Part shown: in pieces, positions 1 to 64,000 of the stretch | Layout of the letters: each line of letters starts with the position of its first letter | Position numbering within the stretch: the first letter of the stretch is position 1 | From: Methanobacteriales archaeon HGW-Methanobacteriales-1 | Lineage (GTDB): Archaea; Methanobacteriota; Methanobacteria; Methanobacteriales; Methanobacteriaceae | Assembly (NCBI GenBank): GCA_002839705.1 | Contig: PGYO01000005.1 | Coordinates: forward strand, 124,001 to 188,000 | DNA length: 64,000 nucleotides | Direction of reading: 5' to 3' | Notes under the pieces: generated by a model | Told to the model about the DNA's origin: nothing | Database searches by the model: none | What the model saw: only the letters and a program-made list of their open reading frames with translations | Program-made: the position numbers and the translations under genes

Positions 1-588
1 CATTATTGTTATTGAAAATTCTTCATTTAATCTTCTAAGCATTGATAAAAAATTATACGAAGCAATAGGATCTAACTGTGATGTAGGCTCATCTAATAGG
101 AGTAAATTTGGCTTTAAAACTAGTAGTGAACATAAATTAACTAGCTGCTTTTGTCCACCAGATAATTCATTGACATTTTTATGCAAGTACTTATCTATTC
201 CAAAGAAAGCAGTCATTTCAGCAATTCTATTTCTAATTTCACTTGTGGGTAACCCCATATTCTCTAAAGGAAAAGCTATTTCCTGGATAACACTGTCTGA
301 GACTAATTGATCGTCTGGATTTTGAAACAAAAACCCGATTTCACACGCAGATTTATCATCTTTAATGTTTTCTATATTTGTTCCATCATAATAGATTTTT
401 CCATTATACTCTCCTTTAGGACGTATTTCTTTTTTTAGATTACTAAGCAGTGTTGTTTTCCCAGATCCGGATGGCCCGCAAAATAAAATGAATTCGCCAG
501 GGAATATATCTAAATTGATTTTATTAAGAACATTATTATTTGCACCGGAATATCTAAAACTAAAATTTTTAAAGCTGACTAATGCCAT
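1..588 (-). CDS. ECF transporter ATP-binding protein (EcfA), 3' end cut by the window edge
   Basis: ABC ATPase that powers an energy-coupling-factor vitamin importer at the cytoplasmic membrane. The visible 196 residues start at ATG 588 and hold a complete nucleotide-binding core: Walker A GPSGSGKTT near residue 38, Q-loop FLFQNPDDQ, signature LSGGQKQ, Walker B LLLLDEPTS followed by the D-loop. The reading frame is open to base 1, so the C-terminal part lies outside the window. Its start overlaps the end of the EcfT gene by 10 bp, which points to translational coupling. Together with EcfT, an S component and CbiZ, the expected substrate is a corrinoid, but that is inferred from context. Confidence 0.9.
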   Translation of the reverse strand, partial: MALVSFKNFSFRYSGANNNVLNKINLDIFPGEFILFCGPSGSGKTTLLSNLKKEIRPKGEYNGKIYYDGTNIENIKDDKSACEIGFLFQNPDDQLVSDSVIQEIAFPLENMGLPTSEIRNRIAEMTAFFGIDKYLHKNVNELSGGQKQLVNLCSLLVLKPNLLLLDEPTSQLDPIASYNFLSMLRRLNEEFSITIM

Positions 589-1451
589 AATAATCTCTCC
601 TTAAATTCTAAATAAATAATCGGTAATAACAAGACTAAAAACGAAAAATAATAAATATTGAGTATGTTTTTATAAAATGAAAATTCTAACTGGGGATAAA
701 TTTCTATACGGCCCTGGCCTTGCAGAAGTCCTATTATACATATGACTGATGAAATCAAGACAACTAGTATAAAATAATAATCAATTTTTCTAAAGTTAAA
801 TGATAAATAGCTAGTTCTTTTAGCAATACCATATCCTCTGGCCTTCATTGATTTTGCAGTTAGCATAGATTCTTCTAAAGACCACGAAACAACCACAGCT
901 AACATTTTAGCTGCATTTTTAACTTTTTCTACATATTTTTCTTCATCTTCATCAATATTTAAACTGGTTTTAATCCTAAAAACCTTATTTAATTCACTTA
1001 ACCTGTAATTTAATAATGGAATAAATCTTAAAGCCATTATAATTATCATGGAAATATTGGGAAATCTTTTTGAGAAGACATACAGCATCTCTTGATAGGA
1101 AATGGCTATATTATATGAAGCAAATAATAACAATATTATTAAAAAGGATAAACTCATTAAAATTCCATATACCAAAGCTTCAAGGGTTATAAAGAAATTT
1201 CCAATAATATGTATTTGTGTAACTCCTGCATGAGAGACTAAGGGGTTCAAAATAATAATTAATAATGACATGGGGATGAAAAACTTAATCAAGTTCATAA
1301 ATTCACTCCCCATACCTTGTAATAATATTAAAATGCTGATAAACATTAAAAAAGATATTAAATAGTAAGGATCATTAAAAAGGAAAGCAAAAATTATTAA
1401 AATCAAGTAGTAAATCATGTAAACTGCAGGATGGAGAACGGTAAATTTCAT
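579..1451 (-). CDS. ECF transporter transmembrane protein EcfT
   Basis: CbiQ/EcfT-family membrane scaffold that couples the ATPases to the S component. It has several hydrophobic segments and the cytoplasmic coupling region near its middle, ending in the KSMKARGYG motif (EcfT proteins carry Ala-Arg-Gly signatures here). I start it at ATG 1451, because the family usually begins with a short polar stretch, then LHPAV, then the first membrane helix, and because GTGAT lies just upstream. A TTG at 1514 would add 21 residues but has no ribosome binding site. The stop overlaps the ATPase start by 10 bp. Confidence 0.85.
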   Translation of the reverse strand: MKFTVLHPAVYMIYYLILIIFAFLFNDPYYLISFLMFISILILLQGMGSEFMNLIKFFIPMSLLIIILNPLVSHAGVTQIHIIGNFFITLEALVYGILMSLSFLIILLLFASYNIAISYQEMLYVFSKRFPNISMIIIMALRFIPLLNYRLSELNKVFRIKTSLNIDEDEEKYVEKVKNAAKMLAVVVSWSLEESMLTAKSMKARGYGIAKRTSYLSFNFRKIDYYFILVVLISSVICIIGLLQGQGRIEIYPQLEFSFYKNILNIYYFSFLVLLLPIIYLEFKERLLWH

Positions 1452-1554
1452 CAAATCACTATATTCCTGTGTTATTTTTTGATTAATGCCATAAATGACT
1501 AAAACCGGAATCAATTAATAGTTTGTAAAATTAAGCAAATTGAATTTTTAATTT

Positions 1555-2709
1555 TTAAGAACTATTTAGAATACACCAGGAACTAATTTTAATCCAAGAT
1601 TCGATTATAGAATCATTTTCCGTAATTATATTTTCATTTTTAGGAAAATCTTTAATTTTAAGAACTTCGGGCAGTGTATTCATTATCAAAAGTGCTGTTT
1701 TTTTACCTGTGAGTTCAGGGATTAATTTCCACTGAATTTCATCAACAATATGTAAAATAGAAGAAATCATGGCTACAACTAATGGATTTTGAGAAAAATA
1801 ATGGAGCTCTTTTATAAATTCACTTTCTTGATCTGTTCTATAGGTTGATGTAGCAATTTCCCAGTATTTTTCTTCATCTATATCAAAACGATTCAATCGT
1901 TTCATCATGCTAAATTGCGATTTCGGTGTCAAATTGGTTTGTTTTGCAAGAGCACATTTTGTAGCTTCTATTACACACTTTCCAATTAATTCTCCTAATT
2001 TAGAATGCTTACCGGCATCAGTTAGAACATTTTTACTTTCCATGTTGGAAACTATGGAGATTTTATCGGTTCCTGATCCTGTGGCTATACTTGTTGAATA
2101 TTTACTCGGAGCCATTAGTTCTTGAAGAGCCACAGTTTTTGATTCTATGGCGGTCATCATAGCAGTTAAAAGAGTAGATTCATCTAATTGTGAGTTAATT
2201 ATTAATATTGTGTTAATCGTACCTATTTTATATTCAAAAAACTTATTATCTTTTTCAAAATAGGCTGCAGGATCTCCTGCTCGACCACCATTAACATTCA
2301 CGCCCCCAGTTATTATTGCAGTAACTTCAAGATCTCTAAAACATTTATTTGATATTGAAACTTTTTCCATATCTGCAGATGTAATAAGACCAGTTACTCT
2401 TTCAGGATTTAGATTGAGTCTTTCAGCTATTATTTTCATATAATCTGAAACAGAATATCCTTCCAGCCCGTCTGGATTATTTATTCCTAGCTTTAGCTGG
2501 TGATTAAATATGGCTTCTATATTTTCTACATATCCTCCATTTATCCAGGAAGTAGTTAATGAGTTTCTGTTTTTAGGTAATTTCACAATAATGGAATCTT
2601 TAAGCCTGTAAACCTTTTCATCAGTCTTTGTTTCGAAAATAAGTTTAGATTTATAAATAGAATCTATGTTGCATTGCTCAAAATTTGATATTTGATAATA
2701 AGACGTCAT
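1555..2709 (-). CDS. cbiZ: Adenosylcobinamide amidohydrolase (CbiZ family)
   Basis: Expected to hydrolyse the amide bond of adenosylcobinamide or pseudocobalamin-type corrinoids to give adenosylcobyric acid, so that salvaged corrinoids can be rebuilt. Family-typical stretches are visible: TTSWINGGY near residue 52, NVNGGRAGDP near 138, and IESKTVALQEL followed by SIATGSGTD around 190-215. The CbiZ core ends at about residue 260. The last 120 residues form an extra helical region I do not recognise. ATG 2709 has AGGAG 8 bases upstream. It sits between the ECF S component and EcfT, the usual arrangement for a salvage importer paired with its remodelling enzyme. Confidence 0.88.
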   Translation of the reverse strand: MTSYYQISNFEQCNIDSIYKSKLIFETKTDEKVYRLKDSIIVKLPKNRNSLTTSWINGGYVENIEAIFNHQLKLGINNPDGLEGYSVSDYMKIIAERLNLNPERVTGLITSADMEKVSISNKCFRDLEVTAIITGGVNVNGGRAGDPAAYFEKDNKFFEYKIGTINTILIINSQLDESTLLTAMMTAIESKTVALQELMAPSKYSTSIATGSGTDKISIVSNMESKNVLTDAGKHSKLGELIGKCVIEATKCALAKQTNLTPKSQFSMMKRLNRFDIDEEKYWEIATSTYRTDQESEFIKELHYFSQNPLVVAMISSILHIVDEIQWKLIPELTGKKTALLIMNTLPEVLKIKDFPKNENIITENDSIIESWIKISSWCILNSS

Positions 2710-2781
2710 TTAAAAGCTCCTATTGACACAAATAAGTATTTTATTGTTAACTAACCAAAAATTATTTTTAGATTCGTGTTT

Positions 2782-3411
2782 TCATTTAACAGAGCTTTCT
2801 TTTAAATCTGATAAAATAAATTTATCTTTAGCTCGGGTAAATATACGTTTAAACAAACCATAAAATAGGGCCAAAAGAATTGCATTGGTTAATCCATGAA
2901 CTAGATCAAATGGAATGCTTGCCGCAAAAACGCCTAAAATAGCAGTTATATTTAATGTGCTAATGAATGGTAACATGGAGATATCAGTAATCCATCCATA
3001 AAAGAATCCCCACATAAAACCAAATACTATTCTTATATATGCATTTTCAAGTTTAGAGCTTAAAATTCCAGCACTTAATCCCATAATGCCCCATGCAATC
3101 ATCTGGAATATGGTCCAGTAGCCTAACCCTAAAAAAAGTCCAATTACAAGTGCAGTGAGAACTCCTGTTATAAATCCAGTTTCTCTTCCAAATATTATCC
3201 CGGTCATGATTATTATGAATGAAGCTAATTGCAAACCAGGTATGGCTGCGGTAGGGAGTGTCCCCATGACACTTATGGCAACTAATATTGCTATAAGAAC
3301 TAAATTTTCAACACGAGGGTTTGAATTCTCAAAAATTCTAAAAAAGCCTATTATTCCTCCAATAATCAACAAGATAAAAATTATCCAAATGCTTAAAGTT
3401 AAGTAATCCAT
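2782..3411 (-). CDS. ECF transporter S component, probable corrinoid specificity
   Basis: Small integral membrane protein of 209 residues with about six hydrophobic segments. A first helix precedes the S-component core, which begins with NLVLIAILVAISVMGTLP. The region GRETGFITGVLTALVIGLFLG resembles the conserved G-x-x-x-G membrane segments of ECF S components. It should bind the substrate in the membrane and work with EcfT and EcfA encoded downstream on the same strand. I take ATG 3411, preceded by a GGATGTGA stretch, over the TTG at 3453, which has no ribosome binding site. Corrinoid specificity is inferred only from the adjacent cbiZ. Confidence 0.8.
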   Translation of the reverse strand: MDYLTLSIWIIFILLIIGGIIGFFRIFENSNPRVENLVLIAILVAISVMGTLPTAAIPGLQLASFIIIMTGIIFGRETGFITGVLTALVIGLFLGLGYWTIFQMIAWGIMGLSAGILSSKLENAYIRIVFGFMWGFFYGWITDISMLPFISTLNITAILGVFAASIPFDLVHGLTNAILLALFYGLFKRIFTRAKDKFILSDLKESSVK

Positions 3412-3578
3412 ACTCACATCCCACAAATTAAATTTTACTTTAATTAATTTCAACTAAACTTTATTTATTTTAATAGATATGGCATTAATACTTTTCTTAT
3501 TTCATCTAATTTGTGAATATGGGATATATTAATATTGAGTTTAATTATATTGAAGTATAAATTGATAAATTCAATAAA

Positions 3579-3587
3579 TTTATATAC
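3579..3587 (+). promoter_or_regulatory. Probable TATA box of the DUF2089 triad
   Basis: The sequence TTTATATAC lies about 75 bases before the first gene of the triad, with an A-rich B-recognition-like stretch just upstream. This is the usual methanogen promoter form. It predicts a start of transcription near 3610 and a leader of about 50 bases. Judged by eye. Confidence 0.45.
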
Positions 3588-3661
3588 TATCATTAATAAT
3601 CTTAAGTTAGATGTAGTTAAATTGAATATTGGATTCAATTTAAGTAAATGGAGATTAATTT

Positions 3662-3973
3662 ATGAAGGCGAGGAAATTAAAAATCTACGTTAAAACGGAT
3701 AAATTTTCAATTCCCATTCCTGCATTACGATTTTCAACATTTAGATGGATTACTAAAACCATAATTCGACTTTGTCCTCCTAAAATTAGAAAAAACTGGG
3801 CACCAGCATTAACTGAAAATAAATTAGGCGAATCAATATTAAAAAATCTAACCTGTGAAGATATTGATCAGATTATCGACCAGTTAGAACTGGAAGAGCC
3901 ATTTGAAATGGTGGATGTCCAGGCCGAGGATGAGAAAGATGGTAAAGTCGTGGTGAAAATCTACACAATTTGA
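3662..3973 (+). CDS. Conserved hypothetical protein, first gene of the DUF2089/SHOCT triad
   Basis: Soluble protein of 103 residues and unknown function. It shares a plan with the C-terminal 80 residues of the third gene of this triad (4386-4769): a starting strand (KLKIYVKT here, WLKVRVKT there), a P-rich strand, a helix with basic residues, a D-I/L-D-x-I-I helix (CEDIDQIID / QIDLDEIIE), an acidic turn with VDV, and a closing V-x-V-x strand. I read this as one paralogous domain. GGAGATT precedes ATG 3662. The stop is 12 bases from the next start, so the three genes are probably one operon. Confidence 0.75.
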   Translation: MKARKLKIYVKTDKFSIPIPALRFSTFRWITKTIIRLCPPKIRKNWAPALTENKLGESILKNLTCEDIDQIIDQLELEEPFEMVDVQAEDEKDGKVVVKIYTI

Positions 3974-3985
3974 TTGGTGATTGTT

Positions 3986-4345
3986 ATGAAACGTGAAGTA
4001 CCAGGAAACTGTCCTATATGTGATGGTGAAATTAAAGTTACTGAAATACAGTGCAAAAAATGCAAAAGCATTATAAAAGGTGAATTCGACCTTTGCAAGT
4101 TTTGCAGGTTAACTAACGAGCAAAAATACTTTACAGAAGTATTTATTAAAAACCGGGGAAACATTAAGGAAATTGAAAAAGAATTAGGGATATCATACCC
4201 CACGGTAAGGAATAAACTGGATGAAGTGATTTCTGTTTTTGGCCACAAAGTCGAAAAACTGGCTATTGATAAAAAAGATATCCTGGAAAGGCTTAAGAAG
4301 GGAGAAATTAGTAAAGATGATGCTTTAAAATTACTCAGTGAGTAA
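3986..4345 (+). CDS. DUF2089 family zinc-ribbon/HTH protein
   Basis: Probable DNA-binding regulator of 119 residues. The N-terminus has paired cysteines (CPIC, then CKKC) and a third pair LCKFC near residue 37, as expected for a zinc ribbon. A helix-turn-helix stretch follows with GNIKEIEKELGISYPTVRNKLD (about residues 53-75 in two helices). The C-terminus has a SHOCT-like segment, ILERLKKGEISKDDALKLL. The start is ATG 3986, because GGTGAT lies 4 bases upstream; an in-frame TTG at 3974 is less likely. It is sandwiched between two proteins that share a domain, which suggests regulator and ligand or partner roles. That is inference. Confidence 0.85.
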   Translation: MKREVPGNCPICDGEIKVTEIQCKKCKSIIKGEFDLCKFCRLTNEQKYFTEVFIKNRGNIKEIEKELGISYPTVRNKLDEVISVFGHKVEKLAIDKKDILERLKKGEISKDDALKLLSE

Positions 4346-4385
4346 AAATGCTTTAAAAAATGTCAAAATTTTGGAGTGAATTAAA

Positions 4386-4769
4386 ATGTCAAAAAATGTT
4401 TCAGAAGAAAGAATGCAAATTTTAGAAATGGTGGAAGAAGGAAAAATCAATACAAAAGATGCCATGGAACTCCTTGATGCTTTAGAAAGAAACCTGGAAT
4501 CAATTAAACCCAAAACAGAGGCCAAATGGCTAAAGGTTCGAGTTAAAACCATGGATGACAATCCTAAGGTAAATGTGAACATACCCCTGTCCCTGGTTGA
4601 TGTGGGATTAAAACTGGCCAAGAAATTTGACCCTAAGCTGGAAGAATCGGGCCTGGATCAAATCGACCTGGATGAAATAATTGAGGCAGTTAAAAATGGA
4701 GCAGAAGGAAAAATCGTGGATGTGGAAGATGAAGAAAATCAAACCAAGGTCCAAGTATTTGTGGAATAG
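4386..4769 (+). CDS. SHOCT-like domain protein, third gene of the triad
   Basis: Protein of 127 residues. The N-terminal 35 residues form a SHOCT-like helical hairpin (ILEMVEEGKINTKDAMELLDALE), closely resembling the tail of the neighbouring DUF2089 protein. The remaining 85 residues match the plan of the first gene of the triad (see 3662). So the first gene is effectively this protein without its SHOCT-like segment. GGAGTGA precedes ATG 4386. It ends convergent with the TauE gene. Function unknown. In bacteria similar pairings accompany membrane-stress or anti-sigma-like systems; I cannot say whether that applies here. Confidence 0.8.
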   Translation: MSKNVSEERMQILEMVEEGKINTKDAMELLDALERNLESIKPKTEAKWLKVRVKTMDDNPKVNVNIPLSLVDVGLKLAKKFDPKLEESGLDQIDLDEIIEAVKNGAEGKIVDVEDEENQTKVQVFVE

Positions 4770-4836
4770 ATTCTAAGATCAAATTTTCTTTTATTCCCAT
4801 TATTTATTCTTAAAATTTATTTTATTATTCTTTTTC

Positions 4837-5637
4837 CTATTCTTTTTCAGTAAATAATTTAATAGATGTGAATATCAATAATGCACCTAATATGACTTTT
4901 AATAATTCTGAGGGAGCATATACAACCAGAATGGCCCCAATGGAAGCTCCTATCACCGAACCTATCCCCATGGGAACTACTAAAGACCGAATTTCTGATT
5001 TCTCGGAATACATATTATTATGGGCATGTCTGCTAATTCCCACAATCATGGTAGGTAAACTGATAATTAGACTCATGGTTCCTGCCAATTTAACATCTAT
5101 TCCAAATATTAAAATGAGTATGGGGATTATAACCTCCCCACCAGCCACTCCTAAAAGGCTGCTGATAATTCCAATTACTAATCCGCAAAATATGGCCACA
5201 ATTAACTCTATATACAAGCTGTTAAAGATTATTCCCATGGAACCAAAGGTAATAAAGCTTTCAACAATAAGAAGCAGACCCATAACTAAAAGCAGAATTA
5301 ATAATATTTTCTTAAACAGAGTATCAGATATTTTAGTCGATATTTCTATTCCAAAGTAAGCACCAGGGATAGATCCAGCAATAATGGCCAGCATTAATAT
5401 TATCTGGGGATAGATGAAAGAAATATCAAAATTATTCATTCTAAAATAAATGGCTGATAAAACAGTAATCAGACTTATTAAAATGTTCAGGGCCACGGCT
5501 TTTTTAGCTTTTTTATTAAAAGTTTTCAATAAGAATGGAAGTCGAAATTCGGCCCCACCCAAACCTATTAAACCACCTAAACAACCAATAGGTGCTCCTA
5601 TTGCTAATGATAGTAGGGATGTTTTTTTATTATTCAT
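4837..5637 (-). CDS. TauE/SafE family anion permease
   Basis: Membrane protein of 266 residues with about eight hydrophobic segments. It has the two internally repeated glycine-rich family motifs: GAPIGCLGGLIGLGGAEFRLP at the N-terminus (read in parts) and GIISSLLGVAGGEVIIPIL near residue 160. Members export or import sulfite, sulfonates or related anions; the substrate cannot be read from sequence. AGGTTGA precedes ATG 5637. It stands alone, convergent with the DUF2089 triad. The 274 bases upstream hold nothing I recognise. Confidence 0.85.
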   Translation of the reverse strand: MNNKKTSLLSLAIGAPIGCLGGLIGLGGAEFRLPFLLKTFNKKAKKAVALNILISLITVLSAIYFRMNNFDISFIYPQIILMLAIIAGSIPGAYFGIEISTKISDTLFKKILLILLLVMGLLLIVESFITFGSMGIIFNSLYIELIVAIFCGLVIGIISSLLGVAGGEVIIPILILIFGIDVKLAGTMSLIISLPTMIVGISRHAHNNMYSEKSEIRSLVVPMGIGSVIGASIGAILVVYAPSELLKVILGALLIFTSIKLFTEKE

Positions 5638-5911
5638 TTTTCAACCTGAGGAAATCCTAGTTTCTTAGATTATATGCTCCCCTAGAACTATATCTTACTT
5701 TCTATTTCTGCATAACTGTTTTTAATCATATTTTTTAAAACTATCATGTCTCATTTGTCCTGAGATTTAAACGCGGTTATTAAAAAGAAATGAAAATTAA
5801 ATTATGCTTTAAAATTAATGAATATCTTGAAGCAGAATTCATTTTTATATTTTCAATTACATTTTGATTTTAAGGAATTTTATAAATTATTTAATTAAAA
5901 TAAGAATATAA

Positions 5912-6403
5912 TTATAACTTTAAAGCAAAGTCTTCTGCATTTTTAAGGTCTTTTACATTAGGCCTACCCTTATTCATTCCCCCAAAGAACCTAAGAAAAC
6001 TATTGGTGTTGAATCCTTTGCATTGAAATTCATCAATGATTATGTAACCTTTCGATTCCAGTTTTTCCCTAAGGGCACTGTGATCTTTGATTTTTTTGGA
6101 TTCTCCGGTTATTCCAGCAGTTGAAAAAAGGAATACTTTCTTATCCATGACTTGGGGTAGTTCATCAGCAAGCTTAAGCAGAGATTCGTCGTGTTTTGCA
6201 CTGTAAATACCTGAACCAAACCCTACTAGATCATAATCTTTAAGTATTTCCGGTTCAATTTCTTGTGGCGTTTTTATTTCTGCATCAAGAACTTTAGCAA
6301 AGACTTTAGCTATTTTTTCCGTATTATGGTGATGATACGAATACAAAACCAAGAGAGATTTATTAGACTTTAATTCCGTGTGCATTTCCTCATTATTTTC
6401 CAT
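5912..6403 (-). CDS. Flavodoxin family protein (second of a tandem pair)
   Basis: Small flavoprotein of 163 residues, probably an FMN-binding electron carrier in the cytoplasm. It starts like the family, with strand LLVLYSYHHHNTEKIA; the HHHNTEK stretch takes the place of the usual Thr/Ser-rich phosphate loop. Later come DLVGFGSGIY and KKVFLFSTAG, typical of the flavodoxin fold. The start is ATG 6403, because GGAGG lies 7 bases upstream; earlier in-frame starts would run into the previous gene. It is a close paralogue of the gene upstream and is last in an MDR reductase-flavodoxin-flavodoxin operon. Confidence 0.87.
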   Translation of the reverse strand: MENNEEMHTELKSNKSLLVLYSYHHHNTEKIAKVFAKVLDAEIKTPQEIEPEILKDYDLVGFGSGIYSAKHDESLLKLADELPQVMDKKVFLFSTAGITGESKKIKDHSALREKLESKGYIIIDEFQCKGFNTNSFLRFFGGMNKGRPNVKDLKNAEDFALKL

Positions 6404-6419
6404 TTTTTTCCTCCATTTT

Positions 6420-6926
6420 TTAGGAATTTGAATCTTTTTTTGTTTTAATAATGTTTTGAGCAAATTCTTCGGCATGTTTGAGATCCTGAGCATCAGGGTG
6501 ACCCCTACTTATTCCCAATCCTATTTTCCCTAAAAATCCTCTGCACTGAAATTCATCAAAAATCATGTACCCCTTCGATTGTAGTTTTTCCCTAAGGGCG
6601 GAGTGAGATTTGATGGTTTTAGATTTTTCAACTCCTGCACTGGTTGAGAAAATAAATGCTTTCTTATCTGTGGTTTCAGGTAATTTATCTGCTAGTTCGA
6701 GTAGTGTTTTATGATGTATTCCACCGTAAATCCCCGATCCAAAACCTATAAGATCATATTCTTTAATCTCTTCAGGATTGACATCCTCTGAACACCTTAT
6801 TTCTGCACCTAAAACCAGTGCAATCACATTAGCAACCTTTTCAGTGTTATGGTGATGGTATGAATACAAAACCATTAGAGCTTTCTTCGGCAAAGAATCG
6901 TTTATTTCATTATCATTGTTTTCCAT
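6420..6926 (-). CDS. Flavodoxin family protein (first of a tandem pair)
   Basis: Flavoprotein of 168 residues, paralogous to the downstream gene. Both share YSYHHHNTEK, LIGFGSGIY, a DKKxFxFST strand, HSALREKLxSKGY and DEFQC(R/K)GF. The cysteine in DEFQC is kept in both and could be functional. ATG 6926 has GGGTGG 5 bases upstream; the ATG at 6938 lacks one. Only 13 bases separate it from the MDR reductase gene upstream, so the reductase is a natural candidate for its redox partner (inference). Confidence 0.87.
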   Translation of the reverse strand: MENNDNEINDSLPKKALMVLYSYHHHNTEKVANVIALVLGAEIRCSEDVNPEEIKEYDLIGFGSGIYGGIHHKTLLELADKLPETTDKKAFIFSTSAGVEKSKTIKSHSALREKLQSKGYMIFDEFQCRGFLGKIGLGISRGHPDAQDLKHAEEFAQNIIKTKKDSNS

Positions 6927-6939
6927 TTTTCCACCCATT

Positions 6940-7869
6940 TTATTCTATATTTATTACAACATTCCCCTTTTTGTGTCCTTTATCCACATACCGGTGGGCC
7001 TCTACAATTTGATCCATGGGATAGGTTCTATCAATAACTGCTTTTATCTTTTCAGCCTCTATAAGCTCTTTAAGGTCTTTGAGAAGGGATATTGCATCTT
7101 TAGTCTTTATTTTTTCTGAAGAAGTATGAACGTTGAGATATATCCCGGTTTTCTTCAGAGATTTTTTAGTCTGTTTGGGTGGAATCTTAGCTACAGCGTC
7201 AAATATAACATCATATTTCTCACTATTTTGGGTAAAATCCTCTTTCGTATAATCAATTACCTTGTCGGCTCCCAGTAACTTTACCATTTCTAAATTAGTT
7301 GTACTGCAAACCCCGGTAACTTCTGCTCCCAGGGACTTGGCAATCTGTACTGCAAATGTCCCCACGCTACCTGAAGCACCGTAAATAAGAACTCTCTGTC
7401 CATTCTGGATATTTGCCATTCGAATAATGCCCAAGGTTGTAATCCCCCCTGAAGGAATGGTGGCAGCTTCCTCAAAGGTCATATTGATAGGTTTTATGGT
7501 CAGTGCTCCATCTTCAGGCATACATTTGTACTCAGCATATCCTCCAAAACCAGACCAAACTGTTGATGCAAAAATTTCGTCTCCTTCTTTAAAGAGGGTC
7601 ACATTTTTCCCAACAACTTCAATTTTTCCGGATAACTCCATTCCCAATATTGCTTTTTTAGGGTTTCTAATCCCCAAAAATATCCGTGCAAAGAGCAATT
7701 GCCAGCTAGGGCCGGGAATATTTAAACTACGCATTCTGGTATCTCCCCGGTGTACTGTTGTGGCATGAACTTTTATTAGCACTTCATTATCATTAGGAAT
7801 AGGTTTTTCTACTTCTTTAAGCTCTAAAACTTCAGGTGGCCCATATTTTGTGTATAAAATTGCTTTCAT
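6940..7869 (-). CDS. NAD(P)-dependent quinone reductase/alcohol dehydrogenase-like protein (MDR superfamily)
   Basis: Medium-chain dehydrogenase/reductase of 309 residues. The N-terminal GroES-like domain begins [17 protein letters not shown]. The Rossmann domain has the nucleotide loop [15 protein letters not shown] near residue 155 and the [10 protein letters not shown] strand typical of the zeta-crystallin/quinone oxidoreductase branch. The zinc-ligand cysteines of classical alcohol dehydrogenases are missing, which fits a zinc-free quinone or enone reductase. GAGGAC lies just before ATG 7869. It leads a three-gene operon with two flavodoxins. The true substrate is unknown. Confidence 0.88.
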
Positions 7870-7927
7870 AGTCCTCTTGACCCCATGATATTTTAACCTT
7901 TAAAAAAAATAATAATCTAGATATTAT

Positions 7928-8818
7928 TTATTCTAGATTTAATTTAATTGAACCAATCTTAGGTGCCAGATAGTTGTATAAAAGCGCAATTAAAGCGGTT
8001 TCTATGAAATACAGCACAAAATTAGTTATAAATTCTGCGTAGTCACCAGATAGAATGCCCAATAATCCTAATACGGCATATGTAATTGCCACAGCTAGAG
8101 CGGTTGGAATTACTGGTATGTTTTTAAGTTCATGCAAGTTTTCAGAGATTTGACTGAATCCTAATTGGATTTTAGATACTCTAGTGGCTATATGATTGTA
8201 GATTAGTGCAAACAATGCGTTCCAAATAAAACCAAACACAAAGACCATTATAGGCAACCCGATAATTAAAATCAGGGACACTACTATGCCCGCGGTTCCA
8301 AATGCTACACCTGTGGGCATGGCTGCTCCAGTAGCGTTGGTGAAATTAGCTGCTATTTGGCTTGCTTCAGGCAAGGTACTGATGGTACTGAGTAATGAGA
8401 ATACTGGTGAAATCACTGCGGCCAGTACTAATCCCACGATAAAAGCCCATACTGCTCCAATAGCTGAAAGTATCAGGGCATATGAAATTACTGGAATTTT
8501 TACTATATCTTTACCATCCAATTCTAATTTTATACCCCCTAATCTGGGTACTAATGCATTGTAAAGCATTACTGAGAAAAAGCTTATTACAATTGTGCTG
8601 AAAAACGCCCCTATGGGAAATAGTATAATTATGGGTAGTCCGAATCCAGCTAACACATTAAAATGCCCTAATCCTGACATAAATCCTGCAGCTTGCATGA
8701 TGCCGAGTGCTATTAACATCACTATGGCTGCAATTAATCCTAAAACTCCATATATTGAAGCTGACATCTTGGTAAATGGTGTCAGTTTAACTGACTTAAT
8801 TTCTTTTATATTTATCAT
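7928..8818 (-). CDS. Membrane protein built of repeated YN-LAP-G-IKL units
   Basis: Membrane protein of 296 residues and unknown function. The helical region ends each time with a similar short motif on the cytosolic side: LYNALVPRLGGIKLEL near residue 92, IYNHIATRVSKIQLGF near 215, and LYNYLAPKIGSIKLNL at the very C-terminus. The first two are followed by a polar stretch and a new pair of helices starting with IPVISYAL or IPVIPTAL. The protein therefore looks built from two to three repeats. Similar small membrane proteins are common in methanogens, but I know no assigned role. GGAGGTT precedes ATG 8818. Confidence 0.8.
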   Translation of the reverse strand: MINIKEIKSVKLTPFTKMSASIYGVLGLIAAIVMLIALGIMQAAGFMSGLGHFNVLAGFGLPIIILFPIGAFFSTIVISFFSVMLYNALVPRLGGIKLELDGKDIVKIPVISYALILSAIGAVWAFIVGLVLAAVISPVFSLLSTISTLPEASQIAANFTNATGAAMPTGVAFGTAGIVVSLILIIGLPIMVFVFGFIWNALFALIYNHIATRVSKIQLGFSQISENLHELKNIPVIPTALAVAITYAVLGLLGILSGDYAEFITNFVLYFIETALIALLYNYLAPKIGSIKLNLE

Positions 8819-9094
8819 TTTTTAACCTCCATTTTAATCATCTCTCGATTACTTAATTCTTGTTTAACTCCTTAAAAGTAATTTTTCCAAAATTTCCTAA
8901 GATTTTCCTACGTTTTCCCTCCAAATTCATTCCTAATTATATGGGGGTATCATAGAATCTGAAAAAATAAAAACGAATTTAGACACTTATTTAAAAGAAA
9001 TAATATGTAAAAGAACTTTAAATAGAAAAATAACTAAGTAAAAAGAACTAAGTAAAAAAAGGTAATTAGATAGGAATGTTATCTAATTTAAGAA

Positions 9095-9427
9095 TTATTC
9101 CCGGGTTATCATTAAAAGCAAAGCCAATGCTGTGAATTCAAGCCCTAAAAATATTAAAGGAAAAACAGAGCCGATAATGGTTTGGGGAAGGTTGTATACG
9201 AAATAAACTGAGAATAATATGTTTTGAGCCAGGAAAAGCAGTGAAAATAAAACTAAAGTCGTGGTAAATTTGGATTTTACTTTCAAATATCGTTCCAGGT
9301 ATACATATAGCATACCAACTAAAAGGCAGATATTAGCAATACTGGTTATTAAAGCTGAATACTTAACCAATATAAACAAAGTAGATATTGTATCTGGCAG
9401 CCCAAATAGATTAATTTCCATTAACAT
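9095..9427 (-). CDS. Small four-helix membrane protein paired with a winged-helix regulator
   Basis: Hydrophobic protein of 110 residues with four probable membrane helices, at about residues 15-40, 48-65, 70-88 and 90-108. No catalytic motif is visible. The start is ATG 9427, because AAGGTG lies 5 bases upstream; the GTG two codons earlier overlaps that site. It follows the winged-helix gene by 40 bases on the same strand. Regulator plus small membrane protein pairs of this kind recur in methanogens. The membrane protein could act as a sensor or be the main target of the regulator (inference). Confidence 0.7.
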   Translation of the reverse strand: MLMEINLFGLPDTISTLFILVKYSALITSIANICLLVGMLYVYLERYLKVKSKFTTTLVLFSLLFLAQNILFSVYFVYNLPQTIIGSVFPLIFLGLEFTALALLLMITRE

Positions 9428-9467
9428 GTTCACACCTTCGTCTATTTTTAATATTATCTATCTTGGT

Positions 9468-9752
9468 CTATTTTTCCTTAAATTCTTCCCAAATCTTCAG
9501 GAAGAGGTTATAATTTTTTTCCATCTCATCAGAGAGGAAATATAATGCACCATACTTTTCTCCAGTTGATTCAACCAAGTTGTTTTCATTTAAAACATCT
9601 ATATGGTGCCGGATAGTTTTATAGTCTAGTAATAGTTTTTCTGCGAGTTTATTAGCATTATATGGCCTATTATTAAGTTCTAGTATTATTCTGCCGCGGT
9701 TTTCCCCACCTTTACTACCGGCAATTAACCACCATAAAAACACTTTCTTCAT
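9468..9752 (-). CDS. Winged-helix transcriptional regulator, ArsR-like
   Basis: DNA-binding protein of 94 residues. After a short hydrophobic start ([14 protein letters not shown]) comes a winged helix: [40 protein letters not shown] as the recognition-helix region, then a beta wing ending [14 protein letters not shown] precedes ATG 9752. It is first in a two-gene unit with a four-helix membrane protein and so may control its own operon. The effector is not apparent; there is no metal-binding cysteine motif. Confidence 0.83.
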
Positions 9753-9879
9753 AAGAACTCCTACTAAAAGGGATAGATGTTTTAAATCTCAAATATTGTG
9801 ATAAATTAATACATTTCTCGTTATATTCTTCTGTTTAAGCCATTATTAAATATTGCGCAGCATAAAAATATCATAAGTT

Positions 9880-9940
9880 CTGATAGGCTATTCTATATAG
9901 ATAGCAAATTTCGACTTCTTTTTTTATGAATTATTTAAAA
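9880..9940 (+). repeat. Third, degenerate copy of the intergenic element found around the ClC gene
   Basis: CTGATAGGCTATTCTATATAG followed by ATAGCAAAT and a T-rich stretch ending TGAATTATTT (read in parts) matches the core of the copies at 11125 and 12926 in order and spacing. It lies in the gap between the winged-helix gene and the AI-2E family gene. The hairpin/T-run seen after the other two copies is not found here. Confidence 0.6.
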
Positions 9941-9949
9941 AATAAAATA

Positions 9950-10966
9950 TTAGGAAGGATTCTCCTCCTTCTCAACTTCCTCTTTTTTTTCTTCTTCATC
10001 ATCGGTGGTCATGAGCAATGCTAACCAGCGGGTTTCCTTAAAGTTCTCCAGATACTTTATAACCACTATAGTAAGAGGTACGGCCAGAAACATTCCAATT
10101 AATCCCATAAGCCAACCCCAGACGAATAAGGAGATAAATACTACGTAAACGGATATTTGAAGTCCTTTACCTGTGAGTTTAGGGAATACAAAACTTTCGG
10201 CAATGGTATTAATTATCACGAATAGTATGGTGATGCCCAGCGCACCCCATATTCCATATTTGGCCCAGGCAATAAGAATAGGGGGTATGGCTGCTAGCAT
10301 AATTCCGATATAGGGGATAAATCCCAAGACAAAGGTTAATATTCCCCAAAGAACGGCAAAGTTTATATCAAAGAGTAAAAAAACACCGAAAAAACCCACA
10401 GCGGCAAATAAGTTCACTTTTATCCGAATTACAAAGTATTCAATAAAGTCCCCAATTAGGTCAAAAGTGTTCTTTAAGGAGGGACTATCTTTACCAAACC
10501 CTTTTATAAGCCTTGATTTTACATAAGGTAGCTCATAAATCAGGAATATAACTGCAAATAGTAAAAAGAACCCTATCTCTATAATACCTGCTATATCTTC
10601 AAATGGTATATTGGAGAGGAGGAATTGGATGATTTGATTGGCATAAGTGGCCAGGAGAGAATTAGGATCGATGGTTATGGTAGGTGCTGCTGCTGCCAAC
10701 TGACTTAAACTATCCACAAGAATTGCCAATAGGCCTGCTCCTAGTACAAAGGTGGCCACTATGGTTATAAGAATAGATATGTTGTAAGAAAATCCTTTCT
10801 TTTTAAGCCACATTAAAAAAGGATAAATGAGTATGGCAATGAAAATAGAAATGAGCACCGGCCCCAGAATTGGAGCAATGTACTTCATTCCTATAAAAGC
10901 TAATATAATCACGGCTATGATAATAATTTGATTTAGAAAAGGTGGTATTTTATATTCTTCCGTCAT
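9950..10966 (-). CDS. AI-2E family transporter (UPF0118)
   Basis: Membrane protein of 338 residues with the family layout: two N-terminal helices, a short helical pair, a periplasmic-side segment, then four or more C-terminal helices. Family-like stretches include GILTFVLGFIPYIGIMLAAIPPI and the C-terminal GLIGMFLAVPLTIVV (each read in parts). The last 15 residues are strongly acidic and lysine-rich. Family members have been linked to autoinducer-2 export or Na+/Li+-proton exchange; the substrate here is unknown. AGGAGGAA precedes ATG 10966. Confidence 0.86.
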   Translation of the reverse strand: MTEEYKIPPFLNQIIIIAVIILAFIGMKYIAPILGPVLISIFIAILIYPFLMWLKKKGFSYNISILITIVATFVLGAGLLAILVDSLSQLAAAAPTITIDPNSLLATYANQIIQFLLSNIPFEDIAGIIEIGFFLLFAVIFLIYELPYVKSRLIKGFGKDSPSLKNTFDLIGDFIEYFVIRIKVNLFAAVGFFGVFLLFDINFAVLWGILTFVLGFIPYIGIMLAAIPPILIAWAKYGIWGALGITILFVIINTIAESFVFPKLTGKGLQISVYVVFISLFVWGWLMGLIGMFLAVPLTIVVIKYLENFKETRWLALLMTTDDEEEKKEEVEKEENPS

Positions 10967-11038
10967 ATTCTTCCTCCTATTTTTTTAAATTCACTATTTA
11001 ATTAAATTATATTATCGAAGTCTCAGATATATTTATTC

Positions 11039-11200
11039 TAAAGCTTTTCTAAGGAATGTTTTTGAAAATCAGTAAATTTAGAATATTATTGATGAAAATA
11101 GGATTATTCCTTCCGAATACTATTTTCTGATAGGTCGCTCTATATAGTGATAGCAAAAATATTGAATTCTTTTTCTGAATTATTTTTAAAGGTTGATTTC
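11039..11200 (+). repeat. Intergenic element copy 1, upstream of ClC, with promoter-like core
   Basis: Bases 11043-11095 (TTTTCTAAGGAATGTTTTTG, then AAATTTAGAAT) match 12847-12890. The core at 11125-11195 (TTTCTGATAGGTCGCTCTAT, ATAGTGATAGCAAAAATATTG, read in parts) matches 12926-12995 almost base for base. TCTATATA in the core could be a TATA box for transcription to the right. No open reading frame lies between the core and the hairpin at 11270. Confidence 0.75.
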
Positions 11201-11269
11201 AACTGTATAATTTTTATAAATTTAACTAAGTTCTAAGAATTACTTCGAAATTAATATACAATTTATTAT

Positions 11270-11310
11270 AAGGCCCGATCATTTCTCCAGGAATGGTTTG
11301 GGCCTTTTTT
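11270..11310 (+). terminator. Hairpin with T-run ending intergenic element copy 1
   Basis: The outer stem AAGGCCC pairs with GGGCCTT, and the inner stem CATTTC pairs with GGAATG around the loop TCCA. A T6 run follows. It lies before the ClC gene. The nearest gene to its left points the other way, so no known plus-strand gene needs it. This suggests that a short untranslated RNA ends here. The second copy at 13118 keeps the fold with partly different bases. Confidence 0.6.
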
Positions 11311-11495
11311 ATTTATATTTTGATGAAAATGACCTTTTTATTTATTTTAAAGCAATAATGAGCATTAGAATAAAATATTCTCATTTTATATTATTTATAT
11401 CATAAAAAACAAAATATTAATTATCATGGGGGGTGCTCAGAGCAGCCCATAGCAATTTTAACTATGATGTAGAGTTAAGGGGGAGGATTTTTCTA

Positions 11496-12755
11496 ATGTC
11501 AGATGATTTTAATCTGAAATCAAAAATTTACTGGAAACGTATGGGCTGGGGACTGTTTTTAGGTATGATAAGTGCTATAAGTGTATTTATCTTTATTTTG
11601 CTCATGGATATGGGTCAAGGCATTTTTTTCCCGAACCTGGGCCAGAATTGGGCATTATTCTCTGGTCCGTGGTGGATGATAATAGTCATGACTGGGGCGG
11701 GATTAATGGTGGGTTTAATTCATCGTTATACTTCGGCCCAACAGTTGGATGCATTTAAAGCTATGGATGATGGATATTTAGACCCAAAACCAGTACCTTC
11801 GTCTCTTCTGGCATCACTGATATCATTGATTGCTGGTTTTAGTCTAGGTCCAGAAGTTCCGTCTGGGTTTTTAGCAGCTGGACTGGGAACCTGGATATCC
11901 AAAAAGCGTAATATGGATCCGAAAACCACTCGTATAAATGTCATTAGTGGTATTTCAGGTGCTTATGCTGGCTTATTTTCATCCCCTCTGGTCATGATTT
12001 TGATGCTACTGGAAACTGACCATAAACAAAATGTTATATATTATGGAACACTTTTTATCGCTGGAATGGCAGCAGTAATTGGTTTTGCTGTTTTTTATTT
12101 ATTTAATGACCTTAACTATTCATCTTTACTGGGTATTCTATCACCTCCTGCTTATCATCTTCAATTATGGCATCTGGGAGCGGGTGTTCTGATGGGTATT
12201 ATAGCAGTACCCATAGCTCTGGTTTTTGTCATATTTAACAAGGTTCTTCAACGTGCAGTGGAGCCATTAAACAGTAAACCCATATTGCGCAGCACTTTAG
12301 GGGGTTTCCTCCTGGGCGTGCTGGCAGTGATTATACCTTCCACCATTGGACTGGGAACTACGGAAATGTCTATTGTAACTTCTCAAGCGGCAGAAATTGG
12401 AATAGTTCTCCTTTTAGTATTCGCACTGGCAAAATTACTGGCCTTGAGTGGGGCCCTGAATTTTGGATTCATTGGAGGACCTATATTTCCTCTTTTATTT
12501 GTGGGTGCTTGCATCGGTTCACTTATCACCGTACTTTTCCCTCAAATTCCACAGGGTTTAGCCTGGGGATGTATGATTGTAGCTGTACCTGCTGCAGTGG
12601 TACCTATTCCTATTGCATTGGGTGCCATTGGTATAGTCATCATTGGATTATCACCCACCGACACTCTTCCGGTTTTCATTTCAGCCCTGGTGGCCTATGC
12701 TATAACTCACGGTCTTCTGGGCGCTGGTCAGGAAAATCTATCCAAAGAAGTTTGA
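11496..12755 (+). CDS. ClC-family chloride channel/transporter-like protein
   Basis: Membrane protein of 419 residues with about ten hydrophobic segments. Two ClC signatures are visible: GFSLGPEVPSG near residue 115, where the GPE glutamate matches the gating glutamate of GREGP in characterised ClC proteins, and GFIGGPIFPLL near residue 325, matching the G-x-F-x-P anion-binding stretch. The first signature, GSGIP, is not clear. There is no CBS domain. I start at ATG 11496, which has GGGAGGA 8 bases upstream; the ATG at 11433 has none. It could be a Cl-/H+ exchanger or a fluoride/chloride channel. Related intergenic elements lie on both sides. Confidence 0.85.
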   Translation: MSDDFNLKSKIYWKRMGWGLFLGMISAISVFIFILLMDMGQGIFFPNLGQNWALFSGPWWMIIVMTGAGLMVGLIHRYTSAQQLDAFKAMDDGYLDPKPVPSSLLASLISLIAGFSLGPEVPSGFLAAGLGTWISKKRNMDPKTTRINVISGISGAYAGLFSSPLVMILMLLETDHKQNVIYYGTLFIAGMAAVIGFAVFYLFNDLNYSSLLGILSPPAYHLQLWHLGAGVLMGIIAVPIALVFVIFNKVLQRAVEPLNSKPILRSTLGGFLLGVLAVIIPSTIGLGTTEMSIVTSQAAEIGIVLLLVFALAKLLALSGALNFGFIGGPIFPLLFVGACIGSLITVLFPQIPQGLAWGCMIVAVPAAVVPIPIALGAIGIVIIGLSPTDTLPVFISALVAYAITHGLLGAGQENLSKEV

Positions 12756-12839
12756 GTTGGGGAAATAATTTCCCATTAATTATTTTATTATTTGCATCTC
12801 AAATTGAAAAATTTATCAAAATAATTTTTATTGTAATTT

Positions 12840-12995
12840 TAAAGGATTTTCTAAGGAATGTTTTAAAAAATAAGCAAATTTAGAATTAAATATATTAAAA
12901 TAAGCGCTAATATTCAAGATTGTACTTTCTGATAGGTCGCTCTATATAAGTGATAACAAAAATATTGAACTTGTTTTTTTTCTGATTATTTTTCG
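12840..12995 (+). repeat. Intergenic element copy 2, downstream of ClC
   Basis: Matches copy 1 (11039-11200): TTTTCTAAGGAATGTTTT, then AAATTTAGAAT, then the core TTTCTGATAGGTCGCTCTAT, ATAAGTGATAACAAAAATATTG (read in parts). The spacing between the left part and the core is nearly the same in both copies. The two copies are about 1.8 kb apart, in the same direction, with the ClC gene between them. Confidence 0.75.
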
Positions 12996-13117
12996 AGTTA
13001 TTATTTTTAAAATATTTTTCCTAGAATTATCAATTTTAATTCATGAATTATTAAATCAATTTTATTTAATTTTCTATAAAATTTTAATAAGAGATTATTT
13101 TAATTTTATAGCAACCT

Positions 13118-13159
13118 AAGGCTCGGCCATTTTTTTCAGAAATGGTTAGGGCCTTTTTT
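13118..13159 (+). terminator. Hairpin with T-run ending intergenic element copy 2
   Basis: The outer stem AAGGCTC pairs with GGGCCTT with one T-G wobble, and the inner stem CCATTT pairs with AAATGG; a T-run follows. Compared with the hairpin at 11270, several stem bases differ while pairing is kept. It lies 360 bases after the ClC stop, too far to look like a simple terminator for that gene. Confidence 0.55.
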
Positions 13160-13255
13160 ATTTTAAAATGCTTTATTTCCATTTTTATTTTAAAAATCAT
13201 TAAATATTCTTTAAAACAAAATATAATTTGGATTTATTTTAAAAATGGAGCTATA

Positions 13256-13504
13256 ATGTTAACCATCATACCTCCCTGGACCCGAATATCGCTGGCCTTA
13301 ATATGCACTCTTATTTTTCCAGTCCTAGTTATATTTATTTCTGGAAACTGGTTGTGCGCAGGGGGCTGGATATTTGGCATAGTGCTGTCTCTATCTGTGG
13401 TGGCCCGTACCCTGGGAGAGGAGAAAATGTTGGTGGAAGAGTTAGATGGTTATGTGGATTATAAAAAGAAGGTTAAATATCGTTTAATTCCTTATATCTG
13501 GTGA
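13256..13504 (+). pseudogene. Internally deleted isoprenylcysteine carboxyl methyltransferase-like gene
   Basis: An 82-residue frame made of the two ends of a longer protein. The first half (LIFPVLVIFISGNWLCAGGW) matches the N-terminus of the 232-residue protein at 16340 (IFPAILLFLSGNWIWIQGW). The second half (GEEKMLVEELDGYVDYKKKV) matches its C-terminus. About 150 residues in between, including the RHQMYLG methyltransferase motif, are missing, but the frame is kept. The start ATG 13256 has a GGAG. Most likely a dead remnant left by an in-frame deletion, though a short membrane protein could still be made. Confidence 0.75.
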
Positions 13505-13609
13505 AATTTTATTCTTAAATTAATATTCTCATAATCAAATTGTTTGTTAAAATTATTTAGCTTATCTAACTAAATATGATAAAAAACTCCGGAATTTAAA
13601 AAATAGTAT

Positions 13610-14014
13610 TTAATTAAGCTTATTAAGTTGATTTTTTATTAATTCATCTGGATTTTTCAGATTTCGATACTTTCCATAGCCATAGAACCATCTTATGGAC
13701 CAGATCCAGTGAAAAGCACTCCACCATAATACTCCCAGGAAAATGAATTCAAGAGTCCCTAAAATAATGTTAAGGAATGCTATGAGTAGAAATATGATGG
13801 GATTTCTAATAAAAAATGAAAATGTTCCAATAAAACTTTGGATGCCTGAGGAATAGATTAATGTGGGAGGAACACCTAAAAAAAGCCATATCAACAGGGC
13901 AAAAAACCCGGCCATTAATCTTAGGACGGCTCGAGTGGGAGATAATTGTTTATTCATCTTAGAAGATAATTTCATCTCCTTTTCTAAATTAGATGAATAT
14001 TTTTTTTCTTTCAT
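13610..14014 (-). CDS. Hypothetical membrane protein
   Basis: Protein of 134 residues, not recognised. A basic, polar N-terminus of about 30 residues is followed by two or three hydrophobic segments (about residues 32-52, 62-85 and 85-105), with aromatic-rich loops such as WWSAFHWIWSIRWFYGYG, then a polar tail. The start is uncertain: ATG 14014 has no ribosome binding site, and an internal ATG at 13975 sits right on a GGAG. It is last of three minus-strand genes of unknown function (15062-13610) that may form an operon. Confidence 0.6.
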   Translation of the reverse strand: MKEKKYSSNLEKEMKLSSKMNKQLSPTRAVLRLMAGFFALLIWLFLGVPPTLIYSSGIQSFIGTFSFFIRNPIIFLLIAFLNIILGTLEFIFLGVLWWSAFHWIWSIRWFYGYGKYRNLKNPDELIKNQLNKLN

Positions 14015-14079
14015 AAATTGGAAATATATAAAATTAGGAAGAAAATTTCTTCTTATTAAAAAAAGAAAGCTTAGGCTTC

Positions 14080-14655
14080 CTATTCTTCGGGGGTTTCTAA
14101 TTTTTCCAGTCTTTCCTCAATTTTGTCGAGTTTTTTGTTAGTGGATCCTCTGTATTCATCGAATCTTTTTTCTAGATCGCCAATATTTCGTGTTGCTGTT
14201 TCAAATCTTTTTTCCAGTCCAGTAATATCATTTTTGGTGGCGAGTTCCCAGTCTTCTATCATTTGGTCACTTTTTTCACTCATAAACAGATCAATACGTT
14301 CTGATAAATCATCGGTGGAACTAGATGTGCTTACTTTATCTTTAATTTTTCCACCCATATCTGAAACTTTTTCACCGACTCCAGAAACCTTTTCACTAAC
14401 CCCAGAAACATTCAATTTTTCACTCATTCCCGACATAGTACCCTCTCCAGACACTTTTTCACCTAAATTACTTGCTCCGCCTTGAACTTTTTCACCGAAA
14501 TCACTGGCCTCACCATATACTCTTTGTCCTAAACCCGTGGCATCGCTTCTAACCCTACCCAGATTCAACTCACGGTTATTCTGCAAATAGGAATATAAAA
14601 GGACAGCCAGTACTGCTACTAATGCTAGAATCACTAAAAATTCTAATGGTGTCAT
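14080..14655 (-). CDS. Membrane-anchored repeat/coiled-coil protein
   Basis: Protein of 191 residues. One N-terminal membrane helix (about residues 5-24) is followed by a glycine/serine-rich region in which G-E-K-V or S-E-K-V recurs about every 10-14 residues: [35 protein letters not shown]. From about residue 115 on it is charged and heptad-like ([44 protein letters not shown]), a likely coiled coil. It resembles YtxH- or apolipoprotein-like amphipathic proteins in general form only. AGGGGG lies 11 bases before ATG 14655. Function unknown. Confidence 0.7.
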
Positions 14656-14699
14656 AAAATATTTTCCCCCTTGGATATTATTAAACTTTATTCAAGTTT

Positions 14700-15062
14700 T
14701 TATTCTTCTATTTCCCAAAGTAGTTTTTGGAATTTTTTATTCCTGGTACTTGATTCTAGACGCTTAAACCTTATATCTATTTGATTTGGTAGGCATCCAT
14801 TTTTATACATTAAATTAGAGATTATTTTCATAATTTGGGCTAGATTTTTCTCTTGTGCCTTTGGCAAAACTATGCTTGTGGTTTCCTGAGGTTCTTGACC
14901 ACTTCTAAAAAGATCTTCTTTTCTTTGTTTGGTCAAGCTGTCAAGGAATTCAACATCTTTATTTAATTTTCTAACCCTTCTCCATTGTATAATGGCAATA
15001 ATTACTCCAACAAGTACTATGATTGCTATTATTATGTAGAACATGTTTTGTGAAATTTCCAT
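14700..15062 (-). CDS. Hypothetical protein with one N-terminal membrane helix
   Basis: Protein of 120 residues. A hydrophobic helix at about residues 8-25 is followed by a basic stop-transfer stretch (QWRRVRKLNKD), so the rest should be cytoplasmic. The soluble part has no motif I recognise. AGGTAGT precedes ATG 15062. It is first of the three-gene minus-strand group, 44 bases ahead of the repeat protein. Confidence 0.6.
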   Translation of the reverse strand: MEISQNMFYIIIAIIVLVGVIIAIIQWRRVRKLNKDVEFLDSLTKQRKEDLFRSGQEPQETTSIVLPKAQEKNLAQIMKIISNLMYKNGCLPNQIDIRFKRLESSTRNKKFQKLLWEIEE

Positions 15063-15259
15063 ACTACCTATTAAATTATATGTCCAAACTTTTTTAAATA
15101 CTTATCTTTGTTTATTTTTTTATTAATCTGGCATTTGAGCTAGTTACAACTATAAAATACAATTGTATTTGCTGAAAATCAATCTTAAATTCCCCTTAAT
15201 TTATCTTTATTTTCATGGGATGTTATTCTTCTGATAGAATATTCAAATAAAAGCTTTAG

Positions 15260-15302
15260 AACACAAAAAGTACAATAAAAAACACAAAAAGTTTAAATAT
15301 AA
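15260..15302 (+). promoter_or_regulatory. Twin direct repeats next to a TATA-like box
   Basis: AACACAAAAAGT occurs at 15260-15271 and again at 15281-15292, start-to-start distance 21 bases (two DNA turns), and runs straight into the TATA-like TTTAAATATAA at 15292-15302. The arrangement suits an activator or repressor bound on one DNA face just upstream of the promoter of the 15423 gene. Confidence 0.45.
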
Positions 15303-15422
15303 TTGGATAGAATTTAAAAATAACTTATTGTTTGGTTAAGATATGGTGTACTTTTTTTAAAATTAAAAATGGAGCATTATTCAATATTTTAGAATTCTAT
15401 CTACAAATCTAATATAAAAATA

Positions 15423-15815
15423 ATGGATATAGCTTCTTTAATACCTGAATTCCTGGTAATGAGTCTGGCTGGATCTTCCCTATCAATAGCAGCTTATTCT
15501 TCATTTAAGGATAAGAATGATGATCAGAAATTACTATTAATCATAGCTAGTTGCTTTATCTTTGCATTTTTAGTAGTTCTTATCTTATCTGCCATCAATT
15601 TGGAAGAACTGACTTTTAATCAATATTTGATGGCTTTAATTTTTTATGGCTTAATTTTCATGGCTATATTGTCTATTATAGGCTTTGTAATTCACTGCTT
15701 GATAGTGGATGAAAAATACAAAAATGATGAACTACAGTCCGCTATAGACATTATTGAGTCAAGTAAAGATGGTTTAGATAGTTCTATAAGCTTATTTGAA
15801 CTGAAAAAACAATAA
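15423..15815 (+). CDS. Hypothetical membrane protein
   Basis: Protein of 130 residues with three likely membrane helices (about residues 8-27, 36-57 and 66-93) and a C-terminal cytoplasmic tail rich in acidic residues and serine. Not recognised. ATG 15423 has no evident ribosome binding site. A promoter-like region with twin repeats lies about 120 bases upstream, so the message would have a leader of roughly 100 bases. Confidence 0.6.
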   Translation: MDIASLIPEFLVMSLAGSSLSIAAYSSFKDKNDDQKLLLIIASCFIFAFLVVLILSAINLEELTFNQYLMALIFYGLIFMAILSIIGFVIHCLIVDEKYKNDELQSAIDIIESSKDGLDSSISLFELKKQ

Positions 15816-15877
15816 AATGCATCTGATTATTATTTCATGCAAAATTAAGATTTAAATTAGGACTTTAGGCCAATAAC

Positions 15878-16183
15878 TTAATCTCCATTCCAGGCATTAT
15901 AACCACCAATTAAATTATAAAGGTTATTAAATCCAATATTTTTCATAGTTTTTAGGGCCATGGCTCCTCTGCGACCAGTTTTACAGTAAACTAAGTACTT
16001 TTTATTTTTATCCAGTTTTTTCAAATTGTCAGAAAATTCAGGATCAGTGAAATCCAGGTTCTTTGCATTTTTTATATGACCTTCTGCAAATTCCCAGGGT
16101 GCTCTCACATCTAAAATGATTATTTCATAGCTTTGTATTAATTCCCGGGCTTCTGATGGATTAATATTCTTGATGGTGGACAT
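15878..16183 (-). CDS. Rhodanese-like domain protein
   Basis: Single-domain sulfurtransferase-like protein of 101 residues. It has ILDVRAPWEFAEGHI near residue 25 and the active-site loop YCKTGRRGA near residue 66, with the catalytic cysteine present. The C-terminus YNLIGGYNAWNG is typical of the family. GTGAT lies 4 bases before ATG 16183. Single-domain rhodaneses handle sulfane sulfur; the partner is unknown. A paralogue is encoded at 22949-23278. Confidence 0.88.
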   Translation of the reverse strand: MSTIKNINPSEARELIQSYEIIILDVRAPWEFAEGHIKNAKNLDFTDPEFSDNLKKLDKNKKYLVYCKTGRRGAMALKTMKNIGFNNLYNLIGGYNAWNGD

Positions 16184-16339
16184 TATATCACTATTTAACT
16201 GCTGTTTTTGACATTAGATGTATTATAATTTAAAATTATTAAATGTTCTGAAATCTAAATTATTATTTATAAATCCAAGTTTATTTAAAATCCTTTAATT
16301 TCCTTAATTAGGATATGGGCTATATATTATGGAGTTAAT

Positions 16340-17038
16340 ATTCATGGAACTAAAAAAACATCTAAAATCAAACTATTTTTAACCTTCATTTATATTGTGA
16401 TTTTTCCAGCTATTCTTCTCTTTCTTTCAGGAAATTGGATCTGGATTCAGGGCTGGATATACAGTATATGGTTTTTAGGCCTTTGTTACACTACAATCAT
16501 TTTCCTGTACCGCCATGACTCCGCACTCCTGGAGGAAAGGTACAAACAGCCGGGAAGTGAGGGTGAAAATGGCTGGGACAAATATTTTGTCATTATCCTT
16601 TTTATCAGCTTCATATTATGGATTTTAATCATGCTTCTGGATGCAGAAAGGTTTAACTGGACCACTAATTTCCCATTATGGCTGGAAGCACTGGGATTAA
16701 TTCTATTATTCGGCTCGGCCTTTCTGTTATTCAGATCATATAAGGACAACACTTTTCTCTCCCCATTGGTTCGGATGCAATCTGAAATAGATCAAAAAGT
16801 AGTATCAACAGTAGTATATGGATTTGTAAGACATCAAATGTATTTGGGAGCAGTATTATTATTTTTAGGAACTCCAATGCTTTTAGGGTCAATGTATGGT
16901 TTATTAATTGGCCTATTTCTGTGCTTATTAATTGTGTTCCGTATTATGGGGGAGGAAAAAATGCTGATGGAAGAATTAGACGGATATGGCGATTATAAAA
17001 AGAAAGTCAAATATCATATTATTCTCCATATATGGTAA
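16340..17038 (+). CDS. Isoprenylcysteine carboxyl methyltransferase-family membrane protein, apparent AUU start
   Basis: Membrane methyltransferase-like protein of 232 residues with about five helices. The ICMT/PEMT signature RHQMYLGAVLLFLGTP is near residue 175, and the C-terminus GEEKMLMEELDGYGDYKKKV (read in parts) is typical. The start is a puzzle. A GTG at 16397 has no ribosome binding site and would cut the first helix. The frame is open upstream to an ATT at 16340, with GGAG 5 bases before it. The alternative is a missing A in the A7 run at 16352-16358, which would restore an ATG start at 16344. The substrate is unknown. A deleted paralogue lies at 13256. Confidence 0.75.
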   Translation: MHGTKKTSKIKLFLTFIYIVIFPAILLFLSGNWIWIQGWIYSIWFLGLCYTTIIFLYRHDSALLEERYKQPGSEGENGWDKYFVIILFISFILWILIMLLDAERFNWTTNFPLWLEALGLILLFGSAFLLFRSYKDNTFLSPLVRMQSEIDQKVVSTVVYGFVRHQMYLGAVLLFLGTPMLLGSMYGLLIGLFLCLLIVFRIMGEEKMLMEELDGYGDYKKKVKYHIILHIW

Positions 17039-17166
17039 TTATTTCAGATTAAAATCAAATTAAATCGTTTTCTTAATTTTTATTTTTCTAGATATAGAAT
17101 TATTTTCTTTAATAGATGCTTATTTTCCAATTATGCCCAGAAAAAATAAAAATTAGGTAGGTGGAT

Positions 17167-18840
17167 TTAATCCAGAAAATCCTGGGGTAATCCCTGCTCT
17201 AGACATTTTTCCAGTACTTTTTTAATTTTCTTCTGGTGCGGCGGCCAGGCCATGTACAACAATCCCTGCAATTTCAACCAGGAGGATGCTTCAGGCGTTT
17301 CTACCAGTTTACGCATTTGCGGAGTGTCTGGAATGCCTGCCAGGTGAAAGATATTGGTGTGGGCATCAGCATAATAAACTGACTCGGCAAATCCTTTACC
17401 TATTAGTTCACCATCCATATTCTTTATGTAAACTCCGCCTTCAGAATACTGGGCCCCACTGGCATTGTAACCGGTTTGGCCTCCCTGGACAATAGGGGTC
17501 ATGGTAAAGTGACGGATGTCTTCAGGAACCATATCATGGAACTCAAATTCCCAATGATCTGGATACCAGGTATTGGTGATGAAATAATGCTCTGGATTTG
17601 AGGATTTCACACTTTTAACCCATTTATCAATCTTTAAAGTTCCTTTGGTGTCTACCACGTTGTGCTGGTCATCTATGAACTGTCCCTTCACTGCTACAGT
17701 CATAACTCCTGGTGGCTCCGGATTGGTGAGCCAGTAAAATTCCAGATTCTTATCAGTGTGGGGCGCGTACATGGTCATTTCTCTGTTTTCATCGAATTGG
17801 GCCATGAACCAGTCCCATCCTCTGGAATGGGATGGTTTAGTCAGAATACTGGCGGCTCGAACCACCTTGCACCGGGAATTACCCAGAGGTTCCAGGGCGT
17901 TTCCCCATTGATGATCGAACCAGAACTTACCCTCTTCAAATATTATATCCTCTCCATCCAGATTTAAGGTACTGCCTGGTTCCAACTGGAGGTTGGTTGC
18001 AGAATAATAGAGCGTTCCAATATCACAGCAGCAAGGTAGACATCCTTGGTTTCCTTGCAAGAGAAAATCCTTATTAGAAGAGAATTTAAGATTAATTTCC
18101 ATCTCCATATCGCTCTCACCGCCTTGATTCACTCCCCAGGCCTTTACGGCGAGTGGAAATAGCTCATCTTTTTTCTCGGATATTATTCGGTTTTTCCCGG
18201 CCTCATAATGGAATGGTTGTGATTTGAATTTTAATAGCCCGGTGGTCCCTGCAATGGCAAATGGTCTGCTTTGATAGTGTTCTTCACCTGATCTGGCCAC
18301 GGCCAGTTGCATCTCAAATATCTGGTTTTCCCAATTTGTTAATCCGAAATCATGGGCCATCTCGGGAGGTAGTAAAGAATAGCGATAGAATGAAACTAGA
18401 ATGCCATAGTCTCTTTGTTGAGTATCACGGCAGTTACCTACAAAGAAGTGCCATCCTACTTGATAGCCCAGCTGTGGTGCAAAATCCCGGGGAAACTCGA
18501 TATTGGATTCTTCTGGAATCTTCTGGTAGCCGCGGCTGCTGTCCACTCCTAAAAGATGATTCATAGCATAGGCCTGCAGTGAACTTAGTGAAGAACAGTG
18601 CTTGAGAAGTTCCTGGTATCGTTTCTGGTAACTGGGGGTGAATGAATCAGGATTATCTAGTAAATCTTGTATTCGATGTCTCATCCGCTCACCAAAAGCA
18701 TCAGGACTGTTTTTATCACTCAAAATACATTTTTTCACATCTTGAGGTATTTCATCTGCCTGAAATTCTTTCATCCACAAGGCCAGGGCAATATTTTCCC
18801 GTGTTAATTTATCCAAGTTATTAAAATCTTCTTTTTCCAT
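17167..18840 (-). CDS. CrtC/lipocalin-like protein (hydroxyneurosporene synthase family)
   Basis: Protein of 557 residues. The second half shows the features of the CrtC/AttH lipocalin-like family: a WFDHQWG motif near residue 305, then [19 protein letters not shown] (read in parts) near 345, then KGTLKIDKW and WYPDHWEFE. In carotenoid-making bacteria this family adds water to a C=C bond of acyclic carotenoids; others act on different isoprenoids or are of unknown role. About 200 N-terminal residues precede the recognisable part, and there is no signal peptide. AGGAGT precedes ATG 18840. It is last in the FrdA-FrdB-rubredoxin/FMN cluster; an isoprenoid or quinone-like substrate is only a guess. 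Confidence 0.75.
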
Positions 18841-18926
18841 TCTATAACTCCTAAAAATTCAGAAAAAATTAATCATTTATTTAATTTTTTTATCATTACT
18901 ATTAATAAATGAAAATGTTAAATTTA

Positions 18927-20174
18927 TTATTTTACCAAAATGCCTCTACTAACTTCTTTCAAGTTATCACACCCGGTGAGTATCATAGCTCTCCTTAAAT
19001 CATCTTTCACATAATCCAGATACATTTTAACGGCTATTTCACCACCAGCAATGGCCATATGGGCCAGAGGCCTACCAATAAGGGCAGCATCACCCCCCAA
19101 TGCCAATATTTTCAGCACATCAAAACCGGTACGCACAGCTCCATCGGCCATAATCGGTATTTTACTGGAAATTGCATGGGCCACTTCAGGAAGAACTTCT
19201 GCCACACCTTGACCACAGTCCATAACTCTTCCTCCGTGATTGGACACATAACAGGCACTGGCCCCAGAATCAAGTACTTTAAGGGCATCGTCACTACCCA
19301 TAATTCCTTTGAATATAACTGGTTTTTCTACAGAATCTACCAGTTCCTGGAGTTCATTTTCACTTTTTCTATAAACTCTTTTCTCAGTTGAGGTCCAGAA
19401 AGTGGAACCAGCACCTTCCAGATCCACACCCAGGGCAATAACATCTTGCTCTTCAGCAATTTTAAATAATTTTAACAACCTTTCTTGTGATTGTGGTTTA
19501 AAAATGGGAATGCCAAATCCTCCTTTTTCCCCAATAGTATTAACTCCCAAGTCTTCAGGTGCTGAGGGAGTATTTCCTATTAATCCTATGGATCCAAAGG
19601 CCTTTGCACCATTTAAAAGGCCTGTATAAAAATCTTTTTCGGGAATTGCATTATTTAGTGAGAGTTTTACTCCGGAAAGACCTGCACCTAGAATAGGCGC
19701 AGTAATATTCTTTTTAAAAATCGTAAAGGACATATTTGGTTCTTCATGGGGTTTTATTACTCTCATTTTTAATCTGTATTCTTGAAGAGCATTATAATTG
19801 GCTTCAAATGTTTTTCCCTGGCCAGCACCACCCATCCCAATAGGAGCTCCGAATTTTTGACCGGAACATAAACGATTTGGCTGCCCGTCGCAGATAGAAT
19901 AGACACCACAAGTTCCAGTGAGCATTTTTCGAGCAATATCGTGGTAATGGTTTAAATCTAAGTTTTTATTCTGGTTTCCTAAGTATTCTCTCATTTTAAG
20001 ATTAAAAACATCTTCACTTACCTTTTTGAGGTATTCTTTGGGCTTTCCACAAACTGGACACCCCCAACTATCTGAAATATCTTTTACTGAGGTTCCTGGA
20101 TTGAGATTAGCATTTAAATCTCCTTTTTCTTCATCATAGGCAAAAACATTACAATAAGTGCAGATGTATTTCAT
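18927..20174 (-). CDS. Rubredoxin-domain FMN-dependent alpha-hydroxy-acid dehydrogenase-like protein
   Basis: Protein of 415 residues. The N-terminal rubredoxin-like domain has cysteine pairs C5/C8 and C39/C42 (ICTYC, WGCPVCG). A segment with further cysteines follows (GTCGVYSICDG, LCSG, about residues 87-105). The rest is an FMN-binding TIM barrel of the lactate/glycolate oxidase and glutamate-synthase type: VIFKGIMGSDDA near 290, SNHGGR near 314 (with the active-site His and Arg), MADGAVRTG near 340, and ALIGRPLAH. AAGGAGT precedes ATG 20174. It follows frdB by 54 bases and may feed electrons to, or take them from, the fumarate reductase (inference). Confidence 0.85.
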   Translation of the reverse strand: MKYICTYCNVFAYDEEKGDLNANLNPGTSVKDISDSWGCPVCGKPKEYLKKVSEDVFNLKMREYLGNQNKNLDLNHYHDIARKMLTGTCGVYSICDGQPNRLCSGQKFGAPIGMGGAGQGKTFEANYNALQEYRLKMRVIKPHEEPNMSFTIFKKNITAPILGAGLSGVKLSLNNAIPEKDFYTGLLNGAKAFGSIGLIGNTPSAPEDLGVNTIGEKGGFGIPIFKPQSQERLLKLFKIAEEQDVIALGVDLEGAGSTFWTSTEKRVYRKSENELQELVDSVEKPVIFKGIMGSDDALKVLDSGASACYVSNHGGRVMDCGQGVAEVLPEVAHAISSKIPIMADGAVRTGFDVLKILALGGDAALIGRPLAHMAIAGGEIAVKMYLDYVKDDLRRAMILTGCDNLKEVSRGILVK

Positions 20175-20228
20175 TTAGGTGACTCCTTAAGTACAAACTC
20201 CAATACTAATAATCATGGCCCTTTAAAT

Positions 20229-20999
20229 TTAATCAGTTTCTTTATTTTCTTTTTTATCCATTAATTCAGCTCTTGCTTGTCCAATGGCTATAACTGGAGG
20301 AACTCCCTTGGGACAGACCTGGCGGCAGTTTCCATGGAACTCACAAGCCCACCATCCATTAGGAATATCTGCCTTCTCCAGCCGTAATTCATCACCATCT
20401 CGTGAATCAATATGGAAACGATATAGCTTGGCCAGAGCAGCGGGACCTAAATATTCTGAATTTTTGCCATCCACCGGGCAAGCTCCAAAACATGCTGCAC
20501 AGAGAATACAATTGGTATATAATTCCAGATCTGATAATTTTTCAGGATCCATAAGTCGCTCCGTTCCTGGCTCAGGAGTTGATGGTTTTAAAACAGGTTC
20601 TACAAATTTATATGATTTAAAAAATGTACTTCTATCAACTATGAGATCTTTAATAACTTTAAAATGGGGGAGCGGTTCTACTAGAATTTCTTCTCGAGGA
20701 TTCCATTCCACGGTGTCTCCAATACCAGGGTAATGAGAAAGAGAAATTGATGATTTTTCACTTAATAATGATTCCAACTGGGTTCTACAGGCTAATCTAG
20801 GAACTTTATTTATTAACATGGCACAGGTTCCACAGACTGCACCTCGACAAGAGTACTGAAAAGTCAATGAATCATCAAAAATTTCTTGAATCTGAAATAA
20901 AGCTTTAAGAACAGTCATTCCGGCTTCATCTTTTATATTGAATGTATCGTAAGTATGAGAATCCCGTCCTTCCTGGTAACGGTAAACTTTCAATTTCAT
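20229..20999 (-). CDS. Fumarate reductase/succinate dehydrogenase iron-sulfur subunit
   Basis: Iron-sulfur electron-transfer subunit of 256 residues. The N-terminal plant-ferredoxin-like domain has the [2Fe-2S] cysteines C51, C56, C59 and C71 (CRGAVCGTC). The C-terminal part has CILCAACFGACP and CEFHGNCRQVCPKG for the [4Fe-4S] and [3Fe-4S]/[4Fe-4S] centres. It ends at 256 residues and has no CCG domains, so it is not the long TfrB of thiol:fumarate reductase. Its ATG overlaps the frdA stop by one base. No membrane anchor gene lies nearby, so the enzyme is probably soluble. Confidence 0.9.
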   Translation of the reverse strand: MKLKVYRYQEGRDSHTYDTFNIKDEAGMTVLKALFQIQEIFDDSLTFQYSCRGAVCGTCAMLINKVPRLACRTQLESLLSEKSSISLSHYPGIGDTVEWNPREEILVEPLPHFKVIKDLIVDRSTFFKSYKFVEPVLKPSTPEPGTERLMDPEKLSDLELYTNCILCAACFGACPVDGKNSEYLGPAALAKLYRFHIDSRDGDELRLEKADIPNGWWACEFHGNCRQVCPKGVPPVIAIGQARAELMDKKENKETD

Positions 21000-22861
21000 T
21001 AATAAACACGCTCCTTAGGTTCAAAAATACCTATATTAACTGTTTTGTAATAAATTTGAATTTTTCCATCCTTAAATGAAATAATAGTATGTTTTAGGAA
21101 TTTTTTATCATCACGTGAGGGATAATCCTCTCGGGTATGGGAACCCCGACTTTCTTCCCTATTTAGGGCAGCAAAGGCCACAGATTCTGCTATTTGAACC
21201 AGGTATTCTAGCTCTAAAAAGCGGATAATTGCTTGATTCATGGCCAGTTCTTTATTATCTATTTTGACTGAGGACAACTGTTTTTTAATTTCTCCTATCT
21301 CTAAAAGGCCTTTTTCCATTCGCAGCTGGTCGCGAAATATGCCAAATTTACTGGACATGACCTTATTTAAGTTTTCTTTAATTTCAAACTGATTTTTACT
21401 TGTTTTTCTAGCTAATATGTGTTTTATTTTCTTATCCACTTCCATTATGGCTTCTTTCACAGGAGCCAGGTTTTGGGGGTTTTTGGCTGGGTCTTTACAA
21501 ATTTCTTCTATGATGGTATCACCCACCAGCCGTCCAAAAACTACAGTTTCTAGAAGAGAATTACCTCCCAAGCGGTTTGCTCCATGGACACTGATACATG
21601 CACATTCTCCAGCAGCATAAAGGCCTTTAAGAGAAGTTTTTCCACTTAGATCTACGTCGATTCCTCCCATGGAATAATGCTGGCCTGGTTGAATGGGTAT
21701 TGCTTCATTGATAGGATCCACTCCTGCAAAATCAATGGATATCTGTCTTATGCCAGGTAAACGCTCTTTTATAAGTTTCTCACCTATGTGACGTAGGTCT
21801 AGATGGACATATCCTCCCTCAAATCCTCTTCCCTCAGCAATCTCGGTTTCTATGGCTCGGGCCACTACATCTCTAGGTGCCAGATCCATTGAATTGGGAG
21901 CGTATTTTTCCATGAAACGTTCGCCATTTTTATTAAGAAGAATCCCACCTTCACCACGTGCTCCTTCGGTTATCAATATATTGGTCCCGTATAGTGTGGT
22001 TGGATGGAATTGAACAAATTCCATATCTTTTAAGGATACTCCCGCATTTAACGCCAATGAATGCCCATCACCAGTATTTATGAGTGCATTGGTAGAGCTG
22101 TTAAATAATCTACCAAATCCGCCAGTGGCCATAAGCACTGCCGAACCATGGAAGCCATGAATTTTTCCAGTACGAATTTCCAGGGCAGTACAACCTCGGC
22201 AATGTCCATGGGCTGTTACTAGGGAAGTTACAAAAAATTTTTCATAAATCGGGATATTTCTGGCTGTGGTCTGTTCATACAATGTATGGATGGCATTATG
22301 TCCGGTTCTATCAGCTGCATAACATGTTCTTGGAAAACCCGCCCCTCCAAAAGGTCGCTGAGCAATTTTACCATTTTTTAAACGTGACCAAGTAGCTCCC
22401 ATGTGTTCCAGTTCAATTACAGTTGAAGGGGCCTCTCGACACATTATTTCCACAGCGTCCTGGTCAGCCAGATAATCAGATCCTTTCACCGTGTCATAGG
22501 CATGAATTTTCCAGTTATCCGTGGTTCCATCGGGGCCAGGAACATTGGCCAGTGAGGCATTCATTCCACCCTGGGCGGCCACAGAATGAGAACGTAGTGG
22601 ATGAACTTTACTGATTATGGCTACTTTGAGTTGGGCATCAGAAACTTGTAGTGCAGCTCGAAGTCCTGTAAGGCCGCCTCCAATAATAATAACATCGTAA
22701 TGGTGAATATTGGACAAAATGTTCTTAGAAATAATCTCTTTTTCATCATCTAAGCTTGAAACATCGTTTTCAGATTCTTTTTGCCATGAAAGACATTCTT
22801 TTTCTAATTCTTCTACTTTAGAATGAGGTATTTTTTCTTTTTCCAAGGTTTTAATGTCCAA
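20999..22861 (-). CDS. Fumarate reductase/succinate dehydrogenase flavoprotein subunit
   Basis: Catalytic subunit of 620 residues reducing fumarate to succinate for 2-oxoglutarate synthesis by the incomplete reductive TCA path of methanogens. FAD binding is shown by DVIIIGGGLTGLRAAL (residues 56-71) and RSHSVAAQGG, where H92 matches the covalent-FAD histidine. The catalytic region includes QFHPTTLY, TEGARGEGG and APRDVVARAI, and HYSMGGIDVD is present. About 50 charged residues precede the FAD domain, an unusual extension. The TTG start at 22861 has AGGAGAT 6 bases upstream. It is followed without a gap by the iron-sulfur subunit. Confidence 0.92.
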   Translation of the reverse strand: MDIKTLEKEKIPHSKVEELEKECLSWQKESENDVSSLDDEKEIISKNILSNIHHYDVIIIGGGLTGLRAALQVSDAQLKVAIISKVHPLRSHSVAAQGGMNASLANVPGPDGTTDNWKIHAYDTVKGSDYLADQDAVEIMCREAPSTVIELEHMGATWSRLKNGKIAQRPFGGAGFPRTCYAADRTGHNAIHTLYEQTTARNIPIYEKFFVTSLVTAHGHCRGCTALEIRTGKIHGFHGSAVLMATGGFGRLFNSSTNALINTGDGHSLALNAGVSLKDMEFVQFHPTTLYGTNILITEGARGEGGILLNKNGERFMEKYAPNSMDLAPRDVVARAIETEIAEGRGFEGGYVHLDLRHIGEKLIKERLPGIRQISIDFAGVDPINEAIPIQPGQHYSMGGIDVDLSGKTSLKGLYAAGECACISVHGANRLGGNSLLETVVFGRLVGDTIIEEICKDPAKNPQNLAPVKEAIMEVDKKIKHILARKTSKNQFEIKENLNKVMSSKFGIFRDQLRMEKGLLEIGEIKKQLSSVKIDNKELAMNQAIIRFLELEYLVQIAESVAFAALNREESRGSHTREDYPSRDDKKFLKHTIISFKDGKIQIYYKTVNIGIFEPKERVY

Positions 22862-22948
22862 TTAGCCATCTCCTAATTTTTAATTGAAAATTAAAATTAG
22901 TATATAGTAAAAATTAGCTTAATAATAGAAATAGGGATAATATCAATT

Positions 22949-23278
22949 TTAATCACTGGTAAGGGGTAATTTACTGACTTTCCAGGCCACAAAACCACCT
23001 AAAATGTTATAAACTTTTGAAAAGCCAGATTCTCGCATTTTTCCCATAAAATATTCTCCTCTGACGCCGGACTTACAATAAATTAGGTAAATCTTATTTT
23101 TATCTAGCTTTTCTACTTTTTCTTGGAATTGATGGCCGTCATAATCTAGATTCTGGGCATGGGGGATATGTTCTCGTTGAAAGTCAACATGAGGCCTTAT
23201 ATCTACGATACTAATTTCAGAATCTTCTTCCATTAATTTAAGTGCATCTTTAGGGTCTATGGTTGTAAAATGAGACAT
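22949..23278 (-). CDS. Rhodanese-like domain protein
   Basis: Single rhodanese domain of 109 residues: SIVDIRPHVDFQREHIPHA near residue 24, active-site loop YCKSGVRGE with the catalytic cysteine, and C-terminal YNILGGFVAWK. It is a paralogue of the gene at 15878. It lies 87 bases before frdA on the same strand and may share its promoter region. A role in sulfur transfer for iron-sulfur assembly would fit the cluster but is not shown. Confidence 0.87.
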   Translation of the reverse strand: MSHFTTIDPKDALKLMEEDSEISIVDIRPHVDFQREHIPHAQNLDYDGHQFQEKVEKLDKNKIYLIYCKSGVRGEYFMGKMRESGFSKVYNILGGFVAWKVSKLPLTSD

Positions 23279-23637
23279 GGTAAAAACTCTTTTAAAAATT
23301 ATTTTATATTATGTTTTTCATATTAGTAATTTTTTTGCTTGAGAATTTAATGGGAACTATTTTTTAAAAAAGAATTAATAGGCTGAATTCAGGACTAAAC
23401 AAGCTAGTAACTCGATTTTTAAAATTATTTTTACACTGGCAATGCATGACTGATGCGACAATAAAAATTCTTAAGGTACTACTACTGGAATTATTAAAAA
23501 TATTAAATATCTTCTAAAACATACTATTATTTAGATTAAAATTCTTAATTTCAGGTTAAAATTATTTTTATTTCATAATTTATTCTTTTAACTCAATTCA
23601 ATAATCTTTAAAATACATGCAGATAGGGAGATGTAAA
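23279..23637. other. Intergenic region between divergent genes
   Basis: About 360 bases between the rhodanese gene (minus) and the FAD/Rieske gene (plus). AT-rich, with no open frame longer than about 30 codons, no RNA gene and no repeat that I recognise. It should hold both promoters. Confidence 0.5.
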
Positions 23638-25186
23638 ATGTCTGATAAAATTCCAGGGAAAGCAAAGCCTTTTTGGATTGATTCAACCCCAAAATCTGAA
23701 TTTTTTAAACAAAAAGAAGGTCTGGAAGTAGATGTAGTGGTAATTGGGGGTGGAATAACTGGAATTACTACTGCGCTACTACTTAAAAAATCTGGAAAAA
23801 AGTGGTAGTAATAGAATCAGATAGGATTGTTAAAGACGTCACTGCATCTACTACGGCTAAAATCAGCGCCCATACTTTTTATTCTCTTCAAATACCAAAC
23901 ATAGGGGAAGAAAAAACTAAATTATATGCTAAGGCCAATATGAACGCAGTGGAAACAGTGGCTGCACTTGTTTCTGAGTACGATATTGATTGTGACTTTA
24001 GGAGAGTGCCCTGCTATTTTTATACAGAATCTGAAGAGGAAATTGATTTATTTAAATCAGAATTAGAATTTATTCCTAAATTAGGAGTACCTGCGGAATA
24101 CACTACGGATATACCCACTTCTAAAAGTGCAAAATCAGGCTTAGTTTACAAAAATCAGGCGGAATTCCATCCTCGAAAATATTTAATGGCTCTGGCCAGT
24201 GAAATACCTGGAAATGGAAGCTATCTATTTGAAAATACGAGATTTTTAGATTTGAAAGAATTAATAACTGGAGAAGAGGATTCTAAAAAATTAAATGAAG
24301 CGAATTCCGATAATAGAAACTCTAAATCAAATCAATATCAGGTAACAACTGATCAAGGATCCATATATGCAGATAATGTGGTAATGGCTTCTCATTTTCC
24401 AGTATATGATCCGGATGGTCTTTATAATCATTTAAAAATAACCAGATCTTATATTCTGGCCTGTTATTCTAATGAAGAATTTCCAGAGGCCATGTTTATA
24501 TGTGTAAATCCATTTAATACCTACCGTTCAACTCCCACTAAAAATGGTAGATTGATTATAATTGCCGGTGAACACCAGATTGTTGGAGAAAAAAATACTC
24601 GTAATTGCTATAGGCACCTGGAAAAATACGTTAGAGACAACTTTGATATTAAATCAATCGAATACCACTGGGTAAATCAAGATAATGGTACTCCAGATGC
24701 CCGCCCTATTATTGGTGAAACTTCTCAAAAAGGTGTTTATATGGCCACTGGCTTTGGTGGATGGGGCATGACGCACGGTACCACATCTGCTAGATTAATC
24801 ACTATTTGATTAATGATAATAAAAATCCTTTAAGTGAGATTTTTGATCCACTTAGGTTTAAGCAACTGGATTATAATGAAACCCTTAATGAAGAACAATT
24901 AGAATTGGCCCAGAAATTCCAAGAAGATAAAATTCAATGGCCTGAAGATTTGAAAATTTCTGAACTGTATCCTGGAGAGTCTGTAGTTATTGAGGATAAG
25001 TTTTCAGTCTATAAAGATGATAATGGTAAAATACACAGACTTCAAGCTATATGTTCTCATATGGGTTGTTTATTAGTATGGAACGATGCAGAAAAGACAT
25101 GGGATTGTCCTTGCCATGGGGCCCGATTTAACCACCAGGGAAAGGTTATACATGGCCCAGCTGTGGTAGATCTTAAGAAGTACTAG
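23638..25186 (+). pseudogene. FAD-dependent oxidoreductase with C-terminal Rieske domain, broken by two frameshifts
   Basis: Three consecutive frames together make one protein of about 515 residues. Part 1 (23638-23808) has the FAD motif VVVIGGGITGITTA. Part 2 (from about 23802) continues VVVIESDRIVKD and the DadA-like body to GFGGWGMTHGT. Part 3 (to 25186) is a Rieske domain with CSHMGC and CPCHGARF, all four [2Fe-2S] ligands present. Each break is repaired by adding one base: an A in the A6 run 23796-23801 and a T at 24805-24807. The start ATG 23638 has GGGAGATG. Either the gene is decaying or the bases were lost in sequencing; the otherwise perfect motifs favour a recent or artificial event. 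Confidence 0.85.
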
Positions 25187-25319
25187 TTAAACTTGTTAGA
25201 GTTTTTAGTAAATTCTTTAAACTTCTAATTTCATATTATAATTTATTATTAACATTTCCTGATTAAAATATTATAGATTAAATCATACAGAGGTTGAAAA
25301 TATCTTAGATCCAAGTCTT

Positions 25320-25997
25320 ATGACCATAGTCATGCCCTTATCCTGGGCGGCAGCAGTTAGTCCTACAGCATTGTCTGTTTTTTTAATTATAATGTCTATG
25401 ACGGATAACCCCAAGCTTTCAGGTTTCTCTTTTTATTTGGGAGCTGTATTTGTACTATTATGCACGGTATTAATAGGCTTTTTAATGGGAAATGCTCTAC
25501 AAAATACGGGGCATGCTGATCCGGCTACCATAGCATCTATTGACATATTTTTGGGTGCTATTTTAGTTCTATTGGGGTTAAGAAGTGCTTTTTCTAAAGG
25601 AAATAAAAGAAATAGCTCTTTATTTGAGTACCTTAAGATTGATAAAAAAGCAAGTAATTTTGCTAAATTCCGTCGCTATTTCACAGTTGGCCTTTTAACC
25701 TTTTTAATTAATTTCAGTACAGCTATATTTGTTTTAGCCGCTGGAAGACAAATTGGAATTGCTAAAGCAGGATTGTGGACTGACATCGGTGCAGTAACCG
25801 TCTTAACCATCATCACTTTAATCGTGGTGGAAGTTCCTTTGTTTTTCTTTCTAGTGTTCCCTAAAACTGCCCAAAGAGTTACTCAACCCCTGAACTATTG
25901 GCTTTCTAAGCACACTAATTTGGTCATGGCAGCGTTTTTACTATTCATTGGGGGATTGGTGATTTATAATGGTCTCTATCGTATAGGAGTAACCTGA
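25320..25997 (+). CDS. GAP family (Sap/SfLAP-like) membrane protein
   Basis: Membrane protein of 225 residues with six hydrophobic segments. The N-terminus LSWAAAVSPTALSVFLIIMS and the central polar loop before RRYFTVGLLTFLIN fit the GAP/SfLAP family, related to LysE-type exporters and named for lipid export in mycobacteria. The substrate is unknown. ATG 25320 has no ribosome binding site. Six codons earlier, in frame, an ATC at 25302 follows AGAGGTTGA at the same distance as the AGGTTGA-ATG of the TauE gene, so the protein may begin there. Confidence 0.8.
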   Translation: MTIVMPLSWAAAVSPTALSVFLIIMSMTDNPKLSGFSFYLGAVFVLLCTVLIGFLMGNALQNTGHADPATIASIDIFLGAILVLLGLRSAFSKGNKRNSSLFEYLKIDKKASNFAKFRRYFTVGLLTFLINFSTAIFVLAAGRQIGIAKAGLWTDIGAVTVLTIITLIVVEVPLFFFLVFPKTAQRVTQPLNYWLSKHTNLVMAAFLLFIGGLVIYNGLYRIGVT

Positions 25998-26121
25998 TAA
26001 CAAGTAAAAATTATTAGTAATGTTTATAATAACTTAAACCTAATTATGACCAATAATTTTAAATTATTTATTGTAATTCTTCTTCATTAATTTGATATAA
26101 CATTAAAGGGAATTATAAATT

Positions 26122-27093
26122 ATGGAATTCATACTTAATCCCCAGGAATTTAAAGGCCCTTGTAACCTTTCATTAACTATAACTAGTGGTCAAACTTCTC
26201 AACCTGCATGGAAAGAGAAAAATGGGGTTTTTCAGGAACTGGTTTTAATTGAAAATAACCCATGTCTTTTAAAAGTGGCCCAAAGGGATGATTCAATAAT
26301 AACTAATACGGAATCGCCTAATAAAATTTCAGAAGCTGCTATAAAACAAAAAATTAACCATATATTCAACCTTGGATTTGATTTAAATCATTTCTATGAT
26401 TTTTTAAGAGAGGATCCTAACTTGGAACCTACCATTGATTTTTGTGGTGGAATGAGATTATTCATGGCTCATAATCCTTTTGAATGCATAATTTCATCAA
26501 TATCTTCAGCTAATTGCTCAATTGTGAGGTGGAGCCGTTCTATACGAGATATAAAGAGTAAATGGGGCCAAGAGTATTTGTCTGGTCTTGAAAAATTCTA
26601 TACTTTTCCTTCATCACAAATAATCTCTCAATTACCTGAACACGACCTGGAAGAGATGCAGAGATGTGAAGATCACCTTTCTGAAGATTTTGAATTCAAC
26701 AACAATCTTCAATCTTGTGGGGTGGGCTATAGGGCCAAATACATCATTAAAGCAGCTGAAATGATTCAAAATGAAATAAATTTAGATAAATTGGCTAAAA
26801 TGAGCTATGAAAATGCATTTGAAACCATTCTAGAACTGCCTGGGGTTGGCCCTAAAGTGGCAGACTGTATTTTGCTGTATGGTTTTGGTATGGGAGAAGC
26901 ATTCCCCGTGGATGTATGGATAAAAAGAATAGTTTGTCACTTGTATTTTAATGGAAAAGATATTTCTGTTCCTAAAATAAGGGAATTTGGGATGGAAGAG
27001 TTCGGGGGATATGCTGGTTACACTCAGTTGTATCTGTTCCACTATGCCCGTAAATCAGGGCTTCTGGATAAATTAAAACCATCTAAAAAATAG
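26122..27093 (+). CDS. ogg: 8-oxoguanine DNA glycosylase (OGG1 family)
   Basis: Base-excision repair glycosylase/AP lyase of 323 residues. An N-terminal OGG domain (about residues 1-110; [11 protein letters not shown] corresponds to the SGQ-F-W motif) is followed by the helical HhH-GPD domain. The helix-hairpin-helix [17 protein letters not shown] (about 238-254) contains the catalytic lysine, and FPVDVW about 20 residues on has the catalytic aspartate. The [10 protein letters not shown] stretch is also family-typical. It is followed after 15 bases by a GAF-domain gene on the same strand. Confidence 0.9.
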
Positions 27094-27108
27094 TTTGGAG
27101 AATTTGAA

Positions 27109-27660
27109 ATGCGGGGTAATGAAAATTCTACAGAAAATAATCTGGAAAATGCTAAAAATAAAATTTTAGGTATGCTAGATGAATATTCTTTGAAAGAAAT
27201 TTCAGACACAGTATTTGAAGAAGTCAAGGTCCTTACTAAAAGTAGAAATTGTTATGTGGCTTTTGTTGATCCAGAAAATAAGGACAGTGTAGGTATTTCA
27301 TTTTCTCACCTAACAATGGGATGCCAGTACTACGCGGATTTAGGAGAAGCAAGATTTAAAATTCGAAAGGATGGAACTTATGGTGGCCTTTTAGGATATT
27401 CTCTGGACACTGGAGAATCATTTTTTACTCACAATCCTAAAAATCACCCGGCAGCTCATGGTTTGCCTCCAGGACATGAACCTGTAAGTCAGTTTCTTTC
27501 AGTAGCAGTTAAAAATGAAGATAAGATTCTGGGACAGATAGTGGCGGCCAACCCTGAAGAAAATTATTCTTATAAACACCTTAAAATTGCTGAAGAAATA
27601 GCTAATGTGTATTTAACTGTTTTAGAGCAATATTATTCAGGTAAAATTAATATGAGGTAA
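27109..27660 (+). CDS. GAF domain protein
   Basis: Soluble protein of 183 residues. A coiled or helical N-terminus (about 30 residues) is followed by one GAF domain: [13 protein letters not shown] near residue 45, [19 protein letters not shown] near 105, then [18 protein letters not shown] typical of the domain's closing strands. No output domain is present, so it is either a stand-alone sensor or an enzyme of the free-methionine sulfoxide reductase type; the latter's cysteines are not evident. GGAG lies 9 bases before ATG 27109. Confidence 0.8.
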
Positions 27661-27695
27661 TATTAAACTTACTAAATCTGGATTTCACAAAAGAT

Positions 27696-27794
27696 TCAAA
27701 CAAAAAGGAAGAATAGCATAATTCCCAGGGCCAGTAAAAAAACCAATATAATCACAATTACTTGAATTAACTTTGTTTTTTCATTTTCATTCAT
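27696..27794 (-). CDS. Very small single-helix membrane protein (32 residues)
   Basis: The frame MNENEKTKLI followed by a hydrophobic stretch of about 20 residues (VIVIILVFLLALGIMLFFLF, read in parts) ends at a TGA. GAGGGA lies just upstream of ATG 27794. The pattern of a charged N-terminus, one membrane span and nothing else is typical of small regulatory membrane proteins. It lies alone in the gap between the GAF gene and the cyclophilin gene. There is no homology evidence. Confidence 0.5.
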   Translation of the reverse strand: MNENEKTKLIQVIVIILVFLLALGIMLFFLFV

Positions 27795-27882
27795 ATAATT
27801 CCCTCTTTTTCTAGTATAGAATTCCTAAAAATAGAATATGAATATAAAATTAAGATTAAAAAATTAATAAAAAAAAGATAGA

Positions 27883-28308
27883 CTATTCTTCAGTAACCCT
27901 TACTTTTTCCATAACATCCTTTTCTTGGATGGAATTGACTACACTCATCCCATTGGTGACTTTACCAAATACAGTATGTACTCCGTCTAGGTGTGGTTGT
28001 GGGGAGTGGGTTATAAAGAACTGGCTTCCTCCAGTGTCTTTACCTGCATGGGCCATGGACATAGCACCTCTAACATGCTTATTTTCGTTTATTTCACATT
28101 TTATGGTGTATCCTGGGCCTCCAGTACCGTTTCCTTTAGGACATCCACCCTGGATAACGAAATCAGGGAGTACTCGGTGGAAAGTTAATCCGTCATAAAA
28201 TCCTTTATTAGCTAGTTCTTCAAAATTGGCCACAGTATTTGGAGCGTCTTCTTCAAACAGAACCAGTTCAATATTTCCTTTTTTAGTTTCAATAACAGCT
28301 TTTTTCAT
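27883..28308 (-). CDS. Peptidyl-prolyl cis-trans isomerase, cyclophilin type
   Basis: Cytoplasmic foldase of 141 residues, the short single-domain form. Family motifs are [27 protein letters not shown] (with the active-site Arg and Phe), [16 protein letters not shown] and [11 protein letters not shown], read in parts. The start is ATG 28308, because AAGGTGA lies 6 bases upstream; a GTG three codons earlier is part of that site. It stands alone. Confidence 0.93.
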
Positions 28309-28317
28309 TTTATTCAC

Positions 28318-28727
28318 CTTATATCAGATTATATTTACTTAAAATATTTTAATTATTATTTTAGAGTATATGTCGTATGTCTGGACATTTAATATTTTTT
28401 TAATTATTTTCACAACTTATATGGATTGTTTATTTTAATAAAAATATTTTATATTTATGGATAATACTAGCAAGAAAATTATAGCAGCACTTATTAATAA
28501 GCGAAACCAATTAAATATAAAATTGCCGGTTACAAATGGCATTTAAAAATTTGTGGCAAGTTCCTAATTAATATAATGGGCTAAGTAACGAAGTGAATTA
28601 AAAGTAATATGTCAATTATATATTACTAAATAACTTTAAATCCAGCTTAAGTTCAATTAACAGATTATTCAATAATAAAATAGGCAATACCATTTAATTA
28701 GTTTTAATTTAAGAATATCAGGGTGAT
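28318..28727. promoter_or_regulatory. Intergenic region with a probable argD promoter
   Basis: 410 bases between divergent genes. ATTATATATTAC at about 28615-28626 is a good TATA candidate for argD, giving a leader of roughly 85 bases. Apart from this I see AT-rich sequence without open frames or RNA genes. Confidence 0.4.
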
Positions 28728-28730
28728 ATG

Positions 28731-29906
28731 ATGAATACTCAGGAGATTATGGATTTAGATAAAAAATTCGTCATGCAAACTTACGGTCGCCAGCCTTTGG
28801 CTCTTTCGCATGGAAAAGGAGCTGAAGTGTGGGATGTAGAAGGAAAATCCTACTTGGACTGTTTTGCAGGAGTGGCAGTGAACAATATAGGCCATGCCCA
28901 TCCTAAAGTGGCTTTGGCTATATGTCACCAGGCCCAGAGAATGATTCACTGTTCCAATGTCTACTACACTCAGGAACAGGCAGAATTAGCCCAGTTACTT
29001 ACTCAAGTATCTCCCCATGATAGAGTATTCTTTGCCAATAGTGGCGCTGAGGCCAATGAAGGAGCCATAAAATTGGCCCGAAAATACACAGGAAAAGGCG
29101 AGATCATATCCACAGATAATTCTTTTCACGGACGTACTCTGGCCACAGTAACTGCTACTGGTCAGGATAAATATAAGGAACCATTTAAACCACTCCCTGG
29201 GGGATTTAAACATGTTCCTTATGGTGATATACAGGCCATGGTTGATGCTATAAGTGAAGAAACGGCAGCAATTATCTTGGAACCTATTCAGGGTGAAGGT
29301 GGAGTAATTGTACCTCCAGAAGGCTATCTGCAGAATGTACAAAATATTTGCCGCCAGAGAGATGTTTTATTGATTATGGATGAAATTCAGACGGGTTTTG
29401 GCCGTACTGGGGAAATGTTCGCTTCTACTTTATTTGGAGTGGAACCAGATATAACCACCATAGCCAAGGCCATGGGTGGCGGATATCCAATTGGAGCCAT
29501 ACTAGCCAATGAGAGAATAGCTTCTGCATTTGAACCGGGAGATCATGGATCAACATTTGGGGGGAATCCATTGGGTTGTGCTGCTGCTAAGGCTGCCATT
29601 GAGGTCATACTAGATGAAAATCTGGTTCACCAATCTCAAGAATTAGGGGCTTACTTTAAAGCAAATCTGGAAGAGATGGCTTCTAAATATGAAATTGTAA
29701 AAGAAGTACGGGGTAAAGGCCTTATGATAGGCATAGAACTCACTAAAAACTGTGGGGATGTGGTTATTGAGGCTCGGGAGCAAGGTGTTCTAGTAAACTG
29801 CGCTGCAGATACAGTAGTTCGATTATTGCCTCCATTAATAATTACTAAAGAACAGTTAGATGTAGTGGTAAATGTTTTGGATGCGGCTCTAGCTAAAATG
29901 TCTTAA
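28731..29906 (+). CDS. argD: Acetylornithine aminotransferase
   Basis: PLP enzyme of 391 residues making N-acetylornithine in arginine synthesis; in many prokaryotes it also serves lysine synthesis as LL-diaminopimelate precursor aminotransferase. Class-III signatures: [19 protein letters not shown] (about residue 100), [23 protein letters not shown] (about 215) and [14 protein letters not shown] with the PLP lysine (about 245). ATG 28731 follows GGTGAT by 3 bases; the ATG one codon earlier touches that site. lysA and dapF lie 1.2 kb downstream. Confidence 0.93.
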
Positions 29907-30016
29907 AACATTTTTTAATTTAATTCTTATTTTAGTTTTCTAGTTTTTACTATTAATTACTAACTAAGTATTCTTGAATATTTTAAAAAAGAATAAAAAT
30001 GAATAAATTTACTTGA

Positions 30017-30418
30017 TTAAATATCTTTTTCTTCTAAAAAGCTTTCAAACCAGTTAGATAACTTTAAAGCCTTTATTTTGTCTAAATTTGCCCATTTAAA
30101 ATCAGTGTGTTCGTCGCTGATTTTTAAATCTCCAGAATTCACTTCTACAGTCATTATTACATGCACGGAGTGTATGTGGGGAAGATCCTGCTGAGCTATA
30201 CCCACTGCCCGATTCAGGGAGATATCTAAATTGGTTTCTTCTTTAATCTCTCTTATCATGGCATCATCAAAAGATTCTTCGGGTTCTACCTTACCTCCTG
30301 GAAGTTCCCAACATTGGGGATTACTTCGAGAATCAGGGGCACGTTTTAAAATAAGAATATTTGCATCTGAATCTTTTATTATGGCTCTAACTACCAGTCC
30401 AAATGGTTTATCTGTCAT
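30017..30418 (-). CDS. Nudix hydrolase
   Basis: Protein of 133 residues with a complete Nudix box, GGKVEPEESFDDAMIREIKEETNLDI (read in parts, about residues 41-66), including the REIKEET metal-binding helix. The sequence before it, LILKRAPDSRSNPQCWELPGG, resembles MutT-type dNTP or ADP-sugar hydrolases. AAGGAG precedes ATG 30418. The substrate is not evident. Monocistronic. Confidence 0.9.
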   Translation of the reverse strand: MTDKPFGLVVRAIIKDSDANILILKRAPDSRSNPQCWELPGGKVEPEESFDDAMIREIKEETNLDISLNRAVGIAQQDLPHIHSVHVIMTVEVNSGDLKISDEHTDFKWANLDKIKALKLSNWFESFLEEKDI

Positions 30419-30622
30419 TTTACTCTCCTTCGAGTTTACTAATAATAAAATGGGACAACGATTGTTTAATCATAAAAATCCCTAATTTTAAATGTCCTAT
30501 TTTTTAAAATCATTAACTTATTTTTATTTTTCTTGCTTATTTATGCTATTTTCCTTTGGATTTTTACATATTACTATTTTTTTTAAATAATTTATACTTT
30601 AAATTGTGGTTGAATTTTATAA

Positions 30623-30877
30623 AATGCCGCTAAAAGACTGACTCAAGGAAAACCCGAAGAATTGCTTTGCGAAGCCCAGAAAAATGTATTTATAGCAACT
30701 ACTCAATGGTGTTTATGCTGTTAAATCATTGGGAATAGATTCCTGTATTGTTCAGGGTTTTGATCCAGAGGCATTGCTAGGATTTTGAAATTACCTGAGA
30801 ATATGGTGTCTAAAGTACTTATTGTTTTAGAATATGCTCTAGAAGAACCATCAGCAAAAATTAGATTCCCTAAATAA
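30623..30877 (+). pseudogene. Relic of a nitroreductase-family gene
   Basis: A C-terminal fragment scattered over two frames: AAKRLTQGKPEELLCEAQKNVF, then (shifted) NGVYAVKSLGIDSCIVQGFDPEALL, then (shifted back) ILKLPENMVSKVLIVLEYALEEPSAKIRFPK and a stop (each read in parts). The order and wording match the second half of nitroreductases (GIDSC-x-x-x-GFDPEAL, LPEN, EEPS-K-R-P). The first half with the FMN-binding start is absent, and at least two shifts are present. No promoter or ribosome binding site. Confidence 0.75.
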
Positions 30878-31106
30878 GAAATAATGCTTTAATTAATTAA
30901 CTACTTATTTTTATTTTCCATTTTTTTAGCATTATTTTCAATGCTATTTTAGCTTTAAGATTCATTAGATGTATTTTATGCACAATAACCTTTCTTCATT
31001 ACTCTATCTAAATCGTCTAAATATTCATTTAATTACTTTTATAAATTTAAATAAAATGAACAATAGAAAGTTGATGTTAACTTAAGTTTATTTGGAGGAT
31101 TTATAG

Positions 31107-32393
31107 ATGGTTTTCGATTTAGAAATTAGCGAAAAAGGCAATCTAAGTATTGGCGGTGCCGACGCTACAGAGATTGTCCAGGAGTATGGAACTCCTTTAT
31201 ATGTTATAGATGAGAATAAAGTGCGAGAAAATTACCGTCGAGTTTACGAGGCTTTTTCCAAGCATTATGATGATTTTCAAATATTTTACGCCTGCAAGGC
31301 CAATACCAATCTTTCTGTGCTGCGTATTTTAGAACAAGAAGGTAGTGGCATAGATGCAGTATCTCCTGGGGAAATTTATACTTCTTTACTCACTGGATTT
31401 GATCCTCAAAGAATCCTTTACACTGGAAACAATGTAAAAAATGAAGAAATGGAGTTTGCCATAGAAAGCGGTGTTAGATTAAATGTGGATTCTGTTTCTC
31501 AGCTTAAAAGACTGGCCAAAATCGTGGATCCTAAAGGTTTTAAAATATCTTTCCGGGTAAATCCTATGGTAGGGGCTGGCCACCATGAACACTGTATCAC
31601 TGGTGGAGAAATGAGTAAATTCGGTATAATGGAAAAAGAAGCTGTTGAAGTTTATAAATTAGCTAAAGAGCTTGGATTTGATCCGGTAGGTATCCACACC
31701 CATATTGGATCAGGTATTCTGGACCCAGAACCATTTAAATTAGCAGTAACCACACTCATGGATATTGCTGGGGACATTGCCAAAAATGCTGGAGTTAAAT
31801 TTGAATTTATAGACTTTGGTGGGGGATTAGGAATTCCTTATACTCCTGAAGAGGATATACTGGATATTGAAACCTTTGCCAAAGAAATCATGGATTTATT
31901 CAAGGAAAAATTGGCCCAATACAACCTGGGAAAACCAACCATGTGCATAGAACCTGGAAGATATATTGTAGGGGATGCTTCTTACTTACTGGCCAAAGTA
32001 AACACGGTAAAACAGAGCTATCGTAAATTTGTAGGGGTAGATGCGGGATTCAATACTTTGTTGCGCCCGGCCATGTATGGTTCATATCACCACATAGTAG
32101 TAGCTAACAAACCTCAAGCAGAATCAGTAGAAGAAATAGACGTCGCTGGAAATGTATGTGAATCAGGAGACCTTTTTGCCAGAGATAGACCTCTTCCAGA
32201 GATAGAAGAAGGAGATCTAATTGCTATTATGAATGCCGGAGCCTATGCCTTTTCTATGGCTTCTCAATACAATTCACGGCCAAGACCGGCAGAAGTGCTG
32301 GTAAAAGATGGTGAAACTGATTTAATAAGGGAAAGAGAATCCATTGCTGATGTTTTAAATAAACAAATCCTTCCTGCAAGACTTTTAAAATAA
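31107..32393 (+). CDS. lysA: Diaminopimelate decarboxylase
   Basis: PLP enzyme of 428 residues converting meso-diaminopimelate to lysine. The PLP lysine is in FYACKANTN near residue 64; HIGSGI near 206 and [10 protein letters not shown] near 240 bind the cofactor phosphate; CESGD near 352 contains the active-site cysteine. GGAGG precedes ATG 31107. dapF follows after 39 bases, so the last two steps of lysine synthesis form one operon. Confidence 0.96.
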
Positions 32394-32432
32394 TATAAAA
32401 TATAGGATAATTTGTTATTGGGAGATTATAAA

Positions 32433-33305
32433 ATGAGTAAAATTAACATTTTATTTTCTAAAATGCACGGCCTCGGAAACGATTACGTGGTAATTGATGA
32501 GAGCGAGAGAGTATGTGTTAGTGAAGATAAAAAAAGCGAACTTGTGACGGAATTATGCCGCAGAGGCTTCTCAGTAGGAGCAGATGGAGTAATATTTGTA
32601 GCTCCGGCTACTGGAGAAGGAGATATAAAATTCCGTATATTCAATGCAGATGGTAGTGAAGCTGAGATGTGTGGAAATGGTATAAGATGTTTTTCCAAGT
32701 TTGTTTATGATAATGGGATTATTCGCAAGGAAAAAATAGATGTAGAAACCCTAGCTGGCATTAAAACAGTTGAGATGACTCTTTCGGATGGAAAAGTTGA
32801 ATCTTGCAGGGTTAACATGGGTAAAGCCACATTTAACACATGTGAAATCCCTATGGATGTGGCAGAAGATGAATTTGTAGATGAATTCCTCAAGGTAGAA
32901 GGACAACCCATGCAGATGACAGCTTTAAGTGTGGGAAATCCTCACTCAGTTATATTCGTAGATGATGCTGGTGAAATTGACCTTGATAAATGGGGCCCGG
33001 CCATTGAGAATCATCCATCATTTCCCCAAAGAACCAATGTGCACTTTGTAGAAGTGGTTTCTCCTAAAGAAATAATCATGACTACTTGGGAACGAGGAGC
33101 AGGCCCTACTTTGGCATGTGGCACTGGAGCTACTTCTTGTGTCATTGCAGGTAATAAACTGGAAAAATTAGCAGAAAGCGTACTGGTGCACTTACCTGGT
33201 GGAGAACTCCAAATTGATGTTTATTCTGAGGAAAGCGAATTAGGGGCCTTTATGGAAGGAGATGCAGTTTTAGTATTTGATGGAATAATGGTTATGGATG
33301 ATTAA
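32433..33305 (+). CDS. dapF: Diaminopimelate epimerase
   Basis: Enzyme of 290 residues converting LL- to meso-diaminopimelate without a cofactor. Both active-site cysteines are seen in their motifs: EMCGNGIRC near residue 76 and [10 protein letters not shown] near 230. HGLGNDYVV at the N-terminus and GNPHSV are also conserved. ATG 32433 has GGGAG 7 bases upstream; the TTG at 32412 has none. It ends 7 bases from the convergent histidine kinase gene. Confidence 0.96.
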
Positions 33306-33312
33306 ATTTACT

Positions 33313-35685
33313 TTAACCATTAAATTCTTTTTTATAGCACAACTCTTTAAAATTAATAATAAAACAAGGGCCTGAATTTTTAACCAGTTTTATCTCACCA
33401 TCAAGCTGATTAACCAGACTATTTATTAATTGCATTCCCAAAGTTTCAGTATTTCTGAAATCAATTTCTTCGGGAAACCCTACACCATCATCACAAATTT
33501 TTAAAATATATTCTTCGTTTTTAGGAGCCATTTGTATTTTTATGTTTCCTTTAGAATCTTTAAAACCATGTTTTAGGCTGTTGGATATTAATTCATTTAT
33601 CATTAATCCGCAGGGAATAGCGGTTTCTATATTTAAATAAACATTTTTAATGTTGATATGCATTTTTACATTGCCTGGAATTTCGATATAGCTATTTATA
33701 AGACTTTTTGCCAGATTTTCTACATATTCTCCAAAATCAATACGATTTAGACTGCTGGAGCCATATAATTTCTCGTGAATCAGGGCCATAGATCGTACAC
33801 GATTCTGGCTTCCAATAAAAACGTCTTGAGTTACATCATCTTCAATATACTGGCTTTGTAGATTCAATAAACTGGAAATTATCTGTAGATTATTTTTAAC
33901 CCGGTGGTGAATTTCCCTTAGAAGTACTTTCTTTTCTTCTAAAGATTCCAAGATTTTGTTTTCATTTCCAACTTTTTGCAAGGCAAGAGTGTAAAAATCA
34001 GCCAGCCTTTCCAAAGCTTCCATATCATTTTGGGTGTAATCTTTTTTAGAATTGGAAACTGCAATTTGACCTACATTTATTCCATCATTTAAAACAGGAA
34101 CTGAAAGAAATCTATCGATATTTAGCTTTCCTTTGATATTTTTAAATAAATGGTGCTTAGATGCGTTATTCGTGAAAAAACCTTCTTTTTTATCCAGGCT
34201 GGGGCTCATTAAACTACCGTACTCATTTTCACCCGTTCTGATTAGGGGTTTGGAAAAATAATAGTTATCGGGGATAGGTGGTATCATAGAAAGAATCAAC
34301 ATATTTTTAGTTTCAGGAATTATCTCACCTACAAAACCGGATTTACTCTCGGTCAACTCCATGGCCTGGGTCAAAATAACATATGCAATATCTTTCAAGC
34401 TGGTTTGGGAAGAAACTAATGGTGCATAAATTTTATTTAAGGATTCATTCACTTTTAATTCCCATTTTAAACGATTAATAGCACTATTTCTTTCACTCAC
34501 ATCCATTAGGGACAGTAATGTTTTTTGAGCACCGGGAATTATGCTGGCGGTCGTAAAAACATCTTTATAATTTTGCTCATGGTCTAGAAACTTGAATTCA
34601 TAGTTCCTGGGAACTGAATCTGGATCCATAAATCTTTGAGATTGATAGCGGCCCATTATTTTCTGGTAATTGGGATGTACAAATGAATTACACTTTAACT
34701 TACCTTCAATTTCTTCTTTGGGAAGTCCATAAATCTTTGAGAATTCGGAATTAACCAGGGAAATTGTTTTATCCTTTTCAATAATAACTGATGCTGTACC
34801 TGTATTTTCAAAAATAGTTCTATAATAATGCTCAGTTTCATTTAAATATTTCTCAGTCTTTTTTTGATGACTTAAATCTCTAGTAGTTACTATAAAATAC
34901 TGAAATTCGCCCTTTGAATCTCTAACGGAATTGGTTTTCGATTCAACCCACAAGTAAGTACCATCTTTTTTTATTAATCTATGTTCTAAACTGGCTATTT
35001 TATTTTTAGAACAAAGATATTTTTGTTTTTGCTTAATTAAATCTTGATCAGAGGGAGGTATTATATTATAAACGTTTTTTCCTGTTAATTCCTCTGAAGA
35101 GTATCCCAGGAGTTTTTTAATATAGGGGGATATATAGGTACATATTCCTTCATAGTCATGGGTACATATTATCTCCGTAGCATTATCTGCCAATAGGCGA
35201 TATTTTTCCTTTTCTTGGGATAGTATCTGCTCTGTTTTTTTCTCTTTAGTTATATTTCTTAAAAATATGGAAATTTCATGGGAATTAGGGATTATTCTAA
35301 AATAATACCATGTTTCATGGGGGGGTTCTCCAAAAAAAGCATCAAAACAAACTATTCTTTTGTTTTCAACTGATTCGTAATATTTTTCTTCAAAAAAAGA
35401 TCCTTTTATCCGAGGGAATGCCTCAAAAATATCCATTCCCAAAATTTCGTGCCGTCCTCTTTTTAAAATCTCCTCAGCAGCACTATTAAAATAAACAACT
35501 CTCATTTCTGCGTCTACAGAAACAAATCCATCACTGGTGCTTTCTAAAATTTTTTTTATTCTCTCTTCAGCCCCTATAAGGGCGTCACGAGATTGTCTCT
35601 CCCTTAATTGAAGATTGTAAACTCTTTCTTTTAATTTATTTATTTCTTGATGTGCATCTTCAAGATCAAAGGGATTATATGGAAT
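33313..35685 (-). CDS. PAS-PAS-PAS-GAF sensor histidine kinase, apparent AUU start
   Basis: Cytoplasmic sensor kinase of 790 residues: a short coiled region, PAS domains at about 50-170, 170-290 and 290-410, a GAF domain at about 425-580, then a HisKA_2/HATPase domain with the phospho-acceptor box [13 protein letters not shown] box [13 protein letters not shown] and G box DDGVGFP. No membrane helix. The first ATG (35505) lies inside the first PAS domain. The frame continues to ATT 35685, which has AGAGGTGG 4 bases upstream and no ATG, GTG or TTG between. An AUU start is therefore the best reading. No response regulator gene is nearby. Confidence 0.87.
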
Positions 35686-35996
35686 AAAACCACCTCTAAG
35701 AGTGAAATAAGGAATTAAAATTATTATTTATTCATTATTTCTTATTTTGTGATAAATAATAATTGATAAGAAGTTAATATAAATATTTATAAATTAATCT
35801 CTAAAGTGAGGTTTATAAGTAATAATAAATTCTTCAGAAAACAATTAAATAACTAGGCTAAAGTATAATAATAAATTAATTTTACAGCATAATTATATCA
35901 TTAAATAGTTGGGATGGCAAAAAGGAACTTATTGGTTAATAATATTGATTACAACTAATTAATATCACATTTTTTTAATAAGGGGTTCTTAACTAG
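35686..35996. other. Intergenic region between divergent genes
   Basis: About 310 AT-rich bases. It holds the ribosome binding site of the kinase (35690-35697) and presumably two promoters, but no open frame or repeat that I recognise. Confidence 0.5.
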
Positions 35997-36641
35997 ATGT
36001 ATGAAACTAAAATACAGAGCAAGATCACAGAGGCCCAGATAATCATAGATGGTTTTTTAGATATTTTAAGAGAAAATGATTCTGAAATGGGGCTTAAAAT
36101 ATGTCAAGAAAAAGAGCTGACCCTGTATTATAAAAAAATGAGCAGTATAATTAAATATATGGGACGCATGGATCCGCCATGGGAATTTAGAATTGCCCAC
36201 CCCGGAATTATTCTGGCATTGACCAATTACCGCTCGGCCATAATGGAACTGCTTAATTACTGTCAGGATAAGGATCAAAAGCACCTGGAATTTATGCTTA
36301 ATTTAATGGAGCAAGGTTGTCACCTAATGGAAGAAAATGAGCACCATATGTTGAAAATGAATCCTGAAGACGGAAAAGTGAGGGAAGAAAGATTCAAAAA
36401 CAAATGCTTTATTGCCACTGTGGCCTACGGAAATTTTAATGCTCCGGAAGTTATTACTTTAAGAAATTTCAGGGACCATTACCTTCTTAAAAGAATGTGG
36501 GGTCGGTTTTTGGTTGAAATTTATTACCAAATCAGCCCTTCAGTCGCTAAATATTTAGAAAATCATTCTAAATTATCTAATTACACCAAGAAATGTTTAA
36601 ACAATCTTTTAAAATATATTAACCGACAAAATAGGTATTAG
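35997..36641 (+). CDS. CFI-box C-terminal domain protein
   Basis: Protein of 214 residues. The first 130 are helical, without recognised motif. The C-terminal part is the CFI box: KCFIATVAYGNFNAPEVITLRNFRD, then GRFLVEIYYQISPSVAKYL (read in parts, about residues 137-190). This domain occurs at the C-terminus of many bacterial and archaeal proteins of unknown role. Here the usual A-A-Y-G-S is V-A-Y-G-N. No membrane helix. It precedes three TPR genes on the same strand; AGGGG lies 12 bases upstream. Confidence 0.75.
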   Translation: MYETKIQSKITEAQIIIDGFLDILRENDSEMGLKICQEKELTLYYKKMSSIIKYMGRMDPPWEFRIAHPGIILALTNYRSAIMELLNYCQDKDQKHLEFMLNLMEQGCHLMEENEHHMLKMNPEDGKVREERFKNKCFIATVAYGNFNAPEVITLRNFRDHYLLKRMWGRFLVEIYYQISPSVAKYLENHSKLSNYTKKCLNNLLKYINRQNRY

Positions 36642-36792
36642 ATAGCAGACTCAAGTATTTATATATATTTAGATGGCTTTATTTTATTTAATATTTTTTT
36701 AAAATTATTTTTAAGAATATTTGTATATTTAAATTATATAGAAAGAAAAAAACTACCAAAAAGGACAAACAATTAAAATCAGGAGAAAAACC

Positions 36793-37461
36793 ATGAAAGA
36801 TAAAGAAAAGTGGGATTACTTTGACCAGGGATTAGATCTGTTTGATGAGGAAGAATACGATAAATCATTAGAATTCTTTGAAAAGGCCTTAAATATGGAT
36901 CCTATCTTTGAAAACGCCATTGCCTATAAATCATTTGCTATCACTGAATTAAAATCCTTGAATGAATCTTTAGAATATATTGAAAGCCAGATAGAAGAAA
37001 ATCCAGATATGGGATCATTATATTATCTTAAGGCCAATGCACTTTCTGATTTAGAACAATTTAAAGAATCAAATGATTATTTTGATATGGCCGTTAAAAA
37101 AGGCTTTGAAGAAGAAATTACTTATTATGCTCGAGCATACAACCATTTAGGGCTAGATGAATGTGACCAAGCCATTCCCTTTTTTGAAAAACATCTGGAA
37201 ATTAATGTGGATGATGTTCAATCATGGTGTGAAATGGGAAATTGCTTAAATTCCCTCTCGAGATTTGAAGATGCCTTAAATTCTGCAAGTAAAGCTATTG
37301 AAATGGATCCGGATTATTATTTGCCTTATTCCTACCAGGGAGTATCCTGGATGGGGCTTGAAGATAATGAAAAGGCATTAAAGTGTTTTCAAAAGGCCTT
37401 GGAACTAAATCCTGGTGATGAAATTTCTATTTTAAATATGGAGAAAATTCTAAAAAAATAG
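36793..37461 (+). CDS. TPR-repeat protein
   Basis: Protein of 222 residues made almost wholly of tetratricopeptide repeats, six by eye, with the pattern A-x-x-x-x-x-x-G-x-x-x-x-A-x-x-x-F-x-x-A-L-x-x-x-P (for example ALKCFQKALELNPGDE at the end). Such superhelices bind partner proteins. There is no signal peptide, so it is cytoplasmic. AGGAGA precedes ATG 36793. It is first of three TPR genes; the other two are closer to each other than to this one. Confidence 0.85.
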   Translation: MKDKEKWDYFDQGLDLFDEEEYDKSLEFFEKALNMDPIFENAIAYKSFAITELKSLNESLEYIESQIEENPDMGSLYYLKANALSDLEQFKESNDYFDMAVKKGFEEEITYYARAYNHLGLDECDQAIPFFEKHLEINVDDVQSWCEMGNCLNSLSRFEDALNSASKAIEMDPDYYLPYSYQGVSWMGLEDNEKALKCFQKALELNPGDEISILNMEKILKK

Positions 37462-37821
37462 AATAAATTCCTGATATTTAAGAAATTTCAGGGATATACT
37501 TTTTAAATCATCTAATTATTTAATTAAACACTTTAATATTCTTATTTTTTTAATAGTATTTAATAAAAAAATAAACTGTAGAATGATATAATTTAAATAG
37601 TAAGATGTATTTTAGATGAATTTAATTAAATTATGCTTAATTTATTTCATATAATAATCCTTGAGTTTTCATTAGTAAGTTTTAATATAATAAAATAGAG
37701 ACTTTACTATTATCTTATTTTGCTGTAACATTTATATTTTCAAACCAGTGAAATTTATACTTTTTATTCAAAAATATCATTTACACATAAAATTTACCAT
37801 ATAATCATAAGGAGAAATAAA
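37462..37821. other. Intergenic region between TPR genes
   Basis: 360 very AT-rich bases without an open frame, RNA gene or clear repeat. The length suggests that the second TPR gene has its own promoter. Confidence 0.5.
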
Positions 37822-38796
37822 TTGACCAATAATCAAGCTAAAAAACTTTATCAAAAGGGAATAGAATTATTAACCTATGGAAAGTCACAGGAGGCTATGA
37901 ATTATTTTCGTGAGGCAGTAGATGCAGATCCTTTCTGTATGGAGGCCCAACTGGAATTGGGATATATATTAGGAACCATGGAAAGTTATGAAGAGGCCTT
38001 AAAATCATTTAACAATGCTTTAAAAATACAAAACTCATTTCCCGGCCTATTTGGTCAGGGACTTTCTCTTTTCTTATTAGGGGATTATGAAAAATCTCTG
38101 GAATCATTTTTAGAGGCCCTGGAAATCGGAGAAAATGAGGATGTCTGGTACTATAAGGGCGATTGCCACCTAATTTTAGGGGAATATGAGCACGCCGTTA
38201 ATTCTTTTGAAATCTCTCTTTCCATGGATCCTGACTTTGTTGAGGCCTGGAATGATCTGGGGGTGGCCTACAGTATAATGGGGCAGGATGAGCGGGCCAT
38301 AGAATGTTTTGAACAGGTATTGGGGATTGATAATTACTATGAAACAGCTATTTATAATTTAGGTTCCACTTTAGCTGATAGTGGCAATTATGAGGATGCT
38401 TTGGGATATTTAAATCGGACCATAGAAATCGATCCAGAAAACTTCAAGGCACTCTTTTACAAGGGTAATGTTCTTTATTTCTTGGAAAAAGAAGAAGAAG
38501 CAGTAGAATACTTTAAAAAAGCTCTTAAAATAGACAAAAAACAGGAAGAGTTGTGGAATTATTTGGGATATGTACAGTTTAGCTTAGGTCAAAATCACGA
38601 AGCCGTTGAATCATTAAAAGAGGCCATTAAATTGAATAATGATTATGCTGCACCTTATTTAAATCTGGGAAATGTTTACATGGATTTGGGTCAGGATGAT
38701 CTGGCCTTAGAATCCTTTGAAAAAGTCCTGGAAATTGAACCAGATAATGAGGAAGCACTTTTTTATAAAGACAGCTTAAAAGATGATTGGGATTAA
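37822..38796 (+). CDS. TPR-repeat protein
   Basis: Protein of 324 residues with about nine TPR units (for example ALESFEKVLEIEPDNEEALF at the C-terminus). The TTG start has AGGAGA 6 bases upstream. Stretches such as ALYNLGSTLAD (here AIYNLGSTLAD), EAWNDLGVAYSIMGQ and GQGLSLFLL line up one to one with the next gene, so the two arose by duplication of a whole gene. Cytoplasmic scaffold or adaptor; partner unknown. Confidence 0.86.
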   Translation: MTNNQAKKLYQKGIELLTYGKSQEAMNYFREAVDADPFCMEAQLELGYILGTMESYEEALKSFNNALKIQNSFPGLFGQGLSLFLLGDYEKSLESFLEALEIGENEDVWYYKGDCHLILGEYEHAVNSFEISLSMDPDFVEAWNDLGVAYSIMGQDERAIECFEQVLGIDNYYETAIYNLGSTLADSGNYEDALGYLNRTIEIDPENFKALFYKGNVLYFLEKEEEAVEYFKKALKIDKKQEELWNYLGYVQFSLGQNHEAVESLKEAIKLNNDYAAPYLNLGNVYMDLGQDDLALESFEKVLEIEPDNEEALFYKDSLKDDWD

Positions 38797-38913
38797 AGGA
38801 ATAGACCAATTTTTTATTAAAGTACCTAAAAAGAAACGATTGGAATTAAATAGTAACAATAATCTAATTTAAACAAAATTTAACTAATATTAATCAATTT
38901 AAGAGGAGATATC

Positions 38914-39879
38914 TTGTCAGATAAGTCTAAAACATTCTTTGAAGAAGGGAAAAAATATTCAGAATCAGAAAATTATGAAGAAGCAATTAAATCATTTCAA
39001 AAATCCATAGAAATTGATCCTGATTTTCAAGATGCCTACAGTGAACTGGGGTATGCTTTAGGTAATGTCGAAAAATATGATGAGGCACTGAACTCATTTG
39101 AGAAGGCTTTGAAAATTCAGAGCACCGCTTCTGCCCTTTATGGTCAGGGATTGACCTTGTATTACATAGAGAATTTTCTTTTAGCTATAGAATCCTTTGA
39201 GAAGGCTTTAAAAATAGATGAAAGTGAATGGGCAAATTACTATCTCTCTCGTTGCTACTTTAACTTGGGAGAATATGAAACCGCACTGGAATACCTAAAT
39301 AAGGCACTAAACATCAGTAATGATTTCTTGGAAGCCTGGAATGATAAAGGAGTTATTTACAGCATTCTCCAGAAGGATCAAGATGCTTTAAATTCATTTG
39401 AACAAGTTTTAAGAATTGATAATACCTATTTACCCGCTATTTATAATTTAGGAACTACTCTAGCAGATATGGGTCGATATGATGAGTCCCTAAAATGTTT
39501 GAACCGCTTAATTGAAGTGGACGGGGACAATTACAAAGCCCATTTCTACCGGGCCAATGTTTTATTCCTCATGCAAAAAGGTGAAGAATCTCTGGAATCA
39601 TTTAAAAAAGCTATTGAACTGGACAGCGAACAACCCGAGGCCTGGAATTATCAGGGATGTGTTCTGGCCAGTATGGGAAATAACGATGATGCCATAGAAT
39701 CATTGGAAAAGGCCATAGCTCTTTATCCAGAATACGAAGCTGCTTACATGAACTTAGGAGTGGTTTATAAAAGTTCTAAAAATGAAGAAGAAGCATTAAA
39801 ATGTTTTGAGAAGGCATTAGAAATTTCACCAGACAATGAAGATGCTTTAAAAGAGATAGGGGAATTAAAAGACAACTAA
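38914..39879 (+). CDS. TPR-repeat protein, paralogue of the preceding gene
   Basis: Protein of 321 residues with about nine TPR units. Compare EAWNDKGVIYSILQK, AIYNLGTTLADMGRYDES and ALYGQGLTLYYIEN with the preceding protein. The TTG start has GAGGAGA upstream, the same start type as its paralogue. It lies 117 bases after it on the same strand. A palindromic hairpin follows the stop. Confidence 0.86.
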   Translation: MSDKSKTFFEEGKKYSESENYEEAIKSFQKSIEIDPDFQDAYSELGYALGNVEKYDEALNSFEKALKIQSTASALYGQGLTLYYIENFLLAIESFEKALKIDESEWANYYLSRCYFNLGEYETALEYLNKALNISNDFLEAWNDKGVIYSILQKDQDALNSFEQVLRIDNTYLPAIYNLGTTLADMGRYDESLKCLNRLIEVDGDNYKAHFYRANVLFLMQKGEESLESFKKAIELDSEQPEAWNYQGCVLASMGNNDDAIESLEKAIALYPEYEAAYMNLGVVYKSSKNEEEALKCFEKALEISPDNEDALKEIGELKDN

Positions 39880-39889
39880 TTTAATTTAA

Positions 39890-39924
39890 AACTTTTTTTC
39901 TTTTTCACTAATGAATTTTAGTGA
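39890..39924. terminator. Hairpin after the TPR genes, possible bidirectional terminator
   Basis: TCACTAA at 39905-39911 pairs perfectly with TTAGTGA at 39918-39924 around a six-base loop. A T-rich run precedes it (39891-39905). It lies between the end of the plus-strand TPR gene and the end of the minus-strand genes beyond 40012. Confidence 0.4.
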
Positions 39925-40011
39925 TAAATGGAGAATTCTTAACTTTATAAAATATTAGCCATGTGTTCTATCTGGTTCTAATAATCCTGCTTTTACCATC
40001 CAGATATTTTT

Positions 40012-40308
40012 TTAAAGCAGATCAATTCTTTCATCACCAATATAAACCAGAATAATTTTTTTTTTCACTCTTTCAAGCAATTTAATCTGTTTAATTATAT
40101 CTTTTTTATTATAAAGAAATTTAAAATAATTACAATCAAATTCTATAGCATCTAAGTTGAAATCCGGAACCAGATCACTGTAAATGGCATCAATATATTG
40201 ATTTTTAAGATTAAATAATTCTTCTTTTTCAATAAAAATATTAAATCCATCTCTTTTTAGAGAAATCTCTTTTAATTGTTTATTTTTATCATAGATCTCT
40301 ACTTTAAT
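40012..40308 (-). CDS. Unrecognised open reading frame after the hemK2-like gene
   Basis: A frame of about 98 codons ending ILVYIGDERIDLL and a TAA. It is rich in Lys, Ile, Asp and Phe, with no family I recognise. No ATG is available at its N-terminus. The frame opens just after a TAA at about 40318, with an ATT at 40308 but no ribosome binding site. AAGGAT further upstream fits a start in another frame, so a frameshift near the 5' end is possible. It is a real coding candidate because it is much longer than expected by chance in such AT-rich DNA. Confidence 0.4.
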   Translation of the reverse strand: MKVEIYDKNKQLKEISLKRDGFNIFIEKEELFNLKNQYIDAIYSDLVPDFNLDAIEFDCNYFKFLYNKKDIIKQIKLLERVKKKIILVYIGDERIDLL

Positions 40309-40348
40309 TTTTGATGATAATTATCTGTTTTTTATCCTTCAAAATTTA

Positions 40349-40943
40349 CTATTCTTTGAGAAAACCACTTATAACTACTATTTCTTCAAAGAAAAATCGT
40401 TCAATAGCAGTTATTTCTACTTTAAAACCTATATCTTCCAATTTTTGACAAGTTTTTTCATTATTAGAAAGGGAAGACTGTACCAGCTGCACTATTCCTT
40501 TATCATTTAAGTAATTTCTAACTTCATTTAAAAAGAGATCAATCACCCGTCGCCCATCTACGCCACCATCCCAGGCAGCATCCAGTTCATCACCTATAAT
40601 TTCATCTTCTGACTAGGTAGATATGGAGTATTAAACAAAATAATGTCGAAATTTTCATCTACCACTGGTTGAAAAAGATCTCCATGGCGGATATCCAATT
40701 TTCTACTTCATTAAGTAGAGTATTGGTCTGGGCACATTTTATGGCATGGGGATTAATATCGGTGGCTACTACTTTAGAAGCGGTTTTAGAAGCATTCAAT
40801 GCCACTAGGCCAGTTCCTGTCCCTATTTCTAATACAAGGTCTCCTTTATGGACTAGTAAATTGTCAGCTAGAAGAAATGTATCTTCTGCTGGGGCATAAA
40901 CCTGTTTGCAGGTTTCAAATTTTATATGGTTATATTCTGGCAT
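40349..40943 (-). pseudogene. HemK2/Mtq2-like release-factor glutamine methyltransferase gene with two frameshifts
   Basis: Three frames combine into one methyltransferase of about 197 residues. From ATG 40943: YAPAEDTFLLADNLL, VLEIGTGTGLVAL (SAM motif I) and VVATDINPHAIKCA. After a shift at 40695-40700: DIRHGDLFQP and the catalytic FNTPYLP. After a second shift at about 40606-40617: DEIIGDELDAAWDGG and GRRVIDLFLNEV to the stop. Adding one base at each site restores everything. The intact protein would methylate the Gln of the GGQ motif in aRF1. It follows rsmA and a carboxymuconolactone decarboxylase homologue. Because the gene is widely kept in archaea, sequencing error is a serious alternative to true loss. 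Confidence 0.85.
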
Positions 40944-40992
40944 TTTAAATTCTCACAATTGGCCTGGAATTAAATAACTTAAATATATATTA

Positions 40993-41310
40993 TCAAAATT
41001 CTAATTCCATTTCAAATCCTTCTTTAGCGGCAGGAAGGCAATCTAAAATACTTCCCAGTCCGGATAAGTGAAGATTTAATGCTACAGCACCCTTTACTTC
41101 TTCCCAGCTAGCACCCATTTTTCGGGCCATGGCTGCATGCATTTTAACTCCATCGAGGTTTTGGTGTGCGGTTTGAATGGCAATATTCACTAGTTGTTTG
41201 GTTTTAGGATTAAGACCTGGAAGATCTTTCTGGGCCTCAACTAACTGGTTGAAATTTTCAAATAGGGATGGTAATTCTTCTTTAAAAAGTTGGTAGGAAT
41301 TTTCACTCAT
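40993..41310 (-). CDS. Carboxymuconolactone decarboxylase family protein lacking the usual cysteines
   Basis: Helical protein of 105 residues of the CMD/AhpD fold: LNPKTKQLVNIAIQTAHQN, then HAAMARKMGASWEEVKGAV (read in parts). AhpD-type members carry C-x-x-C before the histidine; here the place reads NLDGVKMHA, with no cysteine in the protein at all. It cannot therefore act as a thiol peroxidase reductase and is more like the decarboxylase branch or a binding protein. GGAGAT precedes ATG 41310. It lies between rsmA and the hemK2-like gene. Confidence 0.85.
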   Translation of the reverse strand: MSENSYQLFKEELPSLFENFNQLVEAQKDLPGLNPKTKQLVNIAIQTAHQNLDGVKMHAAMARKMGASWEEVKGAVALNLHLSGLGSILDCLPAAKEGFEMELEF

Positions 41311-41367
41311 GTACTTATCTCCGTTTATTAATGAACTATTAATGAATAAAAATAGTTATTATTTCAT

Positions 41368-42240
41368 TTATTTTAATAATTCTTTTAAGTTCGTGGATAT
41401 TTCTAAAATCTTCTCTGGAGATAATTTAAAAACTCTTTCTTCTAGAAAATTATTTTCCATTTTAGAATCTAATTCACTTAAAATTTCTTTAACTTCTTCC
41501 TTTTTAAAATTCCCTATTTCATGGAAAGACTCTCTTAAAGATTTAGAAGATTTCTTTCTACGGTGCTGGAATAGGGCCCGACAAACAGAGGCAAAAAAGT
41601 CATCTGTTTCTATATTTTTCAGAGGTATCATTTTTACCACGGCAGAATCCACTTTTGGTGGGGGTACAAATGATTGGGCCGAGACATTATCCACTATTTT
41701 CACCTGGGCCTTAAAATGCATCATTACTGATAAACGGGAATAATGCTTACTTCCCACTGGAGCATTCATGCGCTGAGCAAATTCCTTTTGATACATTAAA
41801 ACTGCCAGATCAAAATCATACTCTAAAAACTTGAAAGTAATGGGGGATGAGATTTGATAAGGTAAATTAGAAACAATTTTGTTAAAATAGGGAAAATCAA
41901 CTTTTAAAGCATCTGCTTCCATAACTTCTACATTGAACAACCCTTCTTCTTTCACACGCTCTTTTAATATATATGCTATTCTAGGATCCTGTTCAATGGC
42001 CACTACTTTTTTGGCCTGCTGGGCCATAGGAATAGTTAAAGTCCCAATACCCGGGCCTATTTCCAGCACAATATCATTAGAATTTAAACTGGCAAAATTA
42101 AGTATCTTTTTTCTTTTAAAATCGTCAATAAGATAGTTCTGACCTAATTTTCGATTTAAACGGATTTCATGTTGCTGTAAAACCTGTTTAGTTTCCTGGG
42201 CCAGAGAAATAGTCCCTGATCCGTTTTCATTAAGGGACAT
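41368..42240 (-). CDS. rsmA: 16S rRNA (adenine-N6,N6)-dimethyltransferase
   Basis: KsgA/Dim1 enzyme of 290 residues that dimethylates two adjacent adenines in helix 45 of 16S rRNA. Motifs: QNYLID near residue 39, VLEIGPGIGTLT (SAM binding, about 59), EQDPR, and the catalytic NLPYQISSPI near 120; FVPPPKVDSAVV near 185 is the typical C-terminal hallmark. GGAAGAT precedes ATG 42240. It is part of the conserved archaeal run L21e-rpoF-DUF655-rsmA. Confidence 0.95.
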   Translation of the reverse strand: MSLNENGSGTISLAQETKQVLQQHEIRLNRKLGQNYLIDDFKRKKILNFASLNSNDIVLEIGPGIGTLTIPMAQQAKKVVAIEQDPRIAYILKERVKEEGLFNVEVMEADALKVDFPYFNKIVSNLPYQISSPITFKFLEYDFDLAVLMYQKEFAQRMNAPVGSKHYSRLSVMMHFKAQVKIVDNVSAQSFVPPPKVDSAVVKMIPLKNIETDDFFASVCRALFQHRRKKSSKSLRESFHEIGNFKKEEVKEILSELDSKMENNFLEERVFKLSPEKILEISTNLKELLK

Positions 42241-42336
42241 TTTTTATCTTCCAATTAGCATTTAAAATTTAGAAAAATATTAAAATAAAATTTAATCTGA
42301 AATAATTTAAAATATAAATTAAAATAAAAAAATAAT

Positions 42337-42921
42337 TTAGATTTGCTTTCGCCTGGCTGGAGGTCTAGTAAATAATATATATTTCTTTTTCCCTCTAGTG
42401 GCGGGTTCAGCATCAAGTTCAATAAGAACCCTTTTTACCAGAAGTTTAGCAGGATCAGAGAGCATGGGAACCCTACTTTTAATATCATCAAAGCTTTCAA
42501 AAGGTTTTTCTTCCCGAGCCTTAATAATATCCCACATGTGCTTTTTACCAATACCGGGTAACAGTTCTAACTGGTGAAGTCGAGTGCTTATGGGTCCTGA
42601 GTCATTGAAAAAATGGACATATTTTTCTTCTTCAGCATGTATAATCTCTTCTATGACGTATTGCAGTTCCACACGGGAGGTTGCAGTTAAATCGTCATGC
42701 TTTAACCTGCGATTCACACGGGAAACTTTTTCTCTTTTACCAGAACCGATATAAACATCTTCATGAATTTCTATATCTTCATCAGGTTTAGGAGAAAGTT
42801 CTAGAAGAGTAAATTCTGTCTTGCCTATGGCCTGGGCCACGGGTTTTCTTTTAAATGTCGAATGACCTTCCCGGATGTAACCCAGGGGTAGATAATCAAG
42901 AATAATCGCGTAATCTTCCAT
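42337..42921 (-). CDS. DUF655 family protein
   Basis: Conserved archaeal protein of 194 residues. The N-terminus EDYAIILDYLPLG and the OB-like core are followed by a helix-hairpin-helix, LELLPGIGKKHMWDIIKARE (about residues 130-150), which suggests nucleic-acid binding. The C-terminus is strongly basic (PPARRKQI). ATG 42921 has GTGAT 4 bases upstream; the frame extends 6 codons further without need. It lies between rpoF and rsmA, as in many archaea, so a role in RNA or ribosome biology is likely. Confidence 0.9.
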   Translation of the reverse strand: MEDYAIILDYLPLGYIREGHSTFKRKPVAQAIGKTEFTLLELSPKPDEDIEIHEDVYIGSGKREKVSRVNRRLKHDDLTATSRVELQYVIEEIIHAEEEKYVHFFNDSGPISTRLHQLELLPGIGKKHMWDIIKAREEKPFESFDDIKSRVPMLSDPAKLLVKRVLIELDAEPATRGKKKYILFTRPPARRKQI

Positions 42922-42989
42922 GCCAATCACAAACTGCAAAGGGGTTATTTAGTTCTTTATAAAAAGAACTGGGACCAAAGAATGTTTTA

Positions 42990-43325
42990 TTATTCAGTCC
43001 GGTATTTTTCAACTATTTTCAGGATTTGCTCAAGATCCTCACTTTTAATAGGGATCCTTTCTTTGGCAAAAAGTAATCTAAGGTCTGCCAGGTCTTCAGG
43101 CAACATATCAGTTATTTTAATAGCATATTTCTTCTTGACCACTTCTTCTAATTCTCCGATTAGTTTATTAGATTCTTCTAATTCTAATTTGGAGAATTTG
43201 ATTACATGATCTAGACTAATGTTTTGCTCGTAATTGAGCTCATGCTCCTGGGCAAATCCTTCTAATATATCTTTGACCTCGGCAACGGAGATCGGTTCGG
43301 TCTCCAAAACCTTTTTCCCTATCAT
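42990..43325 (-). CDS. rpoF: DNA-directed RNA polymerase subunit F (Rpb4 homologue)
   Basis: Subunit of 111 residues that forms the RNA polymerase stalk with RpoE. Helical: EPISVAEVKDILEGFAQE near the start and ADLRLLFAKERIPIKSEDLEQILKIV (the HRDC-like C-terminal part). The start at ATG 43325 has GAGTGAT 4 bases upstream; an in-frame GTG at 43334 overlaps that site. It starts 5 bases after the L21e stop. Confidence 0.92.
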   Translation of the reverse strand: MIGKKVLETEPISVAEVKDILEGFAQEHELNYEQNISLDHVIKFSKLELEESNKLIGELEEVVKKKYAIKITDMLPEDLADLRLLFAKERIPIKSEDLEQILKIVEKYRTE

Positions 43326-43330
43326 GGGAA

Positions 43331-43624
43331 TCACTCTTGTATTTTCAAGTGTTCTGGTCGTACAATAAGTTTTTTAGCCTTGTTACCATCGTTTAAAGAG
43401 ACGATGTAAGCTCTTCCTCGGGTTTCCACTACTTTAGCGGTTTTGCCGTGGAATCTTGGGTGTGGTTGACCTTTTTGAACGCTTGGGTCGATAATGATGT
43501 GGACTAAATCGTCTGCATCAAATCTTTGAATTTTTTTAGTTATAGGGTTGGATCGCCCTGGTCTTTTAGTTAATTGAAGTTTATGTCTTGTTTTGCTTCT
43601 AAAACCTCTTGATCTTTGCACCAT
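43331..43624 (-). CDS. rpl21e: 50S ribosomal protein L21e
   Basis: Basic ribosomal protein of 97 residues: [16 protein letters not shown] at the N-terminus, [20 protein letters not shown] in the SH3-like core. ATG 43624 has GGAGGT 7 bases upstream; longer frame starts are not needed. It is the first gene of the L21e-rpoF-DUF655-rsmA group. Confidence 0.95.
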
Positions 43625-43856
43625 ATTTAAAACCTCCATAATGGCCTTACGGCCGGTAAACATTAATAAAATTGTGATAACAGCAGATATCACTAAATAG
43701 GCTGCTCATGTTTCTCAAATTCGCATAATTGATTATTAGAGAAAATCCAGATAATCAAATTATTTAATTTTGTAAATGATCATCCATACCTATTAGAATA
43801 GGATATTTATTCTTGTTACTAATATATTTTCCCCTTGACGTCTAAAGGTAACTTTT

Positions 43857-45086
43857 TTAGATACCCACTTCCAGTACATCCAGCTCGGTACAATTGGCGG
43901 GGGTTCCCAAAACCTGGCTTACATTGGGTTGGGTTCTTTCTTCATCTCCAGAAATTAATTCTTTAATATAAAGTCCGCCCTGACCCTTTATAATTAATTT
44001 AATAATTTTTGAGTCAATAATTTCATATTGGATGTCCATAACTTCTCTCTCGCGAATTTTATCTGCTCTACGGTGTGAGACTCTAATTGGGGTGCGTTGT
44101 TTGATTAAAGTAAGTGTTTTCAGATTTTTAAGATCATCTTCTGTTATTTCATCCTTTAATTCAACCAGGGCCTGATAAATTTTATAGGTATCTGGGGAAG
44201 AAGTCTTAATTTCAGCTTTCCGAGATCTAACAGAATATTTAAGATCCAGAACCTCTACTTTACCCTCATTAATTTCATTAATTTCTTTTTGGAGAATATC
44301 AAGATTTAAAACCCTTCTGCGCGGTTCTTTTATTTCTAATACAAATGGTCGTCCAGTTCCAAGCATTCTAACATCAATATCTTCTCTTCCAGCACCATGA
44401 AATTTGGATTCTTTGCTACGGGTCATTTTATGAGCTGGTTCAGAAATTAGTTCTTCCACAGTTTCTAAATACATCTTACCTGTGAAATTACATCCTTCGC
44501 ATCCTTTACCTCTGCATTTTCGGCATGGCCACTTAGTTTGTGGTATTCCACGGATTAATTTTTTATATCTCCCCTCTAAGAATAGTGGATTTATTTGAAT
44601 GCGGATTTTAGGTTCGCCTTGACGGAAATCTGCATTTATAACTATTTGAGGATTATCAAAATCAACTTCGGTGTTTAAACGTTCTTCCAGAATTTTTCCC
44701 AGCTCACGGTTGATTTCTCGTTTTATACTTTCAACATCTAAGTTTAGGCAATTATTTAATTCTTCATCCTTTTTTATAAGCTTGGAATCCACTTTGCTTC
44801 CCACTAAAAAGCTGAAATATTCAAGATCAAGGCTTTTTATTTTGTTTTCAACTTTATCTGCAGCAATTTCCAGTTTTTGAAATAAATCTCCACATATAAC
44901 ACATGGATTAATTGAGTTGAATTCCTCCCCTTCTTTAGACATTATTTCTCTAACTTCCATACCTCTTAGAGGATTTCCAGGGCCTTCTAGATCATTAGAA
45001 AATTTACGACCTAAGCAATGGTTGCATATATCTCCTTCAGTTTTTTCTTTGATTTTTTGAGCTTTTTCTTTTATATATGGGTCCAT
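43857..45086 (-). CDS. pus10: tRNA pseudouridine synthase Pus10
   Basis: Makes pseudouridine 54 and 55 in archaeal tRNAs. 409 residues. The N-terminal part has zinc-type cysteines (CNHCLGRKF near residue 20, PCVICG near 60), a THUMP-like domain follows, then CRKCRGKGCEGC near 195. The catalytic domain has GREDIDVRMLGTGRPFVLEIKEPRR (read in parts, about 235-260), with the catalytic Asp in DVRMLG. AGGTTGA precedes ATG 45086. It lies between srp54 and L21e on the same strand. Confidence 0.93.
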   Translation of the reverse strand: MDPYIKEKAQKIKEKTEGDICNHCLGRKFSNDLEGPGNPLRGMEVREIMSKEGEEFNSINPCVICGDLFQKLEIAADKVENKIKSLDLEYFSFLVGSKVDSKLIKKDEELNNCLNLDVESIKREINRELGKILEERLNTEVDFDNPQIVINADFRQGEPKIRIQINPLFLEGRYKKLIRGIPQTKWPCRKCRGKGCEGCNFTGKMYLETVEELISEPAHKMTRSKESKFHGAGREDIDVRMLGTGRPFVLEIKEPRRRVLNLDILQKEINEINEGKVEVLDLKYSVRSRKAEIKTSSPDTYKIYQALVELKDEITEDDLKNLKTLTLIKQRTPIRVSHRRADKIREREVMDIQYEIIDSKIIKLIIKGQGGLYIKELISGDEERTQPNVSQVLGTPANCTELDVLEVGI

Positions 45087-45292
45087 TTAATTCAACCTGT
45101 AATCTTTACAACTATTTTTAAATAAAATTATTAATTAATTAATTCTTATAAATCGACAATTGACTCAAATTTAATTTTTAGAATTAGGATAAAAATGAAA
45201 TTTTTAATTTAAATTATTCGATGTAATTAAAAACAAATCTAATTAATGAGTTTAACTCATTAACTGTCTTAATGACTTATTTATAGAGCCAT

Positions 45293-46621
45293 TTAACGCA
45301 TAAATTGTCTCATGAGCTGCCCCATAGGCCCACTCATTTTACGTTTTCCAAATCCTTTCATGGCTTTTTTAGTGACGTTATAATATTTTAAAAGTTCCTT
45401 AATATCTTCATTTTTCATTCCAGACCCTCGAGCAATTCTTTTTATCCGGGACTGCTTTATTTCAGTAGGATGCTCCATTTCATAATTAGTCATGGAATTC
45501 ATAATGATTTTATATTTATCAATTTTATCTTCGGTCATTTGAGATGCATTTTTAGGCAGCTTTCCCATTCCGGGCATCATATTCATGATTTGGTTCATAG
45601 GTCCCATTTTTCCCATCATATCAAACTGGGACTGCATTTCTTTAAGGGTAAATTTTCCAGAAAGCATGGCATCCATGGTTTCGGCAGCCATATCTTCATC
45701 GGCCACTTCTTCAGCCTTTTCCAGAAGGGTTTTAATGTCTCCCATTCCTAAAAGACGTGAAATGAATCTTTCAGGATCAAAGGCCTCAAAGTCATCGATT
45801 CGCTCTCCAGTACCAATGAACTTAATTGGTGCTCCAATTTCTGCTACAGCAGATAAAGCACCTCCTCCTTTAGCAGACCCATCAAGTTTTGTTACTATTA
45901 TAGATCCCACCTTCGCTGTTTGAGAGAATGCCTGGGCCTGATCCTTGGCCTGTTGACCTATAGTTCCATCAATAACTAAAATGGCTTCATCTGGATCGAC
46001 CACAGAAGATATTTGTACCATCTCATCTAAAAGGTCTTGTTCTTCCTTGTGACGCCCTGCCGTATCAAATATAATCAGACTCTGTTTTTTAAACTTTTCT
46101 AGACCTTTTTTAGCCAAATCAAGAGCGTCTTTATTATCTGGATCTCCATATAATGGCACGTTCATCTCTTCAGTTAATTGCCTTAGCTGTTCATATGCTG
46201 CAGGCCGCCAGGTGTCGGTACAGACAATGGCGGGATTAAATCCTTTTTTCTGAAGGTATCTGGTTAATTTACCAATGGTGGTGGTTTTACCACTTCCCTG
46301 AAGCCCTAAAAATAGTATTTTAAATGGTTTTTTATCTATTTCAATTTCCTGAGCTTTTTCTCCCAGCAAATTGACCAGTTCTTCATATACTATGGTTACT
46401 ATATGTTCTTTAGGAGTTATACCCTTCGGAGGCTCTTCTTTTAAAGCCCTATCTTCTATGGATTTAGATAATTTTAAAACAAGTTTAATATTAACGTCTG
46501 ATTGGATTAAAGCCCGTTGAATTTCTTTAACGACTTCTTTAACCACTTCTTCGTCAATAATTGACATTCCTGCCAGTTTTTTCATGGTATTGGTAAGGTT
46601 CTTACCTAAATTTCCTAACAT
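45293..46621 (-). CDS. srp54: Signal recognition particle 54 kDa protein
   Basis: GTPase of 442 residues that binds signal peptides and targets ribosomes to the membrane. An N domain (about 1-90) is followed by the G domain with [10 protein letters not shown] near 107, DTAGRHKEE near 187 and [10 protein letters not shown] near 245. The methionine-rich M domain ([30 protein letters not shown]) binds 7S RNA and signal sequences. AGGTGAG precedes ATG 46621. Confidence 0.96.
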
Positions 46622-47037
46622 CTACTCACCTGATGTGAAATGATTTTTGTAAATAAAATCAATTGAACTTTTAAATAAATATAACATGAATTTAATTATC
46701 TTAATTAATTTCTTAATTCATATCATTTATATGTTATTTTGAGAATCCTTAATCTAATAATTTTAATAATATTAATATCATAACTTTTGAGTTTTTATAT
46801 CATGGATTTTATTAGATTTTAATTCATATCTATTAATTTATTAAACTCATTAGTATATTAATAATATATAAAAATTGTTTAAAATTAGTTTATTATAAAT
46901 AATTTATACTATCAAATCTAATGAATTATTAATAATCCATAAAATTCAAATAATCAATTAATTAAAATCTCACTATTTAACTTTATTTTAAATCAAAAAA
47001 TTTATTATATTTATTTAATTCGATTTAGGTGTTTATA
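46622..47037. other. Intergenic region between srp54 and hpt
   Basis: About 415 extremely AT-rich bases between divergent genes. I see several TATA-like strings but cannot single out one, and no open frame, RNA gene or repeat. Confidence 0.5.
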
Positions 47038-47604
47038 GTGCTTGAAAAACTGAAAAAAACATTAGAAGAATCTCCAATTATAAAAAAAGGAGAATATAAT
47101 TATTTTGTTCACCCGGTAACAGATGGAATTCCACTTACTCAACCCGAAGTACTAAAAGAGATTGCAGTGGCGATAAAAAATCATTTCCATACTGATGTGG
47201 ATAAAATTGTCTGTATCGAGGCCATGGGTATTCACTTAGCCACGGCCCTATCTCTAGAGACGGGCATTCCATTTGTAGTAGTTAGAAAACGCCAATATGG
47301 ACTTCCAGGAGAGGTTGCAGTCCATCAAACAACGGGATATAGTCAGGGAGAGCTTTTCATTAATGGTATCAATTCTGGTGATAAGGTACTGGTGATAGAT
47401 GATGTGGTAAGTACTGGTGGAACTATGATTGCTGTTTTACAGGCTCTAAAAAATATGGGTGTGGAAATAGCAGAAGTAGTAGCGGTTATTGAGAAGGGTG
47501 AAGGCAAAAAAATAGTTGAAAAAGAAACGGGGCTCAAATTAAAAGCTTTAATTAAGGTAGATGTGATTGATAATAAGGTTACTGCGGAGCCTATTCTTAA
47601 GTAG
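47038..47604 (+). CDS. hpt: Hypoxanthine/guanine phosphoribosyltransferase (archaeal type)
   Basis: Purine salvage enzyme of 188 residues forming IMP/GMP from base and PRPP. The PRPP-binding motif [16 protein letters not shown] is near residue 120; [16 protein letters not shown] and [13 protein letters not shown] are family-typical. I use GTG 47038, which has AGGTG 6 bases upstream; the GTG at 47029 is part of that site. It is first in a plus-strand run of housekeeping genes. Confidence 0.92.
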
Positions 47605-47747
47605 TGAGTTAATAGTTTGGGTCGCAATGAAAGTTATTTAAATTTTATCTATGCAACTCTTAAGAAATCTCAATAATACTAAAAAAGTAATTAATTACTA
47701 AAAATATTAATTCAATATTTAATTCAAATTTTAAGCTGGTAAATCCT

Positions 47748-48746
47748 ATGTCTATGTATGATCTGGATCTTGAAAAAGTTATAAAGAGAATTAATAATGT
47801 TAATGCATCTGTTGTTGGATTGCAGTTTCCAGATGGCCTTAAAATTCACGCTTCTAAAGTTGCTGAACAACTAGAATCAGAAACTGGGGCCACCGTTATA
47901 ATCTCTGCAGATCCATGTTTTGGGGCTTGTGATACTGCAGACAGGAAAATGGCAGATTTAGTTGATATACTAATTCATTATGGTCACACTGCACTTCCTT
48001 TGGATTATCCAGTACCAGTGATGTTTATTGAGGCTTATTCTCAAGTAGATGTGAACGAGGCACTGGAAAAATCTTTAGAACTCCTTCGGGGATATCATAA
48101 AATTGCCCTAGCCACCACTACTCAGCATTTGCACCTTTTAGAGGAAATTAAACATTTTTTAGAAGCAAATGGCAAAGAAGTGATGCTCGAATCAGGTTCC
48201 AGTACCAGAGTAGGCCAAGTTTTAGGATGTAATTTTTCTGCTATAAAAAATTTGGATGTTGACGCCTATTTTTACTTGGGAAGTGGAAATTTTCATCCTT
48301 TAGGTATCAAATTGTTTACTCATAAACCAGTAGTTATTGCCGATCCTTATAGGGGAGAAGCAAGGGATATTGAGAAATTCGCAGATAGAATATTAAGGAT
48401 TCGTTTTGCAAGGATTACTAAAGCTCGTGAAGCAAAGAAATGGGGAATTTTAGTTTCTTCTAAGGAAGGTCAGTACCGCATGGCACTGGCCCACAAAATA
48501 AAACAAAATCTGGAAAATGAAGGCAAATCTGCATTTTTAATAATGATGGAGAATATATCTCCCGATTTATTACTGCCTTTTTTAGATTTAGATGCCTTTG
48601 TTGCCACGGCCTGTCCTAGAATCGCTATTGATGATTCTCAAATGTATAAAAAACCTTTATTAACTCCTCAAGAGTTAGAAATAGTTCTGGATAAGCGGGA
48701 ATGGGAAAATTATCAGTTAGATGAAATATATTTTGGGGAAGAATAA
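47748..48746 (+). CDS. dph2: 2-(3-amino-3-carboxypropyl)histidine synthase (Dph2)
   Basis: Radical-SAM-type [4Fe-4S] enzyme of 332 residues that starts diphthamide formation on archaeal EF-2. [14 protein letters not shown] is at the N-terminus. Cluster ligands are likely the cysteines of DPCFGACD near residue 60, LGCNFSA near 160 and [12 protein letters not shown] near 285, one in each of the three repeated domains. The ATG at 47748 is used; another lies two codons on. Confidence 0.93.
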
Positions 48747-48918
48747 AAAAATATTTTGAGAAACCTAAATTCTAGATTTTATCAAAAAATGATATTAACA
48801 ACAACTCATATATAATAGAAAAATTAACATTATTATATTCTAAAATGTTTTTACTTAATTTAAAATCACATTATAAAATCATTTTTCAGATCACTAATTT
48901 TTCAAAAGAGGTGAATGG

Positions 48919-49488
48919 ATGAAGGCTAAATCTGGAGATTTTGTTTTGCCCGGGGATTTACTGGGTGTTAGTGAGGAATTTGTTCCATCAGAAGGAGCAT
49001 ATGATGATAATGGAGATATAAAAGCTATGGTCGTGGGAACTGTTTCCCTGGACGATAAAAATAAACGCATACTTGTGCTTCCTCAAGCGGGCGCTCCGCC
49101 GGTATTAAATAAAAATACAACAATTGTAGGTCAGATACTGGAAGTTAGGGGTCAAAGAGCGCTGGTCAAAATACACTATATCAAAGACAACCCTAGAAAA
49201 TTGGTAGCTTCATTTGTTGGTGGAATACACGTTTCTCAAGCGGATAAAGGATATTTGGCTAAATTAACAGATGCTTTTCATATAGGTGACCTTATAGAAG
49301 CCAGAATAACTAAAGTGGTAGGTTTAGATAATATTGACCTTAAAACCTCTCAGAAAGATTTGGGAGTGGTAAAGGCCATGTGTACTCGATGCCGACACTT
49401 CATGAAACAAACTGGTAAAAATGAAGTAACCTGTCCTAACTGTGATAATAAAGAGAAAAGAAAAATTTCTGTAAATTACCAGGTTTGA
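48919..49488 (+). CDS. csl4: Exosome RNA-binding subunit Csl4
   Basis: Cap subunit of the archaeal RNA exosome, 189 residues. N-terminal domain with FVLPGDLLG, an S1 RNA-binding domain (about 65-145), and a C-terminal zinc ribbon with CTRCRHFM and CPNCDNKEKR. AGAGGTGA precedes ATG 48919. It recruits substrates or DnaG to the exosome core, whose other genes are not in this window. Confidence 0.93.
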   Translation: MKAKSGDFVLPGDLLGVSEEFVPSEGAYDDNGDIKAMVVGTVSLDDKNKRILVLPQAGAPPVLNKNTTIVGQILEVRGQRALVKIHYIKDNPRKLVASFVGGIHVSQADKGYLAKLTDAFHIGDLIEARITKVVGLDNIDLKTSQKDLGVVKAMCTRCRHFMKQTGKNEVTCPNCDNKEKRKISVNYQV

Positions 49489-49642
49489 AAAGTATTCTAA
49501 TGAAAGGCATTTTAATCTATTAAACATAATTGAACCTATTTAACTAGATTAAAACCACTTTTATTATTGAAATTTATAGTTAATTCACTAAACTTAAAAA
49601 TAATAAACTTAAACTGATAATAAAATTTTAATGAGGTATAAC

Positions 49643-49903
49643 ATGGAAATTATTACTAGTAAAAGATATGAATTGGAAATACTTGCTGAAGGAGAGACTC
49701 ACACACTCTGTAATGCACTTAGAAGAATTTTAATGGAAGATGAAGATGTTAAATCAACGGCTTATGCCATTGATCACCCCATCGTGGGAGAACCAAAGAT
49801 ATATGTAAAGGCTAAAAGCCCTAAAAAATCCCTTAAAGTCGCTTCAGAAACTTTAAAAGAAAGATGCGTAGAATTCAAGGGCCTTTTAGAAACAATTGAA
49901 TAA
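49643..49903 (+). CDS. rpoL: DNA-directed RNA polymerase subunit L
   Basis: Subunit of 86 residues, homologue of eukaryotic Rpb11, forming the assembly platform with Rpo[20 protein letters not shown] and [16 protein letters not shown] (read in parts) are typical. ATG 49643 has GAGGT 6 bases upstream; the ATG at 49631 overlaps that site. Confidence 0.94.
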
Positions 49904-50094
49904 TTTTTTTCTAGCTAATTAACTGGCTTTAACCAATTAATAATTAAATTGCTTAATAATGATTTGATTATCATTATTGATAGCCATGGAACTTAATTAG
50001 ATCAAATAACTATCTTTTTACAAATAATTTTTTTCTAAGTTCTATTTTTAATTTAACATTTTATTTTACTAATGAAAACTTATGAAGAATTTTC

Positions 50095-50691
50095 ATGAAA
50101 AATAAGAAATTCCGAACTATTAAATCTGAAATAAGAATTTTAGGCATTGATGATGCTCCATTTACTCCTCATAAAGAAGGTAATGTTCTAATTGTAGGAA
50201 CCTTTTTCCGGGGAGGGTCATGGTTAGATGGAGTCTTGACCACACATGTCCAAATTGATGGAACTGACTCTACAGAACAGATAGTGAAAATGGCTAATGA
50301 TTCTCGGCATCAGGGCCAATTAGGTGTTATTATGCTGGATGGCATTACCTTTGGCGGGTTTAATGTGGTTGATATTACTCAAATATTTGAAAAAACTACA
50401 GTTCCGGTTATTGTGGCCATACGAAAGTATCCTGATTTTGAAAAAATAGAAAAAGCTCTTCAAAACTTCTCAGATGGGGAAGAAAGATGGAAAAATGTGA
50501 AAAAAGCAGGACCAGTGCATCCGGTTGATGATTCAGGAAGTTTATTCATTCAGATTTGTGGAATAGAATTATCTGATGCCTTGGAAATAGTGAGACTGTC
50601 CACTACTCATAGTAACTTACCAGAACCTATTAGAACTGCCCATATAATTGCTGCTGGAGTAAAAACTGGAGAATCTTATGGTAATGCATGA
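50095..50691 (+). CDS. DUF99 family protein
   Basis: Conserved archaeal protein of 198 residues, related in fold to endonuclease [10 protein letters not shown] near residue 14, [15 protein letters not shown], and [17 protein letters not shown] near 82. The paired acidic residues fit an RNase H-like nuclease fold, but activity is not established. The ribosome binding site is weak (GAAG). Confidence 0.88.
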
Positions 50692-50809
50692 TATGGCCAA
50701 TATTAATCTGATCAAATAAGTTGACTTGAAAAATTAAATTATTAGAAATTTATACTATATTATCAAATTTAATCAGTTATTAATCAGTTTTTTTGTCGGA
50801 AGTGATATT

Positions 50810-51232
50810 ATTAATACTCAAACTCCTAAAACACCTCTTTTAACGGTAGATATAATCATAGTGTGTCCTGAAAACACTATTGTACTTATAAAAAGAAAAT
50901 ACGGCCCATATAAATCTTACTGGGCTCTTCCTGGGGGATTTGTAGAGATTGGTGAATCTGTTGAGCAGGCTGCTGTAAGGGAGGCTTGGGAAGAAACGGG
51001 TTTAAATGTTGAACTTGTAGAACTGGTTGGTGTTTACTCTAATCCTGATCGAGATTCTCGAGGACACACGGTAACGATTGCTTATATTGCTCAAACAGTT
51101 TCAGGGAAATTGAAAGCAGATAGTGATGCTGAGGATGCTTTTGAATTTACTAAAGATGAAATTAGTGATTTAAAACTTGCATTTGACCATAAAACCATTT
51201 TAGAAAATGCTTTAAATATTCTAAATAAATGA
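50810..51232 (+). CDS. Nudix hydrolase, ADP-ribose pyrophosphatase-like, apparent AUU start
   Basis: Protein of 140 residues with the Nudix box GGFVEIGESVEQAAVREAWEETGL (read in parts, about residues 45-68) and the strand TPLLTVDIIIV before it, typical of ADP-ribose pyrophosphatases. A GTG at 50861 would start in the middle of the first beta strand. The frame continues to ATT 50810 (and ATT 50807), with GGAAGTGAT ending 3 bases before, and no ATG, GTG or TTG in between. I read it as an AUU start. Confidence 0.85.
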   Translation: MNTQTPKTPLLTVDIIIVCPENTIVLIKRKYGPYKSYWALPGGFVEIGESVEQAAVREAWEETGLNVELVELVGVYSNPDRDSRGHTVTIAYIAQTVSGKLKADSDAEDAFEFTKDEISDLKLAFDHKTILENALNILNK

Positions 51233-51477
51233 AACTAAAAAATTCAAATCAGAAATTATATATCTTAGATTTTAAAAATATTAGAAGATAATTGAATAAA
51301 ATTTATTTAAAAATAAAAACTATTAATAAGAACTTGTAATAGAATCATAAAATCAATTAAATTATTCAAAATTAGACCAAGGGTTTAAATTGATAAAATT
51401 AATTGATTAAACATTAATTTCCTACTAAATTAGTTAAATTAATAAATTATCAATCTTACTTTGTAAGGAGGACTTAT

Positions 51478-51792
51478 ATGGAGTTTTGCCCTAAATGCGG
51501 AGCTATGATGTTTCCTAAAGACGACAGTTTCCAGTGTAAGTGTGGTTATCAAAAAGAGATTACCAAAGATCTGGCTAGTCAATACGATGTATCTGAAAAA
51601 ATAGACCCTAAAGACACGGTTATATTCACCGGTGAGGATATAAACACCCTTCCAACTACTCGTGCTGAATGCCCCAAATGTAAAAATATGGAGGCATTTT
51701 GGTGGCTTCAACAGACCAGAAGGGCTGATGAAGCTGAGACTCGATTTTTAAGATGCTCAGCTTGCAAACATACTTGGAGAGAATACGACTAA
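51478..51792 (+). CDS. tfs: Transcription factor S (TFS)
   Basis: RNA polymerase transcript-cleavage factor of 104 residues, homologue of TFIIS. N-terminal zinc ribbon ([14 protein letters not shown]) and C-terminal zinc ribbon ([30 protein letters not shown], read in parts), with the catalytic Asp-Glu pair in [15 protein letters not shown] precedes ATG 51478. Confidence 0.95.
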
Positions 51793-51804
51793 TGGAGCAT
51801 TAAT

Positions 51805-52545
51805 ATGAAAGAATCAAAGTCTGAAAAGTCATCATCGGAAGAAAAAAATACAGTATCTATTTTTAATTTAGCTAAAAAAGCATTAAAAAATTTAGATCCT
51901 AATGTTGAAAATCTTGATGATTCAAAAAATCATTCTAATGATTCTTCCAAATCCGAAAATGAATCTAAAAAATCTTTCATTGAAACTTCTCTACCACATA
52001 AAGATGTAAAAAGATCAAAATCTTCTAAAAATCAGAATAATTCTACATATTCTAAAGAATTTATAGGAGCTAATGATTCTAAAAGCAGTTTTTCAAGGAT
52101 TAAGGTCAAATTTAATCAATTTAAAACATCTATTCAAAAAGACCGGCAAAAATTATTTACCATGATCGGTTTGGCAGTAGCAGTTATCATGATATTGTTG
52201 GGTATATCCTTTTTATTTGGAACTTCTGATAAAGTTTCTGACAATGTAGTATTTGGGGAAAAATCTGTAACTTCCGCTTTTTTTGTTATAATTGGATTAT
52301 TAATAATTGCGGGAATTTATGCACCTAAAATTATTGGAAAAACCTCTTTTGATAACATTTATCAGGAAATGAAAGGAGTTGAAGAGAAGCCTTCTAAAAA
52401 AGATGTATCTGATTCCAAAGATGATTTGAAAAATAGTCATTCATCAAAAGAATCTCCATCAAAAGAATCTGAAAATGAAAAGCTAATTGACCAGGATTCA
52501 CTTGAAAATGAAGAATTATCAGAAATCCCCGAGAAAGAAAAATAA
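51805..52545 (+). CDS. Serine/lysine-rich protein with a central membrane hairpin
   Basis: Protein of 246 residues, not recognised. A low-complexity Ser/Lys/Asn/Glu region (1-115) is followed by two membrane helices (about 118-137 and 150-170), then another low-complexity charged tail. Both tails would face the same side, probably the cytosol. GGAG lies 8 bases before ATG 51805, and the gene follows TFS by only 12 bases, so the two are likely cotranscribed. It stands where archaeal replication/transcription genes usually follow each other directly. Confidence 0.7.
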   Translation: MKESKSEKSSSEEKNTVSIFNLAKKALKNLDPNVENLDDSKNHSNDSSKSENESKKSFIETSLPHKDVKRSKSSKNQNNSTYSKEFIGANDSKSSFSRIKVKFNQFKTSIQKDRQKLFTMIGLAVAVIMILLGISFLFGTSDKVSDNVVFGEKSVTSAFFVIIGLLIIAGIYAPKIIGKTSFDNIYQEMKGVEEKPSKKDVSDSKDDLKNSHSSKESPSKESENEKLIDQDSLENEELSEIPEKEK

Positions 52546-52707
52546 CAATAATTAGAATCTTTTAGCTTCATTTGAGTAAGTTTCGATTATTGGACTAAAA
52601 TATTACTTAATTCAATAATAGATTATAGAATATCAGAATACTATCAGATTATAAATAACTTTTTCCAATTCATTAAATTTAGATATTTAATAAAATAGAT
52701 AAATATT

Positions 52708-52781
52708 AATTATATATACTTAGATAGTGATTATAGATTATATATAATACTTAAGGGATTGTTAGTGAACTATTTAGTTCA
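52708..52781 (+). promoter_or_regulatory. pcn promoter region with a perfect 16-bp palindrome
   Basis: Two TATA-like boxes (TTATATATAC at about 52711, ATTATATATAATAC at about 52737) are followed by TGAACTATTTAGTTCA at 52766-52781, a perfect inverted repeat, about 35 bases before the PCNA start codon. Its place near the expected transcription start would suit an operator for a dimeric repressor, or a leader hairpin. Confidence 0.45.
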
Positions 52782-52816
52782 TCCTATGCTAAATTTATAA
52801 TTAATGGAGGATGAAA

Positions 52817-53551
52817 ATGTTTAAAGCAGAGTTAAGTGACCCCAATATACTGAAAACCAGTTTCGATGCAATTTCTTCCATTGTAGACGAAGTACAAATA
52901 CAGACTGACAGTGAAGGTTTGCGTCTGGATGCTCTAGACCGTAGTCACATCACATTCGTTCATTTGGAACTGAAATCCAGTCTATTTGATGAGTATGTCT
53001 GTGATGAACCTGAAAAAATCAATGTAGATACTGAAGAACTGATGAAAGTCTTGAAACGATCTAAAGGCGATGATAGAGTTTACATGTCCTTAGATGAGGG
53101 TAATTTTATTATAACCTTTGAAGGGGAAGCTAAAAGAAGATTTAAAATCAGACTTATTGATATTGAATATGAAGCTCCAAGTCCTCCAAACTTAGAGTAT
53201 CCTACTGAGTTCGAAGTTCCATTTAGTCTCCTTAAAGATTCTATACAAGATATAGATATTTTCTCGGATAAAATTGCTATGAGTGTGGACGGGGATAGAT
53301 TTGCCGCATCTGCTGAGGGTGAGTTTGGGGATGCTAATATTGAATATTTGCATGGTGAAAAGATAGAAACTAGCGCCCGTTCAGTATTTTCCCTGGAAAA
53401 GATCAAGGAAATGCTTAAGGCTGACAAGTTTTCAGATATTGCCACTATAAGTCTGGGAGATGACATGCCTTTAAATCTTAAACTCAGAATGGTTTCTGAT
53501 GAAGGTGAATTAAGCTTTTTATTGGCTCCTAGAATTGAAGCAGAAGACTAA
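52817..53551 (+). CDS. pcn: DNA polymerase sliding clamp (PCNA)
   Basis: Ring-forming processivity factor of 244 residues. N-terminal [19 protein letters not shown], central [16 protein letters not shown], the interdomain connector around residues 115-130, and C-terminal [16 protein letters not shown] 52817 has GGAGG 6 bases upstream; the ATG two codons earlier touches that site. It is followed by the GINS gene. Confidence 0.95.
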
Positions 53552-53622
53552 ACTACCTTTTTTTATTTAAAATTTCATTTTTTTGAAATAAATTTAAGAG
53601 AGGATTTAAGCGAGGAATAGGG

Positions 53623-54432
53623 TTGGACGAGTTTTTCCAGAAACTAAGGAAAATACAGAAGAAAGAGCGCAATGAAGGTGGCCTTGCTCGGGTTGGTGAG
53701 GACTTTTATAAAAGAGTTCACCGCTATTTAGAAGAATTAATGGATACCGTAGGAAATGATCCATTTGCTAAAGAGCAATATCTTTTAAGAGATACTCAGA
53801 GAATAGCCACTGAAATCTGTGAAAGAAGAGAACATAAGATAACTGATAGCGCGGTAATGAATATTCAAAGGTCATATCATTTATTTAAGGGAAAACCTCA
53901 GTTTGATTTGCAAGATACAACTCCTTTAAATCTTACTCCTGAAGAAGAAAAACTTTATTTTTCTTTAATAGATACTTTAAAAGGTTATCGAGGTAGGATA
54001 ATACCTTCTCTGGATGTTCTTGATGATCCAGTTCCTAACAATTTGATTGCCCCCGAACAAATTGATGCATCTAATGAAGATTCAGCAAAAATATCTGTTT
54101 CAAAAACAAATTCGACTTCAAAATCTTTAAAACCAGAAGATATTTTAACCAATCAAAATAGTGAAAATATTGGTGTTGAATCTTTTAATGAAGAAGGCAT
54201 AGCTGATTTTGTTCCTCCGGTGAGGCCAGAAGATTTATCTAAAAGTAAATCAAAAACTGAAAAATCAGGTATGGATTTAAAAACGGTGGTTATATTTGAT
54301 GAGCTACCGTCAATTGTAGGTGTAGATCAAAAGGTTTATGGGCCTTTCTGCCCACAAGATGTTGTTAAAATGCCTGAAATTAATGCCCAAATATTTATAA
54401 AGGCCCGAAAAGGAAGATATATTAAGTCTTAA
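53623..54432 (+). CDS. GINS complex subunit (Gins51-like)
   Basis: Subunit of 269 residues of the replicative helicase complex (CMG-like). The helical A domain covers about 1-130 (FYKRVHRYLEELMDTVG, ICERREHKITDSAVMNIQRS). A low-complexity linker spans about 145-220. The small B domain is at the C-terminus (FDELPSIVGVDQKVYGPFCPQDVV, read in parts). A-then-B order with a long linker fits the archaeal Gins51 type. The TTG start has GAGG upstream. It directly follows the PCNA gene. Confidence 0.85.
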   Translation: MDEFFQKLRKIQKKERNEGGLARVGEDFYKRVHRYLEELMDTVGNDPFAKEQYLLRDTQRIATEICERREHKITDSAVMNIQRSYHLFKGKPQFDLQDTTPLNLTPEEEKLYFSLIDTLKGYRGRIIPSLDVLDDPVPNNLIAPEQIDASNEDSAKISVSKTNSTSKSLKPEDILTNQNSENIGVESFNEEGIADFVPPVRPEDLSKSKSKTEKSGMDLKTVVIFDELPSIVGVDQKVYGPFCPQDVVKMPEINAQIFIKARKGRYIKS

Positions 54433-54598
54433 TAGAGGAATATAATTTAAATAATATTTAATTGCCATATTAGATTTGATTTCATTTTGGATGTAATCCT
54501 ATTTGTTTTCTTTAATAATGGCTTTTGATGCATTTTAACATTTAAAACTCATTTTTAGAACTTATTTTTTGGGAAATGATTTTTTAAATTCATTCATC

Positions 54599-54666
54599 CA
54601 AACATATAAATAGGCATTCCAATGATAAACACATAATATATCTTTTCTACCCCAAGATGGGGATAG
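54599..54666 (+). promoter_or_regulatory. Probable rpl44e promoter with a leader hairpin
   Basis: AACATATAAATAG at about 54599-54612 is a TATA candidate. The leader of about 105 bases contains CTACCCC/GGGGATAG (54648-54666), which can form a short imperfect stem with an AAGAT loop. The wider gap 54433-54743 holds nothing else that I recognise. Confidence 0.4.
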
Positions 54667-54743
54667 CAATTATTATGGATTCAGATCAAATATTTTATTA
54701 TAATATTTATGATATGGATTACTTTTACAATAGAGGTGATTAT

Positions 54744-55022
54744 ATGAAAATGCCTAAAGAAAGGAGAACTTACTGCCCGAGCTGTAAGAAACATACCGTT
54801 CACGAAGTATTCGAATCAAAAAGAAGGAAAGCTAGCGAGTTAAAATGGGGACAAAGACAGTTCCGAAGAGTTACTGCGGGTTACCGAGGTTACCCAAGGC
54901 CACTTCCATCAGGAAACAAACCCATAAAAAAACTGGACTTAAGACTTAAATGCAAAGAATGCGGTAAAGCCCACATTCAGAAAAAGTCCTTTAGAAACGG
55001 GAAAATAGAATTTGTAGCCTAG
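54744..55022 (+). CDS. rpl44e: 50S ribosomal protein L44e
   Basis: Zinc-binding ribosomal protein of 92 residues: [18 protein letters not shown] near the N-terminus and [10 protein letters not shown] near the end provide the four cysteines; the middle is very basic. ATG 54744 has GAGGTGAT directly upstream. The longer frame back to 54657 has no ribosome binding site. S27e follows after 10 bases. Confidence 0.95.
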
Positions 55023-55032
55023 AGGTGTTATA

Positions 55033-55218
55033 ATGGCAGCATTCCAAAATACAAAAGGTAACTTCCTAAAGGTAAAATGTATGGATTGTGGAAACCAGCA
55101 AGTGGTCTTTGACCGTGCTGCTTCCGTAGTGCAGTGCATTATCTGTGGTAAAACCCTGGTAAAACCAAAGGGTGGAAAATCTCAGATTACCTCCCAAATA
55201 GTTGAAGTTTTAGATTAA
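55033..55218 (+). CDS. rps27e: 30S ribosomal protein S27e
   Basis: Zinc-ribbon ribosomal protein of 61 residues: [19 protein letters not shown] and [17 protein letters not shown] (read in parts) with the C-x2-C...C-x2-C zinc site. GAGGTG precedes ATG 55033. Part of the L44e-S27e-aIF2-alpha group conserved in archaea. Confidence 0.96.
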
Positions 55219-55270
55219 ATTTTTTTTTAAATTATTTTTAATTTTATTTTAAGGATTTTAGGTGTTTTTC

Positions 55271-56050
55271 ATGGTAAGAAGAAAAAATCAATGGCCTGAT
55301 GAGGGCGAACTAGTAGTAGGAACTGTACATAAGGTTTTAAACTACGGTGCCTTTGCCAGCCTGGAAGAGTACCAGGGTAAAGAGGCGTTTATTCATATTT
55401 CTGAGGTTTCCTCTGGTTGGGTAAAAAATATCCGGGATTATGTAAGAGAAAACCAGAAAATTGTTGCTCGTGTACTAAGAGTTAACCCTAAGAAAGGCCA
55501 CGTGGATGTATCCATGAAGCGTATTAGGGAAGACCAGAGAACCAAAAAAATCCAGTCCTGGAAAATCGAACAAAAAGCAGAGAAGTTCTTGGAACTGGCT
55601 GGTAAAACCATGGATAAAGATCTGGACACTGCTTATAATGAAGTAGGATACCTAATGATGGATCGTTTTGGAGATATTTATGGTGCATTTGAAGCTTCTG
55701 CTGAGGAAGGCGAATCTGCCCTTATGGATGAGGGAGTTAGCGAAGAATGGGCCCTAGCCATAACCAAAATTGCCAAGAAAAACATTACTCCTCCTGAAGT
55801 TCAGATTACAGGATACGTTGACATTAAGTCATACGCTTCAAATGGCGTGGAAATCATAAAAAAAGCCTTAGAATCTGCTGAAGGTGACAATATTGTTATT
55901 CAGTGTGTCGGTGCTCCTAGATACAGATTAATTGTCAAAGCTCCTGACTATATTCAGGCTGAAAAGGATCTGAAAGATGCAGCTGATCGTTGTATAGACT
56001 TAGTGGAAGCGTCTGAAGGCGAGGGAATTTTCCATCGTGAATTAGAATGA
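55271..56050 (+). CDS. Translation initiation factor aIF2, alpha subunit
   Basis: Subunit of 259 residues of the initiator-tRNA carrier aIF2. N-terminal S1 domain ([21 protein letters not shown]), a helical domain, and the C-terminal alpha-beta domain (YGAPRY-like [16 protein letters not shown]). ATG 55271 has AGGTG 6 bases upstream; the GTG three codons earlier overlaps it. It is followed by nop10, as in most archaea. Confidence 0.95.
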
Positions 56051-56119
56051 TTGAACACTTTATTCATTAAATTGTTTTTTCATATTAAATTTTCAATAAA
56101 GTAATTTAAGGATATTTCC

Positions 56120-56302
56120 ATGAAAATGAAAATGAAAAGGTGCAAATCCTGTGGGGAATATACTCTTAAGGATAGCTGCCCATATTGTGCTGGTAAAGTA
56201 GGAGTCATTTATCCTGCTAAATATTCTCCTGAAGACAAGTATGGAAAGTATCGTAGGATTCTAAAAGAACAGATGCAGGATAGGGTTAATGAAACTAGCT
56301 AA
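56120..56302 (+). CDS. nop10: H/ACA ribonucleoprotein subunit Nop10
   Basis: Small zinc-ribbon protein of 60 residues for RNA-guided pseudouridylation: RCKSCGEYTLKDSCPYCAGK (read in parts) and PAKYSPEDKYGKYRR. AAGGAT lies 7 bases before ATG 56120. It lies between aIF2-alpha and a PAC2 protein. Confidence 0.95.
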   Translation: MKMKMKRCKSCGEYTLKDSCPYCAGKVGVIYPAKYSPEDKYGKYRRILKEQMQDRVNETS

Positions 56303-56409
56303 GACACTGATAAATTGAATAAGAATATTTTTTAATTCACTGTCTAACTATAACATTAAATTTAATATTCTATCAAATATTCTTATTAATGAATATTGAG
56401 GGGATAAAA

Positions 56410-57183
56410 ATGAAGGAAACTATTATAAATATTTTAGAAGAAGTAGAGTTAAATCAACCTATTTTCATAGAAGCTCTTCCTGGTATTGGTCATGTTGGAA
56501 AACTCGCTGCAGATCACATAATTGAAGAACTGGGTGCAGTAAAAATGGCTGAAATTTATTCACCATCATTTCCTCCACAAGTACTGGTAGATGAGAATGG
56601 AATTATACATGCTATGAAAAATGAACTATACTATCTAAAATCTGCTGGAGAAGATGAAAGAGATTACCTACTTTTGGTGGGGAATACACAGGGCTTATCT
56701 CCTGAAGGTCAATATGAAGTTTGCGGACTCATATTAGATTTAGTGGAAAAACACGGTGCTAAAGAGATATATACTCTTGGTGGACTGGCCACGGGCCAAC
56801 CTGTAGAAACATGTGCTGTTTTTGGTGCTGCAACTAACAAAGATCTGGCTAAAAAACTGGAAGATCATGAAGTTACTCTCCGGTCTGCAGATGGTGGTAT
56901 TATTGGAGCATCAGGTCTTTTACTGGGCATGGGAACTCTCCGAGGAATGGAGGGAGTCTGTTTAATGGGTGAAACTCCAGGATATTTCATTGATGCTGAG
57001 GCAGCCAAAGCGTTACTTATTGTTTTAATGTCTCTTTTAAATTTAGAAGTAGATACTGAAAGTTTAGAAGAACGTGCCATTGAGACTCGTAAAATGATTT
57101 CTAAGGCTCAGCAGATGGAGCAGGAAATGGTGGAGCGCACGGCAATGCCTCCAGGTGAAGAAGATCTGAGATACATAGGTTAA
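56410..57183 (+). CDS. PAC2 family protein (proteasome assembly chaperone-like)
   Basis: Protein of 257 residues: [20 protein letters not shown] near the N-terminus, [18 protein letters not shown], and the glycine-rich [18 protein letters not shown] (each read in parts). The helical C-terminus ([15 protein letters not shown]-like) is charged. Archaeal members may assist proteasome assembly or act as ATP-grasp-like partners; this is not settled. ATG 56410 has GAGGGGAT upstream. A second family member is at 59400. Confidence 0.88.
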
Positions 57184-57302
57184 TTCCTATTATCTATTTT
57201 TTTAAATATTTTTTTTAGAATTTTACAGTAATTGAATTATTATTTATTATCTATTCCTATGAATTTACAAATTCCTCTCAAGAATTAACTAATATTTTGC
57301 TT

Positions 57303-57316
57303 TAATTATATATATC
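57303..57316 (+). promoter_or_regulatory. TATA box of endoQ, suggesting a leaderless transcript
   Basis: AATTATATATATC centres about 26 bases before the ATG at 57337. That is the normal distance from TATA box to transcription start, and no ribosome binding site is present. The mRNA probably starts at or next to the start codon. Confidence 0.5.
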
Positions 57317-57336
57317 TCAATAATCTAACTTCTTTT

Positions 57337-58497
57337 ATGATAATTAATGCGGACTTGCATATTCATAGTTGTTTTTCCAGGGCCACATCAAATAATATGG
57401 TGATTGATGCCATAGCTCCTCAGGCCAAACTTAAAGGCCTTCAACTTGTCGGAACAGGAGATGCACTTCACCCGGGATGGTTAAAAATTATAGAAGAAAG
57501 TACCACACCTGCGGGAGACGGAATTTATTCTAAAGAGGACTGTGATTTCATTTTAACTGCTGAAGTGGAAGATAACAAAAGAGTTCACCATTTAATGATT
57601 TTACCATCTATAGAAACGGCTCATGCTATTAGGGAAGAGATGGTTTCTGTTGATAAGGAAAAGGAAGGGCGCCCTAGAGTACGAATGGATGGGGCGCAGA
57701 TAATGGATATTGTACATGCTCATGATGGTCTTATAGGTCCAGCACATGCATTTACTCCATGGACCAGTATGTATAAGGCATATGATACTTATATGGATTG
57801 TTATGGAAAAAAACCAGACTTTTTAGAGATTGGTCTTTCTGCAGATACTGATATGGCAGACACCATTAAAGAACTAGAAGATATACCATTTTTAACCAAT
57901 TCTGATGCACATTCGCCATGGCCACATCGATTAGGCCGTGAATTCAATGAAATTGAGGTAGATGATATTTCATTCACTGGATTAAAGAATGCATTAAAAA
58001 AGAAAAGAATGAAGGCTAATTATGGCTTTGACCCGCGATTAGGAAAATATCACTTGACCGCTTGCACCAGATGTTATGAAATATTTTCTCCAAAAGAAGC
58101 CCAAGAAGCTAATATGAAGTGCTCCTGTGGCGGAACCATTAAAAAAGGTGTAGATTACAGAATATCGGAGATTGCAACATGGAAAAGACCACATCACCCT
58201 TATCACCGGCCGCCGTATATTCATATAATGCCTTTGGCTGAAATAATCTCTTTAGCATTTTCTAAAGGGGTCACCACTAAATTTGTCCAGGGAATATGGG
58301 AGAATCTGGTTAATAACTTGGGAAGCGAAATAGATGTTATGATTCGTGTTCCCTTAGAGGATATAAAGGAGATTTCACTAGAAATGGCTCCGGTTATTCA
58401 GGCTTTTAGAGATAAAACTCTGGTAATTATTCCGGGAGGGGGCGGAAAATATGGTGAGATTAAATTTCCAGAAAATAATTTAGATAATTATCTTTAA
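57337..58497 (+). CDS. Endonuclease Q
   Basis: DNA-repair nuclease of 386 residues that cuts 5' of deaminated bases and abasic sites. The N-terminal PHP domain has [15 protein letters not shown] and [17 protein letters not shown] with metal-binding histidines, and [10 protein letters not shown] near 185. A zinc finger ([13 protein letters not shown], about residues 243-266) and the end of the substrate-binding domain follow. EndoQ works with PCNA in other archaea; pcn is 4.5 kb upstream. No classical PIP box is seen at the end. Confidence 0.9.
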
Positions 58498-58548
58498 TTT
58501 TTCTTAATGAACTAATTAATAGATATTCGATAGTTTAGGGTGATTAAA

Positions 58549-58755
58549 ATGGATTTTAAAGCCACTATGGGAATATGTCGTAAAGTGAATTCTGAGGAGA
58601 AAATTGTTATTGTACCTCAAGAAGCAGATATATTGGAAGAAAACGAATTAGTAGTAATTATTAATTCAACAGAGTTTGTAAAACTACTAGATAACTTTAA
58701 AGACAGATTTGAGTTCATGGAAACAATTAAGAAAGATATATCTTCAGAGAAATAA
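58549..58755 (+). CDS. Small conserved-type hypothetical protein
   Basis: Protein of 68 residues, not recognised. It begins MDFKATMGICRKVNSEEKIV and has a strand-rich core (EEKIVIVPQEADILEENELVVII), then a charged helix. GGTGAT lies 5 bases before ATG 58549. It follows endoQ by 51 bases. Confidence 0.6.
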   Translation: MDFKATMGICRKVNSEEKIVIVPQEADILEENELVVIINSTEFVKLLDNFKDRFEFMETIKKDISSEK

Positions 58756-59005
58756 TTAATTTATATTAAAACAGTAAATTGAATTCAAATTCCTTCAATT
58801 TAATCAATTTTAGCTACCATCAAATGATTTACCAAAACTTTGTACTTATTTTAAGAAACATAATCTTTTATATGGGCTGTGCTTAAAACTAAATTGACAT
58901 TCTAGTGAATTTAAAGGTATATCTACTAATGATTTAAATTAATTTTGAATATATTACATTTAAAAAGTATAGAATCATATGATTAATATTTAAAAAAAAG
59001 ATTAT

Positions 59006-59085
<80 letters not shown>

Positions 59086-59185
59086 GTTATATGACTATCA
59101 AAGTTTTATTTTTACATTAATTATTATTCCAGATAACAATTTATATAAATAGATATAGATTAAATTTCTAAAAAAAGATTATTAA

Positions 59186-59259
<74 letters not shown>

Positions 59260-59399
59260 TTATTAAAATGATAAAAAGATGTTAGTTTGTTTTACTATAT
59301 AACTGCTGCGGTTTTGTCGAATTTTAACCATTTTTATAAAAAAATATTAAAGTTTACAAATGATTTGATATTTGTAAAAACTTTTTTTACATATATTTT

Positions 59400-60107
59400 T
59401 TACATATATATTGGAGATTCTGGTTCGTTTTGAACTGTTTCAGCTAGCTTTTTAAGTCGTGATTCTATTTCCTGAGCTTCTTGTAACAATGGATCTGGAT
59501 CTATGCTGATGTCTAACATAGTATTTAATGTATCTACCACTCCAGCAGCAGCTCGAGGGTCAGGATAAGGATTTAATATTTCTGCAAAGAGACAGGATGC
59601 AGGTATGTTTTTTGAAGCACACTGTGTTAGTAAAGTTCCAGATAGACCATTTATATTTCCAAATGGCAATATTGGAAGCCCCATATCTTCTAATCGTTTA
59701 GTAGAATCATCACTATTCCCTGCAGCGGCGGTAGCCTGACTTTTTTCCCTAACAACCATGCTGTTAAATGTTATCAGTTCTTTACTATTGTTTCTATCCA
59801 TCCAGTCCACAATGGAGCTAGTCATGTCATATACAACATTAGGTGGTACAATAAAATCGGATAGGAATAAAACTAATCCTTCAGCTTCATAAATTCTAAA
59901 AGGATGCAAAGCGACCCCTTTGTAGAGAACAGCTAATGGTGGAAAATATTTGGATTCTATATATCCTATTTCCTTCATCTTGAGGTCTTCTACTAAAAGC
60001 CAACCAATTATATTTCCAATCAAACCTCCACCCGGAGATCCTTCAAGTACAATGGCATCTTCAATATCTTCTGATTTAATTGTACAGCACTCAGTTTTAG
60101 TTATCAT
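59400..60107 (-). CDS. PAC2 family protein
   Basis: Protein of 235 residues, paralogue of the gene at 56410: [19 protein letters not shown] near the N-terminus, [17 protein letters not shown] and [17 protein letters not shown] near 190. Its ATG at 60107 touches the stop of the upstream PepSY gene, so the two are translationally coupled. Its role may be in protein quality control, but this is not established. Confidence 0.87.
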
Positions 60108-60560
60108 TTAGGGCGCACCTCCGGCACCTCCTACATTTTTACCAGTACTAGGATCAATGTAGATCTCACCTACATTCTCGCCGTTCATTTGTACTGGAAC
60201 TACGTAAACTTTTTTCCCGCCGATGGTTTTTATTACTGGAGTTCCGGCAACGGCTCCTTCTTGTTGGATGTATCCTTCAGCTATTTTTTTAGCCTCTGAT
60301 GATGACACTTTCACACTTGAACCTCCGCTACTACTACTTCCCTGTGAACTTACAGATGAAGAACTGGATCCACTACTTTGGCCCTGAACTACATCAGAAG
60401 GACTGGAAGAAGATTGAGAGTCGCCTTGACTTGAACTATCACTACTTTGTGGAGTAGTTAACTGCCATAATTGTGGGGTCTGACTTATTTGATAACCGGC
60501 TGCGGCTACACCTATCATAAGTACGATGACCACTGATACTAATATTTTTGAGTTTATCAT
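60108..60560 (-). CDS. Exported or membrane-anchored PepSY-domain protein with serine-rich linker
   Basis: Protein of 150 residues. An N-terminal hydrophobic segment ([18 protein letters not shown], about residues 5-22) works as signal or anchor. A Ser/Gly/Gln linker follows (about 35-82), then one PepSY-like domain ([39 protein letters not shown]). PepSY domains often inhibit peptidases or act in cell-surface sensing. AAGGTGAG precedes ATG 60560. Confidence 0.82.
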
Positions 60561-60960
60561 TAACTCACCTTTGAAAATTTATTAAAATATTTATTATTAT
60601 ATACCTTGTATTTCTGAGCTTATTAAATTATCTTAAATTTGATTATAGTTTATAAATCAAATTAGTTTTTATGATATATTTGTGAAACCATAGATTTCAG
60701 TATTATTATATTTGCGGTTTATAAACTTTGGCCATGAATTATAATTAAGTAATATAAATTAGTTACTAAAGGTAAATATAATCATTATGGTTCTATATTT
60801 CCATTAAATGCGTTTTACTTCTTCTTTTAAAAAAGAAATTAATCATAGGTTTGCCATTATATAAATACTTTTCATTTTTTTCCTAATTGAAAAACTTATA
60901 ACATATAATAATAGTTATATAAATGATAGTTTTTGAACTTTAAAACAAGAGGTGATACAT
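60561..60960. promoter_or_regulatory. Divergent promoter region of frhA and the PepSY gene
   Basis: 400 bases. For frhA, TTATAACATATAATAATAG and GTTATATAAATG (about 60896-60925) contain TATA-like boxes 35-65 bases before the start. AGAGGTGAT at 60948-60956 is a strong ribosome binding site. GTTTATAAAC at 60717-60726 is a short perfect palindrome of unknown meaning. Confidence 0.45.
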
Positions 60961-62178
60961 TTGAGCGAAAGGATTGTTATATCGCCGACATCACGACAAG
61001 AAGGACACGCAGAACTTGTCATGGAAGTCGATGATGAAGGAATCGTGACCAAAGGACGATACTTCAGTATTACTCCTGTTAGAGGTCTTGAGAAAATAGT
61101 TACAGGCAAAGCTCCAGAAACCGCTCCAGTTATTGTACAGCGGATTTGTGGTGTTTGCCCTATACCTCACACTCTAGCTTCAGTTGAGGCAATTGATGAC
61201 TCACTGGACATAGAAGTACCTAAAGCAGGACAACAACTACGAGAGTTAACCCTTATGGCCCACGATGTAAACAGCCATGCTATCCACCATTTCCTGATAG
61301 CTGCTGATTTCGTACCAGAAAACCTTATGGCTGCTGCCATAAACTCTGTTTCTGAAATCAGGAAAAACTGTCAGTATGTAGTGGACATGGTAGCTGGTGA
61401 AGGTATTCACCCATCCGATGTGCGGATTGGAGGAATGGCCGATAACATCAGTGAATTAGCCAGAAAGCGCTTATACGCAAGATTAAAACAATTAAAACCA
61501 AAACTCGACGAACATGTTGACTTGATGATTGGTTTAATTGCTGATAAAGACCTACCAAAAGGATTAGGTGTAACAAACGCACCAACTTTAGCCAGTAGCA
61601 GAACTTACGGTGACCGGACCAAGTTTGATTTGGACAGATTCACTGAAATCATGCCTGAAAGCTGGTACGATGATGCAGAAATAGGCCACAGGGCTTGCTC
61701 CACCATACCATTATACGATGGAGTAAATGTGGAAGTAGGACCAAGAGCCAGAGCTGCAGAATTTGGTGGATTTAAAGAAGAAGGTGTTGTTGCCCAACAC
61801 GTAGCTCGAGCATATGAGATGAAAACAGCTTTATCCAGAGCAATAGCTATTTTGGATGATCTGGACACTTCTGCTCCTGCTCAAGCTGACTTTGATATAA
61901 CTGGTACTAATAAATTAGGAATTGGTGCTATTGAAGGACCAAGAGGACTGGATGTGCACATGGCACAAATTGCCAATGGTAAAACTCAGTTCTACAGTGC
62001 TTTAGTCCCAACAACCTGGAACATACCAACTATGGGACCTGCAACTGAAGGATTCCACCACGAATTTGGACCCCATGTCATCCGAGCTTATGATCCATGT
62101 CTGTCATGTGCTACTCACGTAATTGTAGTAGATGATGAGGACAGTAGTGTCATTAAAAATGAAATGGTCAGACTTTAA
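60961..62178 (+). CDS. frhA: Coenzyme F420-reducing hydrogenase, alpha subunit
   Basis: Large [NiFe] subunit of 405 residues. The nickel ligands are visible at both ends: [11 protein letters not shown] near residue 60 and DPCLSCATH near residue 385, followed by a C-terminal extension ([10 protein letters not shown]...) that is removed after nickel insertion. The enzyme splits H2 and reduces F420 for methanogenesis. The TTG start at 60961 has AGGTGAT 4 bases upstream; the GTG three codons earlier is part of that site. First gene of frhADGB. Confidence 0.96.
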
Positions 62179-62201
62179 TGGAAATTTAAAAAGGGAATAA
62201 A

Positions 62202-62678
62202 ATGCCATACGATGCAGAGATATTAGTTGTCGGATGCGGAAATGTTCTTTTTAAGGACGACGGATTCGGCCCAGCAGTGATTGAGTCACTTGAAGAATAT
62301 TTCAAAGAAAACGAAGACGAGCGACCAGATAATGTCATGTTTATTGATGCCGGAACGGGAGGCCCCCATTTCGTATTTTCACTTCCCCACGATTCCTGGA
62401 AAAAAATGATCGTGGTGGATATTGTAGAATTTAAAGCAGAACCAGGCACGCTGAGGAAATTCGAAGTGGATGAAATCCCCAAAGGATCTTATGAAAACAT
62501 GCATTCCTGGCCAGTGAACCAGCCATTACATGAACTCAATGAAAAAATTGATGTTATGGTTATTGGATGTAAACCAGAAGAAATCTCTGCCCCTGATGTG
62601 GTCATGGGACTTAGTCCCTCTATTGAAAAAGCTATTCCCGAAGCCATTAAAATGATTTTAAAGGAGATAGGGGTTTAG
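62202..62678 (+). CDS. frhD: F420 hydrogenase maturation protease
   Basis: HycI/HybD-type protease of 158 residues expected to cut off the C-terminal tail of Frh[19 protein letters not shown] has the nickel-sensing Asp; FIDAGTGG near 47 and [12 protein letters not shown] near 70 are family motifs. AAGGGA precedes ATG 62202. It lies 23 bases after frhA. Confidence 0.93.
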
Positions 62679-62682
62679 CAAT

Positions 62683-63510
62683 ATGAGCTTGATTTCCAAA
62701 TTAAAGGGATTATTAGGAATAGGGGCTAAACCAGCTAATGAGGAGCCTAAACCAGCAAAATCAGGACAAGTTGGAGCTTCAGAACAGGAGGTTGAAAAAG
62801 TGGCCGAAGAAAATGCAAAACCAAGAATTGGTTACATTCACTTGAGTGGATGTACCGGAGACATTATGTCGTTAAGTGAAAACTACGACATTCTCGCCGA
62901 ATTACTCACCAACATGGTGGATATTGTTTATGGACAAACCCTAGCAGATGTATGGGAAATGCCGGAAATGGATCTGGCACTCGTAGAAGGGTCTGTCTGT
63001 TTGCAGGATGAACATAGCCTGCATGAATTAATGGAAGTAAGGGAAAAAGCAGCAATGGTATGTGCTTATGGATCATGTTCCGCTACCGGATGTTTCACCA
63101 GATACTCTCGGGGTGGACAACAAGCAAGACCAGATCACGAATCATTCGTACCTATTGCTGATTTGATTAAAGTGGACTGTGCAATACCAGGATGTCCACC
63201 TTCCCCAGAAATTATCGCTAAAACAGTAGTAGCCTTAATTAATGGAGACATGGACTATTTACAGCCTATGATAGATTTAGCAGGAATGACCGAAGGATGT
63301 GGATGCGATCTGCAAAAATACGTGGTCAACCAGGCTTTATGTATCGGATGCGGTACCTGTGCCATGGCCTGCCAAACCAGAGCCGTTAGTATGACTAATG
63401 GGCGACCAGAAGTTAATGGTGACCGATGTGTAAAATGCGGAATCTGTTATGTACAGTGCCCACGAAGTTGGTTCCCAGAAGAACAAATCAAAAAGGACTT
63501 AGGACTATAG
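62683..63510 (+). CDS. frhG: Coenzyme F420-reducing hydrogenase, gamma subunit
   Basis: Small iron-sulfur subunit of 275 residues. A 45-residue lysine/proline-rich start precedes the conserved [31 protein letters not shown] and PGCPPSPE carry the proximal cluster ligands. A ferredoxin-like C-terminal domain has [15 protein letters not shown] and [15 protein letters not shown] for two [4Fe-4S] clusters. The long start is more elaborate than the core needs. 4 bases separate it from frhD. Confidence 0.95.
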
Positions 63511-63522
63511 GAGGCTGGAAAA

Positions 63523-64000
63523 ATGGTTTTAGGTACTTACAAAGAAATAGTCTCTGCAAGAGCAACCGATAAACAAATCCAAAAAGTCTCTCAAGACGGT
63601 GGAATTGTCACCGGTTTATTAGCCTTTGCACTAGAAGAAAAAATCATTGAAGGAGCCGTAGTTGCTGGACCTACTGATGAATTCTGGAAACCAGAACCAA
63701 TGGTAGCCATGTCTGCTGATGAGATCATCGCAGCTGCCGGTACCAAGTACACTTTCTCCCCTAACGTAATGATGTTAAAGAAAGCTGTACGGCAATACGG
63801 TATTGAAAAATTAGGAACTGTTGCTATTCCATGTCAAACCATGGGTATCAGAAAAATGCAGTCCTACCCATTCGGTGTACGATTCTTAGCTGATAAGATC
63901 AAGTTATTGATTGGTATTTACTGTATGGAAAACTTCCCATATGCTTCTCTAGAAACTTTCATCTCAGAGAAAATGGGAATCAGTATGGAATTAGTAGAAA
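63523..64000 (+). CDS. frhB: Coenzyme F420-reducing hydrogenase, beta subunit (3' end cut by the window edge)
   Basis: FAD- and F420-binding iron-sulfur subunit that passes electrons from FrhG to F420. The visible 159 residues begin [20 protein letters not shown] and include [30 protein letters not shown] and [13 protein letters not shown], typical of the FrhB family. GGAGG precedes ATG 63523. Last of the classical frhADGB order. Confidence 0.95.

Follow-up and report, generated by a model that had tools for sequence, protein, structure and literature searches.

We identified a unit of approximately 140 bp, repeated around a ClC-type channel gene of the source genome (designated G000; assembly of 2.57 Mb in 27 contigs), and tentatively regard it as a recombination or insertion site that would originate from the 3′ end of the orphan gene orf171 and bound exchangeable gene blocks. 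The probability of this reading was estimated at approximately 0.45. It was favoured because the flanks of the copies were exchanged, the copies shared a common left edge, and like cores were accompanied by unlike left parts. The source of the site would comprise the last ~30 codons of orf171, the stop codon and the 26–40 bp core just past it. Exchange at the core would add or remove gene blocks in the island downstream of hisF-orf171, each event would leave the right-hand boundary of a block marked by a direct copy of the unit, and exchange between copies would keep the cores alike. Recombination between copies was supported but not proved by the sequence comparisons. By analogy with integration at gene 3′ ends, we infer that the exchange would be site-specific and mediated by a recombinase that either acts in trans or was later lost.

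Copies of the unit in the source genome

The 20-base core CTGATAGGTCGCTCTATATA was found exactly at positions 11127 and 12929 of the window (the whole 64,000-nucleotide stretch that was analysed), with no third site at up to three mismatches and a chance expectation of 0.00 matches in shuffled sequences. At the same threshold (three or fewer mismatches in 20), the genome contained three sites (G000:C5:117589, 135128 and 136930), which shared one strand of a single contig, and none on the other strand. The best-anchored copy was that at the 3′ end of orf171 (approximately G000:C5:117588), 6.4 kb to the left of the window. The near-identical cores recognised in the preliminary description were confirmed at 11127–11164 and 12929–12967. 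All three of its copies, two strong and one diverged, were genuine, but the total exceeded three owing to the copy at orf171, which also contradicted the statement that none of the copies contains an open frame.

Copy delta consisted of a left part (11036–11126, plus strand), which could be aligned gap-free with the final ~30 codons of orf171 and included a left box at ~11036–11066, and the exact core CTGATAGGTCGCTCTATATAGTGATAGCAAAAATATTG (11127–11164, plus strand). The in-register identity of this left part to the orf171 3′ ends (z 4.7–6.7) exceeded that at all 250 shifts, with the left edge at −91. Copy epsilon was composed of a left part at 12838–12928 (plus strand; z 4.5–6.2 against orf171 3′ ends) and a core at 12929–12967 (plus strand) carrying one extra A, and the earlier claim that the two good copies have a left part in common was borne out. 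Copy gamma (CTGATAGGCTATTCTATATAGATAGCAAATTTCG, 9880–9912, plus strand) had diverged and was recovered with the pattern TTCTGATAGGNNNYTCTATATA, which admits it and gave exactly three matches, with 0.00 expected. It had an orthologue in G002 (unit model, E = 3.9e-7) and a partial one in G001, and we consider it a weak but real copy. A possible relic, a left box lacking a core (5866–5915, plus strand), was recognised by eye rather than by statistics; it adjoined the 3′ end of a flavodoxin gene, where G001 and G002 carried a full copy. The gene for an AI-2E family transporter (9950–10966, minus strand; PF01594, E 2.9e-35) separated gamma from delta, and the ClC-type channel gene (11496–12755, plus strand; PF00654, E 3.2e-35) separated delta from epsilon. 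Positions 3662–4769 of the window contained a DUF2089-containing trio followed by a TauE-like gene; in G006 and G137, the trio stood to the left of a copy.

Anatomy of the unit and its relation to orf171

Two segments made up the unit, a left part of 91 bp whose left edge was shared among copies and a core of 26–40 bp, with a fixed, indel-free spacing between them. The left parts aligned without gaps to the 3′ coding end of orf171 (its last ~30 codons). With the orf171 3′ end of G000 (gene_G000) as the reference, the in-register identity reached 42–57 of 90 positions in 12 non-coding copies (z 3.6–7.5), the second G003 copy, which had no orf171-like left part, being excluded. In the 11 of these copies that were tested by shifting, the real register outperformed all 250 shifted positions (z 3.7 for G006_b). 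Homology started at −91 from the core: the mean in-register identity to orf171 was 0.59 between −100 and −80, compared with 0.26–0.28 in the three blocks further left, and most columns from −91 on reached 0.85–1.00. In G136, the similarity may extend slightly to the left of −91. When copies at unrelated positions were compared, identity was 0.55–0.69 for the left part, 0.75 for the first 20 core bases and 0.32–0.35 outside the unit. The right flanks beyond approximately +50 were at chance level (0.35–0.38). Across positions and genera, the core was 76–100% identical in most comparisons, and the left part fell to ~0.5.

The two good copies had been described as ending in a related hairpin. Terminator-like hairpins with a T run were indeed present on the plus strand at 11270–11309 (z −4.2; 142 bp after the delta core) and 13118–13158 (z −3.3), but they formed a separate feature outside the conserved core unit. 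The three best matches of the hairpin in the genome were located 130–190 bp downstream of the three good G000 cores (E 0.006 or better). The hairpin was common to the related copies in G001, G002 and G006 and, judged by eye, absent from those in G137, G136 and G003.

The orf171 gene (G000:C5:117093–117608; L019:2594–3109) encodes a 171-aa orphan protein near hisF, and its core segment encodes LIGRSI and the stop. It directly followed hisF in G003, G136 and G138 and was found within a few kb of hisF in G000 and G137 (HisF was assigned from its sequence, not by domain search). High similarity to orf171 was detected in 8 of the 152 searched genomes of the phylum. The protein had no match in Pfam, NCBIfam or PDB, and the structure model built from three sequences was unusable (pLDDT 42). 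A distant relative in G032, a member of PHROG 30657, matched ORF6 of psiM2 and psiM100 (E 3e-8 to 5e-9), and the hhalign profile comparison of orf171 with the G032/psiM ORF6 group gave a probability of 65% (E 6e-5). From these profile and sequence matches, orf171 may be of viral origin. The neighbour of the G032 relative encodes a TFIIB-type zinc ribbon, detected at E 8e-7, slightly below the curated cut-off, and the C-terminal part of orf171 may be TFB-like. At L065:960–1905 of G032, the zinc-ribbon gene and the psiM ORF6 relative look like a split, virus-type TFB. A second partial orf171 was found in G006 (L066; G006:C209:3–266), 97% identical to the G000 protein, compared with 90% for the main G006 copy, possibly reflecting a strain mixture in the metagenome-assembled genome (MAG).

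Distribution and exchange of flanking gene blocks

The family scan, which used a sequence-only model of the unit, gave strong matches in G000, G001, G002, G003, G006, G136, G137 and G138, i.e., in all eight orf171 genomes, which represent six GTDB genus groups (g1, g2, g4, g15, g16 and g17). The copies were near orf171 and in one orientation, either on the same contig or, in the fragmented assemblies of G002 and G006, on syntenic contigs. Elsewhere in the family, no convincing copy was detected, and the remaining matches were weak (E 6e-4 or worse). The named records carrying the unit were Methanobacteriaceae MAGs, one Euryarchaeota-titled MAG and the uncultured Methanobrevibacter RUG14110. 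The core was kept in G136 and G138, and no second copy was found there. The core search proposed in the preliminary description yielded copies outside the window and in seven further genomes. Its suggestion of a conserved function or a recent duplication stood as regards conservation across GTDB genera; because of that conservation, the copies are not the leftover of one local duplication. Searches of phage, plasmid and IMG/VR records with the core or orf171 gave chance-level DNA matches only at the thresholds used, and a looser pattern gave 23 candidate contigs among viral sequences. The literature search returned no description of the element.

Gene order at the copies differed between genomes. 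In G000, orf171 was followed by a core and PhnB. In G001 and G002, orf171 was followed by three genes (acetoacetate decarboxylase-like, SDR and membrane protein), the right half of a core (TGATATCAAAAATATTGACTTC) and PhnB. In G006, the same three genes preceded a half core (GTATAGTGATATAAAATATTGAAC), a block with an Fe-S protein and the DUF2089-containing trio, and then PhnB after a full core. This G006 order was assembled from two contigs: the first breaks off within the trio, the second opens with the final codons of the last trio gene, and the join was deduced from this fit. Across this deduced join, the G006 block was enclosed by direct repeats, the half core and the full core. In G137, the blocks were followed by cores. 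The trio-side left flank met three different right flanks: PhnB in G006, the AI-2E 3′ end in G137 and flavodoxin in G001 and G002, where the left part at flavodoxin was of the same type as in the trio-core copies. The ClC gene was absent from G001 and G002, where a ClC 3′ remnant lay between the two kept copies. Since ClC was lost in these genomes and both flanking copies persisted, the element is not tied to the ClC gene, around which it had first been described. Near position 11417 of L047 (G001:C12:239417), a second half core preceded a flavodoxin gene that is duplicated; to the left of this half core, a block with TetR and glycosyltransferase genes had been inserted.

The orf171 end stood beside the three-gene block with no core at that junction in G001, G002 and G006. 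Core-free blocks in the island also included the genes between hisF and orf171 (G000), the ABC operon and the EthD region. As several island blocks adjoin no core, the locus is a general hot spot. The block cargo looked chromosomal. Among the open reading frames read within the array, none was recognised as an integrase, transposase or viral gene, and there were no tyrosine recombinase matches on the array contigs. The sole strong tyrosine recombinase match common to all eight genomes was a XerA-like protein of ~340 aa encoded on another contig (E near 1e-47). This lack of a recombinase linked to the element is the chief weakness of the favoured reading.

Similarity of the cores

Left-part identity was 0.72 at the same position in other genomes versus 0.57 between different positions of one genome, a pattern that old copies should show. 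The cores did not follow position. The 26-nt cores of delta and epsilon in G000 were the same, the extra A aside (1.00), with left parts 67% identical (0.67); the core value of 0.08 for G001_d, an offset artefact of one inserted base, was left out. At delta, TTTATATTG, TATCGA and AACTT were shared by G001, G002 and G006, and G000 had the canonical core. The orf171 identity of G000 was 95–96% to G001 and G002 and 88% to G006, the outgroup; by gene identity, G000 was nested within this group. The G000-specific changes at delta clustered from approximately −40 to +55, with none from −100 to −40. The G000 delta core is best read as having been converted by another copy, which the sequences support but do not prove; this reading draws on one locus, on a few sites and on pairwise identities instead of a full tree. 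Transfer of the region between lineages could also account for the pattern. In G003, both copies carried a core variant peculiar to this genome, with 39 identical nt; they were 174 bp apart (L067, near 10300 and 10478).

Alternative explanations

The strongest competing explanation, which we consider less likely than the favoured one, is a conserved cis element at the orf171 3′ end acting in RNA processing, termination or DNA–protein binding. The unit would then have been copied together with gene ends, with the core under selection and recombination incidental. Consistent with this, most copies came after the 3′ end of a plus-strand gene, the three G000 copies preceded a terminator-like hairpin, and the left part–core spacing was constant. 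The core was also conserved in G136 and G138 as the sole copy found, for which selection for another function would be the simpler account. In contrast, delta and gamma did not follow a plus-strand gene, the core of delta had decayed in G001, G002 and G006 with its left part kept, and the flanks were exchanged at the core. Neither RNA structure nor covariation was observed. The covariation check on aligned copies suggested earlier gave compensatory changes in 0 of 6 pairs, the folding energy of the unit was within the range of shuffled sequences on both strands (z −0.6 to +0.7), and the Rfam scan returned nothing near the gathering score. An RNA role is unlikely, as folding was no better than that of shuffles and compensatory changes were lacking. 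A promoter or operator role is likewise unlikely, because the copies sit between convergent, divergent and co-directional genes. This leaves a recombination or insertion site and a conserved 3′-end element as the main candidates.

Somewhat less probable still are non-functional leftovers, produced by repeated local duplication of the orf171 3′ end and then ordinary homologous recombination in a hot spot of gene turnover. The confinement of all copies to one locus, the homology covering the whole unit beyond the core and the many island block changes that ignore the copies would fit such a history. However, it does not readily explain the high identity of the core next to left parts at ~0.5 and right flanks at chance level, or the same left edge in copies at different positions.

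We give rather little credence to a cassette-like gene-capture array that uses a site originating from a host gene's 3′ end and a recombinase outside the known integron types, either XerA supplied in trans or an enzyme that escaped recognition. Integron cassette arrays, among them archaeal integrons and CALINs without IntI (PMC9668308), similarly consist of blocks that each end in a direct site copy in one orientation and are gained or lost, and arrays lacking the integrase exist. Unlike integrons, the element had no RYYYAAC/GTTRRRY pair in any copy and no folded site, its blocks contained multiple genes on either strand, and its site came from a gene 3′ end. No IntI-type integrase was found near the array with the general PF00589 model. 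The XerA-like recombinase of all eight genomes recalls the XerA/dif system and Xer-dependent modules; however, dif arms (11-bp inverted, 6–8 bp spacer) sought in five copies gave 6–7 of 11 pairs, as in shuffles, and the genome-wide count of a dif-like pattern (37 matches versus 24–26 for the control) was uninformative.

It is improbable that the core is a binding site of the orf171 protein, possibly TFB-like, with the gene and its sites forming a small regulon. No full copy was found outside the eight orf171 genomes, CTATATAG resembles a TATA box, and the zinc-ribbon neighbour of the G032 relative would agree with this idea. On the other hand, the position of the copies relative to promoters varied, DNA binding by orf171 is not backed by any fold or family, and the co-occurrence is equally expected if the unit derives from the gene. 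A diversity-generating retroelement, which would likewise pair a repeat at a gene 3′ end with non-coding copies, was rejected because the differences were not adenine-specific and no reverse transcriptase was seen among the open reading frames.

Relation to known attachment sites and significance

The favoured recombination or insertion site recalls the attachment sites used by archaeal tyrosine recombinases at gene 3′ ends (PMC8371274), in that direct repeats bound accessory DNA and the repeat matches a gene 3′ end, here that of orf171. Archaeal att identity blocks can exceed 100 bp (102 and 243 bp in Thermococcales; PMC8371274). In contrast to such sites, the blocks bounded by the element contained no integrase or recognised viral or plasmid genes, its non-coding copies were far diverged except in the core, and the orf171-side junction often had no core. 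The element was not classed as an integrative attachment site, as the defining integrase is missing. The psiM2 and psiM100 viruses, linked to orf171 through the distant relationship of their ORF6, differed in that the core matched at best 16 of 25 bases in either virus and the element showed no resemblance to the attL core region of psiM100. The annotated attachment cores of psiM100 are at L153:1514–1530 and 30295–30311.

Should the core prove to be an active recombination site, it would mark an island that gains and loses redox, transporter and detoxification genes. It would also provide a defined site for genetics in organisms for which few tools exist, and it would mean that the end of an archaeal gene can come to serve as the recurring boundary of a modular array lacking an integrase of its own.
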